Assembly: GCF_035207705.1 (NCBI RefSeq)
Contig: NZ_CP128187.1
Location: 620,001-684,000 of the forward strand
Reading direction: 5' to 3'
Source: Maribacter sp. BPC-D8
GTDB taxonomy: Bacteria; Bacteroidota; Bacteroidia; Flavobacteriales; Flavobacteriaceae
DNA length: 64,000 bases
Under the pieces are notes generated by a model. It had not been told where the DNA came from, ran no database searches, and saw only the letters and a program-made list of their open reading frames with translations. The position numbers and the translations under genes are program-made. This document shows positions 1-64,000 of the stretch, piece by piece. Numbering within the stretch: the first letter of the stretch is position 1; each line of letters begins with the position of its first letter.

Positions 1-323
1 TCTTCTTTAATCTGAGATAATATTATTCTAGGCTCATAAATTCAAAAAACAGATTCTTGAGCTTTTCTTATTCAATTAATCTGCTATTTATCTAGGCAAT
101 ACAGAAACGTAAGTTTCATCAATAGATAGCGGTTTAGCTAAGTTCTTAGCTGATTACCAAAAAGGAAAATAAGTCGTAAGATTTAAGCTATTGATATAGA
201 AAACCATTACTGAAAAGTGATGGTTTTTTTGTTTTATATTAGTGCTTCTAAAAAAGGGATATATGTAATTGTACACATATCCCTACGTTGTAACAAATTT
301 TGAAGAACCATTTATAACTAAAT
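1..323. other. Intergenic lead-in with dispersed repeats, terminator and cassette boundary
   Basis: I see no gene here. Bases 1-67 closely match 16475-16541 (element Y), and bases 141-243 closely match 14474-14576 (element X). A terminator lies at 202-230. Bases 256-283 form an imperfect 11-bp hairpin (arms GGGATATATGT and ACACATATCCC) just before the first cassette boundary, GTTGTAACAA at 287-296. Confidence 0.7.
202..230 (+). terminator. Rho-independent terminator in element X
   Basis: Arms ACCATTAC and GTGATGGT (one G-T pair) enclose a TGAAAA loop and are followed by a run of T. The same hairpin recurs at 14533-14563 in the second copy of element X. Confidence 0.7.
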
Positions 324-977
324 ATGATTGAATTTTTAAAAGGAGGAAAAACTCTTAAAGGAGTTATAATGGGAATGACGATTGATGAAGCAAATTCAAT
401 ATTGGGCGAGCCGACGAATATCAGCGGCGAGAAAGAATATGGGTATCTACATTACGGAGCATATCGTTACGGATTCGCCGATAAAATAATTAACGAAATG
501 GCTATTGAATTTAAATTTCTTGACAAACCAATTATGTTTAAGAATTTAGAATGGAAAAAACATGACATTTCACTCTTTGAAGATTTCAAAATAAAATCCA
601 AATGCAAAATTCATAGAATAATCGGACTCATAAATCACCTTCAATTGAATTGGAAAGCAGAAAATGGAATTGACAAAGATAGCTTTATAATGAAAATTGC
701 TAATGGACCATATATTGTTTGCGACCTATATGATGGAATTGTTGATAAAATAACTATCGTTGACGGACACCAAGCTGGGTAATAAAACTTGTTACAACAC
801 AACCTATAAACAATACGGGCTTAGGCAATAAACGCTAAGGTCTGCGTATATTTATATTGTCGCAAAATCTTTGGGATTTTTCTTTGACAGAAAAATAAAA
901 CTAAACAATAAGCTTTAGCTTCGTGCGCAGACGGAAACGAAAAGTTTCCTTGCCTCCGCACTACGCTTAGCTCAGGC
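287..977 (+). mobile_element. Integron-like gene cassette 1
   Basis: The unit begins with GTTGTAACAA (287-296), carries one ORF (324-782) and ends in junction repeat A. The ten bases TTGTTACAAC at 789-798 are the exact reverse complement of the start. Allowing one mismatch the match extends to 14 of 15. This cassette-specific pairing is what excision and integration at attC-like sites would give, since the first bases of a cassette complete its own recombination site. The GTT fits integron core sites but the following bases do not fit RRRY, so the system is only attC-like. No recombinase is visible in the window. Confidence 0.6.
324..782 (+). CDS. Hypothetical protein in cassette 1
   Basis: A 152-residue soluble protein with no signal peptide or membrane segment. 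The N-terminal stretch around residues 15-30 (MGMTIDEANSILGEP) resembles the short helix-turn opening of small bacterial proteins that begin with a GMxxxEVxxILG-like motif, but I cannot assign a family. An alternative start at 369 has a better ribosome binding site (AAAGGAG) and would begin MGMTID. The stop codon lies six bases before the complementary end of the cassette, a very tight fit. It is the only gene of its unit. Function unknown; immunity or stress cargo is possible but unsupported. Confidence 0.6.
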   Translation: MIEFLKGGKTLKGVIMGMTIDEANSILGEPTNISGEKEYGYLHYGAYRYGFADKIINEMAIEFKFLDKPIMFKNLEWKKHDISLFEDFKIKSKCKIHRIIGLINHLQLNWKAENGIDKDSFIMKIANGPYIVCDLYDGIVDKITIVDGHQAG

Positions 978-985
978 GTTGGCAT
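789..985 (+). repeat. Cassette junction repeat A (attC-like)
   Basis: A structured non-coding repeat of about 197 bases between cassettes 1 and 2. It opens with TTGTTACAAC, complementary to the start of cassette 1, and closes with GTTGGCAT, the start of cassette 2. Inside are the shared core GGTCTGCGTATATTTAT (839-855), pairing arms GTCTGCG (840-846) and CGCAGAC (926-932), and a perfect hairpin GGAAAC-GAAAA-GTTTCC (933-949). It aligns with copies B and C along almost its whole length. Confidence 0.7.
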
Positions 986-1783
986 TAATACTGAAAAAAC
1001 ATATGAAACATTTAACTATCCTTCTTTTTTTAATATTTATAAGTTGTAAAAACGAGCCTAAAACCAAAACGGAGACGAAAACGGAGACGAAAACGGAAAC
1101 GGAAATGGATATTGAAAATGGAATTGACAAATCTGTTTATGAAATGTGGAATAATTTTACGGAATCAAATCCTGAATTTAAAAATGAAGAACTCCCAAAT
1201 ACTGAATTTTTTGACAATAGTGAAGAAGATTATCATCGATATGCAGACCTAATTGTTGCCGGAAAAAAGAGGGCAAGTTCTGGTTTATATATTTGGTATA
1301 AAGAAGCAAATGTTGATTTACCAAAAAAAGGGGCAAAACTTATTGTAACGGATTTTAACGGAAAAGCGCGAGCAATAATTGAGAATACAAAGGTAGACAC
1401 AATACCATTTAAGAACATTTCCAAGGAATATGCTGAATTGGATATGGGAACTAATATTAAACCACTCGAAGAATGGAAAAAAGCACATTGGGAAATTTTT
1501 GCGAACTCATTAGAACAAAATGGACAAAAAGCGACAGATGAAATTCTAGTGGTGTGTGAATGGTTTGAAACAATCTGGACGGAAAAGTACTAATGCCAAC
1601 AAAACCTATAAACAATACGGGCTTAGATTTTAAACGCCAAGGTCTGAGTATATTTAGAATGTCGCGAAATCTTTCGGATTTCGCTTTGACACAAAAAAAG
1701 AAAAAACAAAACCAAAAGATTTCGCTACGTGCTTGGCGGAAAGCAAACGCTAGTTTGCTCCCGTACTGTTCATAGCTAAATCG
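978..1783 (+). mobile_element. Integron-like gene cassette 2
   Basis: The unit starts GTTGGCATTA at 978 and its repeat opens with TAATGCCAAC, ending at 1600. These are exact reverse complements over 10 bases and 14 of 15 with one mismatch at position 11, the same pattern as cassette 1 but with a different sequence. The ORF (1003-1593) starts 25 bases after the boundary, and its stop codon overlaps the complementary block. Confidence 0.6.
1003..1593 (+). CDS. ASCH-domain lipoprotein
   Basis: A 196-residue protein starting at the ATG at 1003; an upstream TTG at 979 lies inside the junction repeat and is unlikely. Residues 1-15 form a lipoprotein signal (LTILLFLIFISC), then comes a Lys-Thr-Glu linker with a fourfold KTET-like repeat. 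From about residue 45 it matches the ASCH fold (YqfB-like): the block ADLIVAGKKRASSGLYIWY, then a turn with PKKGAKLIVTD, ENTKVDTIPF, and the C-terminal LVVCEWFETIW. ASCH proteins are RNA-binding-like or act as amidohydrolases on acylated nucleosides, normally in the cytosol. Membrane anchoring outside the cytosol is therefore odd. The substrate is unknown. Confidence 0.8.
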   Translation: MKHLTILLFLIFISCKNEPKTKTETKTETKTETEMDIENGIDKSVYEMWNNFTESNPEFKNEELPNTEFFDNSEEDYHRYADLIVAGKKRASSGLYIWYKEANVDLPKKGAKLIVTDFNGKARAIIENTKVDTIPFKNISKEYAELDMGTNIKPLEEWKKAHWEIFANSLEQNGQKATDEILVVCEWFETIWTEKY

Positions 1784-1795
1784 TTGTGCGTCATA
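1593..1795 (+). repeat. Cassette junction repeat B (attC-like)
   Basis: Second full copy of the junction repeat. It opens with ATGCCAAC (1593-1600), complementary to the start of cassette 2, and closes with GTTGTGCGTCAT (1784-1795), the start of cassette 3. It carries the core GGTCTGAGTATATTTA (1641-1656), a hairpin with arms GCGAAATC and GATTTCGC, and a hairpin AGCAAAC-GCTA-GTTTGCT. The stem sequences differ from copy A while the stem positions are kept, which looks like structural conservation. Confidence 0.7.
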
Positions 1796-2485
1796 TTGAG
1801 CAACTAACAATATTGAATTAAAATTATACAAATGAGAAACACATTATTCTATATTCTAATGATAATTGGAATGAATTCTACGCTTTCTGCTCAAGACATT
1901 AATCTTGACGAATCGGAATTACAATCCATTTTATGCCAGCAATGGGAAATTGAATATGCACTTATGGGAGGGATGAAGATTGGACAACTACCGGGTGCTG
2001 CTGATTTTGATTTTGATTTTCACTCTGATGGCAAATATGACATAATTAGTGAAAATGAAGATAATAAAAGTGGTAGATGGATTTATGATATTGAAAATAA
2101 ATATGTTGAGCTTTCTATTGAAGAAAAAACAACTTCTCGAATTAAATTTATTGACACTAATAAACTGATTCTTATTCTTGTTTCTGGACAAAATGACCCA
2201 CCTGGATTACCTAGTATGGAAGTGCATTTTAAGCCAATGTAAACAGAAAATACGCCGCACAACAAAGCCTAAACGTAATGCGGATTTTAGGGCTAAACCG
2301 AAAGGTCTGTGTATATTTATGAAGTCGCTAATCCCGATAGCTATCGGGAATGGATTTAGCTTTGAACAATAAAAAATAAAACTAAACCCGCCCGTACCGA
2401 TAAGGCACGTTCGGGCGGGCAATAAGCTTTAGCTTTGTTCGCAGACGGAAACGAAAAGTTTTCTTGCCTCCGCAATACGCTTAGC
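1784..2485 (+). mobile_element. Integron-like gene cassette 3
   Basis: The unit starts GTTGTGCGTCAT at 1784. Its repeat opens with the complementary CGCACAAC at 2256-2263 (8 exact, 13 of 15 overall). It holds one ORF at 1832-2242 whose stop lies 13 bases before that block. The far end of its repeat no longer shows a GTT boundary. Confidence 0.55.
1832..2242 (+). CDS. Secreted lipocalin-like hypothetical protein
   Basis: A 136-residue protein with a signal peptide of about 20 residues ending at SAQ (NSTLSAQ), so it is probably exported to the periplasm. The remainder has the layout of small lipocalin-like proteins of Bacteroidota: a CQQWEIEYALMGG strand early on, a DFDFHSDGKYDI strand, GRWIYDIENKYVELS, and a final strand. 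No catalytic motif is visible. It is the single gene of cassette 3, starting 48 bases after the GTT boundary. Function unknown. Confidence 0.6.
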   Translation: MRNTLFYILMIIGMNSTLSAQDINLDESELQSILCQQWEIEYALMGGMKIGQLPGAADFDFDFHSDGKYDIISENEDNKSGRWIYDIENKYVELSIEEKTTSRIKFIDTNKLILILVSGQNDPPGLPSMEVHFKPM

Positions 2486-2490
2486 ACAAC
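2249..2490 (+). repeat. Cassette junction repeat C with inserted palindromes
   Basis: Third copy of the junction repeat, longer than A and B. It has the core GGTCTGTGTATATTTAT (2304-2320), arms GTCTGTG and CGCAGAC, and a GGAAACGAAAAGTTTTC hairpin. It holds two extra palindromes: CCCGATAGCTATCGGG near 2332-2347, and a 33-base insert at 2388-2420 with arms CCGCCCG and CGGGCGG. The second lies exactly between ACTAAAC and AATAAGCTTTAG, which are adjacent in copy A. The closing GTT is missing (GCACAACCGAAG in place of GCTCAGGCGTTG), so the right boundary is damaged. Confidence 0.65.
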
Positions 2491-2512
2491 CGAAGAAAGT
2501 CAATAAAAACAG

Positions 2513-2785
2513 ATGGAAATAATACACCAATTAATCAATTCTGATTCCGAAAAAATAATAATTTTAACTTTGGATGGAGAAAATCTGATTTCTGAAACTG
2601 GGAAAAAAGATAAACTTAGAACAACAACAAAAGTATTTCCAAGCAATGAAGATGCTTTAAAAAACTTCCATAAAAAAGAATGGGCAGCCTTGAAAAAAGG
2701 ATTTATTTTAATAAATACTAACGTTAAATTAGGACAACCAACTTTGACCCGTCCTGAAATATGTTTACAAAAAACAAATAACTAA
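2513..2785 (+). CDS. WGR-like fragment or small protein
   Basis: A 90-residue protein. Residues 10-65 (KIIILTLDGENL ... ETGKKDKLRTTTKVFPSNEDALKNFHKKEWAALKKGFIL) resemble a WGR domain, a small nucleic-acid-associated module found in bacterial MolR-type and PARP proteins. Such domains usually start longer proteins, so this may be an N-terminal piece of a truncated gene: the tail after residue 70 looks unrelated. It follows damaged repeat C and has no matching right-hand repeat, so it marks the worn end of the array. The assignment is tentative. Confidence 0.5.
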   Translation: MEIIHQLINSDSEKIIILTLDGENLISETGKKDKLRTTTKVFPSNEDALKNFHKKEWAALKKGFILINTNVKLGQPTLTRPEICLQKTNN

Positions 2786-2871
2786 TAGTGTTCAAAATTT
2801 TAAACAATTAACGATGATTTACATAAAACAATCGAACTAAAAAATAAGTTAACTACAAACGATATTCTTAT

Positions 2872-4380
2872 ATGAAAAAAATATTTTTAATTTTATTATT
2901 GATAAGTCATCAGTTTTGCGCGGGTTGTATTAGTGATAATGAAAAAGAATTTTTACAAGATTTGATTACTGAAAATTCTAAATTAGCTAAACTTGGTTGG
3001 AGTTTCGATAACGATTATAAACAATGGAAAGGACTTGTAATAGAAGACTGTAAGATTACAACATTGGATTTAAGTAATTTTAATTTAAGCAGCTTACCAA
3101 ATTCTATTATTTATTTATCAAATTTAGAAACCTTAAAGCTATCTGGTTTAAAAATTCATGAGATGATGTCAAGAAACTTATTTGGCTTAAAGAAATTAAA
3201 AAAATTACATCTAAAAGAAGTGTATCTTAAAAAGGTTATTCACTTATTTGGAAGATTAGAGAATTTAAAGGAATTAAAAATTATAAAATCATATATAAAT
3301 TCAAGTGAAATCCCAATAGAATTTTTAGCATTAAAAGAGCTTGAATCTATTGATTTTTCAGAAAATAATTTTAAAAAAATACCAAGCAAAATTTTAGAAT
3401 TAAAAAAATTAAAATACATTTCATTTAAAGATAATAAATATTTAGAAGGTGATATTAGCTTATTTAATTCATTAACTCAATTAGAGTATCTTGATTTTTC
3501 AAACACAGCTATTACTGGTACGTACACCCCCTTATCTGTTAATTTAAAGTATCTAAACTTAAGTAATCCTGGCTGGTCCTTAAACGTTGATATTAGTAAT
3601 ATTAATAAACTTGAAGTTTTAAAATTAGAAAAATGCAAATTAAAAGCGTTAACTGGTATTGAAAAACAAGAACAACTAACAAGTTTAAATATTAAGGATA
3701 ATTATTTTAGTGGTTTAAACGTTTCAAATTTTATCAGGTTAGACTCTATAAATATTAGTAAAAATGAACTCGTTAACCTTCCTTTATTCCCCAAAAAAAC
3801 AATAGCATATCTTAATTTTTCATCAAACCCTGTATTTGAGTTTACAGAACAAGATTTTAAAGTTTTATCAAAAGTAAAATCACTTGACTTATCTAATATG
3901 ATTTTATCAAACTTACCTATTACGATAAAAAATTTAAAAAAATGTGAGGTATTAAACTTATCAAACAATAAATTAGAAGTACTTCCAAAAGAAATTAATA
4001 ATTTACAATCATTAAAAAAGTTAAATCTTTCTAAAAATGAATTACATAATTTAGCTATAAATGGTTTAGTCAATTTAACCAGTTTAGACTTAAGAGAGAA
4101 TAACTTGAGTGAGTTTAATTTAAAATTAAAGCACTTAAAAAAATTAAATTTACTAGATAACAGTTTTACAAAAATACCTGATATTATTTATAGCTATGAA
4201 GATTTAGAATGTTTTATGATCAACGATTTCACACTTAAACAGGTTCCTGAAAAAGTATTATCATTTAAAAAAATGAAAGAATTCTATGTGCCGTTTGAAG
4301 GGTATCATGATGATGTTCTATGTAAGCTAAAAGCAAGAGGAGTAATAGTAAACAATTATAATTTAGTGTGTAATAACTAA
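2872..4380 (+). CDS. Exported leucine-rich-repeat protein
   Basis: A 502-residue protein with an N-terminal signal (MKKIFLILLLISHQFC); a cysteine at residue 19 might be lipidated, but the lipobox is poor. From residue 65 to 450 there are about sixteen leucine-rich repeats with the pattern LxxLxLSxNxLxxLP, for example around residues 365-400. Such repeats form curved protein-binding surfaces. No enzyme domain is present, so it is probably a surface or periplasmic binding protein. It is followed after five bases by an exported ankyrin-like gene, suggesting one transcript. The DNA is very AT-rich, which fits recent acquisition. Confidence 0.8.
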   Translation: MKKIFLILLLISHQFCAGCISDNEKEFLQDLITENSKLAKLGWSFDNDYKQWKGLVIEDCKITTLDLSNFNLSSLPNSIIYLSNLETLKLSGLKIHEMMSRNLFGLKKLKKLHLKEVYLKKVIHLFGRLENLKELKIIKSYINSSEIPIEFLALKELESIDFSENNFKKIPSKILELKKLKYISFKDNKYLEGDISLFNSLTQLEYLDFSNTAITGTYTPLSVNLKYLNLSNPGWSLNVDISNINKLEVLKLEKCKLKALTGIEKQEQLTSLNIKDNYFSGLNVSNFIRLDSINISKNELVNLPLFPKKTIAYLNFSSNPVFEFTEQDFKVLSKVKSLDLSNMILSNLPITIKNLKKCEVLNLSNNKLEVLPKEINNLQSLKKLNLSKNELHNLAINGLVNLTSLDLRENNLSEFNLKLKHLKKLNLLDNSFTKIPDIIYSYEDLECFMINDFTLKQVPEKVLSFKKMKEFYVPFEGYHDDVLCKLKARGVIVNNYNLVCNN

Positions 4381-4385
4381 GCCAA

Positions 4386-5861
4386 ATGAATATATATATA
4401 TTAAGGATATTAATTTTATCAACTATTTTTAGTAATGCTCAAGAAAAAATAGAATTCAATAAGAATCCTTATACGAATGAAAATCACTTTATAATTAAAT
4501 TACAAGAACAAGGAAAAAAAAGCTCTAAAATATTTTATGATGTTAAAGAGAAAAAAAATAAGTACGGATATGAAGAACCAGTTGTAACCGTAAATAATTT
4601 TAAAAGTATTATCGTCGAAAAAGAAAATGACTCCTATAACCTAACACTTCAGCTAGATGCAGATGGTGTATTAGATTTAGATCTTGCAACGTCGGCAAAT
4701 GTTAAGAAAGTTTACGCTTTTGTATTTAATGATACTATTTATCAAACCAAAAAGTTTTCATCGCCTTCATTTCATGGACAGTTTTTAATAAAAAATATAT
4801 CTAAAAAACAAAAAAATAATATTGTAAACTTCTACAAAAGCTTACCAAACTTTGAACTACAGTTGAAATTATATCATGCTATTGATCATGCTGAAAAATC
4901 AAAAATAGATTCATTATTGAATGTTGGTGCTTTGTTAACAGAAATAAACTATAAGATTGGATATAATCAACAAAATGGCGCTTTTTATAGTGCTTTTTGT
5001 CGCAGAAGGGGTACTTATTTTAAGTATCAAGACGTGGCCGATTATCTTTTAAGTAAAGGATTTATTCCAAAAGCCATAACAATCGATCAGGCCATTGCTT
5101 ATAGGGATGTCAAATACATAAACAACTATTTTAATACTATAGAAAATAAAGAGGAAAGATGCAATGCGTTAAGAAGAAAACTATGGAATGTTTTTAGATA
5201 TGGAAATGCCTCTGTAATAAGAGAATTCGAAATTTTAGGATTAAATATTGAGACAGAAAAACATAGAGGAAAAAGTCTGCTTGCTAATGCCTCAATTAGA
5301 AGTGAGGCATCTATGGTAAGTTATTTGTTAAATAAAAAAATAGCATATGATGAAGCCACATTACTGATCTATTCTTTAGTTTATAATAAAATGGATGCTA
5401 CAGATGCTTTATTAGAAGGGGGGCTAAACATCAACACCTTGCTTGATAATAAAAATAACATAGCACAAAAAATGATTGCATTTGAATATATACATAAAGA
5501 TTCTTATAATAATGCTTCAGTAAGAAAAATACCACTGATGATAGAGAGGGGCTTTAACCCAAACACTATAGGAAATGAAGGGAAAACACTATTGCATACT
5601 ATCGCTAGTAATACAAATGAAATTATGGGTTTTAGAGTAAAAGGAAAGTCTTCATTTACATATGATGAATCAGAATGCTTAAAACAAATTTTAGAAGTAG
5701 TAAAAGTTATAAAAAGTAATGGAGGCGATTTTAACAAAAAAGATGATAAAGGTTTTACAGCATATGAATACGTATTAAAGCAAATACATGAATTAAAGTC
5801 AAGAGATATAAATTTAAAAAAAGAAGATAAAGCATTACTCTTAAACGCTTTTAAAAACTAA
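4386..5861 (+). CDS. Exported ankyrin-repeat-like protein
   Basis: A 491-residue protein with a short signal peptide (MNIYILRILILSTIFSNA, cleavage before QEK). Residues 30-130 form an unrecognised beta-rich domain. From about residue 150 onward come degenerate ankyrin-type helix pairs, clearest in DATDALLEGGLNINTLLD, LMIERGFNPNTIGNEGKTLLH and VIKSNGGDFNKKDDKGFTAYEY. It starts five bases after the LRR gene, so the two are likely co-transcribed. Both have repeat architectures used for protein binding. The binding partner is unknown. Confidence 0.7.
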   Translation: MNIYILRILILSTIFSNAQEKIEFNKNPYTNENHFIIKLQEQGKKSSKIFYDVKEKKNKYGYEEPVVTVNNFKSIIVEKENDSYNLTLQLDADGVLDLDLATSANVKKVYAFVFNDTIYQTKKFSSPSFHGQFLIKNISKKQKNNIVNFYKSLPNFELQLKLYHAIDHAEKSKIDSLLNVGALLTEINYKIGYNQQNGAFYSAFCRRRGTYFKYQDVADYLLSKGFIPKAITIDQAIAYRDVKYINNYFNTIENKEERCNALRRKLWNVFRYGNASVIREFEILGLNIETEKHRGKSLLANASIRSEASMVSYLLNKKIAYDEATLLIYSLVYNKMDATDALLEGGLNINTLLDNKNNIAQKMIAFEYIHKDSYNNASVRKIPLMIERGFNPNTIGNEGKTLLHTIASNTNEIMGFRVKGKSSFTYDESECLKQILEVVKVIKSNGGDFNKKDDKGFTAYEYVLKQIHELKSRDINLKKEDKALLLNAFKN

Positions 5862-5865
5862 CATT

Positions 5866-7467
5866 TTAATTAAGTAGCTTAAATGTTTTATTTATTTCAA
5901 CTTTTTGGTCTTCTACCAATATTACTATTTTATAAACATCCTCTTCAAAATAGAAAGTACTAAACCCATCTTTATTATTTTCTAATACATTACTGTATAA
6001 AAAAACGTCATTTAAAGTTAAGTCTTTCAAGTTATACTCTTCCTTAATAGCACGAGAGAAAGGGGTTGTTTTAATGCTTTTAATCGATAATAAATTATTA
6101 TTATGACGATTTTTAAACAGATGAAAATTAGTAGAATTACTAATTTCTATTTCGTTTTTATTTATTCTATTAACTCCGTATTCTTTGCTGTTTTCGTCAC
6201 TTATTTCAACTTCTTTTATAGCACCATAATAACCCTTAATTGTAGCATCTATTTCTATATAATCGATTGTTTTTAAATTACAATAGTCATACGAAATAGA
6301 TATTTCTTTATCGTATTGGTGATTTATTAAGTCGTGTTGAAAAGCACCTAAGTTTTGTGATAATAATAATTCATTGTTCTTATTGTAAGCCTTTAATTTA
6401 TTGTAGGTAACAAACATATTACTATCCAATTCTAGTAAATTTAAATTAGAAACAACAGAAAAACAGTTTTTATGATAACCAAGGTCGTTTCTGTTTATTG
6501 AAAGAAATTCGCTGTTTTTTATTTTAGAAATAGCACTTTCTTTTGTTTTAAAGTGCTTTTTTGCTAACATTATTCTCAAAGAATCTTCACTAATTAATTC
6601 AGGGTTTAAATATACATTACTACCCTTATCCTTATAAAAATAACGGATTCTTTTATAAGCGCTGGGCTCTGTAAAAGTATCACCATCTAAAGCAGATGAA
6701 AAAACAATATTTGTATCACCAGATTCAAAAATAAACTTAAACTGATGAAGTATTCCTGAAGTAATATTTAAACTCAATACAGCCTCAAAATTGTTCGCTT
6801 TCTTTTCAATAATATTTCTATTACGATCTCTTATCGCTGTATAATAGTTTGCTTTTATTTTAAAGATCGCTTTATTATCTTTAATGTATGCCAGTTTACC
6901 TATTGTGTTTGAATTTAGGTTTGATATTATTACGGAATTATTAATTTTAAATTCTTCACCAACAATAAACTCTTTATTTAAATAAAAAGGATCAACACCT
7001 TGGTTGAAATTTTCAAATAATTTAGTAATAATTTCTTTTTCATCTTCTGCTAAATACTCGTTATGGTTTATTGAGTTAATACTCCAGGCTTCAATAATAT
7101 TTCCTTTTTCATCATAAACAGTATTAAAGTTTTCATTTTTTAAAAAATCCGTAAAAAACAATTCCCCATTATTAGATTCTTTATTTAATTCCTTTTGTAA
7201 AGAGAATAATAACTCGTCGCGATTAATAACTTCAAAAGTTTCAAATTCACTTCGCGTTTTGTAAATATTTTTTTCTTTAATAAAAGAAGTTTTACAAATG
7301 TTATGCATTAAAATAGCATCATTATTTATTTTTATTAAAGATTTAGTTTTGTATTTATATTCTTTATTTAATTCAGGAGTAAATTCTATTATTATTTTTT
7401 TTTGACTAAAAATAAAATTAAAACAAAACATAAAAAAGACCACTAAGACATATAGTTTCTTAAACAT
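5866..7467 (-). CDS. Exported protein of unknown function
   Basis: I chose the start MFKKLYVLVVFFMF at 7467, which gives a clean signal peptide ending near FSQ; an upstream ATG at 7488 touches the IS left end. The mature protein of about 510 residues opens with KKIIIEFTPELNKEYKYKTKS, a beta-strand layout seen in several Bacteroidota secreted proteins, but I do not recognise a family. It converges on the ankyrin gene with only a few bases between the stops. The IS3-family element sits about 21 bases before its start, so the native promoter has probably been displaced. Confidence 0.65.
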   Translation of the reverse strand: MFKKLYVLVVFFMFCFNFIFSQKKIIIEFTPELNKEYKYKTKSLIKINNDAILMHNICKTSFIKEKNIYKTRSEFETFEVINRDELLFSLQKELNKESNNGELFFTDFLKNENFNTVYDEKGNIIEAWSINSINHNEYLAEDEKEIITKLFENFNQGVDPFYLNKEFIVGEEFKINNSVIISNLNSNTIGKLAYIKDNKAIFKIKANYYTAIRDRNRNIIEKKANNFEAVLSLNITSGILHQFKFIFESGDTNIVFSSALDGDTFTEPSAYKRIRYFYKDKGSNVYLNPELISEDSLRIMLAKKHFKTKESAISKIKNSEFLSINRNDLGYHKNCFSVVSNLNLLELDSNMFVTYNKLKAYNKNNELLLSQNLGAFQHDLINHQYDKEISISYDYCNLKTIDYIEIDATIKGYYGAIKEVEISDENSKEYGVNRINKNEIEISNSTNFHLFKNRHNNNLLSIKSIKTTPFSRAIKEEYNLKDLTLNDVFLYSNVLENNKDGFSTFYFEEDVYKIVILVEDQKVEINKTFKLLN

Positions 7468-7556
7468 AAAGTACTTTATTATTAACATTGTAGGTTTCCC
7501 TAAAAACAGGACAGTTCATAATTCGAATTTACTAACTTTAAATTCAAACTGTCACG

Positions 7557-7823
7557 ATGAAAAACAGCAAATTTAGCGAGAGTCAAATTATCAAGGGTTT
7601 AAAAGAAAATGAACAAGGAAGATCCGTTGGAGATGTTTCAAGAGAATTAGGAATTGATAAAAGCACGTTTTACTATTAGCGCAAGAAGTACGGTGGTATG
7701 GAGCAACAGCAGCTTAAACGTTTAAAAGAGCTTGAAGAAGAGAACAATAAGCTCAAACAGATGTATGCCGATGTGAGTCTTGATAATAAGATGCTAAAGG
7801 ACGTATTGTCAAAAAAGTTCTAA
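7557..7823 (+). pseudogene. IS3 orfA with internal stop codon
   Basis: The reading frame MKNSKFSESQIIKGLKENEQ continues through a helix-turn-helix (SVGDVSRELGIDKSTFYY) and then meets TAG at 7677-7679, where relatives have tryptophan (TGG) before RKKYGG. Beyond the stop the frame continues with a leucine-zipper-like helix (LKRLKELEEENNKLKQ) to the natural end at 7823. A single G-to-A change explains the stop. Reinitiation at the ATG at 7698 would still deliver ribosomes to the slippery site but without the DNA-binding part. Confidence 0.8.
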
Positions 7824-8701
7824 AGCCTTCCGACAAGAGAGTTCGTGTAAAGTATCTTATCAAAACGTTTGTAGTTCCAATCATCCGTGCCTGTAAAGTT
7901 GTAGGCCTGAGTAGATCGATGTGGTATTACCAAAGTAAGAAAGATGATAGCGAGGTTATTGATAAGCTTACAGCATTAGCGGAATCATACCCAACTAGAG
8001 GTTTTGATGAATATTATTACAAGATCCGTCGTGAAGGCTTAAAATGGAACAGAAAACGAGTGTTACGTGTGTACCGCGAGATGAAACTCTGTCTACGGCG
8101 TAAACATAAAAAGCGTTTGGTTAAACGTATAAAACAACCTTTGGAAACACCTTTAACACTAAATGAGTGCTGGAGTATGGATTTTATGAGCGATGCGCTT
8201 ACCGATGGCAGAAAGTTGCGTGTATTTAATGTTTTGGATGATTGTAACAGGGAAGCTCTGGTAATAGATGCAGGACTTTCTTATCCGGCGAGAGCCGTAA
8301 TTGAAACATTGGATCATTTAAAAGATGAAATAGGAACACCTAAATACGTGAGGTGTGATAATGGTCCGGAGTTTACCTCTAAGACTTTTATGAACTGGTG
8401 TAAAAAGAATTTTATAGAAATAAAATATACACAACCGGGAAAGCCAATGCAAAACGGATATATAGAACGATTTAATCTTTTTTTTAGAGAATACATATTG
8501 GATGCCTATTATTTCAATGACATTTATCAGCTTCAAAAGATAAGCGATAACTGGCGGGAGGATTATAATTTTAACCATCCGCATAAATCATTAGGTAATA
8601 TATCACCTAAAGAATTCAAGCCCAGATTTGATGAAGAATTTAAATTCTTCATCAAATCTGACCTAAATAATAATTATTTATCGAATTTAGAGGTGTCCTA
8701 A
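7811..8701 (+). CDS. IS3-family transposase OrfB (DDE domain)
   Basis: Read in the -1 frame from the slippery A-AAA-AAG at 7811; the first ATG in frame is at 7919. It contains the HTH_21 region (TALAESYPTRGFDEYYYKIR), then an rve integrase core with the DDE residues in WSMDFMSD, RCDNGPEFTS and NGYIERFN, and ends with FNHPHKSLGNISPKEFKP. The domain looks complete. Normal production needs frameshifting from orfA, which is interrupted here. No change in the catalytic triad is visible. Confidence 0.85.
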   Translation, partial: KKVLKPSDKRVRVKYLIKTFVVPIIRACKVVGLSRSMWYYQSKKDDSEVIDKLTALAESYPTRGFDEYYYKIRREGLKWNRKRVLRVYREMKLCLRRKHKKRLVKRIKQPLETPLTLNECWSMDFMSDALTDGRKLRVFNVLDDCNREALVIDAGLSYPARAVIETLDHLKDEIGTPKYVRCDNGPEFTSKTFMNWCKKNFIEIKYTQPGKPMQNGYIERFNLFFREYILDAYYFNDIYQLQKISDNWREDYNFNHPHKSLGNISPKEFKPRFDEEFKFFIKSDLNNNYLSNLEVS

Positions 8702-8734
8702 GAAGGGGAAGCCTACAAGAAGGGTAAGCCTACA
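8701..8734. repeat. Tandem duplication of the IS right terminal repeat
   Basis: AGAAGGGGAAGCCTACA (8701-8717) is followed directly by AGAAGGGTAAGCCTACA (8718-8734), differing at one base. The left end of the IS has no such doubling. It may be a trace of an imprecise transposition event or of two successive insertions. Confidence 0.6.
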
Positions 8735-8773
8735 GTCTCACAGAACTGAACGTGATTTAAGTAGTAAAAGAGA

Positions 8774-8843
8774 GCCAATTATTCCCGTTAGCTATCGAAA
8801 TTGGCGAAGTCTGGCTTTACCGTATATACTAACCGTTAGAATT
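8774..8843 (+). repeat. Remnant of a cassette junction repeat (copy F)
   Basis: Arms GCCAATT (8774-8780) and AATTGGC (8799-8805) enclose ATTCCCGTTAGCTATCG, which matches in inverse sense the palindrome inserted in repeat C with one difference. It ends in ATACTAACCGTTAGAATT, similar to the right end of copy E (ATACTAACGTTGTATG). GTT at 8835-8837 is a plausible cassette boundary for the hydrolase gene that follows. Confidence 0.4.
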
Positions 8844-8859
8844 AATTTAAAACCGAACA

Positions 8860-9729
8860 CTGAAAGAACAACTTTACCATATAAAAACAGAGGATGATCA
8901 AAGAATTGCTCTTTGGAAATTGAATTCGGAAAAAATATTAAACAAACATATTTTTTTAACTCACGGAACATTTTCTAACAGAAAAATATGTGATGGAATT
9001 GCTTTATACCTGACTGATAAAGGATTTACGTGTTGGATTATGGAATGGAGAAATCACGGAAAGAGCTCGAGGTCAGAGCAAAAATTTAATTTTGAGACTA
9101 TTGCAAAATATGACATTAAATCAACATTCAGTTTTCTATTTAACAATCAGAATTTAAAAAATATAGATTGTGTAACTCATAGTGCTGGTGGACTTATTTT
9201 GACAATGTTTTTAATAAATAATCCGAATTACAATTTAAAAATCAACAGTATTACGCTATTTGGAGTACAAGCATTTGGAGCTGGAGAAAAATTAAGTAGT
9301 AGAATAAAAATATTGTCAAGTAAATATTTAACGGCATTATTAGGAAAAGTTCCTTCAAAAACTGCTGGCTCAACTGAACATAGCGAAAGTTACCATACAA
9401 TGAAACAATGGTTTGATTGGAATTTAAAAAAGAACTTTATTGGAGAAAATGGTTTTGATTATTTAAAAGAAATGAATAAGATTACTGTACCAATATTGTC
9501 AATTTGTGCAAAAGGCGATAATTTTATAGCACCAAAAGTAGGTTGTGAGAAATTTCTAAGAGCCTTTGAAAACGACGAAAATAAGTTCCTTTTTTATTCA
9601 AAAGAAAATGGAAATTTAGAAAACTATAATCACAGTCGAATTTTAAAATCTCAAAGTTCAAAAAAAGAAATATGGCCAATTGTTGAAAATTGGATTATAA
9701 ACAACAAAACTAGTGCCAACACTGTTTAA
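8860..9729 (+). CDS. Alpha/beta hydrolase, start uncertain
   Basis: An alpha/beta hydrolase fold protein. The motif FLTHGTFSNRKICDGIALYL gives the oxyanion region, and THSAGGLIL carries the nucleophile serine (GxSxG-like, HSAGG). The nearest start in a standard annotation is TTG at 8920, but the frame stays open upstream and encodes KEQLYHIKTEDDQRIALWKLN, which fits an N-terminal beta-hairpin of the fold. No ATG or GTG exists there, so I start at CTG 8860, directly downstream of an in-frame TAA. The original ATG may have been lost, making this a possible pseudogene. The C-terminus (SANTV) runs into a TGCCAAC block like that of cassette ends. Substrate unknown. Confidence 0.6.
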   Translation: MKEQLYHIKTEDDQRIALWKLNSEKILNKHIFLTHGTFSNRKICDGIALYLTDKGFTCWIMEWRNHGKSSRSEQKFNFETIAKYDIKSTFSFLFNNQNLKNIDCVTHSAGGLILTMFLINNPNYNLKINSITLFGVQAFGAGEKLSSRIKILSSKYLTALLGKVPSKTAGSTEHSESYHTMKQWFDWNLKKNFIGENGFDYLKEMNKITVPILSICAKGDNFIAPKVGCEKFLRAFENDENKFLFYSKENGNLENYNHSRILKSQSSKKEIWPIVENWIINNKTSANTV

Positions 9730-9775
9730 AATAATAATGGTTTAGTGTCTAAATAACTATCCATGTATACCTGGT

Positions 9776-12454
9776 TTATTTATTTTGCAACTCAAGAATG
9801 GCTTTTTCCAAAGCCTGTAAACGCTTATTTATTGCCGCCTTCTCTTCTTTTAATACTTTAATTTCTTCTGTTTGCTCTTGCATAGCTTTTACCATTGGCG
9901 CCATTAAATCGTTATATCTAACGCTTAGCATGCCTTCCGTATCTTCAGATATAATTCCGCTGTTTTCTGCATCATTATTTTTTAATACTTCTTTTAACTC
10001 TTGAGCAATAAAACCATATTCAAGTTTAGCACTTTCATCATTATTTCGGTAATACGAAACTGGGCGTAATTCATTTATAAAACTTAAGCCTAGATTAGAG
10101 TCATTAATTGTGTTTTTCCATCTTCTATCAGATGTAATAGTCCATGCTACTTGTACACCTGCATATGTTACTGCTGTACCACCAATTCTTACTTGATTGT
10201 TAGCTGCACCGTTAGGAACATTAGACAAATAGCCTATTCCAATATTGTTACTTCCTGTAGTTACATTGTCTAAGGATCTGTGACCAACAGCTATATTACT
10301 GCTTCCGGTAGTTAGTATTCTAGAAGAATGATAACCTAGACTAGTATTATTATCTCCTGTTGTATTCAAATTTAAGGCAAGATACCCCATGGCAGTATTA
10401 TAATTTCCTGTGATATTATTTGGCAATGAACTATAACCAGATGCAGTATTACCAATTCCTGTTGTATTATCAAAAAGAGAACTAGTTCCAATTGCGGTAT
10501 TATGACTCGCTTCATTTATTCGTAAACTATTTACACCTATAGCTATATTATAATTTCCAACTATATTTCCATTAAGAGAGCCAAATCCTAATGCGATATT
10601 ATAAGTTCCTGTTGTATTATTGAAGAGTGAATTTACACCGCTTGCTATATTACCACTTCCTGTTGTATTCTTGAAAAGTGAATTTGTACCACTTGCTACA
10701 TTATGATTTCCTGTAGTATTACCATTAAGCGAATTTGCTCCAATTGCCGTATTGCTAGCTCCTGTTGTATTACCGTTAAGAGAACCACTTCCTGTTGCCG
10801 TGTTATTACTTCCTGAAAGGTTACTATTAAGTGAATTAGCACCCAATGCAGTATTAGCAGCACCTGTTAAATTAGAAAAAAGCGAGTTTGCACCAAGCCC
10901 TGTATTGCTGCTTCCTGTTGTATTGGCATTAAGTGAATTAAAACCATTTGCTGTATTAAAACTTGCTGTTGTATTTGCAGCTAAAGCATTTGCTCCTGTA
11001 GCCGTATTATAATGCCCATTATTGGTAGAAAGCGCTAACACCCCCAAGGCTACATTGCTACTTCCGGAAGAATTTACTAGCAAAGCATTTTTACCAACTG
11101 CCGTATTATTACTTGCTGTCGTATTCGCATTAAGTGCATTTGCTCCCATTGCGGTGTTATTAGTTCCTGTTTTATTAGAATACAGTGAATTTGCACCAAC
11201 CGCTGTGTTTTCGTTTGCGGTAGTATTAGAATACAGCGCATTTGATCCCAAAGCGGTATTATAATCTCCTGAAGTATTAAATGAGAGAGATTCATAACCA
11301 CTTACTGTATTGTTAGTTCCTGTAGTATTATCAAAAAGAGCAAATACACCACTTGCTGTATTCTTTGTTCCAGAGGTGTTTTGTGTAAGTGAATTAACAC
11401 CTATAGCCGTGTTCTCACTTCCTCCGATATTCTTATTTAAGGATAATGAACCAACCGCAGTATTACTCGCACCTATGGTATTCCCTGCTAATGCAAACGT
11501 ACCTGTTGCTGTATTACTACTACCAGTAGTGTTTCCAGAAAGTGAGCCTGTACCTGTAGCTGTATTGGAGCTACCTGTAACATTAGACAAAAGAGCATCT
11601 TTACCTAATGCTGTATTACTATTCCCATCCGTATTATATCTAAGCGAATTAAGTCCTAAACTAGCATTATCAGAACCAGTTGTGTTTACGGATAACGAAT
11701 TAACACCAAAGGCAGCATTGCTAGCGTCTAAAATACCAGCGGAAATATTATTTCGTTTAAAAATTAAATCTTGATCATCTGTAGTACCAATAAAATTTAC
11801 GGTATCATCGGTACCTGAGTTTCCTAGATCACCCCAAGCATTACCAACAGTATTAATTGTTGTATACAATTCTGTAAGTGCATCTTCAACATTGGTCGCG
11901 GTAAAATTGTCTACAACATCTGTGATGTTTACCTCGGTCGCAGTTTGGTTGTCCGTTCCTAAGCTGGCTACGTCTAATTCAATAACATCGCCGTCGGCTT
12001 CTACCGCCAATATATTGGTTGCTGTTCCTGTAATAGTGCCGCCGCCATAGTCAGATAAGCGAACAGTGCCACCTTCTACATCCAATCTGGCATCTGGGGT
12101 ATTCGTTCCCAGACCTAGGCTTGAAGAGGTTGTGTCCCAAAAAAGATTATTGTTATCTTGAGTAGGATTATTGGTAGCACCAGTATAAAAAATAGATCCA
12201 GGGGTACCTGTATAGTCAAGAGTTACCCATGCTGTGCCAGTCCATATCTTAGGTCTCGTATTTTCATTATCTGAAGTATCTAACCAAACATCATTTTCAA
12301 TAGGGTTGGTGGGTGCCGTTAAAGCTGTAGTGACCGTATTATTATTTACGGTAACTATGCTTCCTTTTTTATTGATGGCTTCTACTTCTTGTGCGATACT
12401 GGTAAAATTTACCATCATCGTAAACAGTAAAAACACAAAATATTTTGTAGGCAT
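9776..12454 (-). CDS. Repeat adhesin with S74 chaperone domain
   Basis: An 892-residue exported protein with signal MPTKYFVFLLFTMMVNFTSIA. Residues 40-230 include a TGAxxNPTQDNNNLFWDTTSSSLGLGTN segment as in tail-fibre-type proteins. Residues 240-740 are around twenty-four repeats of about 22 residues on the pattern NTxxGxNSLxxNTTGSxNTA, typical of YadA-like or fibre beta-rolls that trimerise. The end is a peptidase S74 intramolecular chaperone domain. Its self-cleavage motif is intact: Ser775 in TSDRRWKNTI and Lys780. S74 domains fold the trimeric stalk and then cut themselves off. No phage genes surround it, so it is likely a chromosomal surface fibre. Confidence 0.85.
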   Translation of the reverse strand: MPTKYFVFLLFTMMVNFTSIAQEVEAINKKGSIVTVNNNTVTTALTAPTNPIENDVWLDTSDNENTRPKIWTGTAWVTLDYTGTPGSIFYTGATNNPTQDNNNLFWDTTSSSLGLGTNTPDARLDVEGGTVRLSDYGGGTITGTATNILAVEADGDVIELDVASLGTDNQTATEVNITDVVDNFTATNVEDALTELYTTINTVGNAWGDLGNSGTDDTVNFIGTTDDQDLIFKRNNISAGILDASNAAFGVNSLSVNTTGSDNASLGLNSLRYNTDGNSNTALGKDALLSNVTGSSNTATGTGSLSGNTTGSSNTATGTFALAGNTIGASNTAVGSLSLNKNIGGSENTAIGVNSLTQNTSGTKNTASGVFALFDNTTGTNNTVSGYESLSFNTSGDYNTALGSNALYSNTTANENTAVGANSLYSNKTGTNNTAMGANALNANTTASNNTAVGKNALLVNSSGSSNVALGVLALSTNNGHYNTATGANALAANTTASFNTANGFNSLNANTTGSSNTGLGANSLFSNLTGAANTALGANSLNSNLSGSNNTATGSGSLNGNTTGASNTAIGANSLNGNTTGNHNVASGTNSLFKNTTGSGNIASGVNSLFNNTTGTYNIALGFGSLNGNIVGNYNIAIGVNSLRINEASHNTAIGTSSLFDNTTGIGNTASGYSSLPNNITGNYNTAMGYLALNLNTTGDNNTSLGYHSSRILTTGSSNIAVGHRSLDNVTTGSNNIGIGYLSNVPNGAANNQVRIGGTAVTYAGVQVAWTITSDRRWKNTINDSNLGLSFINELRPVSYYRNNDESAKLEYGFIAQELKEVLKNNDAENSGIISEDTEGMLSVRYNDLMAPMVKAMQEQTEEIKVLKEEKAAINKRLQALEKAILELQNK
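10240..11740 (-). repeat. Coding repeat array of the adhesin stalk
   Basis: About 66-base units encode the NTxxGxNSLxxNTTG repeats, with recurring words such as GTATTA and CCTGTTG visible on the top strand. Some neighbouring units are nearly identical, so the array could change copy number by recombination. Confidence 0.75.
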
Positions 12455-12920
12455 AATAAGATTAGGTTAATTAAAGATTAAAGATGACCTCAAAAAGGAT
12501 GTTTTAATAATTAATGTTGTAAAACTGTAAGAAAAACATGTAAACCTTGTAGGAAATGATGTCACTATTATCTTAGGGAGGAAATAACAATTAACTGAGT
12601 AAAAAAAAATATTTCGAAAATACTATAAGCCTGTTACCCTAGTTTAGTACGTGGGCTAGAAATTTCAAAAACATTATTGGTCGACTATAAGCCTGGCAGA
12701 GAATTACCTATTACTTTCTCTAAACTGTTCGATAGAGATTTAAAAATTTCAACTAAATAGAAAAAAGTGCAATAAAAATAATACATTCTTTTCGTGACTG
12801 TCTAGAAGTTAAAGTAATGCATTTATCTTTAGCTTATAAAGCACCTAAATAGGTGCATTTATATGCCGTTTAAAACTAAAGCTTATCTGTAGGCGTATTT
12901 TAGTATTTGACATTTTAGAA
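12455..12920. other. Intergenic region, promoters inferred, small repeats
   Basis: No gene is supported in these 466 bases between the divergent adhesin and cassette-type gene. The word ACTATAAGCCTG occurs twice, at 12622-12633 and 12684-12695, 62 bases apart. GCACCT-AAAT-AGGTGC (12841-12856) is a perfect six-base-pair hairpin. Promoters for both flanking genes should lie here, but I cannot fix them. Confidence 0.5.
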
Positions 12921-13487
12921 ATGACGAACCAAGAATTTGAAATAAAGATTTTAAGACAGCATTGGATAAAGGATGATGGAGTTGACGATAAAGCCGATTT
13001 ATGTTCTCATGGAGTCTTATTTATAAAAATCGGAGATGAAATATTGTCGAATTTGGAATCGGATTCTTGGGCTTTGACAGCAACTGGATTATATCTACTG
13101 AGAACTCTTAAAATTGATTATACGATTGATGATTTTGGAAGTCAATTAGTACCTTGTTGTGGACATTTTATGATACCAGACGAGAAAAAAAATTATATTT
13201 CGATTTTAGGCTGTAATGAAGGTGTTGATTGGAATATTAAACACGAAAACGGTTACGTAAAACTAACGACAGAAAAAGGAACAGTTGCAATCATCTCATT
13301 TGAACTATATAAAAATATCGTTCTTGATTTTACAGATAGAGTAGAGTCCTTTTACGGAGACCCAAATGAGAAAGAAGTGCCCAATGAAGAATTTGACCAA
13401 AACGGATTTCGACAATTTTGGGCGGAATGGACTGAATTAAAAACTGAATGGAGAAAACCTGCACACAACACGGTGTATAACACATAG
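12921..13487 (+). CDS. Hypothetical protein in a cassette-like setting
   Basis: A 188-residue acidic soluble protein with no signal peptide. It has a cysteine pair in LVPCCGHFMIP (residues 77-79 area), a CNEGVDWNIKHENG motif, and a tryptophan-rich tail (FRQFWAEWTELKTEW). The family is not recognised. The layout resembles small immunity-type proteins, but this is only an impression. Its last residues (AHNTVYNT) are encoded by the left part of a junction repeat (copy D), so the reading frame runs into the repeat as in cassettes 1-3 and the hydrolase gene. Confidence 0.55.
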   Translation: MTNQEFEIKILRQHWIKDDGVDDKADLCSHGVLFIKIGDEILSNLESDSWALTATGLYLLRTLKIDYTIDDFGSQLVPCCGHFMIPDEKKNYISILGCNEGVDWNIKHENGYVKLTTEKGTVAIISFELYKNIVLDFTDRVESFYGDPNEKEVPNEEFDQNGFRQFWAEWTELKTEWRKPAHNTVYNT

Positions 13488-13560
13488 CTAATAAGTACAA
13501 AACCGAAAGGTCTGTGTATATTTATAAAGTCGTTAACGGCTATAGTTATTGGTGAGATAT
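13460..13560 (+). repeat. Cassette junction repeat D (partial)
   Basis: TGCACACAAC at 13460-13469 has the form of the opening block of the junction repeat, and the core GGTCTGTGTATATTTAT is exact at 13509-13525. ACCGAAAGG before the core matches copy C. The matching cassette start (GTTGTGTGCA) is not found upstream of 12921, and no clear GTT boundary closes this copy, so the unit is worn. Confidence 0.55.
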
Positions 13561-13640
13561 TTGACTAGTAGTTGCAAAATAAATAACAGAATTAAATTTT
13601 AAAAAGGCTGGTTTAAGCCTTGATAAATAGATAAAAATCA

Positions 13641-14447
13641 ATGGGAATATTTGGAAAACTATTTGGGAACAAAAACGAAAAAGAAGAATCAAATGAGGAG
13701 AAAGAAATATTCTATGCCCAACAAGATGATAAAATGGAAGACGCGTATTTGAAGGCGCAACAGAATTTTAAATATTTTTGGAGAGAGTTATATTGGGAAT
13801 ATAGGCGAATAGTTCCTGCGCAAGATTTGGCAATAGTTAAAATACCTTTCAAGCAAAAAGTTAATGAATTGGAAGATCCTATTGTTGAACATATGTGGAT
13901 CAATGAGATTAATTTTGATGGAGAAAAAATTAATGGGGTTTTAATGAACGCTCCAAATGAATTAACAAATGTTGCTATTGGCGATAGCGTATCGGTAGTA
14001 TTAGATGAAATAAGCGATTGGATGCTGGCTATACAGGGAAAAACTTACGGTGGTTATACGATTCAAGTTCTTCGTTCTAATATGAGTGAGAAAGAAAGAA
14101 AAAACCATGATAATGCTTGGGGACTCGATTTTGGAGACTTCAACGATATTCAAGTAGTGTTTGAACAAAAAGAACATCCAGAGAATCTTTTAGAACATCC
14201 AATGGCTAAAAATATGGCAGAACAAGCTCGTGAATTCTTTAAGGAAAATCCGAATGAAATTGAGGTAATAGATGAAAATGGTAATAATATGTTGCATAGA
14301 GAATCTATTGCTGGTAATAAAACCACCATTGATATTTTATTAGAATTGGGTGCGGACAAAACCATGAAAAATAAAAAAGGAAAAACTGCATTCGACTATG
14401 CTAAGCAAATGAATTGGGAACATATCGTTGACGCTGTAGATAACTAG
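13641..14447 (+). CDS. DUF2314 domain plus ankyrin repeats
   Basis: A 268-residue cytosolic protein. A short amphipathic start (MGIFGKLFGNKNEKEE) precedes a DUF2314 (YegJ-like) domain at residues 25-160, seen in VKIPFKQ, EHMWINEINFDGEKINGVLMNAP and VSVVLDEISDWMLAI. The C-terminal 60 residues are two ankyrin repeats (DENGNNMLHRESIAGNKTTIDILLELGADK, then KGKTAFDYAKQMNW). DUF2314 proteins are often found beside polymorphic toxin systems as candidate immunity proteins. No toxin gene is visible here. A terminator follows at 14533. Confidence 0.8.
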   Translation: MGIFGKLFGNKNEKEESNEEKEIFYAQQDDKMEDAYLKAQQNFKYFWRELYWEYRRIVPAQDLAIVKIPFKQKVNELEDPIVEHMWINEINFDGEKINGVLMNAPNELTNVAIGDSVSVVLDEISDWMLAIQGKTYGGYTIQVLRSNMSEKERKNHDNAWGLDFGDFNDIQVVFEQKEHPENLLEHPMAKNMAEQAREFFKENPNEIEVIDENGNNMLHRESIAGNKTTIDILLELGADKTMKNKKGKTAFDYAKQMNWEHIVDAVDN

Positions 14448-14473
14448 TTGTGTTAAGATAAAAAGTGTCAATT

Positions 14474-14576
14474 GGTTCTTAACTGATTACAATAAAGGAA
14501 ACCAAGTCGTAAGATTTAGGCTTTTGATATAGAAACCATCACAGAAAAGTGATGGTTTTTTTGTTTTGTATTAGTT
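14474..14576 (+). repeat. Element X, second copy, with terminator
   Basis: Closely matches 141-243 (GATTACNAANAAGGAAA, AAGTCGTAAGATTTA, TGATATAGAAA, and the hairpin plus TTTTTTTGTTTT). Sits 109 bases before the BspA-like gene end, while element Y follows that gene on the other side. Confidence 0.6.
14533..14563 (+). terminator. Rho-independent terminator
   Basis: Perfect 10-bp stem AAACCATCAC / GTGATGGTTT with loop AGAAAA followed by a T run. Ends the DUF2314-ankyrin gene. Confidence 0.8.
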
Positions 14577-14684
14577 GGCATATAAGATGGTTAAGTAACT
14601 TGTTAGCCTAATATGAACGTGGACATAAGTATCCCTTGTTCGAATTAACAATAGTTAAAAAAAGAATTGAATGTTTATCCATAT

Positions 14685-16280
14685 TTAAAATGGACTTTCA
14701 TCTGGTAGGTTATCAAATCGAAAAGTTAAAGGCATTGCTGTACCAAATAGGGACATTTCAATTAATGTTGTATTTTGAATATTCCATGATTTTATATTTT
14801 CTTGATTAAAATTAGAAGCTTCTGAAAACATTCTCGAAATGTTACCGACATTAACCATATTCCAAGCACTAAGGTCTTGATTAAATGACTTAGCTTCAGA
14901 AAACATGAATTGCATATTAGTAACAAGAGATACATCCCAATTACTAATATCTTGATTGAATTCATCTGTTTGAGAAAACATACCAGACATATTCTGAACA
15001 CTGGAAACATTCCAAGTACTTAAATCTTGATTGAAAGATACCGCTTGACGAAACATCTCGAACATATTCTCCACATTGGAAACATTCCAACGACTTATAT
15101 CAAAATTAAATGGGCTGCCTTTAAACATTTCTGGCATAAAACGAACACTAGAAACATCCCAATCACCTAAATCTTGGTTAAAAGATTTTGCTTTAAAGAA
15201 AGTGCCGTTCATTCCAACTACTTGGGAGACATTCCAACCACCAATATCTTGGTTGAAATCATCAGTTTGAGCAAACATTACATTCATATTCACCACATTG
15301 GAAACATCCCAGTTACTGATATCTTGATTGAAAATTTCAGCACCTAAAAACATACTAGCCATGTTAGTCACATTGGATACGTTCCACCCCCCAATATCTT
15401 GATTGAATGTCGTATTAAATGAAAACATACCATTCATATTATTCACATTAGACACATCCCAATTTGTAATATCATTATCAAAGGCAGTTGCACCACTAAA
15501 CATTCCAGCCATGTCTTTAACTTTAGTAATATTCCAAGCACTAATATCTTGGTTAAAAACAACTGCTTGATTAAACAAATACGACATGTCCTGAACCTTT
15601 GAAACATCCCAACCACTTATATTCTGATTAAAAATATAAGCTCTTGAAAATGTTAGATTCATGTTTACAACATTAGACACATCCCAGCTATTAAGATTTT
15701 GATTGAAAGCTTTCGCCTCACTGAACATTTCAGACATATCTACTAATTTAGAAACATCCCAATTACTTATATCTTGATTGAAAGTCTCATTTTTAGAAAA
15801 CATTTCAGACATGTCGGTAACATTAGAAACATCCCAATCTGATATACTACCATTTAATGTTTTGTCACCAAAAAAAAGTCGATTCATATCAGTTACATTA
15901 CTCGTGTTAATCAAATCTAGTACAACTCCGCAGGCTATTAATTTGATTAGCTCAAGTCTATCGATAGGCATCAAATTTTCTTTATAACCCGCATACAATG
16001 TTATATTACTTGTTATTGGGGTAGTAAAATCAAATACGTTGGTTAAATCTTGATCAGTATACCAAATTTCAAAATCTAGGCATGCTTTTGTAGGGTCAGT
16101 TGGTTTAAGTATATTATTGCCTTCTTTTATATTTAATTGGTCGATTGCATTACCACCATTTGTGTCAAAATTTACAGTGTAAGTTGCGATTGGTTTTATT
16201 TCTGGCACATTTTCTTCTGATTTATTACATGATAGTATTAAAATCATCGATAAAAGTAATAATGCTATTTTGTTTGCCAT
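14685..16280 (-). CDS. BspA-family (DUF285) surface lipoprotein
   Basis: A 531-residue lipoprotein with lipobox LILSC (Cys18). Residues 33-95 are an InlB B-repeat/Listeria-Bacteroides repeat (TVNFDTNGG ... LYAGY). From residue 110 to about 500 there are around sixteen 24-residue DUF285 repeats of the form FNQDISNWDVSNVTNMSxMFxxA. Family members are surface proteins of Bacteroidota and mycoplasmas linked to binding of host or matrix proteins. It stands alone, bracketed by dispersed elements X and Y. Confidence 0.85.
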   Translation of the reverse strand: MANKIALLLLSMILILSCNKSEENVPEIKPIATYTVNFDTNGGNAIDQLNIKEGNNILKPTDPTKACLDFEIWYTDQDLTNVFDFTTPITSNITLYAGYKENLMPIDRLELIKLIACGVVLDLINTSNVTDMNRLFFGDKTLNGSISDWDVSNVTDMSEMFSKNETFNQDISNWDVSKLVDMSEMFSEAKAFNQNLNSWDVSNVVNMNLTFSRAYIFNQNISGWDVSKVQDMSYLFNQAVVFNQDISAWNITKVKDMAGMFSGATAFDNDITNWDVSNVNNMNGMFSFNTTFNQDIGGWNVSNVTNMASMFLGAEIFNQDISNWDVSNVVNMNVMFAQTDDFNQDIGGWNVSQVVGMNGTFFKAKSFNQDLGDWDVSSVRFMPEMFKGSPFNFDISRWNVSNVENMFEMFRQAVSFNQDLSTWNVSSVQNMSGMFSQTDEFNQDISNWDVSLVTNMQFMFSEAKSFNQDLSAWNMVNVGNISRMFSEASNFNQENIKSWNIQNTTLIEMSLFGTAMPLTFRFDNLPDESPF

Positions 16281-16626
16281 ATAATTCAGGTTTAATTACT
16301 GTTAAAACGAATATATAACAAATAAATTATACATAATTTAAGCTACATAAAACATAGAAATTAGAAGTTATTTTAAAAAATGCGTTGATGTAGAGTAATC
16401 AAAAAATACCAGTGACTAAAACAAATATAGACTTCCCCTTCTTGTGAAGAACGGAGGTGAAAAACAAACAAATTCTTCTTTAATCTGAGGCAATATTATT
16501 CTAAGCATATAGATTAAAAAAACAGATTCTTGAGCTTTTTTTGTTATTTATTAGTGGTAAGTAAGTTGGATACGATAACTTGTTATCTTAAACGATTGCT
16601 TACAATAGCTGGCAAAACATTTAAAT
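16281..16626. other. Intergenic region with element Y
   Basis: No gene is supported. Bases 16475-16541 repeat window bases 1-67 (TTTAATCTGAG, CAATATTATTCTA, AACAGATTCTTGAGCTTTT). The word TAACTTGTT at 16576-16584 also follows terminators at 14596-14604 and 24493-24501. The promoter of the BspA-like gene should lie at the left side, not resolved. Confidence 0.5.
16475..16541 (+). repeat. Element Y, second copy
   Basis: Near-identical to bases 1-67 over about 60 positions. At the window start Y precedes X, whereas here X (14474) and Y flank one gene. This suggests a mobile or recombining unit. Confidence 0.55.
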
Positions 16627-16881
16627 ATGGAGACAAACGAAATATTAAGAAATCAAATTTTTGAAATAATAAAAAATCAACTTAAGGATAACAATCCTCC
16701 TGAAACAAAAATCACATTGGATAGATTGCGGGGTCAGGGATTTGATGATTCTCAAGCTAGACAAATGATAGGACAATGTATATCTGTTGAATTATTTCAA
16801 ATTATGAAAACCAATAAACCATTTAATAATGCCAGATATATTGAGAATTTACAAAAAATCCCAAAAGAGCCATTTGAATAG
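16627..16881 (+). CDS. Conserved small hypothetical protein
   Basis: An 84-residue helical protein (NQIFEIIKNQLKDNNPPETKITLDRL, then ARQMIGQCISVELFQIM, and NARYIENLQKIPKEPFE). I recognise the pattern of a small protein common in Bacteroidota and Firmicutes but cannot name its function. In relatives it is often followed by a second small gene starting MKIxLTEEQYK. Here that second gene is only a fragment three bases downstream. Confidence 0.65.
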   Translation: METNEILRNQIFEIIKNQLKDNNPPETKITLDRLRGQGFDDSQARQMIGQCISVELFQIMKTNKPFNNARYIENLQKIPKEPFE

Positions 16882-16884
16882 GAT

Positions 16885-16932
16885 ATGAAAATAGAATTGA
16901 CAGAAGAGCAATATAAAACTAGAAACTATTAA
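16885..16932 (+). pseudogene. Truncated remnant of a small conserved gene
   Basis: Twelve codons (MKIELTEEQYKT) match the start of a small protein that usually follows the 84-residue gene. The frame then changes to RNY and stops. The rest of the gene is missing, and 75 bases later a junction repeat (copy E) begins. A deletion or cassette insertion may have cut it. Confidence 0.45.
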
Positions 16933-17010
16933 ATAGCAGTTCTTATAGTGTTAGGCTATTGCGGGTTCTAAACTGGCAGAATCCATAACGAGAAAAAATA
17001 AAACACTAAG

Positions 17011-17105
17011 CCTAATACAACTTAAACGTAATGTAGACTTAAGGGCAAAACTAATAGGTCTGTGTATATTTATGCTACATTTCAAATACTAACGTTGTAT
17101 GCCAT
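17011..17105 (+). repeat. Cassette junction repeat E (short form)
   Basis: Opens with CCTAATACAAC, then TTAAACGTAATGTAGA, which aligns with copy C, and the core GGTCTGTGTATATTTAT at 17058-17074. It closes with ATACTAACGTTGTATGCCAT, where GTTGTATGCCAT (17094-17105) would be the start of the next cassette. The long structured right half of copies A-C is missing. No complementary ATGGCATACAAC is found downstream. Confidence 0.55.
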
Positions 17106-17109
17106 TGAT

Positions 17110-18624
17110 ATGAAAATTCTGATAAACAAAATACCTTTACTTTTTTTATTACTTCTTCATGTAACCGTTTTCTCTCAAAATCAAGAATCTGTTTATCAAG
17201 AAGTAGAAGAGATGATATCTAAAGAGGATAACTTCTTTAAAAATATAGATACCAAATTCAGCTCAAATGAACTCATAGGAAATATAATAGCAGATGAATA
17301 TGAAGGGGAGTCACCTGAAGAACAAATATATTTTATAAACGATAAATACTATTTAAAAATAGATCAAAACGAAGAAAAAGTTTTAGGTACTTATAAATTT
17401 AAAGTACTTAAAAATATTCCATTAATTATACTCTTGGGGCCTAATGGAGAAAGGTCTACAAATTATGAAGGCATAATTGTTAAAAAAGATAATCAAAAAT
17501 ATAAAGTAGATTGGAATCATCATGATAATTATATTTATAAGGTCATTGAAAACGACGATAGAAATATTTTGTATTCAGTTGATTATGATTTAGTTAAAGA
17601 TTTTAATTTTAACAACTCTAATATTAGTTTTGACATACTAAATTCTAAAATAGGTGTCAAATTAAAAGAAGAAAAAATTATTGATAATGTCTGCGATTCC
17701 TTAAATATATATGGAAATATAGCAACAATTTTCAATTCAGGAAAAATTTCAATTTATAATTTAAATGGGAAATTACTTTCTAAAAACCTGAAAACAGTTT
17801 ATCAATACTCAACCTTATACCATCAGGTTATTGATTCTAAAAATAAGATGTTTTTTATAGATTCTTTAGGGAATAAATATAATAAACCTGAAAAATATAG
17901 AACAATGTGGGGTAATGATAGTGATAAAAACAGAACAGTAACTTATCATTCTCATAAGAATAAAGTTTTGAAGGTAATTCATGAATCATTCAGCCTAAAT
18001 GCATATAAAGAACCATTAAATTTTGACGAATTTGGTAGTTTAAATCATAAAATGTATCAACTTCAAACAGATGCACGAACCTACGATAAAGAAAAAAAAA
18101 TATTAACTATAGATGATTTAGAGAATATCGTTCAAGAAAAAAATGTTGAAGAATTACTTTTTCTAAAAAAGATCTTAAAAGAGGAAGAATATAGGAGAGA
18201 GATAACATATTATCTTTTATCTGATTTCACCAATACTATTATAGTGTTGCCTAAAGGTTCTAAAAAAGTAAAATTTATTAATAATAGTACTTCGAAAATA
18301 AGTGCTGAAGATTACTGGTATTATATCAGTTTTTACAAGCCATTAGCACCGAGCTATATAATCGTAAAAAAATCAGGTAAGTTTGGAGTTTGGGATTTAG
18401 AAAAAGAAAAATGTATAATCTCTTTTGACTACAAAAGCATTGAACCAAAAAAAGGAACTCACTTACTATTAAGTAAAAATAATTTGGTCACTTATTATCC
18501 TTATATCGGTTTAATACCTAAATACAAGTATTTAAGTGATTATAATGAATACTATGCCCGATTTGAATACCCGGATGGTAAAAAAGGATGGGTAAATAGA
18601 AAAGGAATTGAATATTTTGATTAA
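17110..18624 (+). CDS. Exported WG-repeat-containing protein
   Basis: Starts at ATG 17110, giving the signal peptide MKILINKIPLLFLLLLHVTVFSQ; an upstream GTG at 17062 lies inside repeat E. The mature protein of about 480 residues is mostly beta-rich and unrecognised. The C-terminal 100 residues hold WG-type repeats (GKFGVWDLEKEKCIISFDYKS and GKKGWVNRKGIEYFD), which are common in exported Bacteroidota proteins of unknown role. The start lies 16 bases after the repeat boundary. The next gene begins just after the stop. Confidence 0.7.
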   Translation: MKILINKIPLLFLLLLHVTVFSQNQESVYQEVEEMISKEDNFFKNIDTKFSSNELIGNIIADEYEGESPEEQIYFINDKYYLKIDQNEEKVLGTYKFKVLKNIPLIILLGPNGERSTNYEGIIVKKDNQKYKVDWNHHDNYIYKVIENDDRNILYSVDYDLVKDFNFNNSNISFDILNSKIGVKLKEEKIIDNVCDSLNIYGNIATIFNSGKISIYNLNGKLLSKNLKTVYQYSTLYHQVIDSKNKMFFIDSLGNKYNKPEKYRTMWGNDSDKNRTVTYHSHKNKVLKVIHESFSLNAYKEPLNFDEFGSLNHKMYQLQTDARTYDKEKKILTIDDLENIVQEKNVEELLFLKKILKEEEYRREITYYLLSDFTNTIIVLPKGSKKVKFINNSTSKISAEDYWYYISFYKPLAPSYIIVKKSGKFGVWDLEKEKCIISFDYKSIEPKKGTHLLLSKNNLVTYYPYIGLIPKYKYLSDYNEYYARFEYPDGKKGWVNRKGIEYFD

Positions 18625-18631
18625 AAAAAAC

Positions 18632-19450
18632 ATGATTAAACTTTCGACAGAATTTGACCAGGAAAATGAAAACCAGTTTTATTGGACAGACGGTGAAAAT
18701 GTTTTTCATAGAGGAACAGAAATAGCAGGAGCTGACCTTAATACTTTCGAACACTTCTATGGTATTTGGGCTAAAGACAAAAAAACGTGTTATTCTGGCG
18801 CTACAAGAATTAATAGCGCTGATGCAGAAACGTTCAAAGCATTAAATTTCACTTACGCTAAGGATAAGAACAATGTATATAGTTTAGTGGGTAAAATTAA
18901 AGATGCAGATCCCTCTTCTTTTGAAATCTGTGATGACGGCAAACACTCGCTAGGTAAATCAGTAGAATGGGTTGATAAAAAAATGTTTTTATACGACGAA
19001 TCTTATGTTCCGTATGGTTATGGCAAAGATGTAAACCATGTGTATTACTATAACTTCAGCGGTAAAACTAAAATCGTAAAAAAGGCAGACACGAATACAT
19101 TTGTTTCATTGAACGATAGTAAGTATGGTATCGATGAAAATAACGTGTTCTATGGTTTTGCTGCTATTCCGAAAGCAAACCCTAAAACATGGAAAAAATT
19201 AAAAGAGAAGCATTTTTTTTATTCAAGAGATGGAAATAAAATATTCTATCTCAATCGCTTAATTAAAGATGCTGATGCAGAATCTTTTGAAGTAGTTGAA
19301 ACCCCAATAATAACAGGCACTCCGCCACAATTGGGAAAAGATAAAATATCAGGATTTAGTAATGACGATAGAATAAGTTTTGATGAACTTCAAGAAGAAA
19401 TAGACTACCGAGTTGATTATTATAATAAAATAACCGAGAAATTAAAATAA
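18632..19450 (+). CDS. DKNYY-family protein
   Basis: A 272-residue protein; ATG 18632 is preferred over TTG 18608, which overlaps the previous gene. It contains at least five DKNYY-type repeats, with YAKDKNNVYSLVGKIKDADPSSFE as a good example, then GKDVNHVYYYN and DGNKIFYLNRLIKDADAESFE. The family is widespread beside WG and immunity-type genes; its function is unknown. No signal peptide is seen. Only seven bases separate it from the WG gene, so the two are likely co-expressed. Confidence 0.75.
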   Translation: MIKLSTEFDQENENQFYWTDGENVFHRGTEIAGADLNTFEHFYGIWAKDKKTCYSGATRINSADAETFKALNFTYAKDKNNVYSLVGKIKDADPSSFEICDDGKHSLGKSVEWVDKKMFLYDESYVPYGYGKDVNHVYYYNFSGKTKIVKKADTNTFVSLNDSKYGIDENNVFYGFAAIPKANPKTWKKLKEKHFFYSRDGNKIFYLNRLIKDADAESFEVVETPIITGTPPQLGKDKISGFSNDDRISFDELQEEIDYRVDYYNKITEKLK

Positions 19451-19700
19451 TACTTAAAAGGGTAACATAACCTAATTACAAATAACCAAATAATAGATAG
19501 CACTTATAAATCGAAAGCAAGTTAGTTTTCTACTACTTTCTTTTATATGATGCCCTTAAATTTTCATCAATACTGCACCTTAAATCAATGGCTAAACCTT
19601 TCCTTTTTTATCAAAGCAAACGAATAGGAAAATTAGCTATAACCGATGTTCATTATCTTGCATTTGATATTGATTTTAAAAATTTACTTTAGAATATAAA

Positions 19701-20636
19701 ATGAAAATAAGCATAGTGATAATAGCCTTGTTGCTGATTGTGGCTTCATGCAAAAAAGATAGCTTAACTTTTGAAGTCGCTAATAGTCAAACGATTCAAA
19801 ATTTACCAAGTGGTTCGGGTATCGTTGCTATAGAAAGCGGTTTTTATGCGATTGGTGATGATTCTCCGTTTTTGTACCTCATAAATACTGAAGATGAAAT
19901 CATTTCTAAAACACCAATATATGCAACGGAAAATGTAGCGAATGGAAGAATTGTAAAAGAAGACAAGCCAGATTTTGAATCATTAGAAGTGATTACTGAA
20001 AATGAATTGATCGGCTTTGGTTCGGGTTCAAAATCACCTAAAAGAGATATTTTTTTACACATTTTCTTAGAAAGTGAAATTAGAGTTAAGACTTATAATA
20101 TTTCTGATTTCTATAATAATTTAAGAAAATTGAAAGTAATGGAAAATGAAGACCTTAATATAGAAGCTGTAGCTTTTCAAAAAGGTCAAATCTATCTTTT
20201 TAATCGTGGCAAGAATTTAATTTTCAACTTTGTTTACAAAGACTTTCTGGCATATATAAAAGATTCAATTTCTTTTCCTAAGCCAATAATAACTGAATTT
20301 CACTTACCAAAGATAAACGGAGTTGAATCGGGATTTTCTGGAGCTACCATTTTAAAAGAAGAATCAAAGATTCTATTTACCTCGTCAGTAGAAAACACAA
20401 CCAATGCTTATGATGATGGAGAAATATTAGGTAGTTTTATTGGTACAATTGATATGGAGGCTGCTAACGTTTTAAATTCATATGAAGCAGTTATTATACC
20501 GAATATAGAGAACCCCTTAAAGGTAGAATCTGTAGCAATAGTAGATAAAATAGAACCTGGGGAATATAAAGTGGTGCTTATAACAGATGATGATAAAGGA
20601 AATTCTATTAAAATTGACGGTCTAATCGAGTGGTAA
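19701..20636 (+). CDS. Lipoprotein, DUF6929-like beta-propeller
   Basis: A 311-residue lipoprotein with lipobox LLIVASC (Cys17). The mature part begins with SGSGIVAIESGFYAIGDDSPFLYLINTEDE and repeats blade-like strands (DFESLEVITENELIGFGSGS, LNIEAVAFQKGQIYLFNRG, VESVAIVDKIEPGEYKVVLITDDD). This resembles the DUF6929 group of putative beta-propellers. No catalytic residues are evident. It is followed after 16 bases by the DUF1963 gene. Confidence 0.65.
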   Translation: MKISIVIIALLLIVASCKKDSLTFEVANSQTIQNLPSGSGIVAIESGFYAIGDDSPFLYLINTEDEIISKTPIYATENVANGRIVKEDKPDFESLEVITENELIGFGSGSKSPKRDIFLHIFLESEIRVKTYNISDFYNNLRKLKVMENEDLNIEAVAFQKGQIYLFNRGKNLIFNFVYKDFLAYIKDSISFPKPIITEFHLPKINGVESGFSGATILKEESKILFTSSVENTTNAYDDGEILGSFIGTIDMEAANVLNSYEAVIIPNIENPLKVESVAIVDKIEPGEYKVVLITDDDKGNSIKIDGLIEW

Positions 20637-20652
20637 TTTAAATAAAACAAAA

Positions 20653-21348
20653 TTGACGATTAAAGATATAAAGGACAAAATTTCTAAAGACGCTACAGTT
20701 TTTAAAGTAGGTGGGTTTAGACCAGAAAACACAATTGAAGAAAGTTGGATAGGGAAGGTTACTGCGTATAAGTCTGATGAAACAATTCCGACCGATAAGA
20801 ACGGAGAATTGATGCTCCCATTGGCTCAAATTTATATTCCGAATCTACCTTTTATTCATCCGAACTTATCGAAAACAAAAATACTAACGGTTTTTATCTC
20901 AAATGAATATCCAGAATGTTTTGAGAAAATGGGCGAAAATTGGGTCATCAGAGAATATGAAAATTTAGATAATATTTCGATTAAAGAATTATCAAATCCC
21001 AAATCGTTTATAAAACCGTTTCCTTTAAAAGCTGAAATAAATAAAGATTGCCCCCTGTGGGATGGTGGTGGTTTATCATCTGAAATGGAAGAGTTAATTA
21101 ATGGGCTTGAAGATAGTGGGGAAATTGATAGTTACTATGACATAGCAGATTTTCACCAAAAGGAGCATAAAATGGGTGGATTTCCGTCATTTTGCCAATC
21201 AGGAATTGATTTTGGAGAAGGATTTGAGTTTGTATTGCAAATTACGTCTGATCAAAAAATCAACTTAAATGTAATAGACAGCGGTAGTTTAATGTTTGCG
21301 AAAAATGACCAAACTAATGAATGGAGTTTTTATTATGACTTTTACTAG
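20653..21348 (+). CDS. DUF1963 (YwqG-like) protein
   Basis: A 231-residue soluble protein with a TTG start. The YwqG-like features are the block GELMLPLAQIYIPNLPF, KILTVFISNEYP, and the Gly-rich HKMGGFPSFCQSGIDFGEGFEFVLQI, with the final D-rich FAKNDQTNEWSFYYD. DUF1963 proteins often occur in polymorphic toxin loci and are candidate immunity proteins. The neighbours here (lipoprotein, DUF4259) are on the same strand. Confidence 0.75.
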   Translation: MTIKDIKDKISKDATVFKVGGFRPENTIEESWIGKVTAYKSDETIPTDKNGELMLPLAQIYIPNLPFIHPNLSKTKILTVFISNEYPECFEKMGENWVIREYENLDNISIKELSNPKSFIKPFPLKAEINKDCPLWDGGGLSSEMEELINGLEDSGEIDSYYDIADFHQKEHKMGGFPSFCQSGIDFGEGFEFVLQITSDQKINLNVIDSGSLMFAKNDQTNEWSFYYDFY

Positions 21349-21422
21349 CAACTATCTACAGAAGCATATATGAAAATTACGATTAAGTTATTATAAATTT
21401 AGCACCTAGAGATAAAGCATAA

Positions 21423-22358
21423 ATGGGAACTTGGAATTCAGAAATTTTTGGAAATGATACTTCATGTGAAGTTCAAGAATATTTTTATGAAAAATATAAT
21501 TTAGGGCTTGAGCCAGACGAGATATCTAAGTTAATCACGCAAAAGTTCAATTACAGTCTTAATGATTTTGAAGACAAGAACAATGTACTTTTTGCTTTGG
21601 GCTTTTGTTTGTGGGAAACAAAAAGTTTACGAACACCCGAACTAAATGAAATAGAATCTATCATTGAAAGAGGAGAAGATTTGAAAATTTTGAAAGGATT
21701 AAATGCTACCGATGACTTTTTAAATGAACGGCAAAAGTATTTGGTTAAATTTCTAAAGAAAATCAGTGTTGAGAAATCTAATCCAAAAAAACGAAAAAAA
21801 CCACCAAAAGAAATCAATGAAATTATACAAACAGGTAGTTGTTTAAGTTTTGAGTATGAAAAAGGCACTTATGGTGGTATTATAGTTATTGACAGCGAGT
21901 ATTTTAATAATAGAGGTGAATTAAGGTTTGCACTAACAAACATTTATCAGAAAGAAATACCGGACTTTAATACATTTTTAAAAGCAAAAATCAGAAAATT
22001 TAGTTGGGAAACCGTTTATGGGCAGGCAAATAGAAAAGCTGCATTTGAAGACAAAACGGCTAGAATATGGACTTATCCATTATCTTATGAAAAATCAAAA
22101 GAAAGAGAGCAATATTTTTCATTTAACAACACGTTTTTTAAAGTCTGCGGGCAACTGCCCACTTTTACGCAATGTTTGTTAGGTACCTCTGGTATTAGAG
22201 TTGAATATAAGAAGGAGTATAGTGATTTTGAAAATTCATTAATAGAAGAACTATTGTATTTAACAGATTTAGATGACGAACAAGCGGCATCATTTTCTGA
22301 AGAAAATATTGAAGAGTTAAATCTGTTGTTAATTAACAAAAGCACCACTAAAAAGTGA
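21423..22358 (+). CDS. DUF4259-domain protein
   Basis: A 311-residue soluble protein. The opening MGTWNSEIFGNDTSCEVQEYF is the signature start of DUF4259 (usually MGTWGSGxFDND). Residues 140-280 form a second, basic and aromatic segment (SCLSFEYEKGTYGGIIVIDSEYF). DUF4259 is another family found among immunity-type genes. It ends at a terminator shared with the convergent azoreductase. Confidence 0.75.
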   Translation: MGTWNSEIFGNDTSCEVQEYFYEKYNLGLEPDEISKLITQKFNYSLNDFEDKNNVLFALGFCLWETKSLRTPELNEIESIIERGEDLKILKGLNATDDFLNERQKYLVKFLKKISVEKSNPKKRKKPPKEINEIIQTGSCLSFEYEKGTYGGIIVIDSEYFNNRGELRFALTNIYQKEIPDFNTFLKAKIRKFSWETVYGQANRKAAFEDKTARIWTYPLSYEKSKEREQYFSFNNTFFKVCGQLPTFTQCLLGTSGIRVEYKKEYSDFENSLIEELLYLTDLDDEQAASFSEENIEELNLLLINKSTTKK

Positions 22359-22370
22359 TGCCTTTTATTT
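22337..22370. terminator. Bidirectional terminator
   Basis: AAAAGCACCACT / AGTGATGCCTTTT pair with AAAA in the loop and have A and T runs on either side. It lies between the convergent DUF4259 and azoreductase genes. Confidence 0.65.
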
Positions 22371-22380
22371 TAATTTCTGT

Positions 22381-22995
22381 TTAATACCAGGTATTACTTA
22401 CGGTTTTAATTTCTTCTTTAGCATCTGCTATCATTTGCTCAGATTTATCGGCATATTGTATCATTCCAAACTTATTAATAGCTTCAGCCGAAATTCCCAT
22501 AAAATTAAAAGCTGTCATTAAAAAAGGAGTTGCAAAATTTACACTTTTGTAAGGTTCTATTGAAAAATCACTGCCACTTGTCATTAAAACCAAAGCTTTA
22601 GTGTTTTTACACAATCCTTTAATACCAGTATCTGTATAAGTAAAAGTCTTACCAGATTGTATTACAGCATCAAACCAAGCCTTTACTGTTGCAGGTATTG
22701 AGAAGTTATGCATAGGGCAGGCTAAAACAACAAAATCTGTTTCAAGCAATTGTTGCATCATTCTGTCATTCTTAGCTAAAATATTTTGCTGTTCATCACT
22801 AAGTTCTACTCCACCAAAATTTCTATTTACATAAAGGTTTAAATGCTCTTTTAATAATAGATCTGGTGCTTCTTCTGCTAGGTCAACAAATGTTATTTCT
22901 GTTTTATCTTGATTGTTTTCTATAAAAAAATCAAGCATTTTTTTTGTATTAGAGTTTTCTCTAGGGGTATAGCTAATTACTAATGTCTTTTTCAT
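22381..22995 (-). CDS. azoR: FMN-dependent NADH-azoreductase / quinone reductase
   Basis: A flavodoxin-like fold protein of about 204 residues starting MKKTLVISYTPRENSNTKKML at 22995, preferred over the upstream 23019 start. The N-terminal phosphate-binding loop, the block LACPMHNFSIPATVKAWFDAVIQSGKTF and the MTSGSDF segment match the AzoR family. These enzymes reduce quinones and azo compounds by two electrons using NAD(P)H. It is divergent from an HxlR regulator with a long palindrome between, the classical YodB-AzoR type layout for quinone and thiol stress. Confidence 0.85.
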   Translation of the reverse strand: MKKTLVISYTPRENSNTKKMLDFFIENNQDKTEITFVDLAEEAPDLLLKEHLNLYVNRNFGGVELSDEQQNILAKNDRMMQQLLETDFVVLACPMHNFSIPATVKAWFDAVIQSGKTFTYTDTGIKGLCKNTKALVLMTSGSDFSIEPYKSVNFATPFLMTAFNFMGISAEAINKFGMIQYADKSEQMIADAKEEIKTVSNTWY

Positions 22996-23041
22996 TTCTA
23001 GTTTTATTGTAGCATGCAAATTTATAGTAAATTTGATATAT

Positions 23042-23079
23042 AAAGTATACCGCTATACTATAGTATAGCGGTATACTTT
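23042..23079. promoter_or_regulatory. 38-bp perfect palindrome, likely HxlR operator
   Basis: The left arm AAAGTATACCGCTATACTA (23042-23060) is the exact reverse complement of TAGTATAGCGGTATACTTT (23061-23079). Another half-site, CGTATAGC, follows. It lies between the divergent azoreductase and HxlR genes. HxlR proteins bind as dimers to inverted repeats, so this probably controls both genes. The central ACTATAGT also resembles the AT-rich YodB-type half-sites. Confidence 0.75.
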
Positions 23080-23110
23080 CGTATAGCATTTTTTAAAAAC
23101 GTGTTCAAAG

Positions 23111-23476
23111 ATGGATGTAAATAAGAATAAAGGAGATGGTTACACTCCAACAGAATGTAAAAAGTTTATTCTACCGGTAAGAGATGTGATCGACATAGTT
23201 GGTGGAAAATGGAGATTACCAATTATAATAGCACTTTCATTTAAAATACAACGTTTTAAAGAATTAGAAAGACAAATTGAAGGAATAACTCCAAGAATGC
23301 TATCAAAAGAATTAAAGGAGTTAGAGGTAAACGGATTGGTCAATAGAGAAGTGTTTGGCACTATGCCAGTGTCTGTTCAGTATTGCCTTACTGATTATGG
23401 TAAATCATTAGATAAGGTAATTGAGACTATGAGAGATTGGGGCTTAGCCCATAGAAGTAAAATAATAAATGAGTAA
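23111..23476 (+). CDS. HxlR-family transcriptional regulator
   Basis: A 121-residue winged-helix protein. The core GGKWRLPIIIAL...FKELERQIEGITPRMLSKELKELEVNGLVNREV is the HxlR DNA-binding domain, and YCLTDYGKSLDKVIETMRDWG forms the dimer helix. Cys16 in TPTECKKF sits where YodB/QsrR-type regulators have their redox-sensing cysteine. Together with the divergent azoreductase this suggests a quinone or disulfide sensor that represses the pair. Confidence 0.85.
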   Translation: MDVNKNKGDGYTPTECKKFILPVRDVIDIVGGKWRLPIIIALSFKIQRFKELERQIEGITPRMLSKELKELEVNGLVNREVFGTMPVSVQYCLTDYGKSLDKVIETMRDWGLAHRSKIINE

Positions 23477-23541
23477 AAAAATAACGTACATCAAATATTA
23501 CCTTTTACTAAACCGTTAAAATCAAATAACCAATAATAATT

Positions 23542-24405
23542 ATGAATAAACGATTAAACTCAGTACTAATTTTAACGCTCACACTTTTTATATTTAATAG
23601 CTGCGCTGAAGAAAAAATTAAACCAGAATCTGACTTAAAGAAAATGAGTATTTCTGGAAATGTAAAATCCATGAAAGAGACCAAATATACCTCTCTAGAA
23701 GATTTTAATAATGGTGTAGGAATGTCTGAATTAATTCATTTTGATGATGAAGGGTATAAAAAGGATATAGAATCTTTGGGCTCAGACGGTAGCTTATCTT
23801 ATAAAACTGAATTTACCTATAATGATAATCATAATTTAATAACAGAGCGGTCATTAAATTCAGATGATGAACCAATAAAAGAGATACGATATTCTTACGA
23901 TGAAAGAGGGCGATTACTAAAAGCTGATCACCCAAAAGATGAGGCATTTTATACACAGTTTACATATGAGTATGACGAAAAAGACAATTTGGTTTTGGAG
24001 CAGACTTACAATTCTGATAATACCTTAGATACAAAATCCACTTTTACGTATAATGAAAAAAATCAGCTAATAGAAGAAAATTGGTTCTATGCAGACGGTG
24101 CTTTATTTGTAACCTTAAAATCTAAATATGCAGGTTCAGGCAAGAAAAAATATGAGTCTAGGTACCGTAGTAATGGCAATTTATTTATGAGTATTGATTA
24201 TAATGAAAATGGTGACGAATCTGTAATATTGGATTATGACCCATACAGTCAGTCTGAAGTTCGAATTTCTACAGCAATGTATAAGATTGAATATGAGTAT
24301 GATGAATCTGGAAATTGGACTAACCAAAAAACACTAGAGAACAATACACCTAGTTATTTCATTGGAAGAGAGTTAGAATACCGTTCTCTACATTCTGTTA
24401 AATAG
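23542..24405 (+). CDS. YD/RHS-like repeat lipoprotein
   Basis: A 287-residue lipoprotein with lipobox FIFNSC (Cys20). The body has repeated tyrosine-aspartate motifs such as TEFTYNDNHNLITERSLN, IRYSYDERGRLLKAD, FTYEYDEKDNLVLEQTYN and STFTYNEKNQLIEENW, typical of RHS/YD-type beta-hairpin repeats. A small exported version may be a structural or ligand-binding protein; there is no toxin domain. A terminator follows at 24430. Confidence 0.7.
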   Translation: MNKRLNSVLILTLTLFIFNSCAEEKIKPESDLKKMSISGNVKSMKETKYTSLEDFNNGVGMSELIHFDDEGYKKDIESLGSDGSLSYKTEFTYNDNHNLITERSLNSDDEPIKEIRYSYDERGRLLKADHPKDEAFYTQFTYEYDEKDNLVLEQTYNSDNTLDTKSTFTYNEKNQLIEENWFYADGALFVTLKSKYAGSGKKKYESRYRSNGNLFMSIDYNENGDESVILDYDPYSQSEVRISTAMYKIEYEYDESGNWTNQKTLENNTPSYFIGRELEYRSLHSVK

Positions 24406-24429
24406 TACTTTTTAGTATAGTATATACAT

Positions 24430-24460
24430 AGAGCATCACTGAAAAGCGGTGCTCTTTTTG
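24430..24460 (+). terminator. Rho-independent terminator
   Basis: AGAGCATCACT-GAAA-AGCGGTGCTCT followed by TTTTTG. Ends the YD-repeat lipoprotein gene. Confidence 0.75.
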
Positions 24461-24607
24461 TGTTATTATACGATGGTATACCTAGTATATAGTAACTTGT
24501 TGTTTTATAATTCTATTAGCAACAACCAAAAACTGTAGTATTAAATCTATATGAAAGCATCAAACAATAAAGATTAATTTGATTAATAAGAATGAATATT
24601 TTAAAGA

Positions 24608-25216
24608 ATGATAGACATTAAACTTAAATCAGACATAATCATTCCTTTTGATAAGATTGGGGAAGATAGTTGGCTTGAAAAATCTAACTATATAATAAAA
24701 GAGCTTGCTGATTTTTGGGAAGATGAAATAGCAGAACCAATTGGTGTTGAGAGTATATTAGAGCTAGAAAAAAGGCTAGGAACTACTTTACCTGATAGCT
24801 TAAAATTGTTTTATCAAAATTTCGGAATTGCAGGAATAGGGGAGGTGTTGCAAGGTATAGATGAAATTGGTTGGATAAAAGATATATGGAAAGACCAACC
24901 TCAATACGGACCAGATTTTACAGCTGAGGATAAGAAATATTTACCTTTTTTAGTTTCTTTTAGTGATTATTTGGGCAATGGTAATATGTTTTGTTTTCAT
25001 AGCGAAACATTAGAAGTTTACTATTTTGATCACGATACACAACCATATTTGACAAAATTATTTGATGATGCAGGCGATTATTTAAAAGGGTGCTTGATCT
25101 CTTGTCAGTCAGATTTTTTTAATCAAGAAATCGGTCAAAAAACAGTCGATGCATGGTGCGAAGAAATTCTGGATGGAATTTATGGACATGATGTTGTTAG
25201 AAAGTGGAAGTATTAA
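24608..25216 (+). CDS. SMI1/KNR4 (SUKH) family protein
   Basis: A 202-residue soluble protein. Residues 45-150 match the SUKH domain: VESILELEKRLGTTLPDSLKLFYQNFG, then a middle region, and LPFLVSFSDYLGNGNMFCF, FDHDTQPYLTKLFDDAGDYLKGC. SUKH proteins are frequent immunity proteins against secreted nuclease or other toxins. No toxin is coded next to it. It is followed on the same strand by another unassigned soluble gene. Confidence 0.8.
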   Translation: MIDIKLKSDIIIPFDKIGEDSWLEKSNYIIKELADFWEDEIAEPIGVESILELEKRLGTTLPDSLKLFYQNFGIAGIGEVLQGIDEIGWIKDIWKDQPQYGPDFTAEDKKYLPFLVSFSDYLGNGNMFCFHSETLEVYYFDHDTQPYLTKLFDDAGDYLKGCLISCQSDFFNQEIGQKTVDAWCEEILDGIYGHDVVRKWKY

Positions 25217-25342
25217 AAATCTAATACAAACATTATATACCTGCTTTAAGCGTTAACATAGATATATGAGTTAATAGGCAGGTAATAGATTTTAAATATT
25301 ACGTCAATAAGAATATTAATAATAAACCATAAAAATAAAAAT

Positions 25343-26134
25343 ATGGGTTGGGACATAAGCTATCATCCAATATCGGAGAAACAAATAAGTGAATGGTATT
25401 TTGATGTGCTAGAAGATCAAAGTCTAATAGACAAATTAGCGACCGAATACAAAATCGAAGATTTTTATAAAGAGAAATACAAAGAAACAATTGCAGTTGG
25501 TTCAGAAACTAAAGACACTGATATTTTTGATAAAAGTCACGGTTATTATGCTGCAGTCGCACAAGGATTTTTTCAAAAGTTTTTCTATACCAGGGGTGCT
25601 GCTCTTTCCTTTTCAGAAAGCGGTTTATTAGAAAGTTATTTTAAAAACTGGGATCAAATACTACCAAAAGAAAAACTGACAAGTAATGTGAATAATAGAA
25701 TCATTGAAAATTATTGTTCAGGTGTTTACATTCCGGCAAATATGGTTGTTGAATTGTTGAAGGACTATGAAGTTAATGCTGAAGTAAAAAATGAATTAGA
25801 TAATTTGTTTTCTTTCGATAGAATTAATGTATTTCTTAAAGCATTGAACTATGCAAAAGATAATGAATTAGGCTTGTTAGAAGCTACAGAGGTTGTTGAG
25901 CCTAACCCTATGGATCTTAATAGTTCTTCTTGCTATTCTAATCTATTTAATTGTGATCCAGAAGGTGCAATGCTATATAAAAAAGCAGCTATGGAGCAGA
26001 TAGCAGAAATTGAAAAAAGAGAAAAACTAAAAGAAGGAGAAATTTCATCTAATGCAGAATACAAAATCACTAATGTAGAAGCAGACGATACACCTGCGAA
26101 AAAAGGATTTTGGAAGAAACTATTCGGTAAATAA
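25343..26134 (+). CDS. Conserved hypothetical protein
   Basis: A 263-residue soluble protein beginning MGWDISYHPISEKQISEWYFDVLE, a start I associate with a family of unknown function in Bacteroidota and enterobacteria that is sometimes found with toxin-immunity genes. The middle region (AVAQGFFQKFFYTRGAALSFS) is hydrophobic but not a clear membrane segment. The C-terminus AKKGFWKKLFGK is an amphipathic basic helix, resembling the N-terminus of the DUF2314 gene. Function unknown. Confidence 0.6.
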   Translation: MGWDISYHPISEKQISEWYFDVLEDQSLIDKLATEYKIEDFYKEKYKETIAVGSETKDTDIFDKSHGYYAAVAQGFFQKFFYTRGAALSFSESGLLESYFKNWDQILPKEKLTSNVNNRIIENYCSGVYIPANMVVELLKDYEVNAEVKNELDNLFSFDRINVFLKALNYAKDNELGLLEATEVVEPNPMDLNSSSCYSNLFNCDPEGAMLYKKAAMEQIAEIEKREKLKEGEISSNAEYKITNVEADDTPAKKGFWKKLFGK

Positions 26135-26329
26135 AATCTAAGATTAGACCAAGTCTGATAGTTAGATTTTTATTTTAAAATTAGGATAAATAGTGAATTG
26201 AAATACTATAAGTTGATAGTTTGAACAAGTGTAAATCTGTAATTGATTGCGTTTATGAACTTTAGTTTTCTATTTCTAAAAGTTAATTATTAATTACCAA
26301 TCGAGCTGTAATCAAACTATATTTATAGT

Positions 26330-27463
26330 ATGAATAAAACCTTGGTTCAACTAAGAAAACAACTACACCAAAACCCTGAACTTTCAGGTAAGGAGCATAA
26401 CACAGCAAAACAAATTATTGAATTTGTAAAAGAATATAACCCCACAGCGATTATTAGCGCTATTGGTGGGGCAGGGGTCGCTGTTGTTTATGAATTTGAA
26501 GAAAATGGACCAACAGTCGCTATACGTTGCGAGTTAGATGCCTTACCGATAATTGAAGAAAATACATTTGAGTATAAATCTGATAACTACGGAGTGTCAC
26601 ATAAATGTGGTCATGATGGTCATATGACGATTGTAGCTGGTTTAGCTGAATGGTTATCATTGGCTGAGTTAAATAAAGGAAAAGTGATTCTGCTTTTTCA
26701 ACCAGCCGAAGAAACAGGGGAAGGTGCTGCAAGGGTGTTAGAAGATGCAAGGTTTTTAAACCTCGATCCCGATTATGTTTTTGCGCTTCATAATTTACCA
26801 GGTGAGAAGATGCATTCTGTCATCGTAAAATCAGGTTTCTTTACAGCTACAGTACAAAGCTTCAAAATTCAATTAACAGGAAAGAAATCGCATGCTTCTG
26901 AACCAGAAAACGGAGTGAACCCTGCAATGGCAGTTGCAGAATTAATTCAAGTATTTGATACGTTTTCGAACCCGAATGCTAATAGTAAAAATTTTGCGCT
27001 GCTGACTCCTATTTGTATTGATTTAGGAGAAAAGAATTACGGTATTTCTCCCGAAAATGCAGAACTACATTATACCATTCGAACTTGGAGTGGTGAAGTT
27101 ATGACCGCTTTAGAAAATCAAATAAAACAAGCGGTAAGTGAAATTTCAAACACCCATAAATTAAAAGCAGAAATAGATTGGTTCGAGTTTTTTCCGGCTT
27201 CAGATAATAATAGCGAGTGTGTTGCTTTGATTGAAAAAGTAGCGAACCTAAATCAGGTTGCGTTAGTTGAGCATCCGAAGTCATTAAAATTTGGAGAAGA
27301 TTTTGGGTGGTTTTCATCAAAATATAAAAGTGCCATTTTCGGATTAGGGGCAGGGGAAGATCAGCCTGCCTTACATCATTCTGACTACGATTTTCCCGAT
27401 AAGCTCATAGATACTGGGCTTTTAATGTTTAAAGGTTTGATTACCGATATTTTAGGAAAATAG
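26330..27463 (+). CDS. M20 family amidohydrolase
   Basis: A 377-residue cytosolic amidohydrolase of the M20/hippurate-hydrolase type. LRKQLHQNPELSGKE opens the fold; CGHDGHMTIVAGLAEWL carries the metal-binding cysteine and histidines, FQPAEETGEGAARVLED the catalytic glutamates, and FALHNLPG and KKSHASEPENGVNP the remaining conserved blocks. Family members remove acyl groups from N-acyl amino acids. It lies 33 bases before the sulfatase gene on the same strand and could share its transcript. Confidence 0.85.
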   Translation: MNKTLVQLRKQLHQNPELSGKEHNTAKQIIEFVKEYNPTAIISAIGGAGVAVVYEFEENGPTVAIRCELDALPIIEENTFEYKSDNYGVSHKCGHDGHMTIVAGLAEWLSLAELNKGKVILLFQPAEETGEGAARVLEDARFLNLDPDYVFALHNLPGEKMHSVIVKSGFFTATVQSFKIQLTGKKSHASEPENGVNPAMAVAELIQVFDTFSNPNANSKNFALLTPICIDLGEKNYGISPENAELHYTIRTWSGEVMTALENQIKQAVSEISNTHKLKAEIDWFEFFPASDNNSECVALIEKVANLNQVALVEHPKSLKFGEDFGWFSSKYKSAIFGLGAGEDQPALHHSDYDFPDKLIDTGLLMFKGLITDILGK

Positions 27464-27496
27464 GTATCTTTAAGACAACCAACCTATCCACCAAAA

Positions 27497-29056
27497 ATGA
27501 AAAATTCCTTTCTATTATTCTTTCTGGCTATTCAGCTTTTTTCTTGTCAAGATGAAAAGAAAATTGAATCGCCAATAGCGCAAAAACCAAATATCATTTA
27601 CATACTGGCCGACGATTTAGGCTACGCCGAAATAGGTGCTTTCGGTCAAGAGAAAATAGAAACCCCCAATATTGACGCCTTATCAAAAGAGGGCATGATT
27701 TTTACACAGCATTATTCTAGTGCTCCCGTTTGTGCACCTGCCAGATATATGTTTTTGACCGGTAAGCATGCAGGCAATTCTTTTATTCGTGGTAATGATG
27801 AGTGGAACGACCGTGGTGATGTTTGGAACTATAAAGCCATGGCAAAAGATTCTACCTTAGAAGGGCAAAGACCCGTGCCAGTAGGTACCAAAACGCTTGC
27901 CAACTACTTAAAAGATGAAGGGTATAAAACAGGTCTGGTTGGTAAATGGGGATTAGGTGCGCCGCATACACACTCCATACCCAATGAAATGGGATTCGAT
28001 TTTTTCTACGGATTCAATTGCCAGCGACAGGCGCATACGTATTATCCGTTGCATTTGTACAAGAATAGAAACCGCGTGCATTTGGCGAATGATACGGTGG
28101 CGCCAAGTTCACCCTTCCCAAAAGGCTTAGACCCAAAAAATCCGGAGAGTTATAAAGACTATACGCTTACAGATTACGCTCCAGACTTAATGTTTAAAGA
28201 GCTTACAGGCTTTGTAAAGGATAATAAGGACAATCCGTTTTTCTTGTATTGGGCAACTCCCATTCCGCATGTGGCATTACAAGCGCCGCAGCGTTGGGTA
28301 GATTATTATGTGGAGAAATTCGGACCAGAAGAGCCGTATTTGTCGGGTGAGGGTAACGGTTATTTTTCGCACCAGACTCCCCATGCAGCTTATGCTGCCA
28401 TGGTTTCTTATTTCGATGAGAATGTAGGTAAGTTGGTGCAGCAGTTAAAAGACGAAGGAATTTATGATAATACACTGATTGTTTTTACGTCAGATAACGG
28501 ACCAAGTTATGCAGGTGGTGCAGATCCTACATTTTTTGAAAGTGCTAAACCTTTTGAAGGTGAGTATGGCAAAGGAAAAGGATTTGTGTATGAAGGCGGA
28601 ATAAGAGTGCCTACATTTTTTACCTGGCCAGGAAAGATCGAACCTAGATCTACAAGCGACCATGCCTCTGCACATTACGATATGCTAGCAACTTTTGCCG
28701 ATATGTTAGATTTTGAAAAACCGGCTACAGACGGAATTAGCTTTTTACCCACATTATTGGGCGAGGAGAATCAAGTAGTGCATGAGTTCATGTATTGGGA
28801 ATTCCCTGAATATGGCGGTCAAGTAGCGATTAGAATGGGCGATTTTAAAGTCATTCGCCAACATTTAAAGGATGACAAGCAGCCAACCTTAGAGCTGTAT
28901 AATTTAAAGAGCGATCCAACAGAAAAGAATAATATAGCTTTAGATCATCCTGATATTTTAGAAAAGGCCGCAGCAATATTCAAAAAAGAACACACCAAAC
29001 CAGATACCGAGCGTTTTCAGATTCCACTGCTAGAAAACGGATTATTAAGTAATTAA
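27497..29056 (+). CDS. Arylsulfatase-type lipoprotein
   Basis: A 519-residue sulfatase (alkaline phosphatase superfamily, type I). Lipobox AIQLFSC (Cys17). The block IIYILADDLGYAEIGAFG gives metal-binding aspartates; the sulfatase signature is Cys79 in SAPVCAPARYMFLTGKH (CxPxR), which needs conversion to formylglycine. GKWGLGAPHTHSIP, TPIPHVALQAP and FTSDNGPS complete the active site. Together with the downstream beta-galactosidase and FGE-type gene it suggests removal of sulfate from galactans such as those of red algae. No SusCD pair is present in the window. Confidence 0.9.
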   Translation: MKNSFLLFFLAIQLFSCQDEKKIESPIAQKPNIIYILADDLGYAEIGAFGQEKIETPNIDALSKEGMIFTQHYSSAPVCAPARYMFLTGKHAGNSFIRGNDEWNDRGDVWNYKAMAKDSTLEGQRPVPVGTKTLANYLKDEGYKTGLVGKWGLGAPHTHSIPNEMGFDFFYGFNCQRQAHTYYPLHLYKNRNRVHLANDTVAPSSPFPKGLDPKNPESYKDYTLTDYAPDLMFKELTGFVKDNKDNPFFLYWATPIPHVALQAPQRWVDYYVEKFGPEEPYLSGEGNGYFSHQTPHAAYAAMVSYFDENVGKLVQQLKDEGIYDNTLIVFTSDNGPSYAGGADPTFFESAKPFEGEYGKGKGFVYEGGIRVPTFFTWPGKIEPRSTSDHASAHYDMLATFADMLDFEKPATDGISFLPTLLGEENQVVHEFMYWEFPEYGGQVAIRMGDFKVIRQHLKDDKQPTLELYNLKSDPTEKNNIALDHPDILEKAAAIFKKEHTKPDTERFQIPLLENGLLSN

Positions 29057-29279
29057 GAACATAGCATTTGTTAGAGCATCATTTTATATGGTCTACAACA
29101 TAGTATCCTTTTCAAATTCGTAAGTTTAATTGTATTTTGCAAGGATGGAATATTTGGTAGTATCTGAAATACTCAGGCACTAAAATGTGAATTTCTATAA
29201 ATTACAACAGCTAAAATGCGAAATCATTACAATAGTGGTGAATTAGCATAGATTGAAACTAACACACTTGAACAACTAG

Positions 29280-32474
<3,195 letters not shown>

Positions 32475-32523
32475 AATCGCAGTATTAGAGTAGAATTTAA
32501 AGAAGAGAAAGTATATTTAGCGC

Positions 32524-33657
32524 ATGAATAAAAGTGTACAGTTTTTAGGTTTGGGTTTACTAATATTTGGTATGGTAAATTGTAAGTCAGAACCCAAAGA
32601 AAACAAAGTTCAAGAAAAAGTTGCAGCGAAGGTTGAAGAAACCGAACAGGTAGTCGAGCATACTTTACTAAGTGCAAAACCTGAAGAAGTATCAGCTCCC
32701 GATGGCATGGTTTGGGTTTCTGGTGCAACTTTTAAGCAAGGAGCCGTAGATACTGATAAAGCGGCAATGGACCATGAAAAACCAGCAGTTGATGTAATAG
32801 TTGACGGATTTTTTATGGATGTCACAGAAGTAACCAATGCCCAATTTGCAGCATTTGTAAAAGCTACGGGCTATGTAACGGTTGCCGAAAAGGGAATTGA
32901 TTGGGAAGAACTTAAAAAGCAAGTACCCGCAGGTACCGAAAAACCACACGATTCTATATTGCAACCAGGATCATTGACATTTAAAAAAGCGAAATCAACA
33001 GTTCCGAATCTATATGACTTCTCACAATGGTGGAACTGGACGATTGGTGCAGATTGGAAACACCCAAACGGACCTAAAAGTAACATTAAGGGAAAAGATA
33101 ATTACCCCGTAGTGCAAGTATCTTATGAAGATGCTTTGGCATATTGCGAATGGGCAAATAGACGTTTACCAACAGAGGCAGAGTGGGAGCTGGCATCTAG
33201 AGCAGGTTCATATGGCACCATCTACAATTGGGGTGATGACGAATCTGTTTTAAAGGAAAAAGCAAATACTTGGGAAGGTGAGTTTCCTGTAAAAAATACT
33301 ATTGCTGACGGTTTCGAGTTGCGTGCCCCTGTAAAATCATATCCTCCAAATGCATATGGGCTATATGATATGGCAGGTAATGTTTGGGAATGGACGAGCG
33401 ATTGGTATAATACCAATTACTATAAAGAGATAAAGGCTAAAAATACGGTTTTGGTAAATCCTGCAGGAGCAGAAGCTCCGTTTACACCAAACAATCCACT
33501 AGCAAAAGAACGTGTAATAAAAGGCGGTTCTTTTTTATGTAGTGCATCGTATTGCGCTAGTTACCGAGTATCTGCAAGAATGGGCTCTAGTATGGATTCT
33601 TCTTTAGAACATACAGGGTTTAGAACCGTTGCAACGGTTGATATGATAACCGAATAA
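32524..33657 (+). CDS. Formylglycine-generating enzyme-type lipoprotein
   Basis: A 377-residue SUMF1/FGE-sulfatase domain protein with a probable lipidated Cys20 (GMVNC). The family core is clear: GMVWVSGATFKQGAVDTD, DGFFMDVTEVTNAQFAAFV, PVVQVSYEDALAYCEWANRRLPTEAEWE, GNVWEWTSDWYN. Cys339 and Cys344 in GGSFLCSASYCASYRV have the spacing of the copper-binding cysteines of true FGE. It may activate the nearby sulfatase, but an exported FGE is unusual, because bacterial sulfatases are usually modified before or during export. It starts 49 bases after lacZ and is likely in the same operon. Confidence 0.85.
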   Translation: MNKSVQFLGLGLLIFGMVNCKSEPKENKVQEKVAAKVEETEQVVEHTLLSAKPEEVSAPDGMVWVSGATFKQGAVDTDKAAMDHEKPAVDVIVDGFFMDVTEVTNAQFAAFVKATGYVTVAEKGIDWEELKKQVPAGTEKPHDSILQPGSLTFKKAKSTVPNLYDFSQWWNWTIGADWKHPNGPKSNIKGKDNYPVVQVSYEDALAYCEWANRRLPTEAEWELASRAGSYGTIYNWGDDESVLKEKANTWEGEFPVKNTIADGFELRAPVKSYPPNAYGLYDMAGNVWEWTSDWYNTNYYKEIKAKNTVLVNPAGAEAPFTPNNPLAKERVIKGGSFLCSASYCASYRVSARMGSSMDSSLEHTGFRTVATVDMITE

Positions 33658-33667
33658 TATAGTAGGT

Positions 33668-34363
33668 TTAATCGATACAATTTAAAAGCTGGTCGAGTTC
33701 AACTATTTTGGCTCGGCTAATCGGAATTTTCTTATTCTTAATTTCAATGAATTCGTGGTTATAGCGCTCCACCATTTTTAAATTAACGATGTACGATTTA
33801 TGAATTCGTATAAAATTCTCTGACCCAAGTCTTTTGTTAAAAGCATTCATGGTAGAGAGAATAATGTAGTTGCGTTCTTCAGTGACCACTTTTACATAGT
33901 CGCCCAAAGCTTCAACATATAATATGCCATGCATATTAAGCTCTACCTGCTTAAGATTGTGCTTTACTACTAATTTGCTTTCGGGTTGTTTCTTTTTTAT
34001 CGATTTCGCCTTATCAATGGCTTTGGTAATCGCAGCTTCGAACCTAGTATTGCTAAAAGGCTTTAAAAGAAAGTCCGTTACATTAAATTCAAAAGCATCA
34101 AGGGCATATTTCTGATTCTGACTCGTAATAATAACCTGCGGACGAATTGTTAGTCCGGCTAAAAACTCGAATCCATTCATTACGGGCATTTCAATATCAA
34201 GAAATAAGAAATCTATTTTTAAACCATTTACTTCAACTAAGCTTTCGGGGCTAGCACTAGAAGAATATAATAGCTTCAGGTTTTTATTTTTCTCGATAAT
34301 TTGCTCAAGAAGTTTTCGCTGCGTGCTAGAATCTTCTATGATAGCGCATTTAAAGGTTTTCAT
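33668..34363 (-). CDS. LytTR-family response regulator
   Basis: A 231-residue regulator. Residues 1-120 form a receiver domain (FKCAIIEDSSTQRKLLEQII, DFLFLDIEMPVMNGFEFLAG with the phosphoacceptor aspartate, and QVIITSQNQKYALDAF). Residues 135-230 are a LytTR DNA-binding domain (LYVEALGDYVKVVTEERNYIILSTMNAF, FIRIHKSYIVNL). No histidine kinase is adjacent. It is convergent with the FGE gene and divergent from trxB with about 220 bases between. Confidence 0.9.
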   Translation of the reverse strand: MKTFKCAIIEDSSTQRKLLEQIIEKNKNLKLLYSSSASPESLVEVNGLKIDFLFLDIEMPVMNGFEFLAGLTIRPQVIITSQNQKYALDAFEFNVTDFLLKPFSNTRFEAAITKAIDKAKSIKKKQPESKLVVKHNLKQVELNMHGILYVEALGDYVKVVTEERNYIILSTMNAFNKRLGSENFIRIHKSYIVNLKMVERYNHEFIEIKNKKIPISRAKIVELDQLLNCID

Positions 34364-34518
34364 TCGATAATAATATAAGTTCTACTATACATACGTAAAG
34401 AATGGGGGAAAGTTCATTTTACTTCATTTTTCTTGACTTAAAGCTAGAAAAACTGGCGAAAAATAGTAAATACTTATCTTCATAACTAATTATCATATAA
34501 AAACTTTTGATAACTATA

Positions 34519-34550
34519 TTGTAAGTTTTTGGTTCAAAAACCTACTTTTG
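34519..34550 (+). promoter_or_regulatory. Putative Bacteroidota-type promoter of trxB
   Basis: TTG (34519-34521) and TACTTTTG (34543-34550) fit the TTG-N19-21-TANNTTTG pattern of Bacteroidota SigA promoters. A perfect GTTTTTG-GTT-CAAAAAC palindrome (34525-34541) lies within the spacer and could be an operator. Its partner is unknown. Confidence 0.4.
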
Positions 34551-34583
34551 TAGTAGAGAATAAGAATTGAACCACTTGATATT

Positions 34584-35561
34584 ATGTCTGATAAAATAGA
34601 ACGTGTAAAAACATTGATTATAGGATCTGGTCCTGCAGGGTATACAGCAGCTATTTATGCTGCCCGTGCAGATTTAAAACCTGTTATGTATACAGGTATG
34701 GAGCCAGGAGGTCAATTGACCACCACCACTGAAGTAGATAACTTTCCAGGATACCCAGAAGGTATCGATGGACCTACAATGATGGTGCAATTACAACAAC
34801 AAGCTGAGCGTTTTGGTACCGAAGTTAGAATTGGTATGATTACTTCAGTTGAGTTTTCAAAAGAAAAAGGAGGTATACATAAAGTAGTTGCCGATGGTGA
34901 AAAGCAAATAGAAGCTGAAACTATTATTATTTCTACGGGTGCTACTGCTAAATATTTGAATATACCTAGTGAGCAACGTTTACGTGGCGGCGGAGTATCT
35001 GCTTGTGCAGTTTGTGACGGCTTTTTCTATAAAGGACAAGATGTAGCAATAGTTGGTGCAGGTGATACTGCGGCAGAAGAAGCATCTTATTTGGCTAACA
35101 TTTGTAACAAAGTAACGATGTTGGTGCGTAAAGATGAAATGAGAGCGTCTAAAGCGATGCAACATAGAGTTCACAGCCTTAAAAATATTGAAGTACGTTA
35201 CAATACTGAAGTAGATGAAGTTTTAGGTGAACAAGTTGTTGAAGGCTTACGTATGGTAAATAACCAAACAGGTGAGAAAGAAGAAATTGCCATTACAGGT
35301 ATATTTATCGCCATTGGGCACAAACCAAATACCGATATATTCAAAGGTCAATTAGATATGGACGAAACGGGTTACCTAATTACAAAAGGGAAATCTACCA
35401 AAACTAATTTACCAGGTGTATTCGCTAGTGGAGATGCTCAAGATAAGGAGTATAGACAAGCAGTTACAGCTGCAGGGTCAGGCTGTATGGCTGCATTAGA
35501 TGCAGAGCGTTACCTGGCATCAATTGGTTCTGTTGAAGAAGCAATTGCAGATAAGTACTAG
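34584..35561 (+). CDS. trxB: Thioredoxin reductase
   Basis: A 325-residue flavoprotein with GSGPAGYTAAIYAARADLKPVM for FAD, the redox pair Cys141-Cys144 in SACAVCDGFFYKG, GAGDTAAEEASYLANICNKVTMLVR for NADPH, and GVFASGDAQDKEYRQAVTAAGSGCMAALDAERYL at the C-terminus. It regenerates reduced thioredoxin with NADPH. Expected length for the family. A terminator follows at 35584. Confidence 0.95.
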   Translation: MSDKIERVKTLIIGSGPAGYTAAIYAARADLKPVMYTGMEPGGQLTTTTEVDNFPGYPEGIDGPTMMVQLQQQAERFGTEVRIGMITSVEFSKEKGGIHKVVADGEKQIEAETIIISTGATAKYLNIPSEQRLRGGGVSACAVCDGFFYKGQDVAIVGAGDTAAEEASYLANICNKVTMLVRKDEMRASKAMQHRVHSLKNIEVRYNTEVDEVLGEQVVEGLRMVNNQTGEKEEIAITGIFIAIGHKPNTDIFKGQLDMDETGYLITKGKSTKTNLPGVFASGDAQDKEYRQAVTAAGSGCMAALDAERYLASIGSVEEAIADKY

Positions 35562-35583
35562 TAATTAGTATAGCATAAAATAC

Positions 35584-35620
35584 AAAAGAGCCCATTCGTT
35601 AGAATGGGGTCTTTTTTTTT
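35584..35620 (+). terminator. Terminator after trxB
   Basis: AAGAGCCCATTC-GTTA-GAATGGGGTCTT with one mismatch followed by a run of T. Confidence 0.8.
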
Positions 35621-35635
35621 GTTGAATGTGTTCAG

Positions 35636-36082
35636 TTAATCTATTCGTACATAGTTTTCAGAGAATGTTCTATTACCTTCTTCATCTAAACTTATTTGGC
35701 TAAATCTGTCATCGTTAAGTTGAAGTTCAAAAGTGAAAATTCGCATGGTATCCATAGCTTGAATCATTTCATTATCACCATATTCTAACGTTTCCATTAA
35801 TCTGTCATCAGTAATGTTATAAGTGCCGTAACCGAATCTGCCAATTTTATCTACAGGTACATATCTCGACCACATAATTTTACCGTTATAGTACATTTTA
35901 ACCTGTCTGTACCCATCGGCAGTTGGTACGGTGTCGATAACTTGTTGTCCGTCATAATTATAAAAACTTTCCAGTTCCCATGTACCTTCTATGGTATGCA
36001 TGTAATTTTCGTTGATGGAATTTGTTGAGGCGGCCGATACCAATAGTAGCATCAGCAATACCAATCCTATAATTTTTTTCAT
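35636..36082 (-). CDS. Secreted lipocalin-like protein
   Basis: A 148-residue exported protein with signal MKKIIGLVLLMLLLVSAAS. The mature part has IEGTWELESFYNYDGQQVIDT, MYYNGKIMWSRYVPVD, a lipocalin-like design found in many flavobacteria. No enzyme motif. It converges on trxB and shares the trxB terminator region. Function unknown. Confidence 0.65.
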   Translation of the reverse strand: MKKIIGLVLLMLLLVSAASTNSINENYMHTIEGTWELESFYNYDGQQVIDTVPTADGYRQVKMYYNGKIMWSRYVPVDKIGRFGYGTYNITDDRLMETLEYGDNEMIQAMDTMRIFTFELQLNDDRFSQISLDEEGNRTFSENYVRID

Positions 36083-36211
36083 AGTGGTAAGGTGTTAGTT
36101 AATAAAAGAGTTGAATGTGTACTAAAAAGATACGAATTAAATATCAGAATTTAACAAAAAATAGCATCAATAATTACGAATAACATAATGATAATTAGGT
36201 AATTGTAGTAA

Positions 36212-37255
36212 TTATTGCAGGTTTGAAGTGTATGCGTTAAGAATGGCGCAAAGTTTTAAAATGTCTTCATTGGTGTGTGAGGCGCTTATAACAATACGAC
36301 TCATGAGGGAATCATTTTCTGTTGGATACCTGAAATTAGTAACTATGATATCATTTTCTTCCAGGTAATTAGCAAGTATTTCATTTTGAAAATTAAAGGT
36401 AGGATGCCCTTCCGCATAGACAAAAAGAGACCTATTTGATATGTTTTTCAAGAATAGATTCAGATTTTCTGCCAATTGTATTCTTTTAGTTGTGATAAGT
36501 GAACTGGCATCTCTTAAAGTTGCTAAAGCAGCAGGTGTTGAGGGACTAGCCCCGCCAAAAAACTGCGTATTTTTTAGGGCATTAATCATATTGTTACTGC
36601 CAAATATCGCACCGGCTTGAATACCAAAACCTTTACCTAAAGAGCAAGAAACTAAAAGTTCTTTTGGTGCTAGTGATTGTAGAAATTTGAAACTACCTCC
36701 ACCATTTTCACCAGTAATGCCTATTCCGTGAGAATCATCTACAACTAGAATTATATCTTTCAATGGTAGATTTTTAAGAAAGTTATAATCGGGATAATTA
36801 TCACCATGAAAATCAATGCTATCTAAAAAGAGAACAGGTGTTTTATTAGAATTCTGTTTGATAGCATTTTCAAGCTCGTTCCAGCTTTGAAATAATTCTT
36901 GTTGATTTCTAAATAAGGCAGAATGCGTATGTGGCGCATAATACAATTGATAATTGGGTGGACTAAAATAGTTGCACACCAACTGACCGGCGAGATAACC
37001 AGAAGACATCGTCACACAAGCTTCACTACCAATTATTTCAGCTAAATAAGCATCTACTTCATCAAAAATTGATATTCTAATATTTGATTTACGAGACGCA
37101 CTATATGCAGTGCCATATTTTTTAATATTATAGATGAACAATGATTGAAACTCGGTATCGGTTTGTAGCCCTAAATATGAGGTGCCGCCAAAGTATAGGT
37201 ATTCTTTACCATCAATGGCAATAGTTCTATCGGGAAATTCATCAATCGTAAACAT
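36212..37255 (-). CDS. Fold-type I aminotransferase (BioF/KBL-like)
   Basis: A 347-residue PLP enzyme of the alpha-oxoamine synthase type. GGTSYLGLQ opens; SGYLAGQLVC, LFLDSIDFHGDNYP, and VDDSHGIGITGENGGG mark the cofactor site; the PLP lysine lies in VSCSLGKGFGIQAG. It is shorter than typical BioF (about 385 residues). The start overlaps the stop of the dipeptide epimerase by one base, so the two are translationally coupled. The reaction may be a C-C bond-forming or transaminating step on an amino acid supplied by the epimerase; unproven. Confidence 0.8.
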   Translation of the reverse strand: MFTIDEFPDRTIAIDGKEYLYFGGTSYLGLQTDTEFQSLFIYNIKKYGTAYSASRKSNIRISIFDEVDAYLAEIIGSEACVTMSSGYLAGQLVCNYFSPPNYQLYYAPHTHSALFRNQQELFQSWNELENAIKQNSNKTPVLFLDSIDFHGDNYPDYNFLKNLPLKDIILVVDDSHGIGITGENGGGSFKFLQSLAPKELLVSCSLGKGFGIQAGAIFGSNNMINALKNTQFFGGASPSTPAALATLRDASSLITTKRIQLAENLNLFLKNISNRSLFVYAEGHPTFNFQNEILANYLEENDIIVTNFRYPTENDSLMSRIVISASHTNEDILKLCAILNAYTSNLQ

Positions 37256-38268
37256 TAATCTAACAATTGAACACCGCTACCGGCAAGTTTTGAAAAGATA
37301 ACTTTTCCGTCAGGTTCAATATGAACTCCCGTTGCAATATCACTTTTCAATAATAATGCTCCGTCCATATCCACATAATCTAATTGCGTAATCAGCTGCG
37401 CAATAGCAGAAATACCAACGGTCGATTCTGTCATACAACCTACCATAACACTTATACCTAATTCTTTAGCTCTTTTTATCATCCGTAGGGCAGGGGTTAG
37501 TCCGCCACACTTGGTCAACTTAATATTTATACCACTAAAATGTAGTGCACATTTCTCAACATCGCTTTCTACAATGCAGCTTTCGTCGGCAATTACAGGT
37601 AATACGCTGTGGTGCATAACTTCTTCCATACCAGACCAATCATCAGCTTTTAATGGTTGTTCTAAAAACTGTACGCCCAGTTCCTTTAAAAGCGGAGCGT
37701 TAAATATAGTTTCTTCGGCTGTCCAAGCACAGTTGGCATCTATTCTAAAAATTGCATCGGTATGCTTTCTTAATTCACGAACAATAGCAACGTCATCGCT
37801 AGTGCCTAGTTTAATTTTATAGATAGGCCACGGCATTTCTTGCATTTTGGCTAACATAACATCAATAGCAGCAATACCTATAGTATAGTTGGTTGTTGGA
37901 TAGTTTTCGATGCTTGTACCCCAAATCTCATAGAGTGGCTTGCCTAGTAATTTTCCATACAGGTCATGTGCTGCCAAGTCTAAAGCACAAATGGCAAAGT
38001 TTGATAAACCTTTACCTACTAAAAACGCATGAAAAACTTCAGGCTTTGTGAATTCAAAATTTTCAATTTCAGAGGATATGGCATTGATTTCATCCATCAT
38101 ACTCTGTGTAGTAATTTTGTAATACGGATTTGAGGTAGCCTCACCATACCCGGTTTTTCCATCTAAAGATAAAGATGCAATCATAGTATCTTGAAAATCA
38201 TGAGATTCTCTAGAGATACTAAAAGTATGTTTTAACGGTAATGTATATTTCTTAAGGTGTACTTGCAT
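37255..38268 (-). CDS. L-Ala-D/L-Glu epimerase-type dipeptide epimerase
   Basis: About 337 residues from MQVHLKKYTLPLKHTF; an upstream ATG at 38298 is less likely. It is an enolase-superfamily enzyme: YKIKLG supplies the catalytic lysines, RIDANCAW, QFLEQPL and IADESC the metal ligands, and INIKLTKCGGLTPALRMI the second lysine. Such enzymes invert the second residue of Ala-Glu-like dipeptides from murein recycling. The co-translated aminotransferase suggests further processing of the product. Confidence 0.85.
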   Translation of the reverse strand: MQVHLKKYTLPLKHTFSISRESHDFQDTMIASLSLDGKTGYGEATSNPYYKITTQSMMDEINAISSEIENFEFTKPEVFHAFLVGKGLSNFAICALDLAAHDLYGKLLGKPLYEIWGTSIENYPTTNYTIGIAAIDVMLAKMQEMPWPIYKIKLGTSDDVAIVRELRKHTDAIFRIDANCAWTAEETIFNAPLLKELGVQFLEQPLKADDWSGMEEVMHHSVLPVIADESCIVESDVEKCALHFSGINIKLTKCGGLTPALRMIKRAKELGISVMVGCMTESTVGISAIAQLITQLDYVDMDGALLLKSDIATGVHIEPDGKVIFSKLAGSGVQLLD

Positions 38269-38305
38269 ACCACTAATATACAGATTAGGGGTATACAAAA
38301 AAATG

Positions 38306-38333
38306 AAAACCCACTGATATTTCAGTGGGTTTT
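38306..38333 (-). terminator. Terminator of the GIN-domain gene
   Basis: Twelve-base-pair stem AAAACCCACTGA / TCAGTGGGTTTT with TATT loop, in the gap between the GIN gene stop and the epimerase start, both on the minus strand. Confidence 0.75.
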
Positions 38334-38358
38334 AAAGTTGAATTGATTGAAGAATAAT

Positions 38359-39090
38359 TTAGTATTTATGAACACTACCAGAAACCGATTTGTTCTTTTG
38401 AACAGATGGGTCGCCTTTGTATAATATATTACCACCACTAGAAGCTTCTGCGGTTAAATCATCGGTAACGTCGATACTTATATTTGCACCACTACTAGCA
38501 TCTGCAGTAGCCACTAAAGTAGTTAAGTCTTTAGCTCTAATATTTGCACCACTACTAGCATCAACATAAACTTCTTTTGCAGTACCTTCTAAAGTAATAT
38601 TTGCACCACTACTCGCATCTATATCTATGTTGGTTGCGTAGACATTTGCATTGATAATGGCACCGCTACTCGCATCGACCTCTAATTTATCTGATTGAAT
38701 TTTATTTTCAGTAGTTACATGAGAACCGCTAGAAGCGTAAATACCGGTAACGTTTGGCATTGTTACATATATCTTTTTAGTCGAGCGACCAATGTTTTCA
38801 ATACAGTGAATTTTTAATTTTCCGTTTTTAATATCCGTTCCAATTAAGTCAATGATATTCTCATCTGCTTCAACGGCAATATCAAAGTCTGCACCTTGGG
38901 TAACAAATACCTCTAAACCTTCAGAAGCTGATACTTCTGTAAATTCGCCGGTAATCTCTCTAGTTTCTTCAACGACTACGCCGTTGCCTTTTTCGCCAGA
39001 TCCAAAATCTCCGAAGTTAATATCAAAGCCACAAGATGAAAGTAATAGGGCTAATACGAGTGCTACTGTTATTCTTACTAATGTTGTCAT
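38359..39090 (-). CDS. GIN-domain (DUF2807) lipoprotein
   Basis: A 243-residue lipoprotein (LALLLSSC lipobox near residue 21). The mature part is a DUF2807 GIN domain with regularly repeated DASSGANI strands forming a beta-helix (SDKLEVDASSGAIINANVYATNIDIDASSGANI...). The family is exported or surface-exposed and often sits close to PspC/PadR genes in Bacteroidota, as here. Function not established. Confidence 0.85.
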   Translation of the reverse strand: MTTLVRITVALVLALLLSSCGFDINFGDFGSGEKGNGVVVEETREITGEFTEVSASEGLEVFVTQGADFDIAVEADENIIDLIGTDIKNGKLKIHCIENIGRSTKKIYVTMPNVTGIYASSGSHVTTENKIQSDKLEVDASSGAIINANVYATNIDIDASSGANITLEGTAKEVYVDASSGANIRAKDLTTLVATADASSGANISIDVTDDLTAEASSGGNILYKGDPSVQKNKSVSGSVHKY

Positions 39091-39203
39091 GATTGTTCGT
39101 TTTTTGATTGATTACTATTTTATGATGATGTAAAAATGATTGTTTTCTAACTCTTTTTCTATTTATAAATACTGAATTGTTGTTTTAGATGTCTGAACTG
39201 TAA

Positions 39204-40997
39204 TTAGTTGATACTATCGTTGGTGTTAACCTTAACGCCGTTTTCATCTAACTTCATTTTAAACGATTCTCCGTTATCATTAACATCGATGTCAATTCCG
39301 TTTTCGTTGATAATGATTTTACCTTTATCGCCATTATCGTTGATATTGATATCGATGCCATTTTCGTTGATATTGATGCGATTAGAACCCGTATCATCTT
39401 CATCTTCCATTTCAATAAAATCAGGACAGTCTTGACATTCAAGCTCTCCGCTTTCGGTCATTTTCCAGATATAGCCTTCTAGACCTTCAACATCTCTATC
39501 GGTATTTACAGTCGTAATCCAATCTCTAGAATTTGTTTGATCATAGGTTAAAATGGTACCTACTGGCAAGAATATATTAACACGTACCTCTTGGTCTTTA
39601 AACTTAGGGCCTTGTGTGGTCAAATAGTCATCAAAAGAGATCGTATTACCGTTTACTTCATATTCATATATGATCTGACTAGCAATATCTTTAGCTTCTC
39701 TATTCGACGGTCCGTCAGCTTCTTTTCTAATTTGAACACGAACTAAAGTGTCTTTCGACTTACGAATACGGAATCTAACATCATCAGAAACCAAAACCTT
39801 ATTACCAGCTTCGTCATAAGAAATAAAGGTATCGCCCATATGCATATCCTTTTCATAATCGTACTCATCTGTACCTACTAACCTAATATTTAAAGTATCT
39901 GAAGGCATGATAGAAGTTATTTCACTTTCTACAGAAGTACTACCAGTATACGCATGTGCTGCAGCTTCTCTAATACCAAAGACGACTAAACATATAATTG
40001 AAATCAGCCATAATCCTAATAAAGAGAATTTAGCAATGGTACCAATAGACTTTAAGTTGTTTACCAATATTTTTAATCCTAAGTACATTAAGAAGAAAAA
40101 CGGAATACCGATTGCAAAAAATGCAAGTAATGATACTACCCAAATAGGTAAGTTGGTAGAGTTAACTACATTATAGAAATCAATACCAGGTACATGAATG
40201 ATATCTAAAATACCCACAGTAAACATACCTACAAAAAGACCTATTAATGTAGCGGCACCAATGATAACTAAAAGAATACCAATGAATTTGCCGAAGATTT
40301 TAAAAAGGAACATTACGATATCACCAAAGGTGTCAAAAATCGTTTTACCTCCTTTTTTGACGGTGTCACCTACTTTTTCATAGTCAACACTTTTTACACG
40401 ATCCGCTACGTCATCAAAACCCTCTTTAACCTTACGCTCAATATTACTGATGTTTACAGTCTCACCACTCATATCTAATTTTTGAGCAGTTGTTCTAGCT
40501 TCAGGAATAAGGATCCAAAGTAAACCGTATATAAAGATGAATCCGCCCCAAGTGAAAATGGTCAAGAAAATCCAAAGTAAACGAATCCATAACGGATCAA
40601 TACCGAAGTAATGTGCTAAACCAGAAGATACACCGGCAACATATTTCTTTTCGGTATCTCTATATAATTTCTTTACTCTTTCTTTAGTCGAAGAAGAAGT
40701 TTTGGCTCTAGGTTCATCTTCAAAGATGTCTTCATCGACCATATAATCTTCAGGTTGCCCCATAATGGCGATAACTTCATCTACTTCTTTTTGAGTAATT
40801 ACCTGTCTTTCATTCTCTAATTTATCATGAAAAAGTTCGGCTATACGAGCTTCTATATCTGCAATGATTTCATCGCTGCCTGGCGTGTTAGCAAAAGAAC
40901 GTTTTACAGATTCTAAATACCTACGCATTATATTGTATGCCTCTTCGTCTATATGGAAGAGCATGTTTGCTAAATTTATATTTACTGTTTTGTTCAT
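39204..40997 (-). CDS. PspC-domain membrane protein
   Basis: A 597-residue protein. An N-terminal helical part (residues 1-100) is followed by a PspC domain (KKYVAGVSSGLAHYFGIDPLWIRLLWIFLTIF) and several transmembrane helices between 130 and 340. A C-terminal soluble domain ends in repeats of the type INENGIDININDNGDKG. PspC domains are linked to envelope stress responses. It follows the PadR gene by two bases on the same strand, so PadR probably represses this operon. Confidence 0.85.
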   Translation of the reverse strand: MNKTVNINLANMLFHIDEEAYNIMRRYLESVKRSFANTPGSDEIIADIEARIAELFHDKLENERQVITQKEVDEVIAIMGQPEDYMVDEDIFEDEPRAKTSSSTKERVKKLYRDTEKKYVAGVSSGLAHYFGIDPLWIRLLWIFLTIFTWGGFIFIYGLLWILIPEARTTAQKLDMSGETVNISNIERKVKEGFDDVADRVKSVDYEKVGDTVKKGGKTIFDTFGDIVMFLFKIFGKFIGILLVIIGAATLIGLFVGMFTVGILDIIHVPGIDFYNVVNSTNLPIWVVSLLAFFAIGIPFFFLMYLGLKILVNNLKSIGTIAKFSLLGLWLISIICLVVFGIREAAAHAYTGSTSVESEITSIMPSDTLNIRLVGTDEYDYEKDMHMGDTFISYDEAGNKVLVSDDVRFRIRKSKDTLVRVQIRKEADGPSNREAKDIASQIIYEYEVNGNTISFDDYLTTQGPKFKDQEVRVNIFLPVGTILTYDQTNSRDWITTVNTDRDVEGLEGYIWKMTESGELECQDCPDFIEMEDEDDTGSNRININENGIDININDNGDKGKIIINENGIDIDVNDNGESFKMKLDENGVKVNTNDSIN

Positions 40998-40999
40998 GA

Positions 41000-41335
41000 T
41001 TAGCTGTTTTTTGAGTTGGTTACCAGGTTGGTGGCTTTTCTTAATTCATCCCAAGTGGTATCTAATTCTTTAAGAAAAAGTTTACCGGTTTCAGTTAGGG
41101 TGTAGTATTTTCGTGGCGGTCCAGAAGTAGATTCTTCCCAACGGTAGTTTAGAAGACCCGCATTCTTTAATCTTGTCAGTAGCGGATAGATAGTACCTTC
41201 CACTACAAGCATTTTTGCATCTTTAAGCGTAGCTAAGATTTCAGAAGCATATTTATCATGCCCATTTAAAATGGACAGGATACAATACTCCAAAACCCCT
41301 TTACGCATTTGTGCTTTTGTATTTTCTACATTCAT
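41000..41335 (-). CDS. PadR-family transcriptional regulator
   Basis: A 111-residue winged helix (start MNVENTKAQMRKGVLEYCIL at 41335; an upstream ATG at 41404 gives an unlikely extension). Contains the PadR core (YASEILATLKDAKMLVVEGTIYPLLTRLKNAGLLNYRWEESTSGPPRKYYTLTETGKLFL). First gene of the PadR-PspC unit. PadR repressors respond to phenolics or envelope-active compounds in other bacteria; the ligand here is unknown. Confidence 0.9.
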   Translation of the reverse strand: MNVENTKAQMRKGVLEYCILSILNGHDKYASEILATLKDAKMLVVEGTIYPLLTRLKNAGLLNYRWEESTSGPPRKYYTLTETGKLFLKELDTTWDELRKATNLVTNSKNS

Positions 41336-41541
41336 AATCTCTTTTTGCTTTTTATGCAGTCCCGCTTTCGGAGGGGATTGCTCCATTGTCTCTGTTGTCT
41401 GCATAGATTAACTGTTCGTTTTTTGATAGACCCTTCGACAAGCTCAGGGCAGGTGAATAAACATCCTGATTGATTTTTTGATTGATTAATAAACTCTTAA
41501 GGGTGTGATGAATACCCGATATATAATATAAACTGATGATT

Positions 41542-42024
41542 CTATTTTATAAATTTTATAGTGAAAGGATATTCAAAAACCTCCCCTTCATTTGTTTTTA
41601 TAGTTGCTAAAATGGTATACACGATATTGATAATAAATAAGGCAGATTGTGCCAAACCAAGTAATGCTACGGGTATCATCCACGGACCAAAAAAATCGTC
41701 AGAATCAAAATTAAAATTGATGTTGTTGAAACTGTGAATATTTGAAAAGCTGAAATGATCAAAGTCAAAAATATTAGGAAGAAAGCCGCCTAAGAAAAAA
41801 GGGATACTAACCATACCTACAAGAATAGAGTAGAGGAGTATGCTAATTTGAAAATTCAGCGCTTGTTTACCGTTATGATCTACAAATTCATATTCCTTTT
41901 TACTTGCCGTCCATAATACTAGAGGAATGATGAAGTTCCCGAACGGAAAAAAGAATTTAGAGAACGTACTCGCATGTATTAATGCAGAGAGGTTTCTTTC
42001 GTGTTTAGTTACTGATTCTGTCAT
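41542..42024 (-). CDS. DUF4870 membrane protein
   Basis: A 160-residue protein with four predicted transmembrane helices. ERNLSALIHASTFSKFFFPFGNFIIPLVLW and DHNGKQALNFQISILLYSIL are the DUF4870 signature blocks. Likely an inner-membrane protein. It sits upstream of the PadR-PspC unit with a 137-base gap containing CCCTTCGACAAGCTCAGGG, a palindromic word common in this group. Confidence 0.8.
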   Translation of the reverse strand: MTESVTKHERNLSALIHASTFSKFFFPFGNFIIPLVLWTASKKEYEFVDHNGKQALNFQISILLYSILVGMVSIPFFLGGFLPNIFDFDHFSFSNIHSFNNINFNFDSDDFFGPWMIPVALLGLAQSALFIINIVYTILATIKTNEGEVFEYPFTIKFIK

Positions 42025-42218
42025 GATTGATTCGTTGGTGATGATGATTGATTATAATACTATGTAAAAGCCAATTACTTTGATTACCTATTAACTTCCT
42101 ATGCAAATATATGTCTAAAAAAAGGTACTATGTTACGCATAGTACTAATATTTAACAATATATTAACATTTTAGTATGCAATTAATAATGGCTATTTTTA
42201 TAAAAATTATAAGATAAT

Positions 42219-42680
42219 ATGGCGGTAACACCTAGTAAAATCAACATGTTCTCATTTTTTAAACTACCGTCTGCATGGTGGTGTGGGGTACGTTTAAGAG
42301 AATTAGATAAAAACAGGTCAGTAGTGACTGTAAAGCACAGATGGTTCAATCAGAATCCGTTTAATTCGATGTTTTGGGCAGTACAGGGTATGGCGGCAGA
42401 GTTGACCACAGGGGCTTTAATAATTGATCAAATCGAAGCATCTGGAAAGAAAATTTCGATGTTAGTAGCGAACAACACCGCTAATTTTTCAAAGAAAGCA
42501 ACAGGTAGAATTACATTTACATGTGAAGACGGACATTTAATAAAAGAAGCGTTAGATAAAACGATTGCCACCGGAGAAGGACAAACCGTTTGGATGAAAT
42601 CTGTGGGAGTAAATACAGATGGAGTAGTGGTAAGTACCTTTAAGTTTGAGTGGACGTTGAGGTTGAAGAAGAAAAAATAG
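42219..42680 (+). CDS. Hotdog-fold protein, DUF4442
   Basis: A 153-residue hotdog-fold protein. LPSAWWCGVRLRELDKNRSVVTVKHRWFNQNPFNSMFWAVQGMAAELTTG resembles PaaI-like thioesterases of the DUF4442 group. It may hydrolyse acyl-CoA but lacks a clear catalytic acid in the sequence I can see. The ORF ends six bases before the start of the next gene. Confidence 0.75.
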   Translation: MAVTPSKINMFSFFKLPSAWWCGVRLRELDKNRSVVTVKHRWFNQNPFNSMFWAVQGMAAELTTGALIIDQIEASGKKISMLVANNTANFSKKATGRITFTCEDGHLIKEALDKTIATGEGQTVWMKSVGVNTDGVVVSTFKFEWTLRLKKKK

Positions 42681-42685
42681 TCACT

Positions 42686-43195
42686 ATGAAAGAAGGAATA
42701 CGGTTTAAGGAAACACAAAAATTTACACAATGGTGGTTGTGGTTGATTATACTTGCTCCAATAATTTTATTTGTTATAAAGGTTATAAGCACAAGAATAT
42801 ATGTATTTGGTGGTTACGCTGCAGCTGAAACAAGTAATACCAATATGATATGGATTGCCAATAGAGTAACCCTAGGTGAGTTATTACCATATTTTTTTTA
42901 TTTACTAACTGTATTGTTTTTGGTATTAATAAAACTAAAGGTGGTGGTTTCTGATAAGAAAATTAAAATTCGTCATCTTTTATTTTTTAGTAAAATCATT
43001 GATTTAAATGAAGTAGTAGAACAACAGATTATTAATTATGATTTTGTAGGTTTTGGTATCAGAAAAATTAAAAAGTACGGTACTGTTTATAATGTTAAGG
43101 GAAAAGAAGGCATTTCCTTAACACTTAAAAATGGAAAGAAATACCTTATTGGTACGCAAAAGCCAAAAGAGCTTCTCGCAGCAATCCGCAGTTAA
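42686..43195 (+). CDS. Membrane protein with PH-like domain
   Basis: A 169-residue protein from MKEGIRFKETQKFTQWW (ATG 42686; the GTG at 42650 overlaps the upstream gene). Two transmembrane helices at residues 15-35 and 60-85 are followed by a soluble bPH-like domain (KIKIRHLLFFSKIIDLNEV ... GISLTLKNGKKYLIGTQKPKELLAAI). No enzymatic function is evident. Confidence 0.7.
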   Translation: MKEGIRFKETQKFTQWWLWLIILAPIILFVIKVISTRIYVFGGYAAAETSNTNMIWIANRVTLGELLPYFFYLLTVLFLVLIKLKVVVSDKKIKIRHLLFFSKIIDLNEVVEQQIINYDFVGFGIRKIKKYGTVYNVKGKEGISLTLKNGKKYLIGTQKPKELLAAIRS

Positions 43196-43456
43196 TTAAA
43201 TACTTTTTCAATGGAATGAGCTTTAGTACTTTGATTAGTTTCAATTGCATAATTCCGAATTTAAAGCTTTCCATTTTTGGGTGTTTCTTAAGATTTACTA
43301 AAATATTTTGATTGGTAGATTAAATTTACCCATTGCTCTATATACTGTTTCTACATATATATTAAGATTGCTGATACTTTAGATAATGTTCACTTTTATG
43401 GTGTATAGAATGGCTAAGACTATTCTTGTAATCATAATATTAATAGTGTTCAGAAT

Positions 43457-44347
43457 ATGAAGAAAGTATCGATTTTTTTAATGTTGGTTATGGTAAGTTG
43501 GGTTTACGGGCAAGAAACAGATGATATTTATATACAATCAGAGTTTTTACCTAGTAGTAATGTTACTGATATTTTTAAATTAAAAGCGGGTTTGGCTATC
43601 CCCCTTATTAATACTACAACAGAAAAATTTACTGTAGGAGGGAAATTAGAAAACACAACATTAAGTTATATAGATGATGATGTACCCTTTGAAACAGATG
43701 AAATAGAAACCTTTAATTCTTTTAGTATACGTTTTACTTACCAAAGAAATTTAAGTGAAGATTGGAGCATATTTGCCATGCAAGAATCTCAAATATCCTC
43801 TAATTTTAGGAATGATAATATAGTATCTGATGATATATTTTTTAATGCCATGCTTACCTTGAGTAAATATAACGGTGGAGATAATAGTATGCTAACCTTT
43901 GGTGCGGCTTATGATATTAAATATGGCTTGTACTACCCAATTCCGGTAATAAGCTATGCCAGAAGACTCAATGACAATTGGGCTTACAAGGTTGGTGTTC
44001 CAGATAGTCGTGTTAAATATACTTTAGCAGAAAATCATGATTTTGAAGGTTTTGCCACTTTAAGCGGTTTTACTGGTAATATAAATGATGAAGTAGAGGT
44101 CTATAAAGAAGACTATAGCGGTACACTAAGGCAAACAAGTGTATTGGTTGGTCTTGGTTATAATGTTGGTTTATGGGATAAATTTACCGCAACGGCACAA
44201 GGTGGCTATACTGCTTATAACCGCATGCAGATAAAAGATTACAGCAATAATGAAATTTACGATTTTGATATGTCTAATAGCTTTTACTTCAATGTAGGGG
44301 TAAAATATACCTTCACGAACAAAACTAATGATAGAGAGGTGTACTAA
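43457..44347 (+). CDS. DUF6268-like outer-membrane protein
   Basis: A 296-residue exported protein with signal MKKVSIFLMLVMVSWVYG. The rest consists of amphipathic strands of a beta-barrel (FSIRFTYQRNLSEDWSIFAMQES, VLVGLGYNVGLWDKFTATAQGGYTAYN) ending in a terminal aromatic strand (FNVGVKYTF). Similar to DUF6268 family outer-membrane barrels. Role unknown. Confidence 0.7.
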   Translation: MKKVSIFLMLVMVSWVYGQETDDIYIQSEFLPSSNVTDIFKLKAGLAIPLINTTTEKFTVGGKLENTTLSYIDDDVPFETDEIETFNSFSIRFTYQRNLSEDWSIFAMQESQISSNFRNDNIVSDDIFFNAMLTLSKYNGGDNSMLTFGAAYDIKYGLYYPIPVISYARRLNDNWAYKVGVPDSRVKYTLAENHDFEGFATLSGFTGNINDEVEVYKEDYSGTLRQTSVLVGLGYNVGLWDKFTATAQGGYTAYNRMQIKDYSNNEIYDFDMSNSFYFNVGVKYTFTNKTNDREVY

Positions 44348-44493
44348 AATAATCTCGAAGTAAAATTTTAGGTAAAGCTTGGTAGTGTATTGTTATTGTT
44401 ATTTGAGCTAACTAGTTTTAAAAGTAAGGTGGTAATTTGTAACAAAGTTGCCACCTTTACTACTTATAGTTATCAATCAAAAACAATGTACAA

Positions 44494-45291
44494 ATGAACG
44501 CACACGAAATAGATTACCAAATTTTTGGAGAAGAAATGCAATATGTTGAAATAGAGCTTGACCCACAAGAAGCAGTAGTAGCCGAAGCTGGTAGCTTTAT
44601 GATGATGGATACCGATATTAAAATGAGCACCATTTTTGGTGATGGTAGCAATCAAGACAATAGTGTTTTAGGAAAGATTTTTTCTGCAGGTAAAAGAATG
44701 TTGACAGGCGAGAGCCTTTTCATGACGGCATTTTTAAATATAGGTCAGGGTAAAAAGCAAGTTAGTTTTGCTTCTCCGTATCCTGGTAAAATTCTACCTA
44801 TTGACTTATCTGAAATGGGTGGCCGTTTTATCTGTCAGAAAGATGCCTTTTTATGTGCAGCACAAGGAGTTTCCGTAGGTATAGAATTTTCAAAGAAACT
44901 TGGTCGCGGTCTTTTTGGTGGTGAAGGCTTTATCATGCAAAAATTAGAAGGTGACGGTATGGCGTTTGTTCATGCTGGTGGTACATTGGCAAAAAAGACT
45001 TTGGCACCCGGAGAGGTTATAAAAGTCGATACTGGTTGTATTGTAGGTTTTACCAAAGATGTAGATTACGATATTGAATTTGTAGGTGGAATTAGAAATA
45101 CCGTTTTTGGTGGAGAAGGATTATTTTTCGCAACCCTTCGCGGCCCTGGCACCGTTTACATTCAGTCCCTACCATTTAGTCGCTTAGCAGGTAGAGTGCT
45201 GGCATCTATACCAAGAGGAGGAAAAGATAAAGGAGAAGGTAGTATTCTAGGTACACTAGGTGATATTGTTGGTGGAGATAATAGGTTTTGA
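44494..45291 (+). CDS. TIGR00266/AIM24-family protein
   Basis: A 265-residue protein. IDYQIFGEEMQYVEIELDPQEAVVAEAGSFMMMD and the Gly-rich ending RVLASIPRGGKDKGEGSILGTLGDIVGG are typical. It is one unit of a beta-helix related to mitochondrial AIM24. Cellular role in bacteria unproven. A composite repeat element starts directly after the stop. Confidence 0.8.
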   Translation: MNAHEIDYQIFGEEMQYVEIELDPQEAVVAEAGSFMMMDTDIKMSTIFGDGSNQDNSVLGKIFSAGKRMLTGESLFMTAFLNIGQGKKQVSFASPYPGKILPIDLSEMGGRFICQKDAFLCAAQGVSVGIEFSKKLGRGLFGGEGFIMQKLEGDGMAFVHAGGTLAKKTLAPGEVIKVDTGCIVGFTKDVDYDIEFVGGIRNTVFGGEGLFFATLRGPGTVYIQSLPFSRLAGRVLASIPRGGKDKGEGSILGTLGDIVGGDNRF

Positions 45292-45694
45292 GATTTAAGT
45301 ACGAGGTACGAGGTACTAGGTACAAGGTACAAGGTACAAAGTACGGAGTATTAAGTAGTTTGTTTGTATTTTGAGAAGAGAATAAAGAATATAGAGAATA
45401 GACTTGTTTGATTCAGACATTTTAGGAGAATTTAGCGAAGCTAAATTGTAGTTTTAGCAAAAGCCAAAAGCCAAAAGCCAAAAGCCAAAAGCCAAAAGCC
45501 AAAAGCCAAAAGCCAAAAGCCAAAAGCCAAAAGCCAAAAGCCAAAAGCCAAAAGCCAAAAGCCAAAAGCCAAAAGCCAAAAGCCAGTTACAGAAAGTACA
45601 AAGTATTAAGTACGAAGTACAAAGTATGTTTTAACTTGAACTTGACTTTTGAACTTGAGTTTTTTTTCAACAACCAACAACCAACAACGAATAC
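45292..45694. repeat. Composite repeat element 1 with heptamer array
   Basis: No gene is present. Order: GTAC-rich words (ACGAGGTACGAGGTACTAGG), a GAGAATAGACTT box, the hairpin AATTTAGC-GAA-GCTAAATT (45429-45447), the heptamer array, more GTAC words, a CTTGAACTTGACTT segment, and CAACAACCAACAAC. The same parts appear at 63.3-63.9 kb. Confidence 0.7.
45459..45584. repeat. Heptamer array AAAAGCC x18
   Basis: Eighteen uninterrupted copies of AAAAGCC. Such an array can change length by slippage. It lies in a non-coding gap, so an effect on the neighbouring genes would be through transcription or RNA. Confidence 0.9.
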
Positions 45695-46348
45695 ATGAGT
45701 TTCAAAAACCAGATAGAATTTCTTAAAGAATTGCAGAAAAACAATGCTAAGGAATGGATGGATGCTAATCGTAAATGGTACAAACAAGTACGCGATGAAT
45801 ATATCGATTGGCTTAGTGGTATGAATACTAGATTATCTGATATAGATAACGAATACTACGATACTCCAGGTAAAAAGGGAATAAATCGTATTAATAATAA
45901 TCTGATGTTTCATCCCAACAAACCGGTTTACAAAGACCATTTCGGAGCAGGATTTGACAAGAAACCAAAGACGGCAGATTTCTATTTTGAGTTGGGAATT
46001 GAACGTTGCGTTTTCGCAGGCGGATTATGGAGACCTGAGTCAAAAGTATTACGAAGTGTTCGTGATGCTATTGATTACGACGGTGAGGACTTTGTCAAAA
46101 TATTGAATAAGAAGTCCTTTAAAACTCGCTTTGGTGGACTCTTTGAAGATGCGAAACTAACAAACGCACCTAAAGGCTTTGCAAAAGACCATAAATATAT
46201 AGAATTGCTCAAAAACAAAACATTTGCAGTTTTTCATGAGTTTGACACTAAGGAAACTAACAAGGGTAATTTTGACGATGAGTTAGTTAATGCTTACAAA
46301 GAAATGCTTCCTTTTAGACGTTATTTGAATAGGGCGATTACAGTTTAA
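45695..46348 (+). CDS. DUF2461 (TIGR02453) protein
   Basis: A 217-residue soluble protein with family blocks FLKELQKNNAKEWMDANRKWY, FHPNKPVYKDHFGAGF and YFELGIERCVFAGGLWRPESKVL. Function unknown across the family. The gene starts two bases after the AACAACG end of composite repeat element 1. Confidence 0.85.
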   Translation: MSFKNQIEFLKELQKNNAKEWMDANRKWYKQVRDEYIDWLSGMNTRLSDIDNEYYDTPGKKGINRINNNLMFHPNKPVYKDHFGAGFDKKPKTADFYFELGIERCVFAGGLWRPESKVLRSVRDAIDYDGEDFVKILNKKSFKTRFGGLFEDAKLTNAPKGFAKDHKYIELLKNKTFAVFHEFDTKETNKGNFDDELVNAYKEMLPFRRYLNRAITV

Positions 46349-46391
46349 TACTAATTTTAATAGAAAATATCCATTGCAATTAATTTAGCCA

Positions 46392-46607
46392 TTACCAAAA
46401 CCAATCAAATAAATAGTTAATAATAAATAATACAGGTAATAATAATATTCCAATTAACAATTTATTTTCAAGATTCAAAATGCGGGAGGTTACTATTCCT
46501 TTTCTATAAAGCAAGTAATATATTATTAAACTCATAATTATTGAAACGAGCATAATATATTTGAATGAATCTGTATCGTTCATTAAAACAAAATTGAAAT
46601 AAGGCAT
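46392..46607 (-). CDS. Small membrane protein
   Basis: A 71-residue protein with two hydrophobic helices (YIMLVSIIMSLIIYYLLYR and KLLIGILLLPVLFIINYLF). No family recognised. Another very small membrane ORF lies about 100 bases upstream on the same strand. Confidence 0.5.
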   Translation of the reverse strand: MPYFNFVLMNDTDSFKYIMLVSIIMSLIIYYLLYRKGIVTSRILNLENKLLIGILLLPVLFIINYLFDWFW

Positions 46608-46702
46608 AACGTGATAATAAATATCTAAGCTGATTTTCTTTCTATCCTAGTTTCAATAGCCCATAACGTCATATTTTTTGAATGATTTTCAAAATTTATA
46701 TT

Positions 46703-46807
46703 TTACAAAAAACTTCCTATCAAAAGAATTATTACAAGTAGCGTAGCTATTCCAATACTAAATATAAAAAGGTAACCTATAATTTTCCACCATTTTTTAC
46801 TAGACAT
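46703..46807 (-). CDS. Very small single-pass membrane protein
   Basis: A 34-residue ORF: basic-aromatic start MSSKKWWKIIGYLF then one hydrophobic helix to the end (ATLLVIILLIGSFL). It has the form of real small membrane proteins (charged start, one helix), but there is no homology evidence. Confidence 0.4.
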   Translation of the reverse strand: MSSKKWWKIIGYLFIFSIGIATLLVIILLIGSFL

Positions 46808-46823
46808 ATTGAACAAACATAAG

Positions 46824-48404
46824 TTATTTATCAAAGTTAATTTTATCTGCAGCAGGTATCCACCTTGCTTTTAAATCTGGCTGAGTCATCAAACTATCTA
46901 AAGGAAACATAGGTCTTTTTATCCTTTTATATCCTAAACGACTAAGGTCTTGATCCACTCCGCCAGGAGTAAGTGCCATAGTCCAATCGCCACGCATGTT
47001 GTATAATTCAGGAACTAAATAACCGATTTTTACTACAACAACATCAGCGTTTTTTGGGTCTAATCCTAAATTAGTAAAATCACTTAAGTGGTGGTAAGGC
47101 TTCCGTTTTTTGGTAACGATGACATCAATATTTCCAACCTTAACGACTACTTCAATTTCTGCATTGGTATCACCTTCTTTGATGGCAGTGATAGTTCCAT
47201 CTAACAAAAGTGGTCCGGCAAATCTATGATCTACTGCTGCACCAGCATCCGCCTTAATTTTTCCACCAACACCTATTTCCATTGCTTTTTCAACAAATTC
47301 TGGTCCTGGTATAGACGCGTAAATCAATGACTTTCCATTTTTAGATTTAAATTCTGATCTGGCCAATAGCTCTTTCAAAGTCCAAGTTACATCACCTGAA
47401 CCACCAGCAGTTGGGTTATCGCCCATATCACTGATCATGTAGGGTTTCTTATCACTTGCTAATGCGAGTTTTAAGCTTTCATTTAATGTCGTTGTAGGTG
47501 CTACAAATTCAAATTCATTACGAACATCCCAAAAGTTTTGAGCCAGTTTCTCGGCACCTTCAGCTACTTTTTCTTTATCATCACCGGTAACCATAACAAC
47601 TGCATGGTTACGTGGCTCATCTGCCCAAGCATAACCGATCCAAATAGCGGCATCAATTACGCCGTCTTGGTCGGCAACTGTGGGTACTTCTGCATAAAGA
47701 CTTTTACCAGGTTCGATACGGGTACTTGTTTTCTCACCAGGTAAAAGTATTGGTACAGGAACCCACGCTTTAAAAGCAGGTTTCCCTTTGCCACTTTCTA
47801 GTCTATCTATTAAATTGGTTACCGCTCTCTTTTTAGATTCTATTGCATCTTCATGTGGCGCCATACGATAGCAAGTAATTAGATCGGTATGCTGAGCAAG
47901 TCGTTCAGATACATTACCGTGCAAATCCATCGAAGTAGAAATTAATACATCATCACCAATTACTTCTCGAATACGAGCTATTAAATCACCTTCGGGATCA
48001 TCTAAGCCAACAACACTCATTGCCCCGTGAATGTCAAAGAAGAGTCCGTCATAAGGCATATTTTCTTTAAGAATATCCAAACTTTTAGTAACCAGAGATT
48101 CGTAAGCTTCGCGAGTTACTGTACCTCCAGGTAAAGATTTGCCAACTAACGTAGGTACCCATTCAGCTCTATTTCTGTTTAAAGAATCTACTTGTAGAAA
48201 CGGGTATCTCGAAAATACAGAATCTCCTACTTTTGCGTGAAAAGCTTCTTCTGTAGAAAGGGCAGGTGAGAAGGTGCTACTTTCAATACCTAAACCGGCA
48301 ATAGCAATTTTTGGTAGTTTTTTATTTTCTTTTGATGACTTATCGTCTTTACAAGAGGTTGTAAATATTAAAAGTAAAATGGCGTAGATGTAGCGTTGTT
48401 TCAA
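46824..48404 (-). CDS. M81-family (MlrC-type) lipoprotein
   Basis: A 526-residue lipoprotein with lipobox LLIFTTSC. Blocks IAIAGLGIESSTFSPALS, GLFFDIHGAMSVVGLDDPEGDLI, STSMDLHGNVS and YRMAPHEDA carry the metal ligands of the M81 family, known from microcystin degradation (MlrC). The C-terminal part resembles MlrC_C (VVKIGYLVPELYNMRGDWTMALTPGG). The substrate is probably a peptide. Confidence 0.85.
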   Translation of the reverse strand: MKQRYIYAILLLIFTTSCKDDKSSKENKKLPKIAIAGLGIESSTFSPALSTEEAFHAKVGDSVFSRYPFLQVDSLNRNRAEWVPTLVGKSLPGGTVTREAYESLVTKSLDILKENMPYDGLFFDIHGAMSVVGLDDPEGDLIARIREVIGDDVLISTSMDLHGNVSERLAQHTDLITCYRMAPHEDAIESKKRAVTNLIDRLESGKGKPAFKAWVPVPILLPGEKTSTRIEPGKSLYAEVPTVADQDGVIDAAIWIGYAWADEPRNHAVVMVTGDDKEKVAEGAEKLAQNFWDVRNEFEFVAPTTTLNESLKLALASDKKPYMISDMGDNPTAGGSGDVTWTLKELLARSEFKSKNGKSLIYASIPGPEFVEKAMEIGVGGKIKADAGAAVDHRFAGPLLLDGTITAIKEGDTNAEIEVVVKVGNIDVIVTKKRKPYHHLSDFTNLGLDPKNADVVVVKIGYLVPELYNMRGDWTMALTPGGVDQDLSRLGYKRIKRPMFPLDSLMTQPDLKARWIPAADKINFDK

Positions 48405-48584
48405 GGTAGTCGAAGTTTATGTTTGCATTGAAAAGATAAATAAAAAGAGTTTTAAATAGCAAGAGTTTTTGCTGGATAACCGTTTTCAGGCTATTAAGGT
48501 GATCGTATGGAACATGTAATCAATTTATTTACGATTTTCATTGCACTAGTTTATCTTTATAAACGAATTTAAAATTCAATTGAA

Positions 48585-49166
48585 TTGAAAAACGGAAGCA
48601 TAAAAGACGTAGAAAAAAAACTACTTTCTGATAATTGGTATACGCTAAATAAATATACGTTCAGCTATCAACGACCTGATGGCACTTGGGAAAAACAAGA
48701 ACGTGAAGCTTATGATAGAGGTAATGGAGCAGCTATTTTATTGTATAACTCTAAAAAGCGGACTGTTGTGCTTACCAGGCAATTTCGAATGCCGACCTAT
48801 GTAAATGGTAATGAAGACGGAATGATGATTGAAGTTTGTGCAGGACTTCTAGATGGTGATAACCCTGCAGATTGTGTTCGTAAAGAAACTGAAGAAGAAA
48901 CAGGTTATAAAATTAGTAACGTACAAAAGGTATTTCAAACCTACATGTCGCCTGGTTCGGTGACCGAGATAGTGTATCTTTTTGTGGGGGAGTATGATGA
49001 AAGTATGAAAGTCAGTGATGGCGGTGGTGCAGACGATGAAACCGAAAATATAGAGGTGTTGGAGTTAGATTTTAATGACGCTATGAAGATGGTGGCTAGC
49101 GGAGAAATTAAAGATGCAAAAACCATTATGCTGCTACAGCATGCAAAGTTGAATTCGTTAGTTTAA
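48585..49166 (+). CDS. nudK: GDP-mannose hydrolase NudK (Nudix)
   Basis: A 193-residue Nudix protein starting from TTG. AYDRGNGAAILLYNSKKRTVVLTRQFRMPTYVNGNEDGMMIEVCAGLLDGDNPADCVRKETEEETGY closely follows E. coli NudK, including the YxRGNGAxILLYN block and the Nudix box. TYMSPGSVTEIVYLFVGEY matches the substrate loop. It hydrolyses GDP-mannose and related nucleotide sugars. The next gene starts 25 bases later on the same strand. Confidence 0.85.
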   Translation: MKNGSIKDVEKKLLSDNWYTLNKYTFSYQRPDGTWEKQEREAYDRGNGAAILLYNSKKRTVVLTRQFRMPTYVNGNEDGMMIEVCAGLLDGDNPADCVRKETEEETGYKISNVQKVFQTYMSPGSVTEIVYLFVGEYDESMKVSDGGGADDETENIEVLELDFNDAMKMVASGEIKDAKTIMLLQHAKLNSLV

Positions 49167-49190
49167 AGCTTGGTAACCGACTCTTTTACT

Positions 49191-49691
49191 ATGGATAAAA
49201 TCTCTAAAGTCGGATTCGGTGGTGGTTGTCATTGGTGTACCGAAGCTGTGTTTATGGCACTTAACGGTGTAGAGAAAGTAGAACAAGGCTTTATTGCTCC
49301 AAAAGAAAATACAGCAGATTTTTCTGAGGCTGTAATTGTCCATTATAATGCTGAGGTTATAGCGTTGAAAGATTTGGTAGCTATTCATTTAGATACGCAT
49401 AGAAGTACCGAAAATCATTCTATGCGAAATAAGTATCGTTCGGGCATTTATTTTTTTAAACAGGATGATGAGCTTTTATTAAAGGGGATTATGACTGATT
49501 TACAGCAAGATTTTGAGATTCCTTTAATTACGGCAATTATTCCATTTGGCACATTTAAATCATCTGAAGAACGTTTCCATAACTACTATTTTAATGATAC
49601 CGGGAAGCCTTTTTGTAGAACACATATTTCACCTAAAATTAAGTTATTGAAAGAGAAATATGCCAAACATGTGTCACCTCAAGTTCAATAG
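49191..49691 (+). CDS. msrA: Peptide methionine sulfoxide reductase MsrA-type
   Basis: A 166-residue protein from MDKISKVGFGGGCHWCTEAVF; a TTG at 49170 would give a longer form. Cys13 in GGGCHWC is the MsrA nucleophile (GCFWC-like). LHRSTENHSMRNKYRSGIYF and the rest of the fold follow the family. It repairs methionine S-sulfoxide with thioredoxin. Compared with standard MsrA the middle region is slightly altered, so substrate use might differ. Confidence 0.8.
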   Translation: MDKISKVGFGGGCHWCTEAVFMALNGVEKVEQGFIAPKENTADFSEAVIVHYNAEVIALKDLVAIHLDTHRSTENHSMRNKYRSGIYFFKQDDELLLKGIMTDLQQDFEIPLITAIIPFGTFKSSEERFHNYYFNDTGKPFCRTHISPKIKLLKEKYAKHVSPQVQ

Positions 49692-50960
49692 TTAATAGGT
49701 GTCTCTAAGCGTTTGAAGCATTTGTTCAAGTCTATTTCGTTCTTCTGATGTAGATTGTTTAAAGTGATTGTTCATAAAACTGAAAATCAACACTTTTCCT
49801 GAGTTTGCAACCAAGTATCCGCTAAGGCAGTAGTTATTACTTAGGCTTCCAGATTTAGCAAATACATAAGGTTTCTCATCTCCGGCAAACCTATTTTTTA
49901 AAGTACCCGATAATCCCCCGGCAGGGAAAATAGAAAATAAACGTTCTTGAGGCACCAATGAATATAGTTGGTCTAAAACCGAGACCATGTTTTGCGGTGT
50001 AAACAAATTGTATCGAGAGAGTCCTGATCCATCGACCCATCGAGGTTCTTGCTTTAAATTTTTCAGTTCGTTTTCTAAAATATAATCTCTCGTTAGTTTC
50101 CCATTTAAAGTATCAGAGAGGACTCCCGATGCTACGAGTAAAAGCTGTTCGGCAATAAAATTATCGCTTTCGTGCATCATACGCACATAAAGCGAATCGG
50201 CATTACTACCGTACAAGGTTTGTTTTTCACCCGAAGGCATTGTCGAAGCAGTACCAACTTTTTTGGAAAGTAAATTTTCTAAAACAAACCTAGTAGTCTG
50301 GTCACTTGTGATAAACGGAGTTTCTAACGTATCTTTTTTTGTTGGCGGATAATAGAACCTATTCGAAGTTTCATTTCTATTGTTCTTATGGGTCAATTCT
50401 AAAACGCTATCCTTGAAATAAGGAGGAGAAACGATAAGCTCGGGATTCTTATAAGTTATCACCACATTACCATTTAAAGGCAATACACTTTTCTCTGCAG
50501 AATAATACCATTGGTAATCGTCCCAAGCCCAACCTGGTCCGTATTTTTTATCTTGAAAGTTATTTGATACAAAAACTAGATTACTTTGATTCTGAAGAAA
50601 TTTTAAAGCTGTTGAGTCTTTTATATAAGGATGCAAAAATGAAGGGTCACCAGTTCCTTCAAAATATAAGGTATCATTTGCTTCAATATATTTTAAAGCT
50701 GGTATTTGAGCTGGCAGGGTTTTAAGTGCTGCTAAAAGTGTAAAAATTTTGGTGTTACTAGCAGGTATAAAATATTTATGACTGTTACTGGTATATATGG
50801 TGTCTTTCGATTCAACATCGATAACCAAAACCCCCGTGAACTGATTTTTATAAAACGCTGATGATAACTGTTTGTCAAAGGATTTTGAAACCAAAGACTT
50901 CTTTGAACTACAGGCAGATAGTAGCAAAAAAGTAACTGCTAAAAAGAGAAAATTCTTCAT
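49692..50960 (-). CDS. dacB: D-Ala-D-Ala carboxypeptidase/endopeptidase (PBP4, S13)
   Basis: A lipoprotein of 422 residues (lipobox LLLSAC, Cys17) starting at 50960. It has the three active-site motifs of S13 PBPs: SxxK at Ser68 (PASNTKIFTL), SxN in HESDNFIAEQLL, and KSG in VFAKSGSLSNN. It trims or cuts peptidoglycan cross-links in the periplasm. It is convergent with msrA with no space between. Confidence 0.85.
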   Translation of the reverse strand: MKNFLFLAVTFLLLSACSSKKSLVSKSFDKQLSSAFYKNQFTGVLVIDVESKDTIYTSNSHKYFIPASNTKIFTLLAALKTLPAQIPALKYIEANDTLYFEGTGDPSFLHPYIKDSTALKFLQNQSNLVFVSNNFQDKKYGPGWAWDDYQWYYSAEKSVLPLNGNVVITYKNPELIVSPPYFKDSVLELTHKNNRNETSNRFYYPPTKKDTLETPFITSDQTTRFVLENLLSKKVGTASTMPSGEKQTLYGSNADSLYVRMMHESDNFIAEQLLLVASGVLSDTLNGKLTRDYILENELKNLKQEPRWVDGSGLSRYNLFTPQNMVSVLDQLYSLVPQERLFSIFPAGGLSGTLKNRFAGDEKPYVFAKSGSLSNNYCLSGYLVANSGKVLIFSFMNNHFKQSTSEERNRLEQMLQTLRDTY

Positions 50961-51104
50961 GAATTCGAAATTACAAAATTGCATACTTACGAATGCGATA
51001 AAAATTTAACATGTAAGTAATTACTTTAACTTTTTGTATACAATATTACAACGGCATTTCTGTTTACCTTTATACAACAACAAATCTATTAATCTAACAA
51101 CAAC

Positions 51105-51302
51105 ATGTCTAAGTCTATGCTAGAGTATAGTAAAACAGTACTTAAAAAGGTTAGTTTTGATACCTTACTATTTTGTAAAGAGTTGAAGAAAGCCTTAACG
51201 ACGTTACTACCCGAAGAGGTGGAAGAGTTAAAAGTCTGGTTAGAAAGTTTTATAACCGATAAACCAGAATTACATCAAAGTTTAGTTTATTTAAAAGCAT
51301 AA
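51105..51302 (+). CDS. Small conserved flavobacterial protein
   Basis: A 65-residue helical protein (SMLEYSKTVLKKVSFDTLLFCKELKKALTTLLPEEVEELKVWLESF). It looks like a family conserved in Flavobacteriaceae. No function known to me. A strong terminator follows four bases after the stop, so it forms its own transcript. Confidence 0.75.
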   Translation: MSKSMLEYSKTVLKKVSFDTLLFCKELKKALTTLLPEEVEELKVWLESFITDKPELHQSLVYLKA

Positions 51303-51305
51303 TAG

Positions 51306-51334
51306 AGAGCCACGTAAAGTGGCTCTTTTTTTTT
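51306..51334 (+). terminator. Terminator after the small conserved gene
   Basis: AGAGCCAC-GTAAA-GTGGCTCT followed by nine T. Confidence 0.85.
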
Positions 51335-51377
51335 ACGCAACCTATAACTTTATTTACATCTTACATTAAAAGACACG

Positions 51378-51797
51378 ATGGCTATTAAATTTACGGTTGC
51401 GATATTTTTGTTATTCTTAATGCAATGTCAAAATGACGACATGCCTTTTGATGACACACCTATTGACGATACTAGTTTGGTAGGTGAGTGGTTGTTGACA
51501 GAATCATATGTGAGTCCCGGTGGTGCAACAGAGTGGAAAGATGTTGAAGAAGGCTATCGCTATTTCTTCGATGAATTTGGTAGTTATGAAAGAACCGATT
51601 TCAATAGAGGTCTATTAGATTCAGGTGATTATAAAATTACAGACAAAGAGCTTTACCTATACTTTATAACTGAAGGCGAAAAAGATACTTTGGGGTATAG
51701 CGCCGATTTTAATGAAAATAAAACAAGATTAACAATATCACCATCGTACCCAGCTATATGCATAGAGGGTTGTATGTACCGATTTAAAAAACAATAG
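51378..51797 (+). CDS. Lipocalin-like lipoprotein
   Basis: A 139-residue protein with a likely lipobox LLFLMQC (Cys17). After an Asp-rich linker (DDMPFDDTPIDDT) come lipocalin-like strands (LVGEWLLTESYVSPGG, YRYFFDEFGSYERTDF). Such proteins are numerous in flavobacteria; function unknown. It converges on oxyR. Confidence 0.65.
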   Translation: MAIKFTVAIFLLFLMQCQNDDMPFDDTPIDDTSLVGEWLLTESYVSPGGATEWKDVEEGYRYFFDEFGSYERTDFNRGLLDSGDYKITDKELYLYFITEGEKDTLGYSADFNENKTRLTISPSYPAICIEGCMYRFKKQ

Positions 51798-51802
51798 GTA
51801 TT

Positions 51803-52738
51803 TTACTTATGTAGCGGACTTATAATTTTTACATCTTGAAAAGCGATTGCACCACGAACAATACCTGTAATAACATCTCTTAAAGCCTCAGTAATCTGTA
51901 CTTTTAGTTCTTTTTTGTGGTAGATAAGACTTACTTCACGTGCAGGTGAAGGTTCTTTAAAGTACTTCAAGTTTTTCTTTTTTACTTCGTCAAGTTCTAA
52001 AGTATTTAAATAAGGTAAAAGTGTCATGCCTAAACCTTCGTTAGAAAGATTTATAAGAGTTTCAAAACTTCCGCTTTGTAGGCTAAAATGTTCTCCGCTA
52101 ATTTTCGGGGCTTTACAAAGATTCAAAACACCTTCTCTAAAACAGTGTCCGTCTTGTAGCAGTAATATATCTCCAATATCTAAATCATCGGGCGTAATCT
52201 GTGTACTATTTCCAAGACGATGATCTTTAGGGACATAGCCTACAAACGGTTCATAATACAAAGGTCTTTCGGTTATAAAATCAACCTCTAAAGGTGTTGC
52301 GGCTATAGCAGCGTCGATGTGACCGTCTTCAATATTCTTGATTAAACTCTCTGTATTTTGCTCTTTAATTATCAGATTTACCTTCGGATATTTCTGTATA
52401 AAATTCTTCAGGAACATCGGTAATAAAGTAGGCATTATGGTGGGGATGATCCCCAATACATAATCCCCACCTATAAATCCTTTTTCTTGCTCTACGATAT
52501 CTTTAATACGTGCCGCCTCATTTACAATATTCTTTGCTTGTGCCACAATTTTTTTACCGACTTCGGTAATGGTAATTGGTTTTTTACTGCGATCAAAAAG
52601 AAGTATATCTAATTCATCTTCAAGCTTTTGAACTTGCATGCTTAAAGTCGGTTGCGTTACAAAACTCTTCTCGGCAGCGAGTGTAAAATTTTTGTATTCA
52701 GCAACAGCAAGTACGTATTGTAATTGGGTAATGGTCAT
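51803..52738 (-). CDS. oxyR: OxyR-type LysR regulator
   Basis: A 311-residue LysR regulator. The HTH is in AVAEYKNFTLAAEKSFVTQPTLSMQVQKLEDEL. The sensor domain carries Cys199 and Cys208 in GHCFREGVLNLC, at the spacing and numbering of the peroxide-sensing disulfide of E. coli OxyR. This points to a true peroxide-activated regulator. No catalase or peroxidase gene is adjacent. Confidence 0.9.
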   Translation of the reverse strand: MTITQLQYVLAVAEYKNFTLAAEKSFVTQPTLSMQVQKLEDELDILLFDRSKKPITITEVGKKIVAQAKNIVNEAARIKDIVEQEKGFIGGDYVLGIIPTIMPTLLPMFLKNFIQKYPKVNLIIKEQNTESLIKNIEDGHIDAAIAATPLEVDFITERPLYYEPFVGYVPKDHRLGNSTQITPDDLDIGDILLLQDGHCFREGVLNLCKAPKISGEHFSLQSGSFETLINLSNEGLGMTLLPYLNTLELDEVKKKNLKYFKEPSPAREVSLIYHKKELKVQITEALRDVITGIVRGAIAFQDVKIISPLHK

Positions 52739-52819
52739 GTATATAGTATAAGGCTATAAAATTACTAAAAACGATTATTATAACCTATTGACAATGCTTG
52801 TTCAGAAGTTAATTGTACA

Positions 52820-53239
52820 TTAAAATCTAAGGGTTAATTGCATATCTTCTTTTTCGACAGTGAATTTTGCGTCGCTAAATGTCGGTGGACCCATTGGCAT
52901 AGAATTACCACTCATCGCATAATCTTCTTTTGGCATACCGTTAGCTTCAAAATCCATCGAATTATTATCATTAGCATCATGCAGAACAGAAAATGCGTAA
53001 TCACCAGGTTGTATGTTTTCAAAGGTTAATATTAACTCGCCAGCTTCCGCTTTATCATGGCTGGTTTCAAGTCCTTCAGCTTTCATAAAAGTGGCTTCGT
53101 TGTGTAATGCACTTAATACGTGCCCTTCATCATTCAGTACATTTTCAATAACAACAGTTAGTGTAATGCCTTCTTTTTCTTGAGCGTTCATAGTAATTGT
53201 CAGTGCGAATGCAGTAATAGTAAATAGTAATTTTTTCAT
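52820..53239 (-). CDS. DUF2141 secreted protein
   Basis: A 139-residue protein with a signal peptide (MKKLLFTITAFALTITMNA). The body carries the DUF2141 blocks ITLTVVIENVLNDEGHVLSALHNEATFM, FENIQPGDYAFSVLHDANDNNSMDFEANGMPKEDYAMS. Family function unknown. Confidence 0.85.
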   Translation of the reverse strand: MKKLLFTITAFALTITMNAQEKEGITLTVVIENVLNDEGHVLSALHNEATFMKAEGLETSHDKAEAGELILTFENIQPGDYAFSVLHDANDNNSMDFEANGMPKEDYAMSGNSMPMGPPTFSDAKFTVEKEDMQLTLRF

Positions 53240-53395
53240 TTTATAAGGTTTTAAAGATTAATTGATACTTCAAAGATGCCTTATGAATATGCTTTTTGAA
53301 AAAGGAACTAACTCAATTGTAGAATTGTATTACTGAATTGTAATAGATCAATGATAGTGCAGTAAAGTAAATAGTTTAAAAGGAGTACAGGTGTG

Positions 53396-53887
53396 TTATC
53401 TTCTTTTGGTGATGAAATAATCGAGACCGAATTTCCCTGATCCGAATCCCATGAAGAAGAGACCTAAACAGAAAAAAGTAAATGTGGGCATAATACTCCA
53501 CGAATTATCCCAAGGTCTAAATACTATGGTAGTAAACATAGTTACGGTAACAAAGAAGGCTGTTATTCTAGTATTTAATCCTAAAATCAATAAAATGCCA
53601 CCTAGCGCTTCTGTAAACCCTGCAGACCAGGCAAAGAATTCGGGCATATAAGAAAATGGTATACCGAATTGTTTAACCAGATAAACAAACCAGTCAGATA
53701 CCTCTAAAAATCCGAGTCCTGTAGATTTTGGAGTCCAAGGCGTTCCAAATTTATTAACGGCAAAAACAAAAGCAAGTAAGTATCCGGTAATTACTCTAGG
53801 TATTAGTACTAGAATATTTGGCATCAATGCATCTATCCTAAAAGGAATGATCAACTTTTTTAAAGGAAGTAGTTGTTGATAGTACAT
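53396..53887 (-). CDS. DoxX-family membrane protein
   Basis: A 163-residue protein with four transmembrane helices. MPNILVLIPRVITGYLLAFVFAVNKFG and GFTEALGGILLILGLNTRITAFFVTVTMFTTIVF match the DoxX family. The first 21 residues before MPNI may not be translated. Family members are linked to redox metabolism in membranes. Confidence 0.8.
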   Translation of the reverse strand: MYYQQLLPLKKLIIPFRIDALMPNILVLIPRVITGYLLAFVFAVNKFGTPWTPKSTGLGFLEVSDWFVYLVKQFGIPFSYMPEFFAWSAGFTEALGGILLILGLNTRITAFFVTVTMFTTIVFRPWDNSWSIMPTFTFFCLGLFFMGFGSGKFGLDYFITKRR

Positions 53888-53994
53888 TGTTTTGGTTTTT
53901 GGTTACCTAAACTTAAATAAAATAGAAGTTTCCAAAAATGACAAATATCAATGTTTAGATTTTTGAAGTTTGTTAATTTAAATGAAATTTGAAG

Positions 53995-54489
53995 TTATTT
54001 TAGGTAGATACTCTCAATTTCGAGGGTGAAGTCTTCTTCAACGCCATTCTTAATGATAATGGCAATTTGTGCTAGGTAATCGCCATGATAGTTGGGCAGT
54101 TTTAATTCTTCGCCTCTAAAAACAGCTTCCATTTCAGTAAACGGAATTTCTATTGTTTGCCATTCTTTACTAGACTTAAAATCATAGTTATAGGTGTGTC
54201 GTTGATGCTCGCCAGATTTACAACGGAAAGCATATTTTTTTCCGTCGCCTTTAATCCGAATTACGAAAGCCGAAAAAGCATCGACAGGTATACGTTCGAC
54301 ATCATGTCTTACAAGGCAGAATCCACCATTGTTTTCTAAAGAAACATGTCCACTGAAAACACCATTACCTTGCATATTTATTTGCATAAGTCCCATTGAC
54401 AGACCACCCATAACATCATCGTTGACAATATGCCATTGTTTAATATTTGACTTTTTATTGAATTCAAAAATTGATTTTAATTCGCTCAT
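53995..54489 (-). CDS. CIA30-family protein
   Basis: A 164-residue protein with the CIA30 jelly-roll: WHIVNDDVMGGLSMG, GHVSLENNGGFCLVRHD, FVIRIKGDGKKYAFRCKSG, WQTIEIPFTEMEAVFRG. CIA30 proteins assist complex I assembly in mitochondria; bacterial members bind carbohydrate-like ligands or are uncharacterised. Confidence 0.85.
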   Translation of the reverse strand: MSELKSIFEFNKKSNIKQWHIVNDDVMGGLSMGLMQINMQGNGVFSGHVSLENNGGFCLVRHDVERIPVDAFSAFVIRIKGDGKKYAFRCKSGEHQRHTYNYDFKSSKEWQTIEIPFTEMEAVFRGEELKLPNYHGDYLAQIAIIIKNGVEEDFTLEIESIYLK

Positions 54490-54592
54490 AATTGCAAGTA
54501 TTTATAACGTAAACTTGTGCGATTAAAATTAGTAGTAAAGCAGGTAAAATAAACACTCTAAGCCTATTTATTTTAGCTGATATGAGAAACCA

Positions 54593-55201
54593 CTATGTCA
54601 TTCGTTTTTTCATTTCAACTGCAACCGCTTTTTCAGGAGCGCCTTGTTTTTCAAGTTCAGATATAATTTTAGGGTGATCATGACTTCTACCTTGCGAAAG
54701 TTTGTTTACTGCTTGTATATCATTCACTAAAATTTCAAATCCTATAATACCATTTACTTGACTCATGGTTTTTTTAGACATTTCATTCAATGAAATAGGG
54801 TGTTCGGATCTTTGCTCGTATTTATCTACAAGTGCATATAAAGAGGTCAGTAACTCTTCTGAAGTTTGAATTTTTACAGTACCATAAACATGAACGGCAA
54901 CATAGTTCCAAGTAGGTACTTCTTCATGTTGATACCATGATGATGAAATATAGCTATGCGGTCCATTAAAAATACAGAGCACGTCATCGCCATCAACCAG
55001 ATTTTTACTTTGCAAATTCGCTTTGGCAATATGACCGACCAAGATATCTTTATCGTCTGAATTCTTTGAAAGTTCTAGTGGAATATGCGTACCCCAAGGT
55101 TTACCTTCAATAGTATTAATTAGTATACCGAAACTATTATTTTTTAAAAATTTATGAATCTCTTCAATGTCATTATTTTTATAGTGCTCAGGTATAAACA
55201 T
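54593..55201 (-). CDS. FMN-binding PaiB-type protein
   Basis: A 202-residue protein: FIPEHYKNNDIEEIHKFLKNNSFGILI, GKPWGTHIPLEL, LVGHIAKAN, SYISSSWYQHEEVPTWNYVAVHVYG. These are typical of the FMN-binding split-barrel PaiB family (annotated as negative transcriptional regulators). No DNA-binding domain is visible, so an enzymatic or FMN-sensing function is as likely. Confidence 0.85.
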   Translation of the reverse strand: MFIPEHYKNNDIEEIHKFLKNNSFGILINTIEGKPWGTHIPLELSKNSDDKDILVGHIAKANLQSKNLVDGDDVLCIFNGPHSYISSSWYQHEEVPTWNYVAVHVYGTVKIQTSEELLTSLYALVDKYEQRSEHPISLNEMSKKTMSQVNGIIGFEILVNDIQAVNKLSQGRSHDHPKIISELEKQGAPEKAVAVEMKKRMT

Positions 55202-55328
55202 ATGGTCTGGTTTTCTATGTAAATATAACCGTTTTGTATAAATAGTTTTAGAACCAATTTTTTAATGGTTCGTGTTACATAATTAAGGAGATACTAATTA
55301 TATTGTATGTGAATTTTAAAACAAGAAT

Positions 55329-56162
55329 ATGCCCTTTATAACAAATACAAAAGCAAAAGAACAAGTAGATATATTTTACGAAGATTACGGAAGCGGACAA
55401 CCGGTGATTTTAATTCATGGATGGCCATTAAGTCGTAAATCTTGGGAACAACAAGTATGGAAAATAGTTGAAGAAGGCTATCGTTGTATTTCGTACGACC
55501 GTAGAGGATTTGGTACATCATCTTCGCCATGGGATTCGTATGATTATTCTGCTCTAGCGAGTGATTTAAATACAATCATAGAAGAGCTTGATTTAAAAGA
55601 TGCCGTTATCGTTGGTTTTTCAATGGGTGGAGGAGAAGTAGTTCGTTATTTAACAGATTACGGTTCTAGCAGAATCGCCAAAGCAGCTTTGATTAGTTCC
55701 ATAATTCCATTAGTAAAACAAAAACCAGATAACCCCGCGGGAGTACCAGAAGAAGCATTAGACGGAATTATTGATGCTTTGCAAAAAGATAGGGTTGGCT
55801 TCTTGAAAGAGTTCAGTAAAGGATTCTACAATTTTGAAGAAAATAAAGGAAAAAGAATAAGTCAGGCGCAATTAGATTACGATTTTACTATCGCTTCATT
55901 TGCATCGCCTAGAGCAACTATACAAACGGCTTTATCTTGGATGCATACTGATTTTAGACCAGAGCTAAAGAATGTTACCGTACCAACGTTAATCGTACAC
56001 GGCGATGCTGATGCAACCGTACCAATAGAAACTTCGGCAAAACAAGCACATGAAGGTATTAAGTATAGTACTTATGAAGTAATTAAAGGAGCTCCACACG
56101 GACTCAATGTTACTCACCCCGATGAGTTGAATGAAATATTGATTTCTTTTTTGAAGAAGTAA
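55329..56162 (+). CDS. Alpha/beta hydrolase (haloperoxidase-type)
   Basis: A 277-residue hydrolase. VILIHGWPLSRKSWEQQV holds the oxyanion region, VGFSMGGGEVVRYL the nucleophile serine, TLIVHGDADATVPIE the aspartate and GAPHGLNVTHPDEL the histidine. It follows the non-haem chloroperoxidase/esterase subfamily. The physiological substrate is unknown. A terminator follows at 56184. Confidence 0.85.
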   Translation: MPFITNTKAKEQVDIFYEDYGSGQPVILIHGWPLSRKSWEQQVWKIVEEGYRCISYDRRGFGTSSSPWDSYDYSALASDLNTIIEELDLKDAVIVGFSMGGGEVVRYLTDYGSSRIAKAALISSIIPLVKQKPDNPAGVPEEALDGIIDALQKDRVGFLKEFSKGFYNFEENKGKRISQAQLDYDFTIASFASPRATIQTALSWMHTDFRPELKNVTVPTLIVHGDADATVPIETSAKQAHEGIKYSTYEVIKGAPHGLNVTHPDELNEILISFLKK

Positions 56163-56183
56163 TTAGAAGTTATAACGAATTAA

Positions 56184-56220
56184 AAAATCCCGATTGTATC
56201 GAACAATCGGGATTTTTTTT
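56184..56220 (+). terminator. Terminator
   Basis: AAAATCCCGATTGT and ACAATCGGGATTTT pair around ATCGA and run into T. The reverse direction also has an A/T run, so it may serve the convergent endonuclease-like gene too. Confidence 0.85.
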
Positions 56221-56247
56221 ATGACTTTATTGAAAACAAACAAGTTT

Positions 56248-57099
56248 CTATTTTTCAATAACCAATCGTGCTAATACCGGCAAATGATCAGAGATGTGTT
56301 TGTTATTTTCCATCCTATTATCAATATGCATGTATTCTAAAACTTTAAAATTCTCTACAAAAATATAATCGATGCGTTCGTTTAAAACTTTAGAATGGTC
56401 AAATCCACTAAACGTTCCTGTTGGTCCGTAAAACTTTTTTTGAGTATTTGCTAAACCATCCGATAGGGCATTTTGCAAATATTGAATAGGTCCTTCATCG
56501 GGACTCAAATTCAAGTCGCCCATTAAAACTACAGGAAGTTTATTCTCATTTATTTCATGGATTTTGGAAACTATCAATTCAGCAGATTTTTCACGTGCAA
56601 CAGTACCAATATGGTCAAAGTGGGTATTGAAAACCAAAAAGTGTATTCCTGTTTTCAAATCTTCGAATAATCCATAGGTGCAAATACGTTCCATAGCAGC
56701 ATCCCAACCCACAGATATTTTATCGGGAGTTTCAGACAGCCAAAAGGTTTCACTCTGTAAAAGCTTAAACTTTTTAGTGTTATACAAAATAGGGGAGTAT
56801 TCGCCCTTTTTCTTTCCGTCATCACGCCCAACTCCGATATATGAATAATCGGTAAGTTTTTCATCTAAATAGCTCAACTGATGATGCAAAACTTCTTGCA
56901 TACCAATAGCACCAGGGTTATAATGGTTAAGTAAATCTACCATTGCAACTTTACGGTCGTTCCAATTATTTACAGTGTCGTTTACATTATCATACTTTAT
57001 ATTGTATGTCAGTATATCTATCTCTTGACCATACATAGTGGACATCGAAACAAATAATCCCAATATAAATGCTAGCGACTTCAAGCGATTATTCTGCAT
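56248..57099 (-). CDS. Exported endonuclease/exonuclease/phosphatase protein
   Basis: A 283-residue protein with a signal (RLKSLAFILGLFVSMSTMYG). EEP blocks: ILTYNIKYDNVND, GAIGMQEVLHHQLSYL, VVLMGDLNLSPDEG and KHISDHLPVLARL provide the asparagine, glutamate, aspartate and histidine of the metal-dependent active site. It may act on nucleic acids or phosphoesters outside the cytosol. It overlaps the upstream S9 peptidase gene by 11 bases. Confidence 0.85.
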   Translation of the reverse strand: MQNNRLKSLAFILGLFVSMSTMYGQEIDILTYNIKYDNVNDTVNNWNDRKVAMVDLLNHYNPGAIGMQEVLHHQLSYLDEKLTDYSYIGVGRDDGKKKGEYSPILYNTKKFKLLQSETFWLSETPDKISVGWDAAMERICTYGLFEDLKTGIHFLVFNTHFDHIGTVAREKSAELIVSKIHEINENKLPVVLMGDLNLSPDEGPIQYLQNALSDGLANTQKKFYGPTGTFSGFDHSKVLNERIDYIFVENFKVLEYMHIDNRMENNKHISDHLPVLARLVIEK

Positions 57100-59113
57100 C
57101 TTTATACTTTTCGAACCAAGCTAATACACTTGCAATTTTAGCTATTAAATTACTAGGTCTGTTGGCAATACCGTGTCCTGCACCAGGTATACGTACCATA
57201 GCCGTTTCTACACCTTCTAATTTTAAGGCGGTATAAAACTGCTCAGATTCTGCAATTGGTGTTCTATAATCTTCTTCACCAGTAAGCAACATGGTTGGCG
57301 TAGTTACATTGGCAACGTACATTAACGGTGAGCGTCTAAAATAATTTTCTGGATCTTCCCAAGGTTTTTTACCGAACCAGTATTTAGAGAAAAATGCAGC
57401 ACCATCAGCATAAAGAACAAAGCTTGTCCAGTTTATAACTGGTTTGGCAACTACGGCAGCTTTAAATCGGTCTGTTTTTCCTACTATCCAAGCAGTTAGT
57501 ACTCCGCCGCCACTACCACCGGTCACGAAAAGATTATCGGTATCCACATATCCTTTCTCAATAACAGCATCAACACCGCTCATTAAATCATCATAATCAT
57601 GGTTAGGATAGTCATGGTGAATCAAATTACCAAATTCCGCTCCGTAACTCGTACTTCCTCTTGGGTTGCTGTACAAAACCACATAACCAGCAGCGGCGTA
57701 AGCTTGAATTTCTGCACTATACACAGAACCATAGCTGGTAAATGGTCCCCCATGAATTTCAAGAATAAATGGGTATTTTTTGTTCGGGTCAAAGTTTGGC
57801 GGAGTTACTACCCAACCTTGTATTTTTTGTTGGTCAAAAGAAGACTCCCACCAAATCTCTTCGGTCTTGCCTATTTCTCTAAAAGAATATAAATCATCAT
57901 TAACAAAAGTCAATCGTTTAGAACCTTTTTTATCGCCAACCCCTAAATCAGAAGGGTGCTCTGTATTCCCTAAAGTATAGGCGAATTTTGAATTCGTAGA
58001 AACCGTAAAATCACCGGCATTGTATGGTCTACCTAATGACAACCCGCCAAGACCTTCAACAAGAGTAGTTACTTTTCCATCCAACGTAATATGTCCTATT
58101 TTGGTGGCACCTTCCGTATCATATTGAAAATAAAGTCCCTTACCATCATTAGCCCATTGCGCATTGGCAATGTCCCTATCAAAACTGCCAGAAAGTAATT
58201 TTGAGTTGCTGCCATCGGTATTCATTACATAAAGGTTCGTAATCTGGTATCCTTGCAATTTGTCATCATTACCGGTGTAGGCAATCATTTTACCATCAGG
58301 GGAAACTTTAGGAGAACCATCAGGACCATATCTAGATGTTAATGGAGAAACTTTAGCAGTGGCAATCTCCAAGGCATAAACTTCGCTATTTGCAGGTTCA
58401 AATGCCTCATCAGGATTAAAGTTTGCCGAGAAATATAAAGTTCTGTCATTTTTTGCCCAAACAGGTGCACCGTGGTCAAATTTTGTTGTCGTTAATTGTT
58501 TTGGAGTTCCGCCATCAATAGACAATTTAAAAATTTGACTGTGACCGCCTTTTATATAACCTTGACCGTCACCTCTGTAATTTAATTTATCAATATATGT
58601 CGGTGGAGTATTCCATTTTGCGCCTTCAGGCTTTGCAGGTAGTTTTACTATAGATTCTTCAGCTTCTGGTACAAACATAGTAAATGCCAAATAACGATCG
58701 TCATTAGACCAGCTAACAGCGCCTGGTGCTTTTGGTGTATTTGTTAGTGGAGCAATTTCTTTGGTATCCATCCACATCACATAAAGCTTCATCTTTTCAT
58801 CCGTTTGGTTCGATTTATAGATGATTTTTTTACCGTCATGAGACCAACGTGGGTAATAATCGTTTTGGTTGCCGGTAGTTAATGGTCTGTTTTGCGAACC
58901 ATCGTAATTAACCATCCAAAGGTTCGATAAATTTCTGTCCGTCATTATGTCCTTAAAATTTCGAACATAGATGATTTTACTACCATCTGGCGATATCTGA
59001 GGGTCAGATACATATTCCATATTAAAAATATCGGTCAGCTCAAGATTAGAAGAAACCTGTGCAGTTGCAGATACTGTAAACAATAAGAGAAACAGTGTTT
59101 TAATAATTTTCAT
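57089..59113 (-). CDS. S9 family prolyl oligopeptidase-type peptidase
   Basis: A 674-residue exported protein with signal MKIIKTLFLLLFTVSATA. The first 400 residues form a WD40-like/TolB beta-propeller (WSHDGKKIIYKSN, VSWSNDDRYLAFTM). The C-terminal hydrolase has Ser534 in VTGGSGGGVLTAW, Asp in LLTGEEDYRTP and His in IPGAGHGIANRPS. It removes short peptides outside the cytosol. It is translated with the EEP-type gene downstream. Confidence 0.9.
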   Translation of the reverse strand: MKIIKTLFLLLFTVSATAQVSSNLELTDIFNMEYVSDPQISPDGSKIIYVRNFKDIMTDRNLSNLWMVNYDGSQNRPLTTGNQNDYYPRWSHDGKKIIYKSNQTDEKMKLYVMWMDTKEIAPLTNTPKAPGAVSWSNDDRYLAFTMFVPEAEESIVKLPAKPEGAKWNTPPTYIDKLNYRGDGQGYIKGGHSQIFKLSIDGGTPKQLTTTKFDHGAPVWAKNDRTLYFSANFNPDEAFEPANSEVYALEIATAKVSPLTSRYGPDGSPKVSPDGKMIAYTGNDDKLQGYQITNLYVMNTDGSNSKLLSGSFDRDIANAQWANDGKGLYFQYDTEGATKIGHITLDGKVTTLVEGLGGLSLGRPYNAGDFTVSTNSKFAYTLGNTEHPSDLGVGDKKGSKRLTFVNDDLYSFREIGKTEEIWWESSFDQQKIQGWVVTPPNFDPNKKYPFILEIHGGPFTSYGSVYSAEIQAYAAAGYVVLYSNPRGSTSYGAEFGNLIHHDYPNHDYDDLMSGVDAVIEKGYVDTDNLFVTGGSGGGVLTAWIVGKTDRFKAAVVAKPVINWTSFVLYADGAAFFSKYWFGKKPWEDPENYFRRSPLMYVANVTTPTMLLTGEEDYRTPIAESEQFYTALKLEGVETAMVRIPGAGHGIANRPSNLIAKIASVLAWFEKYKDAE

Positions 59114-59405
59114 AGTGTTGAATTTGGTTTGAAATGATGCTATGAAGATAACAATTATGCATAAAAAATGAACGGCTTAAATAGAGAAATGAACAAGTAT
59201 TAACATTCGACTTTTTATTGCTTTTTGTATTTTCACAGTATAGAAGATTAAGACTTCATGCATTAAACGAATTCTGTATTTTTAGTATGGAATATTATTG
59301 ACATGTTTGGCTTTTAGAATCTGTTTAAAAACGTATTATAATTTTATACAGCTATGTAAAGTAAATAGTTTTAATCAATTGATATTCAGTAAACAAAATA
59401 TAAGA

Positions 59406-60389
59406 ATGAAAGTATTATTTATAGGAGGAACAGGAAATATTAGTACGCCAAGTAGTAGATTGGCGGTAGCTAAAGGAATGGATTTATATGTATTGAATAG
59501 GGGGAAAGCTAAAGTTGAGATTGAAGGAGCGCATTCCATTATCGGAGACATTAATAAACCAGAGGAACTTACAGAACTTAAAAAGCATGAGTGGGATGTT
59601 GTCGTTAACTGGATTGCTTTCACTCCCGATGATATTGAGCGCGATATTGATTTGTTCAGAGGTAAGACCAAACAATATATTTTTATTAGCTCGGCATCAT
59701 GTTACCAGACTCCGTTGAGTTATCCGGTGATAACGGAATCTACCCCTTTGTGCAATAATCTGTGGGACTATTCTCAAGGTAAAATTGAGTGTGAAGACCG
59801 ATTACAAAAAGCATATCGTGAAGAAGGATTCCCAATTACCATTGTTCGTCCGTCATTAACATATGACACGGTAATACCTATTGCCATTGGCGGATTCAAT
59901 AAATATAATACCGCAAAGCGAATTTTAGATGGAAAAGAAATTATTATACATGGTGATGGAACTTCGCTATGGACAGTAACCCATTCCGATGATTTTGCAA
60001 AAGGATTTGTTGGGTTACTAGGTTTACAAACTGCAATCGGACATGCCTTTCATATTACATCCGATGAGGTGTTAACTTGGAATATGATTTATAAAATTCT
60101 AGCGGATGCATTAGGAAAAGAAGCAAAAGTAGTACACATAGCATCAGATTTTATTTGTAAAGTAGAACCATCATTCACAGGAACACTATTGGCGGATAAA
60201 GCAGAAAGCGTTTTGTTCGATAATACCAAAATTAAAACCTTCGTACCCGGCTTTAAAGCAACTATTCCTTTTTCTGAAGGAATCAAGAGAACTATTAAGT
60301 GGCTTAAAGAAAATCCGGAACATCAGAATATTGATGCTGAGACAGAAGCAAAGATTGAGAATGTGTTGAAAGTTTATAAGGGGCTGTAG
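59406..60389 (+). CDS. NAD-dependent epimerase/dehydratase
   Basis: A 327-residue protein from MKVLFIGGTGNISTPSSRLAV (ATG 59406; an upstream TTG-type frame to 59298 gives an unlikely N-terminus). GGTGNIS is the dinucleotide-binding loop. YIFISSASCYQTPLSYPVI and IVRPSLTYDTV match extended SDR enzymes. It lacks the usual YxxxK in standard form, so catalysis may differ. It could act on a sugar nucleotide, but neighbours give no clue. Confidence 0.8.
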   Translation: MKVLFIGGTGNISTPSSRLAVAKGMDLYVLNRGKAKVEIEGAHSIIGDINKPEELTELKKHEWDVVVNWIAFTPDDIERDIDLFRGKTKQYIFISSASCYQTPLSYPVITESTPLCNNLWDYSQGKIECEDRLQKAYREEGFPITIVRPSLTYDTVIPIAIGGFNKYNTAKRILDGKEIIIHGDGTSLWTVTHSDDFAKGFVGLLGLQTAIGHAFHITSDEVLTWNMIYKILADALGKEAKVVHIASDFICKVEPSFTGTLLADKAESVLFDNTKIKTFVPGFKATIPFSEGIKRTIKWLKENPEHQNIDAETEAKIENVLKVYKGL

Positions 60390-60402
60390 AGCTTGGGTTT
60401 TA

Positions 60403-61190
60403 ACTTTTAGAGTAATTAAGCATCCGTTTTACCCACCCCTTAATCCCCTCCCAGGAGGGGAGGATTTCGAATTATTTGTGAGACAGGGACGAATTTTGAA
60501 AGTCTATAGTTAACCTATTGATTCTAGTAATAAAGTTTAATTCGAGCACGAGCTATTCCCCTCTAGGGAGGGGATAGGGGTGGGTCTTGTAGGCAGTATT
60601 TCACAAGTAATTCGTAATGCTCCCTGGGAAAAAAACTATTAGAAACTCCCTAGTTTGATTTACCTTTTAGAATAATTCATCATTCGTATTACCCACCCCT
60701 TAATCCCCTCCCAAGAGGGGAAGATTTCGTTTTTGTTTGTGGGTTTCGACCAAATTTTGAAGTCTATAGAGACTCTGTTGATTTCCATAACAAAGTTTAA
60801 TTAAAGCATGAGTTATTCCCCTCTAGGGAGGGACTAGGGGTGGGTCATGTAGGCAGTATTTCGCAAGTAATTCGTAATGCTCCCTGGGAAAAAACTATTA
60901 GAAACTCCCTAGTTTGATTTACCTTTTAGAGTAATTCATCATTCGTATTACCCACCCCTTAATCCCCTCCAAGGAGGGGAGGATTTCGTTTTTGTTTGCG
61001 AGTATGATTTACTCAGAAAGGATTATAATTTACACAATCTATTCCCCTCCAAGGAGGGGAGAATTTCGTTTTTGATTGCGAGTTTGAGTCGTATTTAAAA
61101 GTCTAAAGTTACCTTGTTGACTTTAGTAATAAAGATTAATTAAACCAAGAACTATTCCCCTCTCGGGAGGGGCTAGGGGTGGGTTTTACT
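60403..61190. repeat. Tandem ~260-bp palindrome-bounded repeat
   Basis: No gene lies in 60,390-61,261. Anchors ACCCACCCC occur at 60431, 60691 and 60950 (spacing 260 and 259). Each is followed by TTAATCCCCTCC and, 124 bases later in the first two units, by ATTCCCCTCTAGGGAGGGG and AGGGGTGGGT, which is the inverse of the opening. The third unit has an extra segment of about 79 bases with another ATTCCCCTCC-AAGGAGGGG hairpin at 61042. Each unit is bounded by a ~20-base inverted repeat, so it may be a MITE- or REP-like element. Confidence 0.8.
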
Positions 61191-61261
61191 TGTACTATAG
61201 TTTAATCATTGCATATAAAAATCCAACAAATAATACAGAATTAGTCCGAACCCCTAAGAAT

Positions 61262-61954
61262 CTATGAAATTACCGTACTTGGTATCAATTCTTCCACAAT
61301 TTCGCCATCTTTTAAATACACATAGTACGAATGGTTTTCTTCATTCAAAGAAACAGAAGTATGTACTTCGCCATCAATAAAATGAATAGCAGATCGGTCA
61401 TCGCAGGCATAACCATTAGAAAGTTTACCAGCTTTAATATTTTCAAAATAAAGAGGTCTACGTGAAGTTTCTGAATTGTAATGCGGACAGTGGCTTTTGT
61501 CAATAAACGCCATACCGCCAACAATACTTAATTCTTTTGGTCTAGAATCTGTAGTACCACCATTAAACCAACATAAAGAACCAGCGCTACCACCGCCCAT
61601 AACCACTCCGTTATCATAAGCGTTTTTAAGAGCGATATCAATACCTTGAGCTTTCCATATGGAAAGCATATTTAAGGTATTTCCACCACCAACGATAATA
61701 GCATCCATTCGAGAGATAATCTCCTCGAAAGATTCTTTTTGGTCGTATGAATTAATCCAAACAGATAGTACGTGCGGAGTAACATCTATTTGAGAGCACA
61801 CCTCATAGAAAGAAGCAATATATTGTTCGTCTTCACCGCTAGCAGTAGGTATAAAACACATATTCGGCTTTTCTTTACCAGTGGCTTTAGCTATATAATT
61901 TAAGAATGGTACGGTATGGCGACCGCTGCCATAAATAACCATTTGCTTTTTCAT
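61262..61954 (-). CDS. pepE: Peptidase E (S51)
   Basis: A 230-residue peptidase. MVIYGSGRHTVPFLNYI, CFIPTASGEDEQYIASFYEV and VMGGGSAGSLCWFNGG with the nucleophile Ser123 fit the dipeptidase E/type 1 glutamine amidotransferase fold. GGGNTLNMLSIW carries another conserved block. It cleaves Asp-containing dipeptides in the cytosol. Confidence 0.85.
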   Translation of the reverse strand: MKKQMVIYGSGRHTVPFLNYIAKATGKEKPNMCFIPTASGEDEQYIASFYEVCSQIDVTPHVLSVWINSYDQKESFEEIISRMDAIIVGGGNTLNMLSIWKAQGIDIALKNAYDNGVVMGGGSAGSLCWFNGGTTDSRPKELSIVGGMAFIDKSHCPHYNSETSRRPLYFENIKAGKLSNGYACDDRSAIHFIDGEVHTSVSLNEENHSYYVYLKDGEIVEELIPSTVIS

Positions 61955-61991
61955 AAGGAGATGTATTGTATAAATGAAATTCTAACAGAAG

Positions 61992-63287
61992 CTATTCGCT
62001 TCTGTTAGAGTCATTCCTTTTTTTAGGTTTACTGGTATTTCTATTGTTCTTTCCTCGAAAATTGTTACCACCAGGTCTATTTTTATTTCCTGATTTTCCC
62101 GGACCTCTAGGAGATCTTGCAGGCCTGTCGTCTTTTTCTTCTTCACCATCCTCATCTGTAAACTGATGTTCTGGCATACGTGGTATAGGTTGTTTAATTA
62201 GCTTTTCTATATCACGTAAATAAGCTCTTTCTTCTTTATCGCAGAAGGATATGGCAGTACCACTAGCATTTGCACGACCTGTTCTACCTATTCGGTGAAC
62301 ATAAGTTTCAGAAACATTAGGTAAGTCATAATTTACTACTAATGATAAATCATCAACATCAATACCTCTAGCAGCAATATCAGTGGCTACTAATACTTTA
62401 AGTTTTCCGTCTTTAAAATCACCTAATGCTTTTTGCCTTGCTGTTTGCGATTTGTTACCATGTATTGCAGCAGCTCTTATGCCTGCTTGGTCTAATTTCT
62501 TTACAATCTTATTGGCTCCGTGTTTAGTTCTAGAAAAAACAAGAACAGAATCATTTGGTTGTTTCTCAAGTAAATGAATAAGTAATTTTGGCTTATTCGC
62601 TTTACTAACAAAATATACACCTTGCTCAACTTTCTCTGCGGTGGCTTGTTCAGGTTTAATGGTAACACGTTCAAAATCACCTAGCATTTTTCGAGATAGT
62701 ACAACAATATCTTTTGGCATAGTTGCCGAAAAGAATAGCGACTGTCTTTTAGGAGGTAATTTTGCAATAATTTTTTTAATATCGTGTATGAAACCCATAT
62801 CCAACATTTGGTCGGCTTCATCTAAAACCACATGTTCTAAATCTCTAAAAGAAATAAAACCTTGGTTCATTAAATCTAATAAACGACCGGGAGTAGCAAT
62901 TAAAATATCAACTCCGCCTCTAAGGGCATTTACTTGTTTACCTTGCTTTACGCCGCCGAAAATAACAGTGTTACGTAAGCCAGTGAATTTACCGTAAGCC
63001 GTAAAACTTTCACCAATTTGTATGGCAAGCTCACGAGTAGGTGTAACTACTAAAGCTTTAACCTTACGTTTTGATTGGCTCAAGCTAATACCCTCATACA
63101 ATTGATGTAAAATAGGAATACCAAAAGCAGCTGTTTTACCAGTACCCGTTTGTGCAACACCTAATAGGTCTTTGCCTTTAAGTAGTATAGGAATAGATTG
63201 TTCTTGAATTGGAGTAGGGTGAGTATAACCTTCGGCTTCTAAGGCCTTTAGGATTGGTTCGGCTAGGCCGAGTTCTTTAAATGTCAT
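61992..63287 (-). CDS. rhlE: RhlE-type DEAD-box RNA helicase
   Basis: A 431-residue helicase from [21 protein letters not shown] (63287). Motifs: [11 protein letters not shown] (I), PTRELAIQ (Ia), [13 protein letters not shown] (II), SATMP (III), and [15 protein letters not shown] (VI). A basic, Gly-Asn-Arg-rich tail of about 60 residues follows ([21 protein letters not shown]), usual for RNA binding. It unwinds RNA in ribosome assembly or decay. Confidence 0.9.
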
Positions 63288-63308
63288 AAAAATTTTAATA
63301 AGTTGCAA

Positions 63309-63929
63309 AGGTACGCTTTAATGTGGAAAAAGTAATATGGTGGTTGGTAGTTGGTTTTTAGTATTAAGTATCAGGTGGGAAGTACAAAGTACAAAGTAAG
63401 AAGTAAGAAGTAATAAGTATTAAGTATTAAGTAGGAAGTTAGAATAAAGAAAATAGAGAATAGACTTATTTAGATTAATGCTGGTTGATTGGTGAATGCT
63501 TGTGTTGAGAAGTATGAAGTATGAAGTAATAAGTATTAAGTAAGAAGTTAGAATAGAGAAAATAGAGAATAGATTTATTATGGATGGATGCTTGTTGAGA
63601 GGTTGTGGTGAGAAGTAATAAGTATTAAGTACAAAGTATAAAGCGGGAGGTACGAAGTTGAAAGTAGAAAGTAGAAAAGAGAGAATAGAGTAGAGAGGAA
63701 AGACTTTTGAAAATGAAAATTTAGCAAAGCTAAATTTTTCCAACAGCCAACAGCCAACAGCCAACAGCCAACAGCCAACAGCCAACAGCCAACAGCCAAC
63801 AGCCAACAGCCAACAGCCAACAGCCAACAGCCAACAGCCAACAGCCAACAGCCAACAGCCAACAGCCAACAGCCAACAGCCAACAACCAACAACCAAGTT
63901 GAGCTTGAACTTGATTCTTGCATTTGAAC
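63309..63929. repeat. Composite repeat element 2 with heptamer array
   Basis: No gene is supported here, although the array leaves long open frames on the minus strand. Words of the AAGTATTAAGTA and GTACAAAGTA type are followed by two GAGAATAGACTT-like boxes, the hairpin AATTTAGC-AAA-GCTAAATT (63718-63736), the heptamer array, CAACAACCAACAACC and an AACTTGATTCTTG segment. The order parallels the element at 45.3-45.7 kb. Confidence 0.75.
63740..63879. repeat. Heptamer array CCAACAG x20
   Basis: Twenty tandem copies of CCAACAG. The unit differs by one base from CCAAAAG, the array unit in element 1 read in the same phase. In the minus strand it would read LLAVGCW repeats, but I regard that as an accident of the 21-base period. 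Confidence 0.9.
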
Positions 63930-64000
63930 TTACAACCCCGCCATAGCAGCTTCGGCACATCGTTCTCCGTCCATAGCGGCAGAAACGATACCACCAGCAT
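63930..64000 (-). CDS. C-terminus of COG2509-type FAD oxidoreductase (partial)
   Basis: The frame on the minus strand reads AGGIVSAAMDGERCAEAAMAGL then TAA at 63930-63932. This matches the end of FAD-dependent dehydrogenases of the COG2509 type, whose C-terminus has GEGAGYAGGIxSAAxDG. The rest lies beyond the window. The composite repeat starts right behind its stop. Confidence 0.7.
   Translation of the reverse strand, partial: AGGIVSAAMDGERCAEAAMAGL

Follow-up and report, generated by a model that had tools for sequence, protein, structure and literature searches.

The window, which is the whole stretch of 64,000 nucleotides analysed here, carries near its start three consecutive one-gene units, each opening with GTT and closing with the reverse complement of its own first bases, and the question is what kind of system makes and moves such units. 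The features described below indicate that they are very probably gene cassettes belonging to a system of integron type that uses an integrase other than IntI, whose recombination we infer from the arrangement of its parts. Full-text literature searches found no published description of this cassette system.

The features of the array are collected in Table 1. The complementary ends that an earlier note had claimed for the three units were read directly, with the start of the third corrected by one base from 1784. The shared repeat does stand between units, as the note stated; the third copy is not followed by GTT. Pfam confirmed the ASCH domain that the note named in the second cargo, and for the first and third it returned nothing at E<=0.01. 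Cassette 1 was found in 1 of 36 genomes of the genus, as the window's own copy. An exact 10-bp signature of paired ends with A/G at position 11 finds cassettes 1 and 2; across the remaining 61.4 kb of the window it occurs twice more, once per strand, at unrelated sites.

Table 1. Features of the cassette array and one gene elsewhere in the window
Feature	Position	Strand	Details
TAG	240..242	+	44 bp ahead of first cassette; matches position of integrase stop codon in relatives
attI-like palindromic site	255..284	.	arms AGGGATATATGT / ACACATATCCCT, 11/12 complementary; ends two bases before first GTT
Cassette 1	287..798	+	start GTTGTAACAA (287-296), end TTGTTACAAC (789-798)
Cassette 1 ORF	324-782	+	152 aa, without Pfam match
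attC-like repeat, cassette 1	799..977	+	
Cassette 2	978..1600	+	start GTTGGCATTA (978-987), end TAATGCCAAC (1591-1600)
Cassette 2 ORF	1003-1593	+	ASCH-domain lipoprotein-like
attC-like repeat, cassette 2	1601..1782	+	
Cassette 3	1783..2263	+	start GTTGTGCG (from 1783), end CGCACAAC (2256-2263); 9/10 over block
Cassette 3 ORF	1832-2242	+	136 aa, without Pfam match
attC-like repeat, cassette 3	2264..2489	+	enlarged by short inserted hairpins; no GTT after, array end
Transposase-type gene	7919-8701		rve domains

The pairing of each unit with itself extends to the genome as a whole, in which cassette ends of the form GTTN7 ... N7'AAC match their own partners far above chance. In the 31 intervals between consecutive same-strand copies of the repeat, comparing positions 4-10 of the start with those of the reverse-complemented end gives 150 matches out of 217, whereas 10,000 shuffles of ends among units gave 80.9 on average and never more than 117. 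Agreement reaches at least 8 of the first 10 bases in 20 intervals and all 10 in 11 intervals; the remaining 11 agree at merely 2-7, which missed copies or insertions may explain. The mismatch at position 11 noticed earlier in the first two units proved to be as described and nearly constant (A in 31/31 starts, G in 27/31 reverse-complemented ends), and it is an A.C mismatch in the sense strand where the bottom strand has a G.T wobble. Searched for independently of repeat homology, the full signature gave 178 distinct starts across 40 stretches with an integrase, where shuffles gave 6.8; across 119 stretches retrieved with the repeat pattern the figures were 307 and 11.4. Among 223 unique units, which have constant GTT and AAC because they were picked for them, there are 120 distinct N7 blocks around a common repeat, as the note's variable blocks and shared repeat implied, and C precedes GTT in 222. 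The R box consensus of integrons is RYYYAAC/GTTRRRY; only 15 of the 223 starts fit GTTRRRY, in keeping with the observation that the core is of another kind.

The repeat of about 200 bases, whose single occurrence with fixed flanks had been named as the outcome that would speak against cassettes, is present in about 50 copies in several arrays of the same chromosome (48 matches at E<=1; 54 profile copies, some partial) and in 34 of the 36 genus genomes; Rfam gave no meaningful match (best E 0.14). It measures approximately 117 or 180 nt between AAC and GTT. Closed on its own cassette start, the repeat is predicted to fold as a bottom-strand hairpin of approximately 150-210 nt with the layout R''-L''-...-L'-R' of attC, in which R'' is complementary to the cassette's own R'. 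In computed circle-form folds of the 223 units the bottom strand is more stable in 215 and the form with the unit's own start beats the form with the next start in 220, a partly circular result in that exact 10-bp ends and A/G at position 11 were the criteria by which units were chosen; with the R boxes removed the effect shrinks, and the bottom strand is still favoured in 89 of 111 representatives, the terminal pairs being G.T in 134 of 1329 cases in bottom-strand folds and in 19 of 1073 in top-strand folds. The pattern of extrahelical bases of known attC was not found in the minimum-energy folds of the 223 units (the R''-L'' arm has 7 single-base bulges and the other arm 15).

The arrangement and recurrence of the cassettes bear on whether they move as units with ends at GTT. 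They stand in tandem in a single orientation, usually with one ORF plus an attC-type site, and the longest ORF lies on the top strand in 20 of the 20 cassettes of this genome with at least eight end matches. Copies of one and the same cassette turn up at several new places; their identity begins at GTT and the flanks are not carried along. Speaking against the cassette reading, identical cassette ORFs in one fetched stretch (L274) are followed by repeats that differ from 5 bases after AAC. Co-variation of the end blocks with cassette 2 in other genomes was borne out only in part. Of 13 matches in the genus, 11 other loci were fetched: one (L303, genome G015) has an intact end pair with the same single-base change at both ends (GGCATTA in the window, GCCATTA in G015), another (L304) has degenerate ends (8/10 by eye), and nine without a fitting pair look like non-cassette homologues. 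The co-variation test thus rests on one intact orthologue together with the wide survey of units. Unit-specific ends, duplicates bordered by GTT and the recombinase-headed arrays of relatives agree with the note's proposal of integron-like insertion at GTT.

In relatives within Maribacter and other Bacteroidota, arrays begin at a palindromic site behind a co-oriented tyrosine recombinase of approximately 375 aa, usually accompanied by a divergent Cys-rich gene. The distance from the integrase stop codon to the first cassette is most often 41-46 bp, and exactly 44 bp in 9 of 43 integrase rows, two of the nine being one locus (L108 and L218), which is counted twice in all figures for the 43 rows. 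A signature pair lies downstream in 37 of the 43 rows (one first pair, that of L270, looks like chance), with the first start within 200 bp in 28; six have no pair, some due to a contig end. By profile, 16 of 20 genus integrase stretches have repeats, all behind the integrase and in its direction, and four have none. Palindrome arms complementary at 11 or more of 12 positions were counted in 14 of 29 array heads (the window included and the one locus again counted twice), in 4 of 580 shuffles and in 2 of 184 other cassette starts. Position and palindrome of the head site fit, as far as letters can tell, an attI beside its integrase.

The absence of an integrase from the window, noted earlier, appears as the loss of a gene whose attI-like site was kept: the site is 86% identical to that of a relative (L212) over 57 nt (blastn), and the TAG seems, from its alignment, to be the sole leftover of the integrase gene within a scar of only about 10 bases (window ..TTTTATATTAG alongside CCTTTAGATTAG of L210). 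The integrase is missing at E<=1e-60 from this genome and from 8 of the other 35 genus genomes, although 34 of the 36 carry repeats; the tyrosine recombinase sought next to a larger array exists in relatives but not here. The tyrosine recombinases that the genome does have, considered as movers and rejected, are XerC, XerD and proteins of 412 and 439 aa, which are unlike the integrase. No convincing remnant of the integrase or Cys-rich gene was found in the fetched regions of this genome, where a strict search for palindromes before GTT flagged five places, two array heads and three chance-like, and not the imperfect site of the window. None of the genes upstream of the window was found at the platform in relatives' integrase stretches, so a deletion cannot be shown by synteny. 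Outside cellular genomes, 13 IMG/VR stretches with the pattern yielded no confirmed integrase, and none of 60 phage records with partial matches covers 80% of the query, identity being 34-37% among the best 15 of the 60.

The integrase is not the canonical IntI that an integron would suggest: it has approximately 100 extra N-terminal residues and, where measurable, lacks the I2 insert that defines IntI. The spacing from K to the HxxRH motif is 64-65 residues in 38 of the 43 rows (those measurable), compared to 106 in 14 of 15 IntI (one not measurable) and 70 and 72 in XerC/D. The I2 helix is described, in the accessible text of one report, as required for single-strand cassette recombination and present in no other protein (PMC7790495). 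A small tree placed the integrase nearer to IntI than to XerC/D, on a branch apart from the latter, with two Xer rows only, long branches and no XerA. For four of five integrases the archaeal XerA-type model NF040815 gives a better score than TIGR02249, with 231.6, 237, 225.5 and 221.2 bits exceeding the curated cut-off of 220, and the fifth falls below it at 212.9. Among PDB sequences an archaeal Xer ranks first (4a8e, E 3.8e-42), ahead of IntI4 (1.7e-35). A fold search with a weak structure model (mean pLDDT 72.9, 34-66 in most of the N-terminal 100 residues, four sequences) is led by XerA by E-value, and its PDB matches (XerA, IntI4, XerH) would indicate a tyrosine recombinase and nothing finer. 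Kinship to IntI is only a possibility: the leading XerA model, PDB and fold matches speak against it, and the tree included no XerA.

The proposed mechanism is that the recombinase would cut at GTT and excise a cassette as a circle, in which attC could refold since its own R'' and R' meet; the cassette would then enter, probably via the folded bottom strand, either the palindromic attI or a further attC. With no integrase in its own chromosome, the window would be an integrase-less remnant consisting of attI and three cassettes.

Other explanations account for some of these features. The layout R''-L''-...-L'-R', own-end pairing and C before GTT are traits of attC, and canonical IntI exceeds the TIGR02249 cut-off in 84 of 296 genomes of a phylum sample, so the array might be an ordinary integron whose canonical IntI was lost, leaving the cassettes (CALIN). 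This is unlikely, given that no IntI passes that cut-off in the 36 genus genomes, that few starts fit GTTRRRY and that the K-HxxRH spacing of the new integrases is far from that of IntI. The A/G rule at position 11 was unseen in canonical pairs, of which there were few (12 stretches gave 10, and these overlap). The signature of the new type was found 4 times in 373,696 bases of canonical stretches, versus 177 in the 959,496 bases that stretches of the new type comprise. Movement by the host XerC and XerD of modules of the Xer/dif type has less to recommend it and is improbable: no other close tyrosine recombinase remains in the genome and Xer-type sites can be palindromic, as attI is here, but array heads in relatives have their own integrase on a separate branch of the tree (two Xer rows, long branches), and the cassette sites are long hairpins whereas dif sites measure about 28 bp.

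Very improbable is an origin of the units as transposons or MITE-like elements with the end blocks as terminal inverted repeats of a transposase. The ends are inverted repeats and a transposase-type gene with rve domains lies in the window, yet the repeats vary from unit to unit, the units stand head to tail behind an integrase, and duplicated units stop at GTT. To no greater extent can pairing at the RNA level, as a terminator or between transcript ends, be expected to take the place of recombination. Many cassettes of this genome do have the gene end close to the end block; against this, an end and its own start are far apart in an array, and the sense RNA would fold less well than its complement, since its mismatches are A.C and those of the opposite strand are G.T.

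As cassettes of an integron-type system, the units resemble those of IntI integrons in the combination of an integrase (missing in CALIN), an attI-like site and tandem one-gene cassettes with cassette-owned R''/R' pairing, as well as in C|GTT, a hairpin with an internal loop between R and L (layout R-UCS-L) and the favoured bottom strand. The pairing, which the note took to be longer, has the normal length for attC, since the text available from PMC2727003 gives 9-11 nt of R''/R' self-pairing and C before GTT in most sites. The differences are an integrase without I2 and with an extended N terminus, the divergent Cys-rich gene, a core of GTTR followed by a largely free N6, near-constant A/C at position 11, a palindromic attI just behind a co-oriented integrase and the two repeat lengths. 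The NCBIfam model NF040815 ('site-specific tyrosine recombinase/integron integrase') carries the words integron integrase and accepts four of the five integrases tested, but is named for archaeal XerA and is silent on cassettes.

A broader reading, tentative and rather less than probable, is that of a second integron class without I2, widespread in Bacteroidota, that recombines folded single-strand cassettes and whose integrase would solve the strand problem in its own manner, with the help of the extra N-terminal domain, of a Cys-rich partner encoded divergently and of a constant G.T wobble that marks the strand. Such a class would be either sister to IntI integrons or their precursor, and genes such as tet(X) would have been mobilised from it. 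If true, the system puts the need for I2 in single-strand cassette recombination to the test, and an I2-less integrase family with attC-like arrays may reveal another solution or a pre-I2 state. From Bacteroidetes proper the standard finder is reported, in the accessible portions of the published accounts, to have returned only integrases without cassettes and then one complete integron (Salinibacter ruber); with such sparse results, a cassette reservoir there would have been missed. The broader reading would also offer an origin for the neighbourhoods in which genes called 'xerD' lie beside tet(X), catB11 and aadS in Bacteroidota and Acinetobacter. The name xerD was given to such a recombinase by authors who, in the available text, found no integron beside tet(X14) (PMC7473080). 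The end blocks of the tet(X3) unit agree in part only, by eye, and a scripted search reported no pair. The recombinase of Tet(X3) plasmids, which differs in covering only 62% of the integrase, is 56% identical to its residues 143-375 and lies directly ahead of tet(X3) in the same direction.

The three single-gene units that the earlier note described near the start of the window can be read from the sequence as described, except that one coordinate was off by one. The 4.78-Mb chromosome of Maribacter sp. BPC-D8 gives 48 matches to the intervening repeat at E ≤ 1, and a profile made from the same genome finds 54 copies, some of them partial, in the regions fetched around these matches, with clusters near 620, 724-732, 764, 1359, 1510, 1674-1713, 2762-2779, 2884 and 3501-3520 kb. 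Pairing of cassette ends was evaluated in the 31 intervals between consecutive same-strand repeat copies of this chromosome: comparison of each start with its own end gave 150 of 217 agreeing, whereas 10,000 shuffles of the ends among units averaged 80.9 and never exceeded 117. All ten bases agree in 11 of the 31 intervals and at least eight in 20, and the remaining 11 intervals agree at two to seven bases. The first cassette of the window, which is outside the 31 intervals because no repeat precedes it, has ends that match at 10/10.

Some attC-like repeats (window 2264-2489 and several others on the chromosome) are lengthened by small G+C-rich palindromes with GGCACGTTCGGGCGGGC, a nested miniature repeat. 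Just inside three cassette starts (near 730,630, 1,510,626 and 2,779,036), and once in the window (2744-2764), is TTGACCCGTCCTGAAATATGT, which resembles an IS-element terminus, as though such an element repeatedly inserted at this place.

Position 11 of the end blocks is A in all 31 starts and G in 27 of the 31 reverse-complemented ends, placing A opposite C on the top strand and T opposite G, a wobble pair, on the bottom strand. The repeat as a whole has the same bias: when 111 representatives were folded with their R boxes cut to AAC and GTT alone, 134 of 1329 bottom-strand pairs in the terminal stem were G.T, versus 19 of 1073 on the top strand. In computed folds of 223 unique units (before duplicate removal, 8 from this chromosome, 92 from stretches fetched around integrase genes and 133 from stretches fetched by repeat pattern), the circle form, composed of a unit's own end, own repeat and own start, is more stable than the array form in 220, and in 215 it is more stable as the bottom than as the top strand. 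Because these units were preselected by an exact 10-bp match and by A/G at position 11, the cleaner test is the fold from which the selected R-box parts are omitted, in which the bottom strand is favoured in 89 of the 111 representatives. In the folds an R stem is separated from an L stem by an asymmetric internal loop, which is also the layout of known attC sites (PMC2727003); the folded units do not show the extrahelical-base pattern of those sites.

A search of the full genome for a tyrosine recombinase, which the earlier note proposed, yielded only XerC, XerD and two unlike proteins as candidates in this genome, and succeeded in relatives, where recombinases stand at the heads of arrays. 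No protein of 36 Maribacter genomes exceeds the cut-off of TIGR02249, the integron integrase model, but the same search revealed recombinases some 375-390 aa long directly before the repeats. Forty stretches around such genes were collected, of which 21 belong to the genus and 19 to other genera. The repeat profile matches in 16 of the first 20 genus stretches, always downstream of the integrase and co-oriented with it, and finds no copies in the other four. Across all 40 stretches the end-block rule alone, with repeat similarity unused, identifies 178 distinct starts versus 6.8 in shuffled sequence, and among the matches listed the signature also holds where integrase identity is only 35-40%. 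The 43 integrase rows represent 42 loci (L108 and L218 are one locus); a signature pair is downstream in 37 rows, and the first start is within 200 bp in 28. The gap from stop codon to first start in the first 20 genus stretches is 41-46 bp in eleven, 77 and 82 bp in two, and at least 881 bp in five, which may have earlier cassettes without an exact pair in between; in two no start was found. Of 29 such heads, the window counted, 14 have a palindrome of at least 11/12 bases before the start; among 580 shuffles this occurs 4 times, and among 184 other cassette starts twice.

With a threshold of E ≤ 1e-60, integrase matches turn up in 69 of 149 relatives and, in a sample of the phylum, in 71 of 296 genomes. 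Both counts are upper bounds for the system, as many of the weaker matches cover the core and catalytic domains only and may lack arrays. At least 119 stretches from named genomes contain the repeat pattern; the matches listed belong to Flavobacteriaceae or their vicinity, except for one Saprospiraceae MAG. A different, 298-aa tyrosine recombinase is present in one genome (G007) as eight equal-scoring copies at eight places, as if itself a mobile element.

The genome of the window has no integrase at E ≤ 1e-60, and the platform is nevertheless retained (see table); in blastn this stretch aligns with a single integrase locus, L212 (86% over 57 nt). Two more arrays of the chromosome, with heads at 1,674,226 (+) and 732,038 (-), have a palindrome of this kind at their start and no integrase. 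The simplest reading is that the integrase was lost and the arrays were left behind, which we infer rather than observe, the scar being only about ten bases long.

Features of the array platform and of an integrase locus
Feature	Location	Strand	Remark
Palindromic attI-like site	window 255-284		retained
TAG	window, 44 bp before first GTT		place of the integrase stop codon in relatives
Cys-rich ORF (example)	L212:2267-2638	-	

Repeated copies suggest that cassettes have moved. A locus of G007 (L274) contains a 600-bp cassette four times with zero mismatches, at attI and at three attC sites, and the attI copy shares no base left of GTT; a locus of another genome (L224) contains four copies of a 336-bp cassette that differ by up to 19 mismatches, the identity stopping right after the next GTT. 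What argues against simple movement is that, from 5 bases past AAC, the repeat is a different one in two of the four copies in L274. On the reverse strand of L274, the copies at 2432 and 3151 have cassette ORFs identical to those at 4553 and 9693 and different attC repeats, as if the repeat had been exchanged without the gene. The expectation that end blocks co-vary with their cassette held in one genome (G015), where an orthologue of cassette 2, 77% identical across its final 486 bases, has GCCATTA at both ends versus GGCATTA at both ends in the window, but no other intact pair was available: among 11 loci of other genomes, ends are degenerate by eye in G012 and nine show no pair.

In a tree of 59 rows, comprising 14 IntI, the 43 new rows and only two Xer rows (XerC and XerD, both long; XerA left out), the IntI form a single clade (100/100) surrounded by the new rows, with XerC/XerD apart. 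One new row (L276) is outside the rest, and thus the new rows are a clade or a grade. A C-terminal motif is common to new integrases and IntI and absent in Xer. Against kinship with IntI, four of five new integrases score higher with an archaeal XerA-type model than with TIGR02249; among solved structures, archaeal Xer proteins match best both in sequence and in fold E-value, with IntI4 next. The spacing from K to HxxRH is 64-65 in 38 new rows (five not measurable), 106 in 14 of 15 IntI (one not measurable; the 14 include a fusion excluded from the tree) and 70 and 72 in XerC/XerD, and therefore the IntI insert is absent in the new integrases. A pattern search finds complete active-site motifs in 40 of 43 rows. 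The stretch before the core-binding motif is 86-220 residues long (median 118), without a Pfam match over cut-off in five proteins scanned. In 32 of 43 rows a divergent Cys-rich, zinc-finger-like ORF of about 123 aa, with Pfam matches below cut-off only, is located 70-163 bp (match edge) before the integrase, of which it is a possible regulator or partner.

Like known integrons, the system has an integrase, an attI-like site and cassettes with attC-like hairpins; tests for three other features of known integrons, namely I2, GTTRRRY and the extrahelical bases, came out negative. It therefore probably works like an integron and is better classed as a new variant than as a member of the IntI family. 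Canonical loci, as a comparison, allow no strong contrast, since 12 stretches yielded just 10 overlapping pairs. No description of this cassette/integrase system was found in full texts of open-licence PMC papers. In the excerpts available, I2 is held to be necessary and unique (PMC7790495), and an integron-like recombinase subgroup is described with an insert 'not fully conserved' yet essential (PMC8138268); some new integrases may therefore already have been sorted there, their cassettes unnoticed. Other partial texts report integrons and intI from the Bacteroidetes/Chlorobi group (PMC2426708, PMC8618304) or, for Bacteroidetes, at first only integrases without cassettes and later one complete integron, in Salinibacter ruber (PMC9024848); the part of PMC9864904 available mentions integrons in a reference title only.

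In named Acinetobacter plasmids (L295, 2916-5117; L296, 5001-7073), a partial relative of the integrase, with 56% identity to residues 143-375, is directly before tet(X3) in the same direction. The tet(X3) unit has borders of the cassette type by eye, its end blocks agreeing in part only. An xerD beside tet(X), catB11 and aadS is reported in the available portions of PMC7473080 and PMC11194056. The arrangement on the Acinetobacter plasmids suggests that tet(X)-'xerD' may have originated in this integron-like system.
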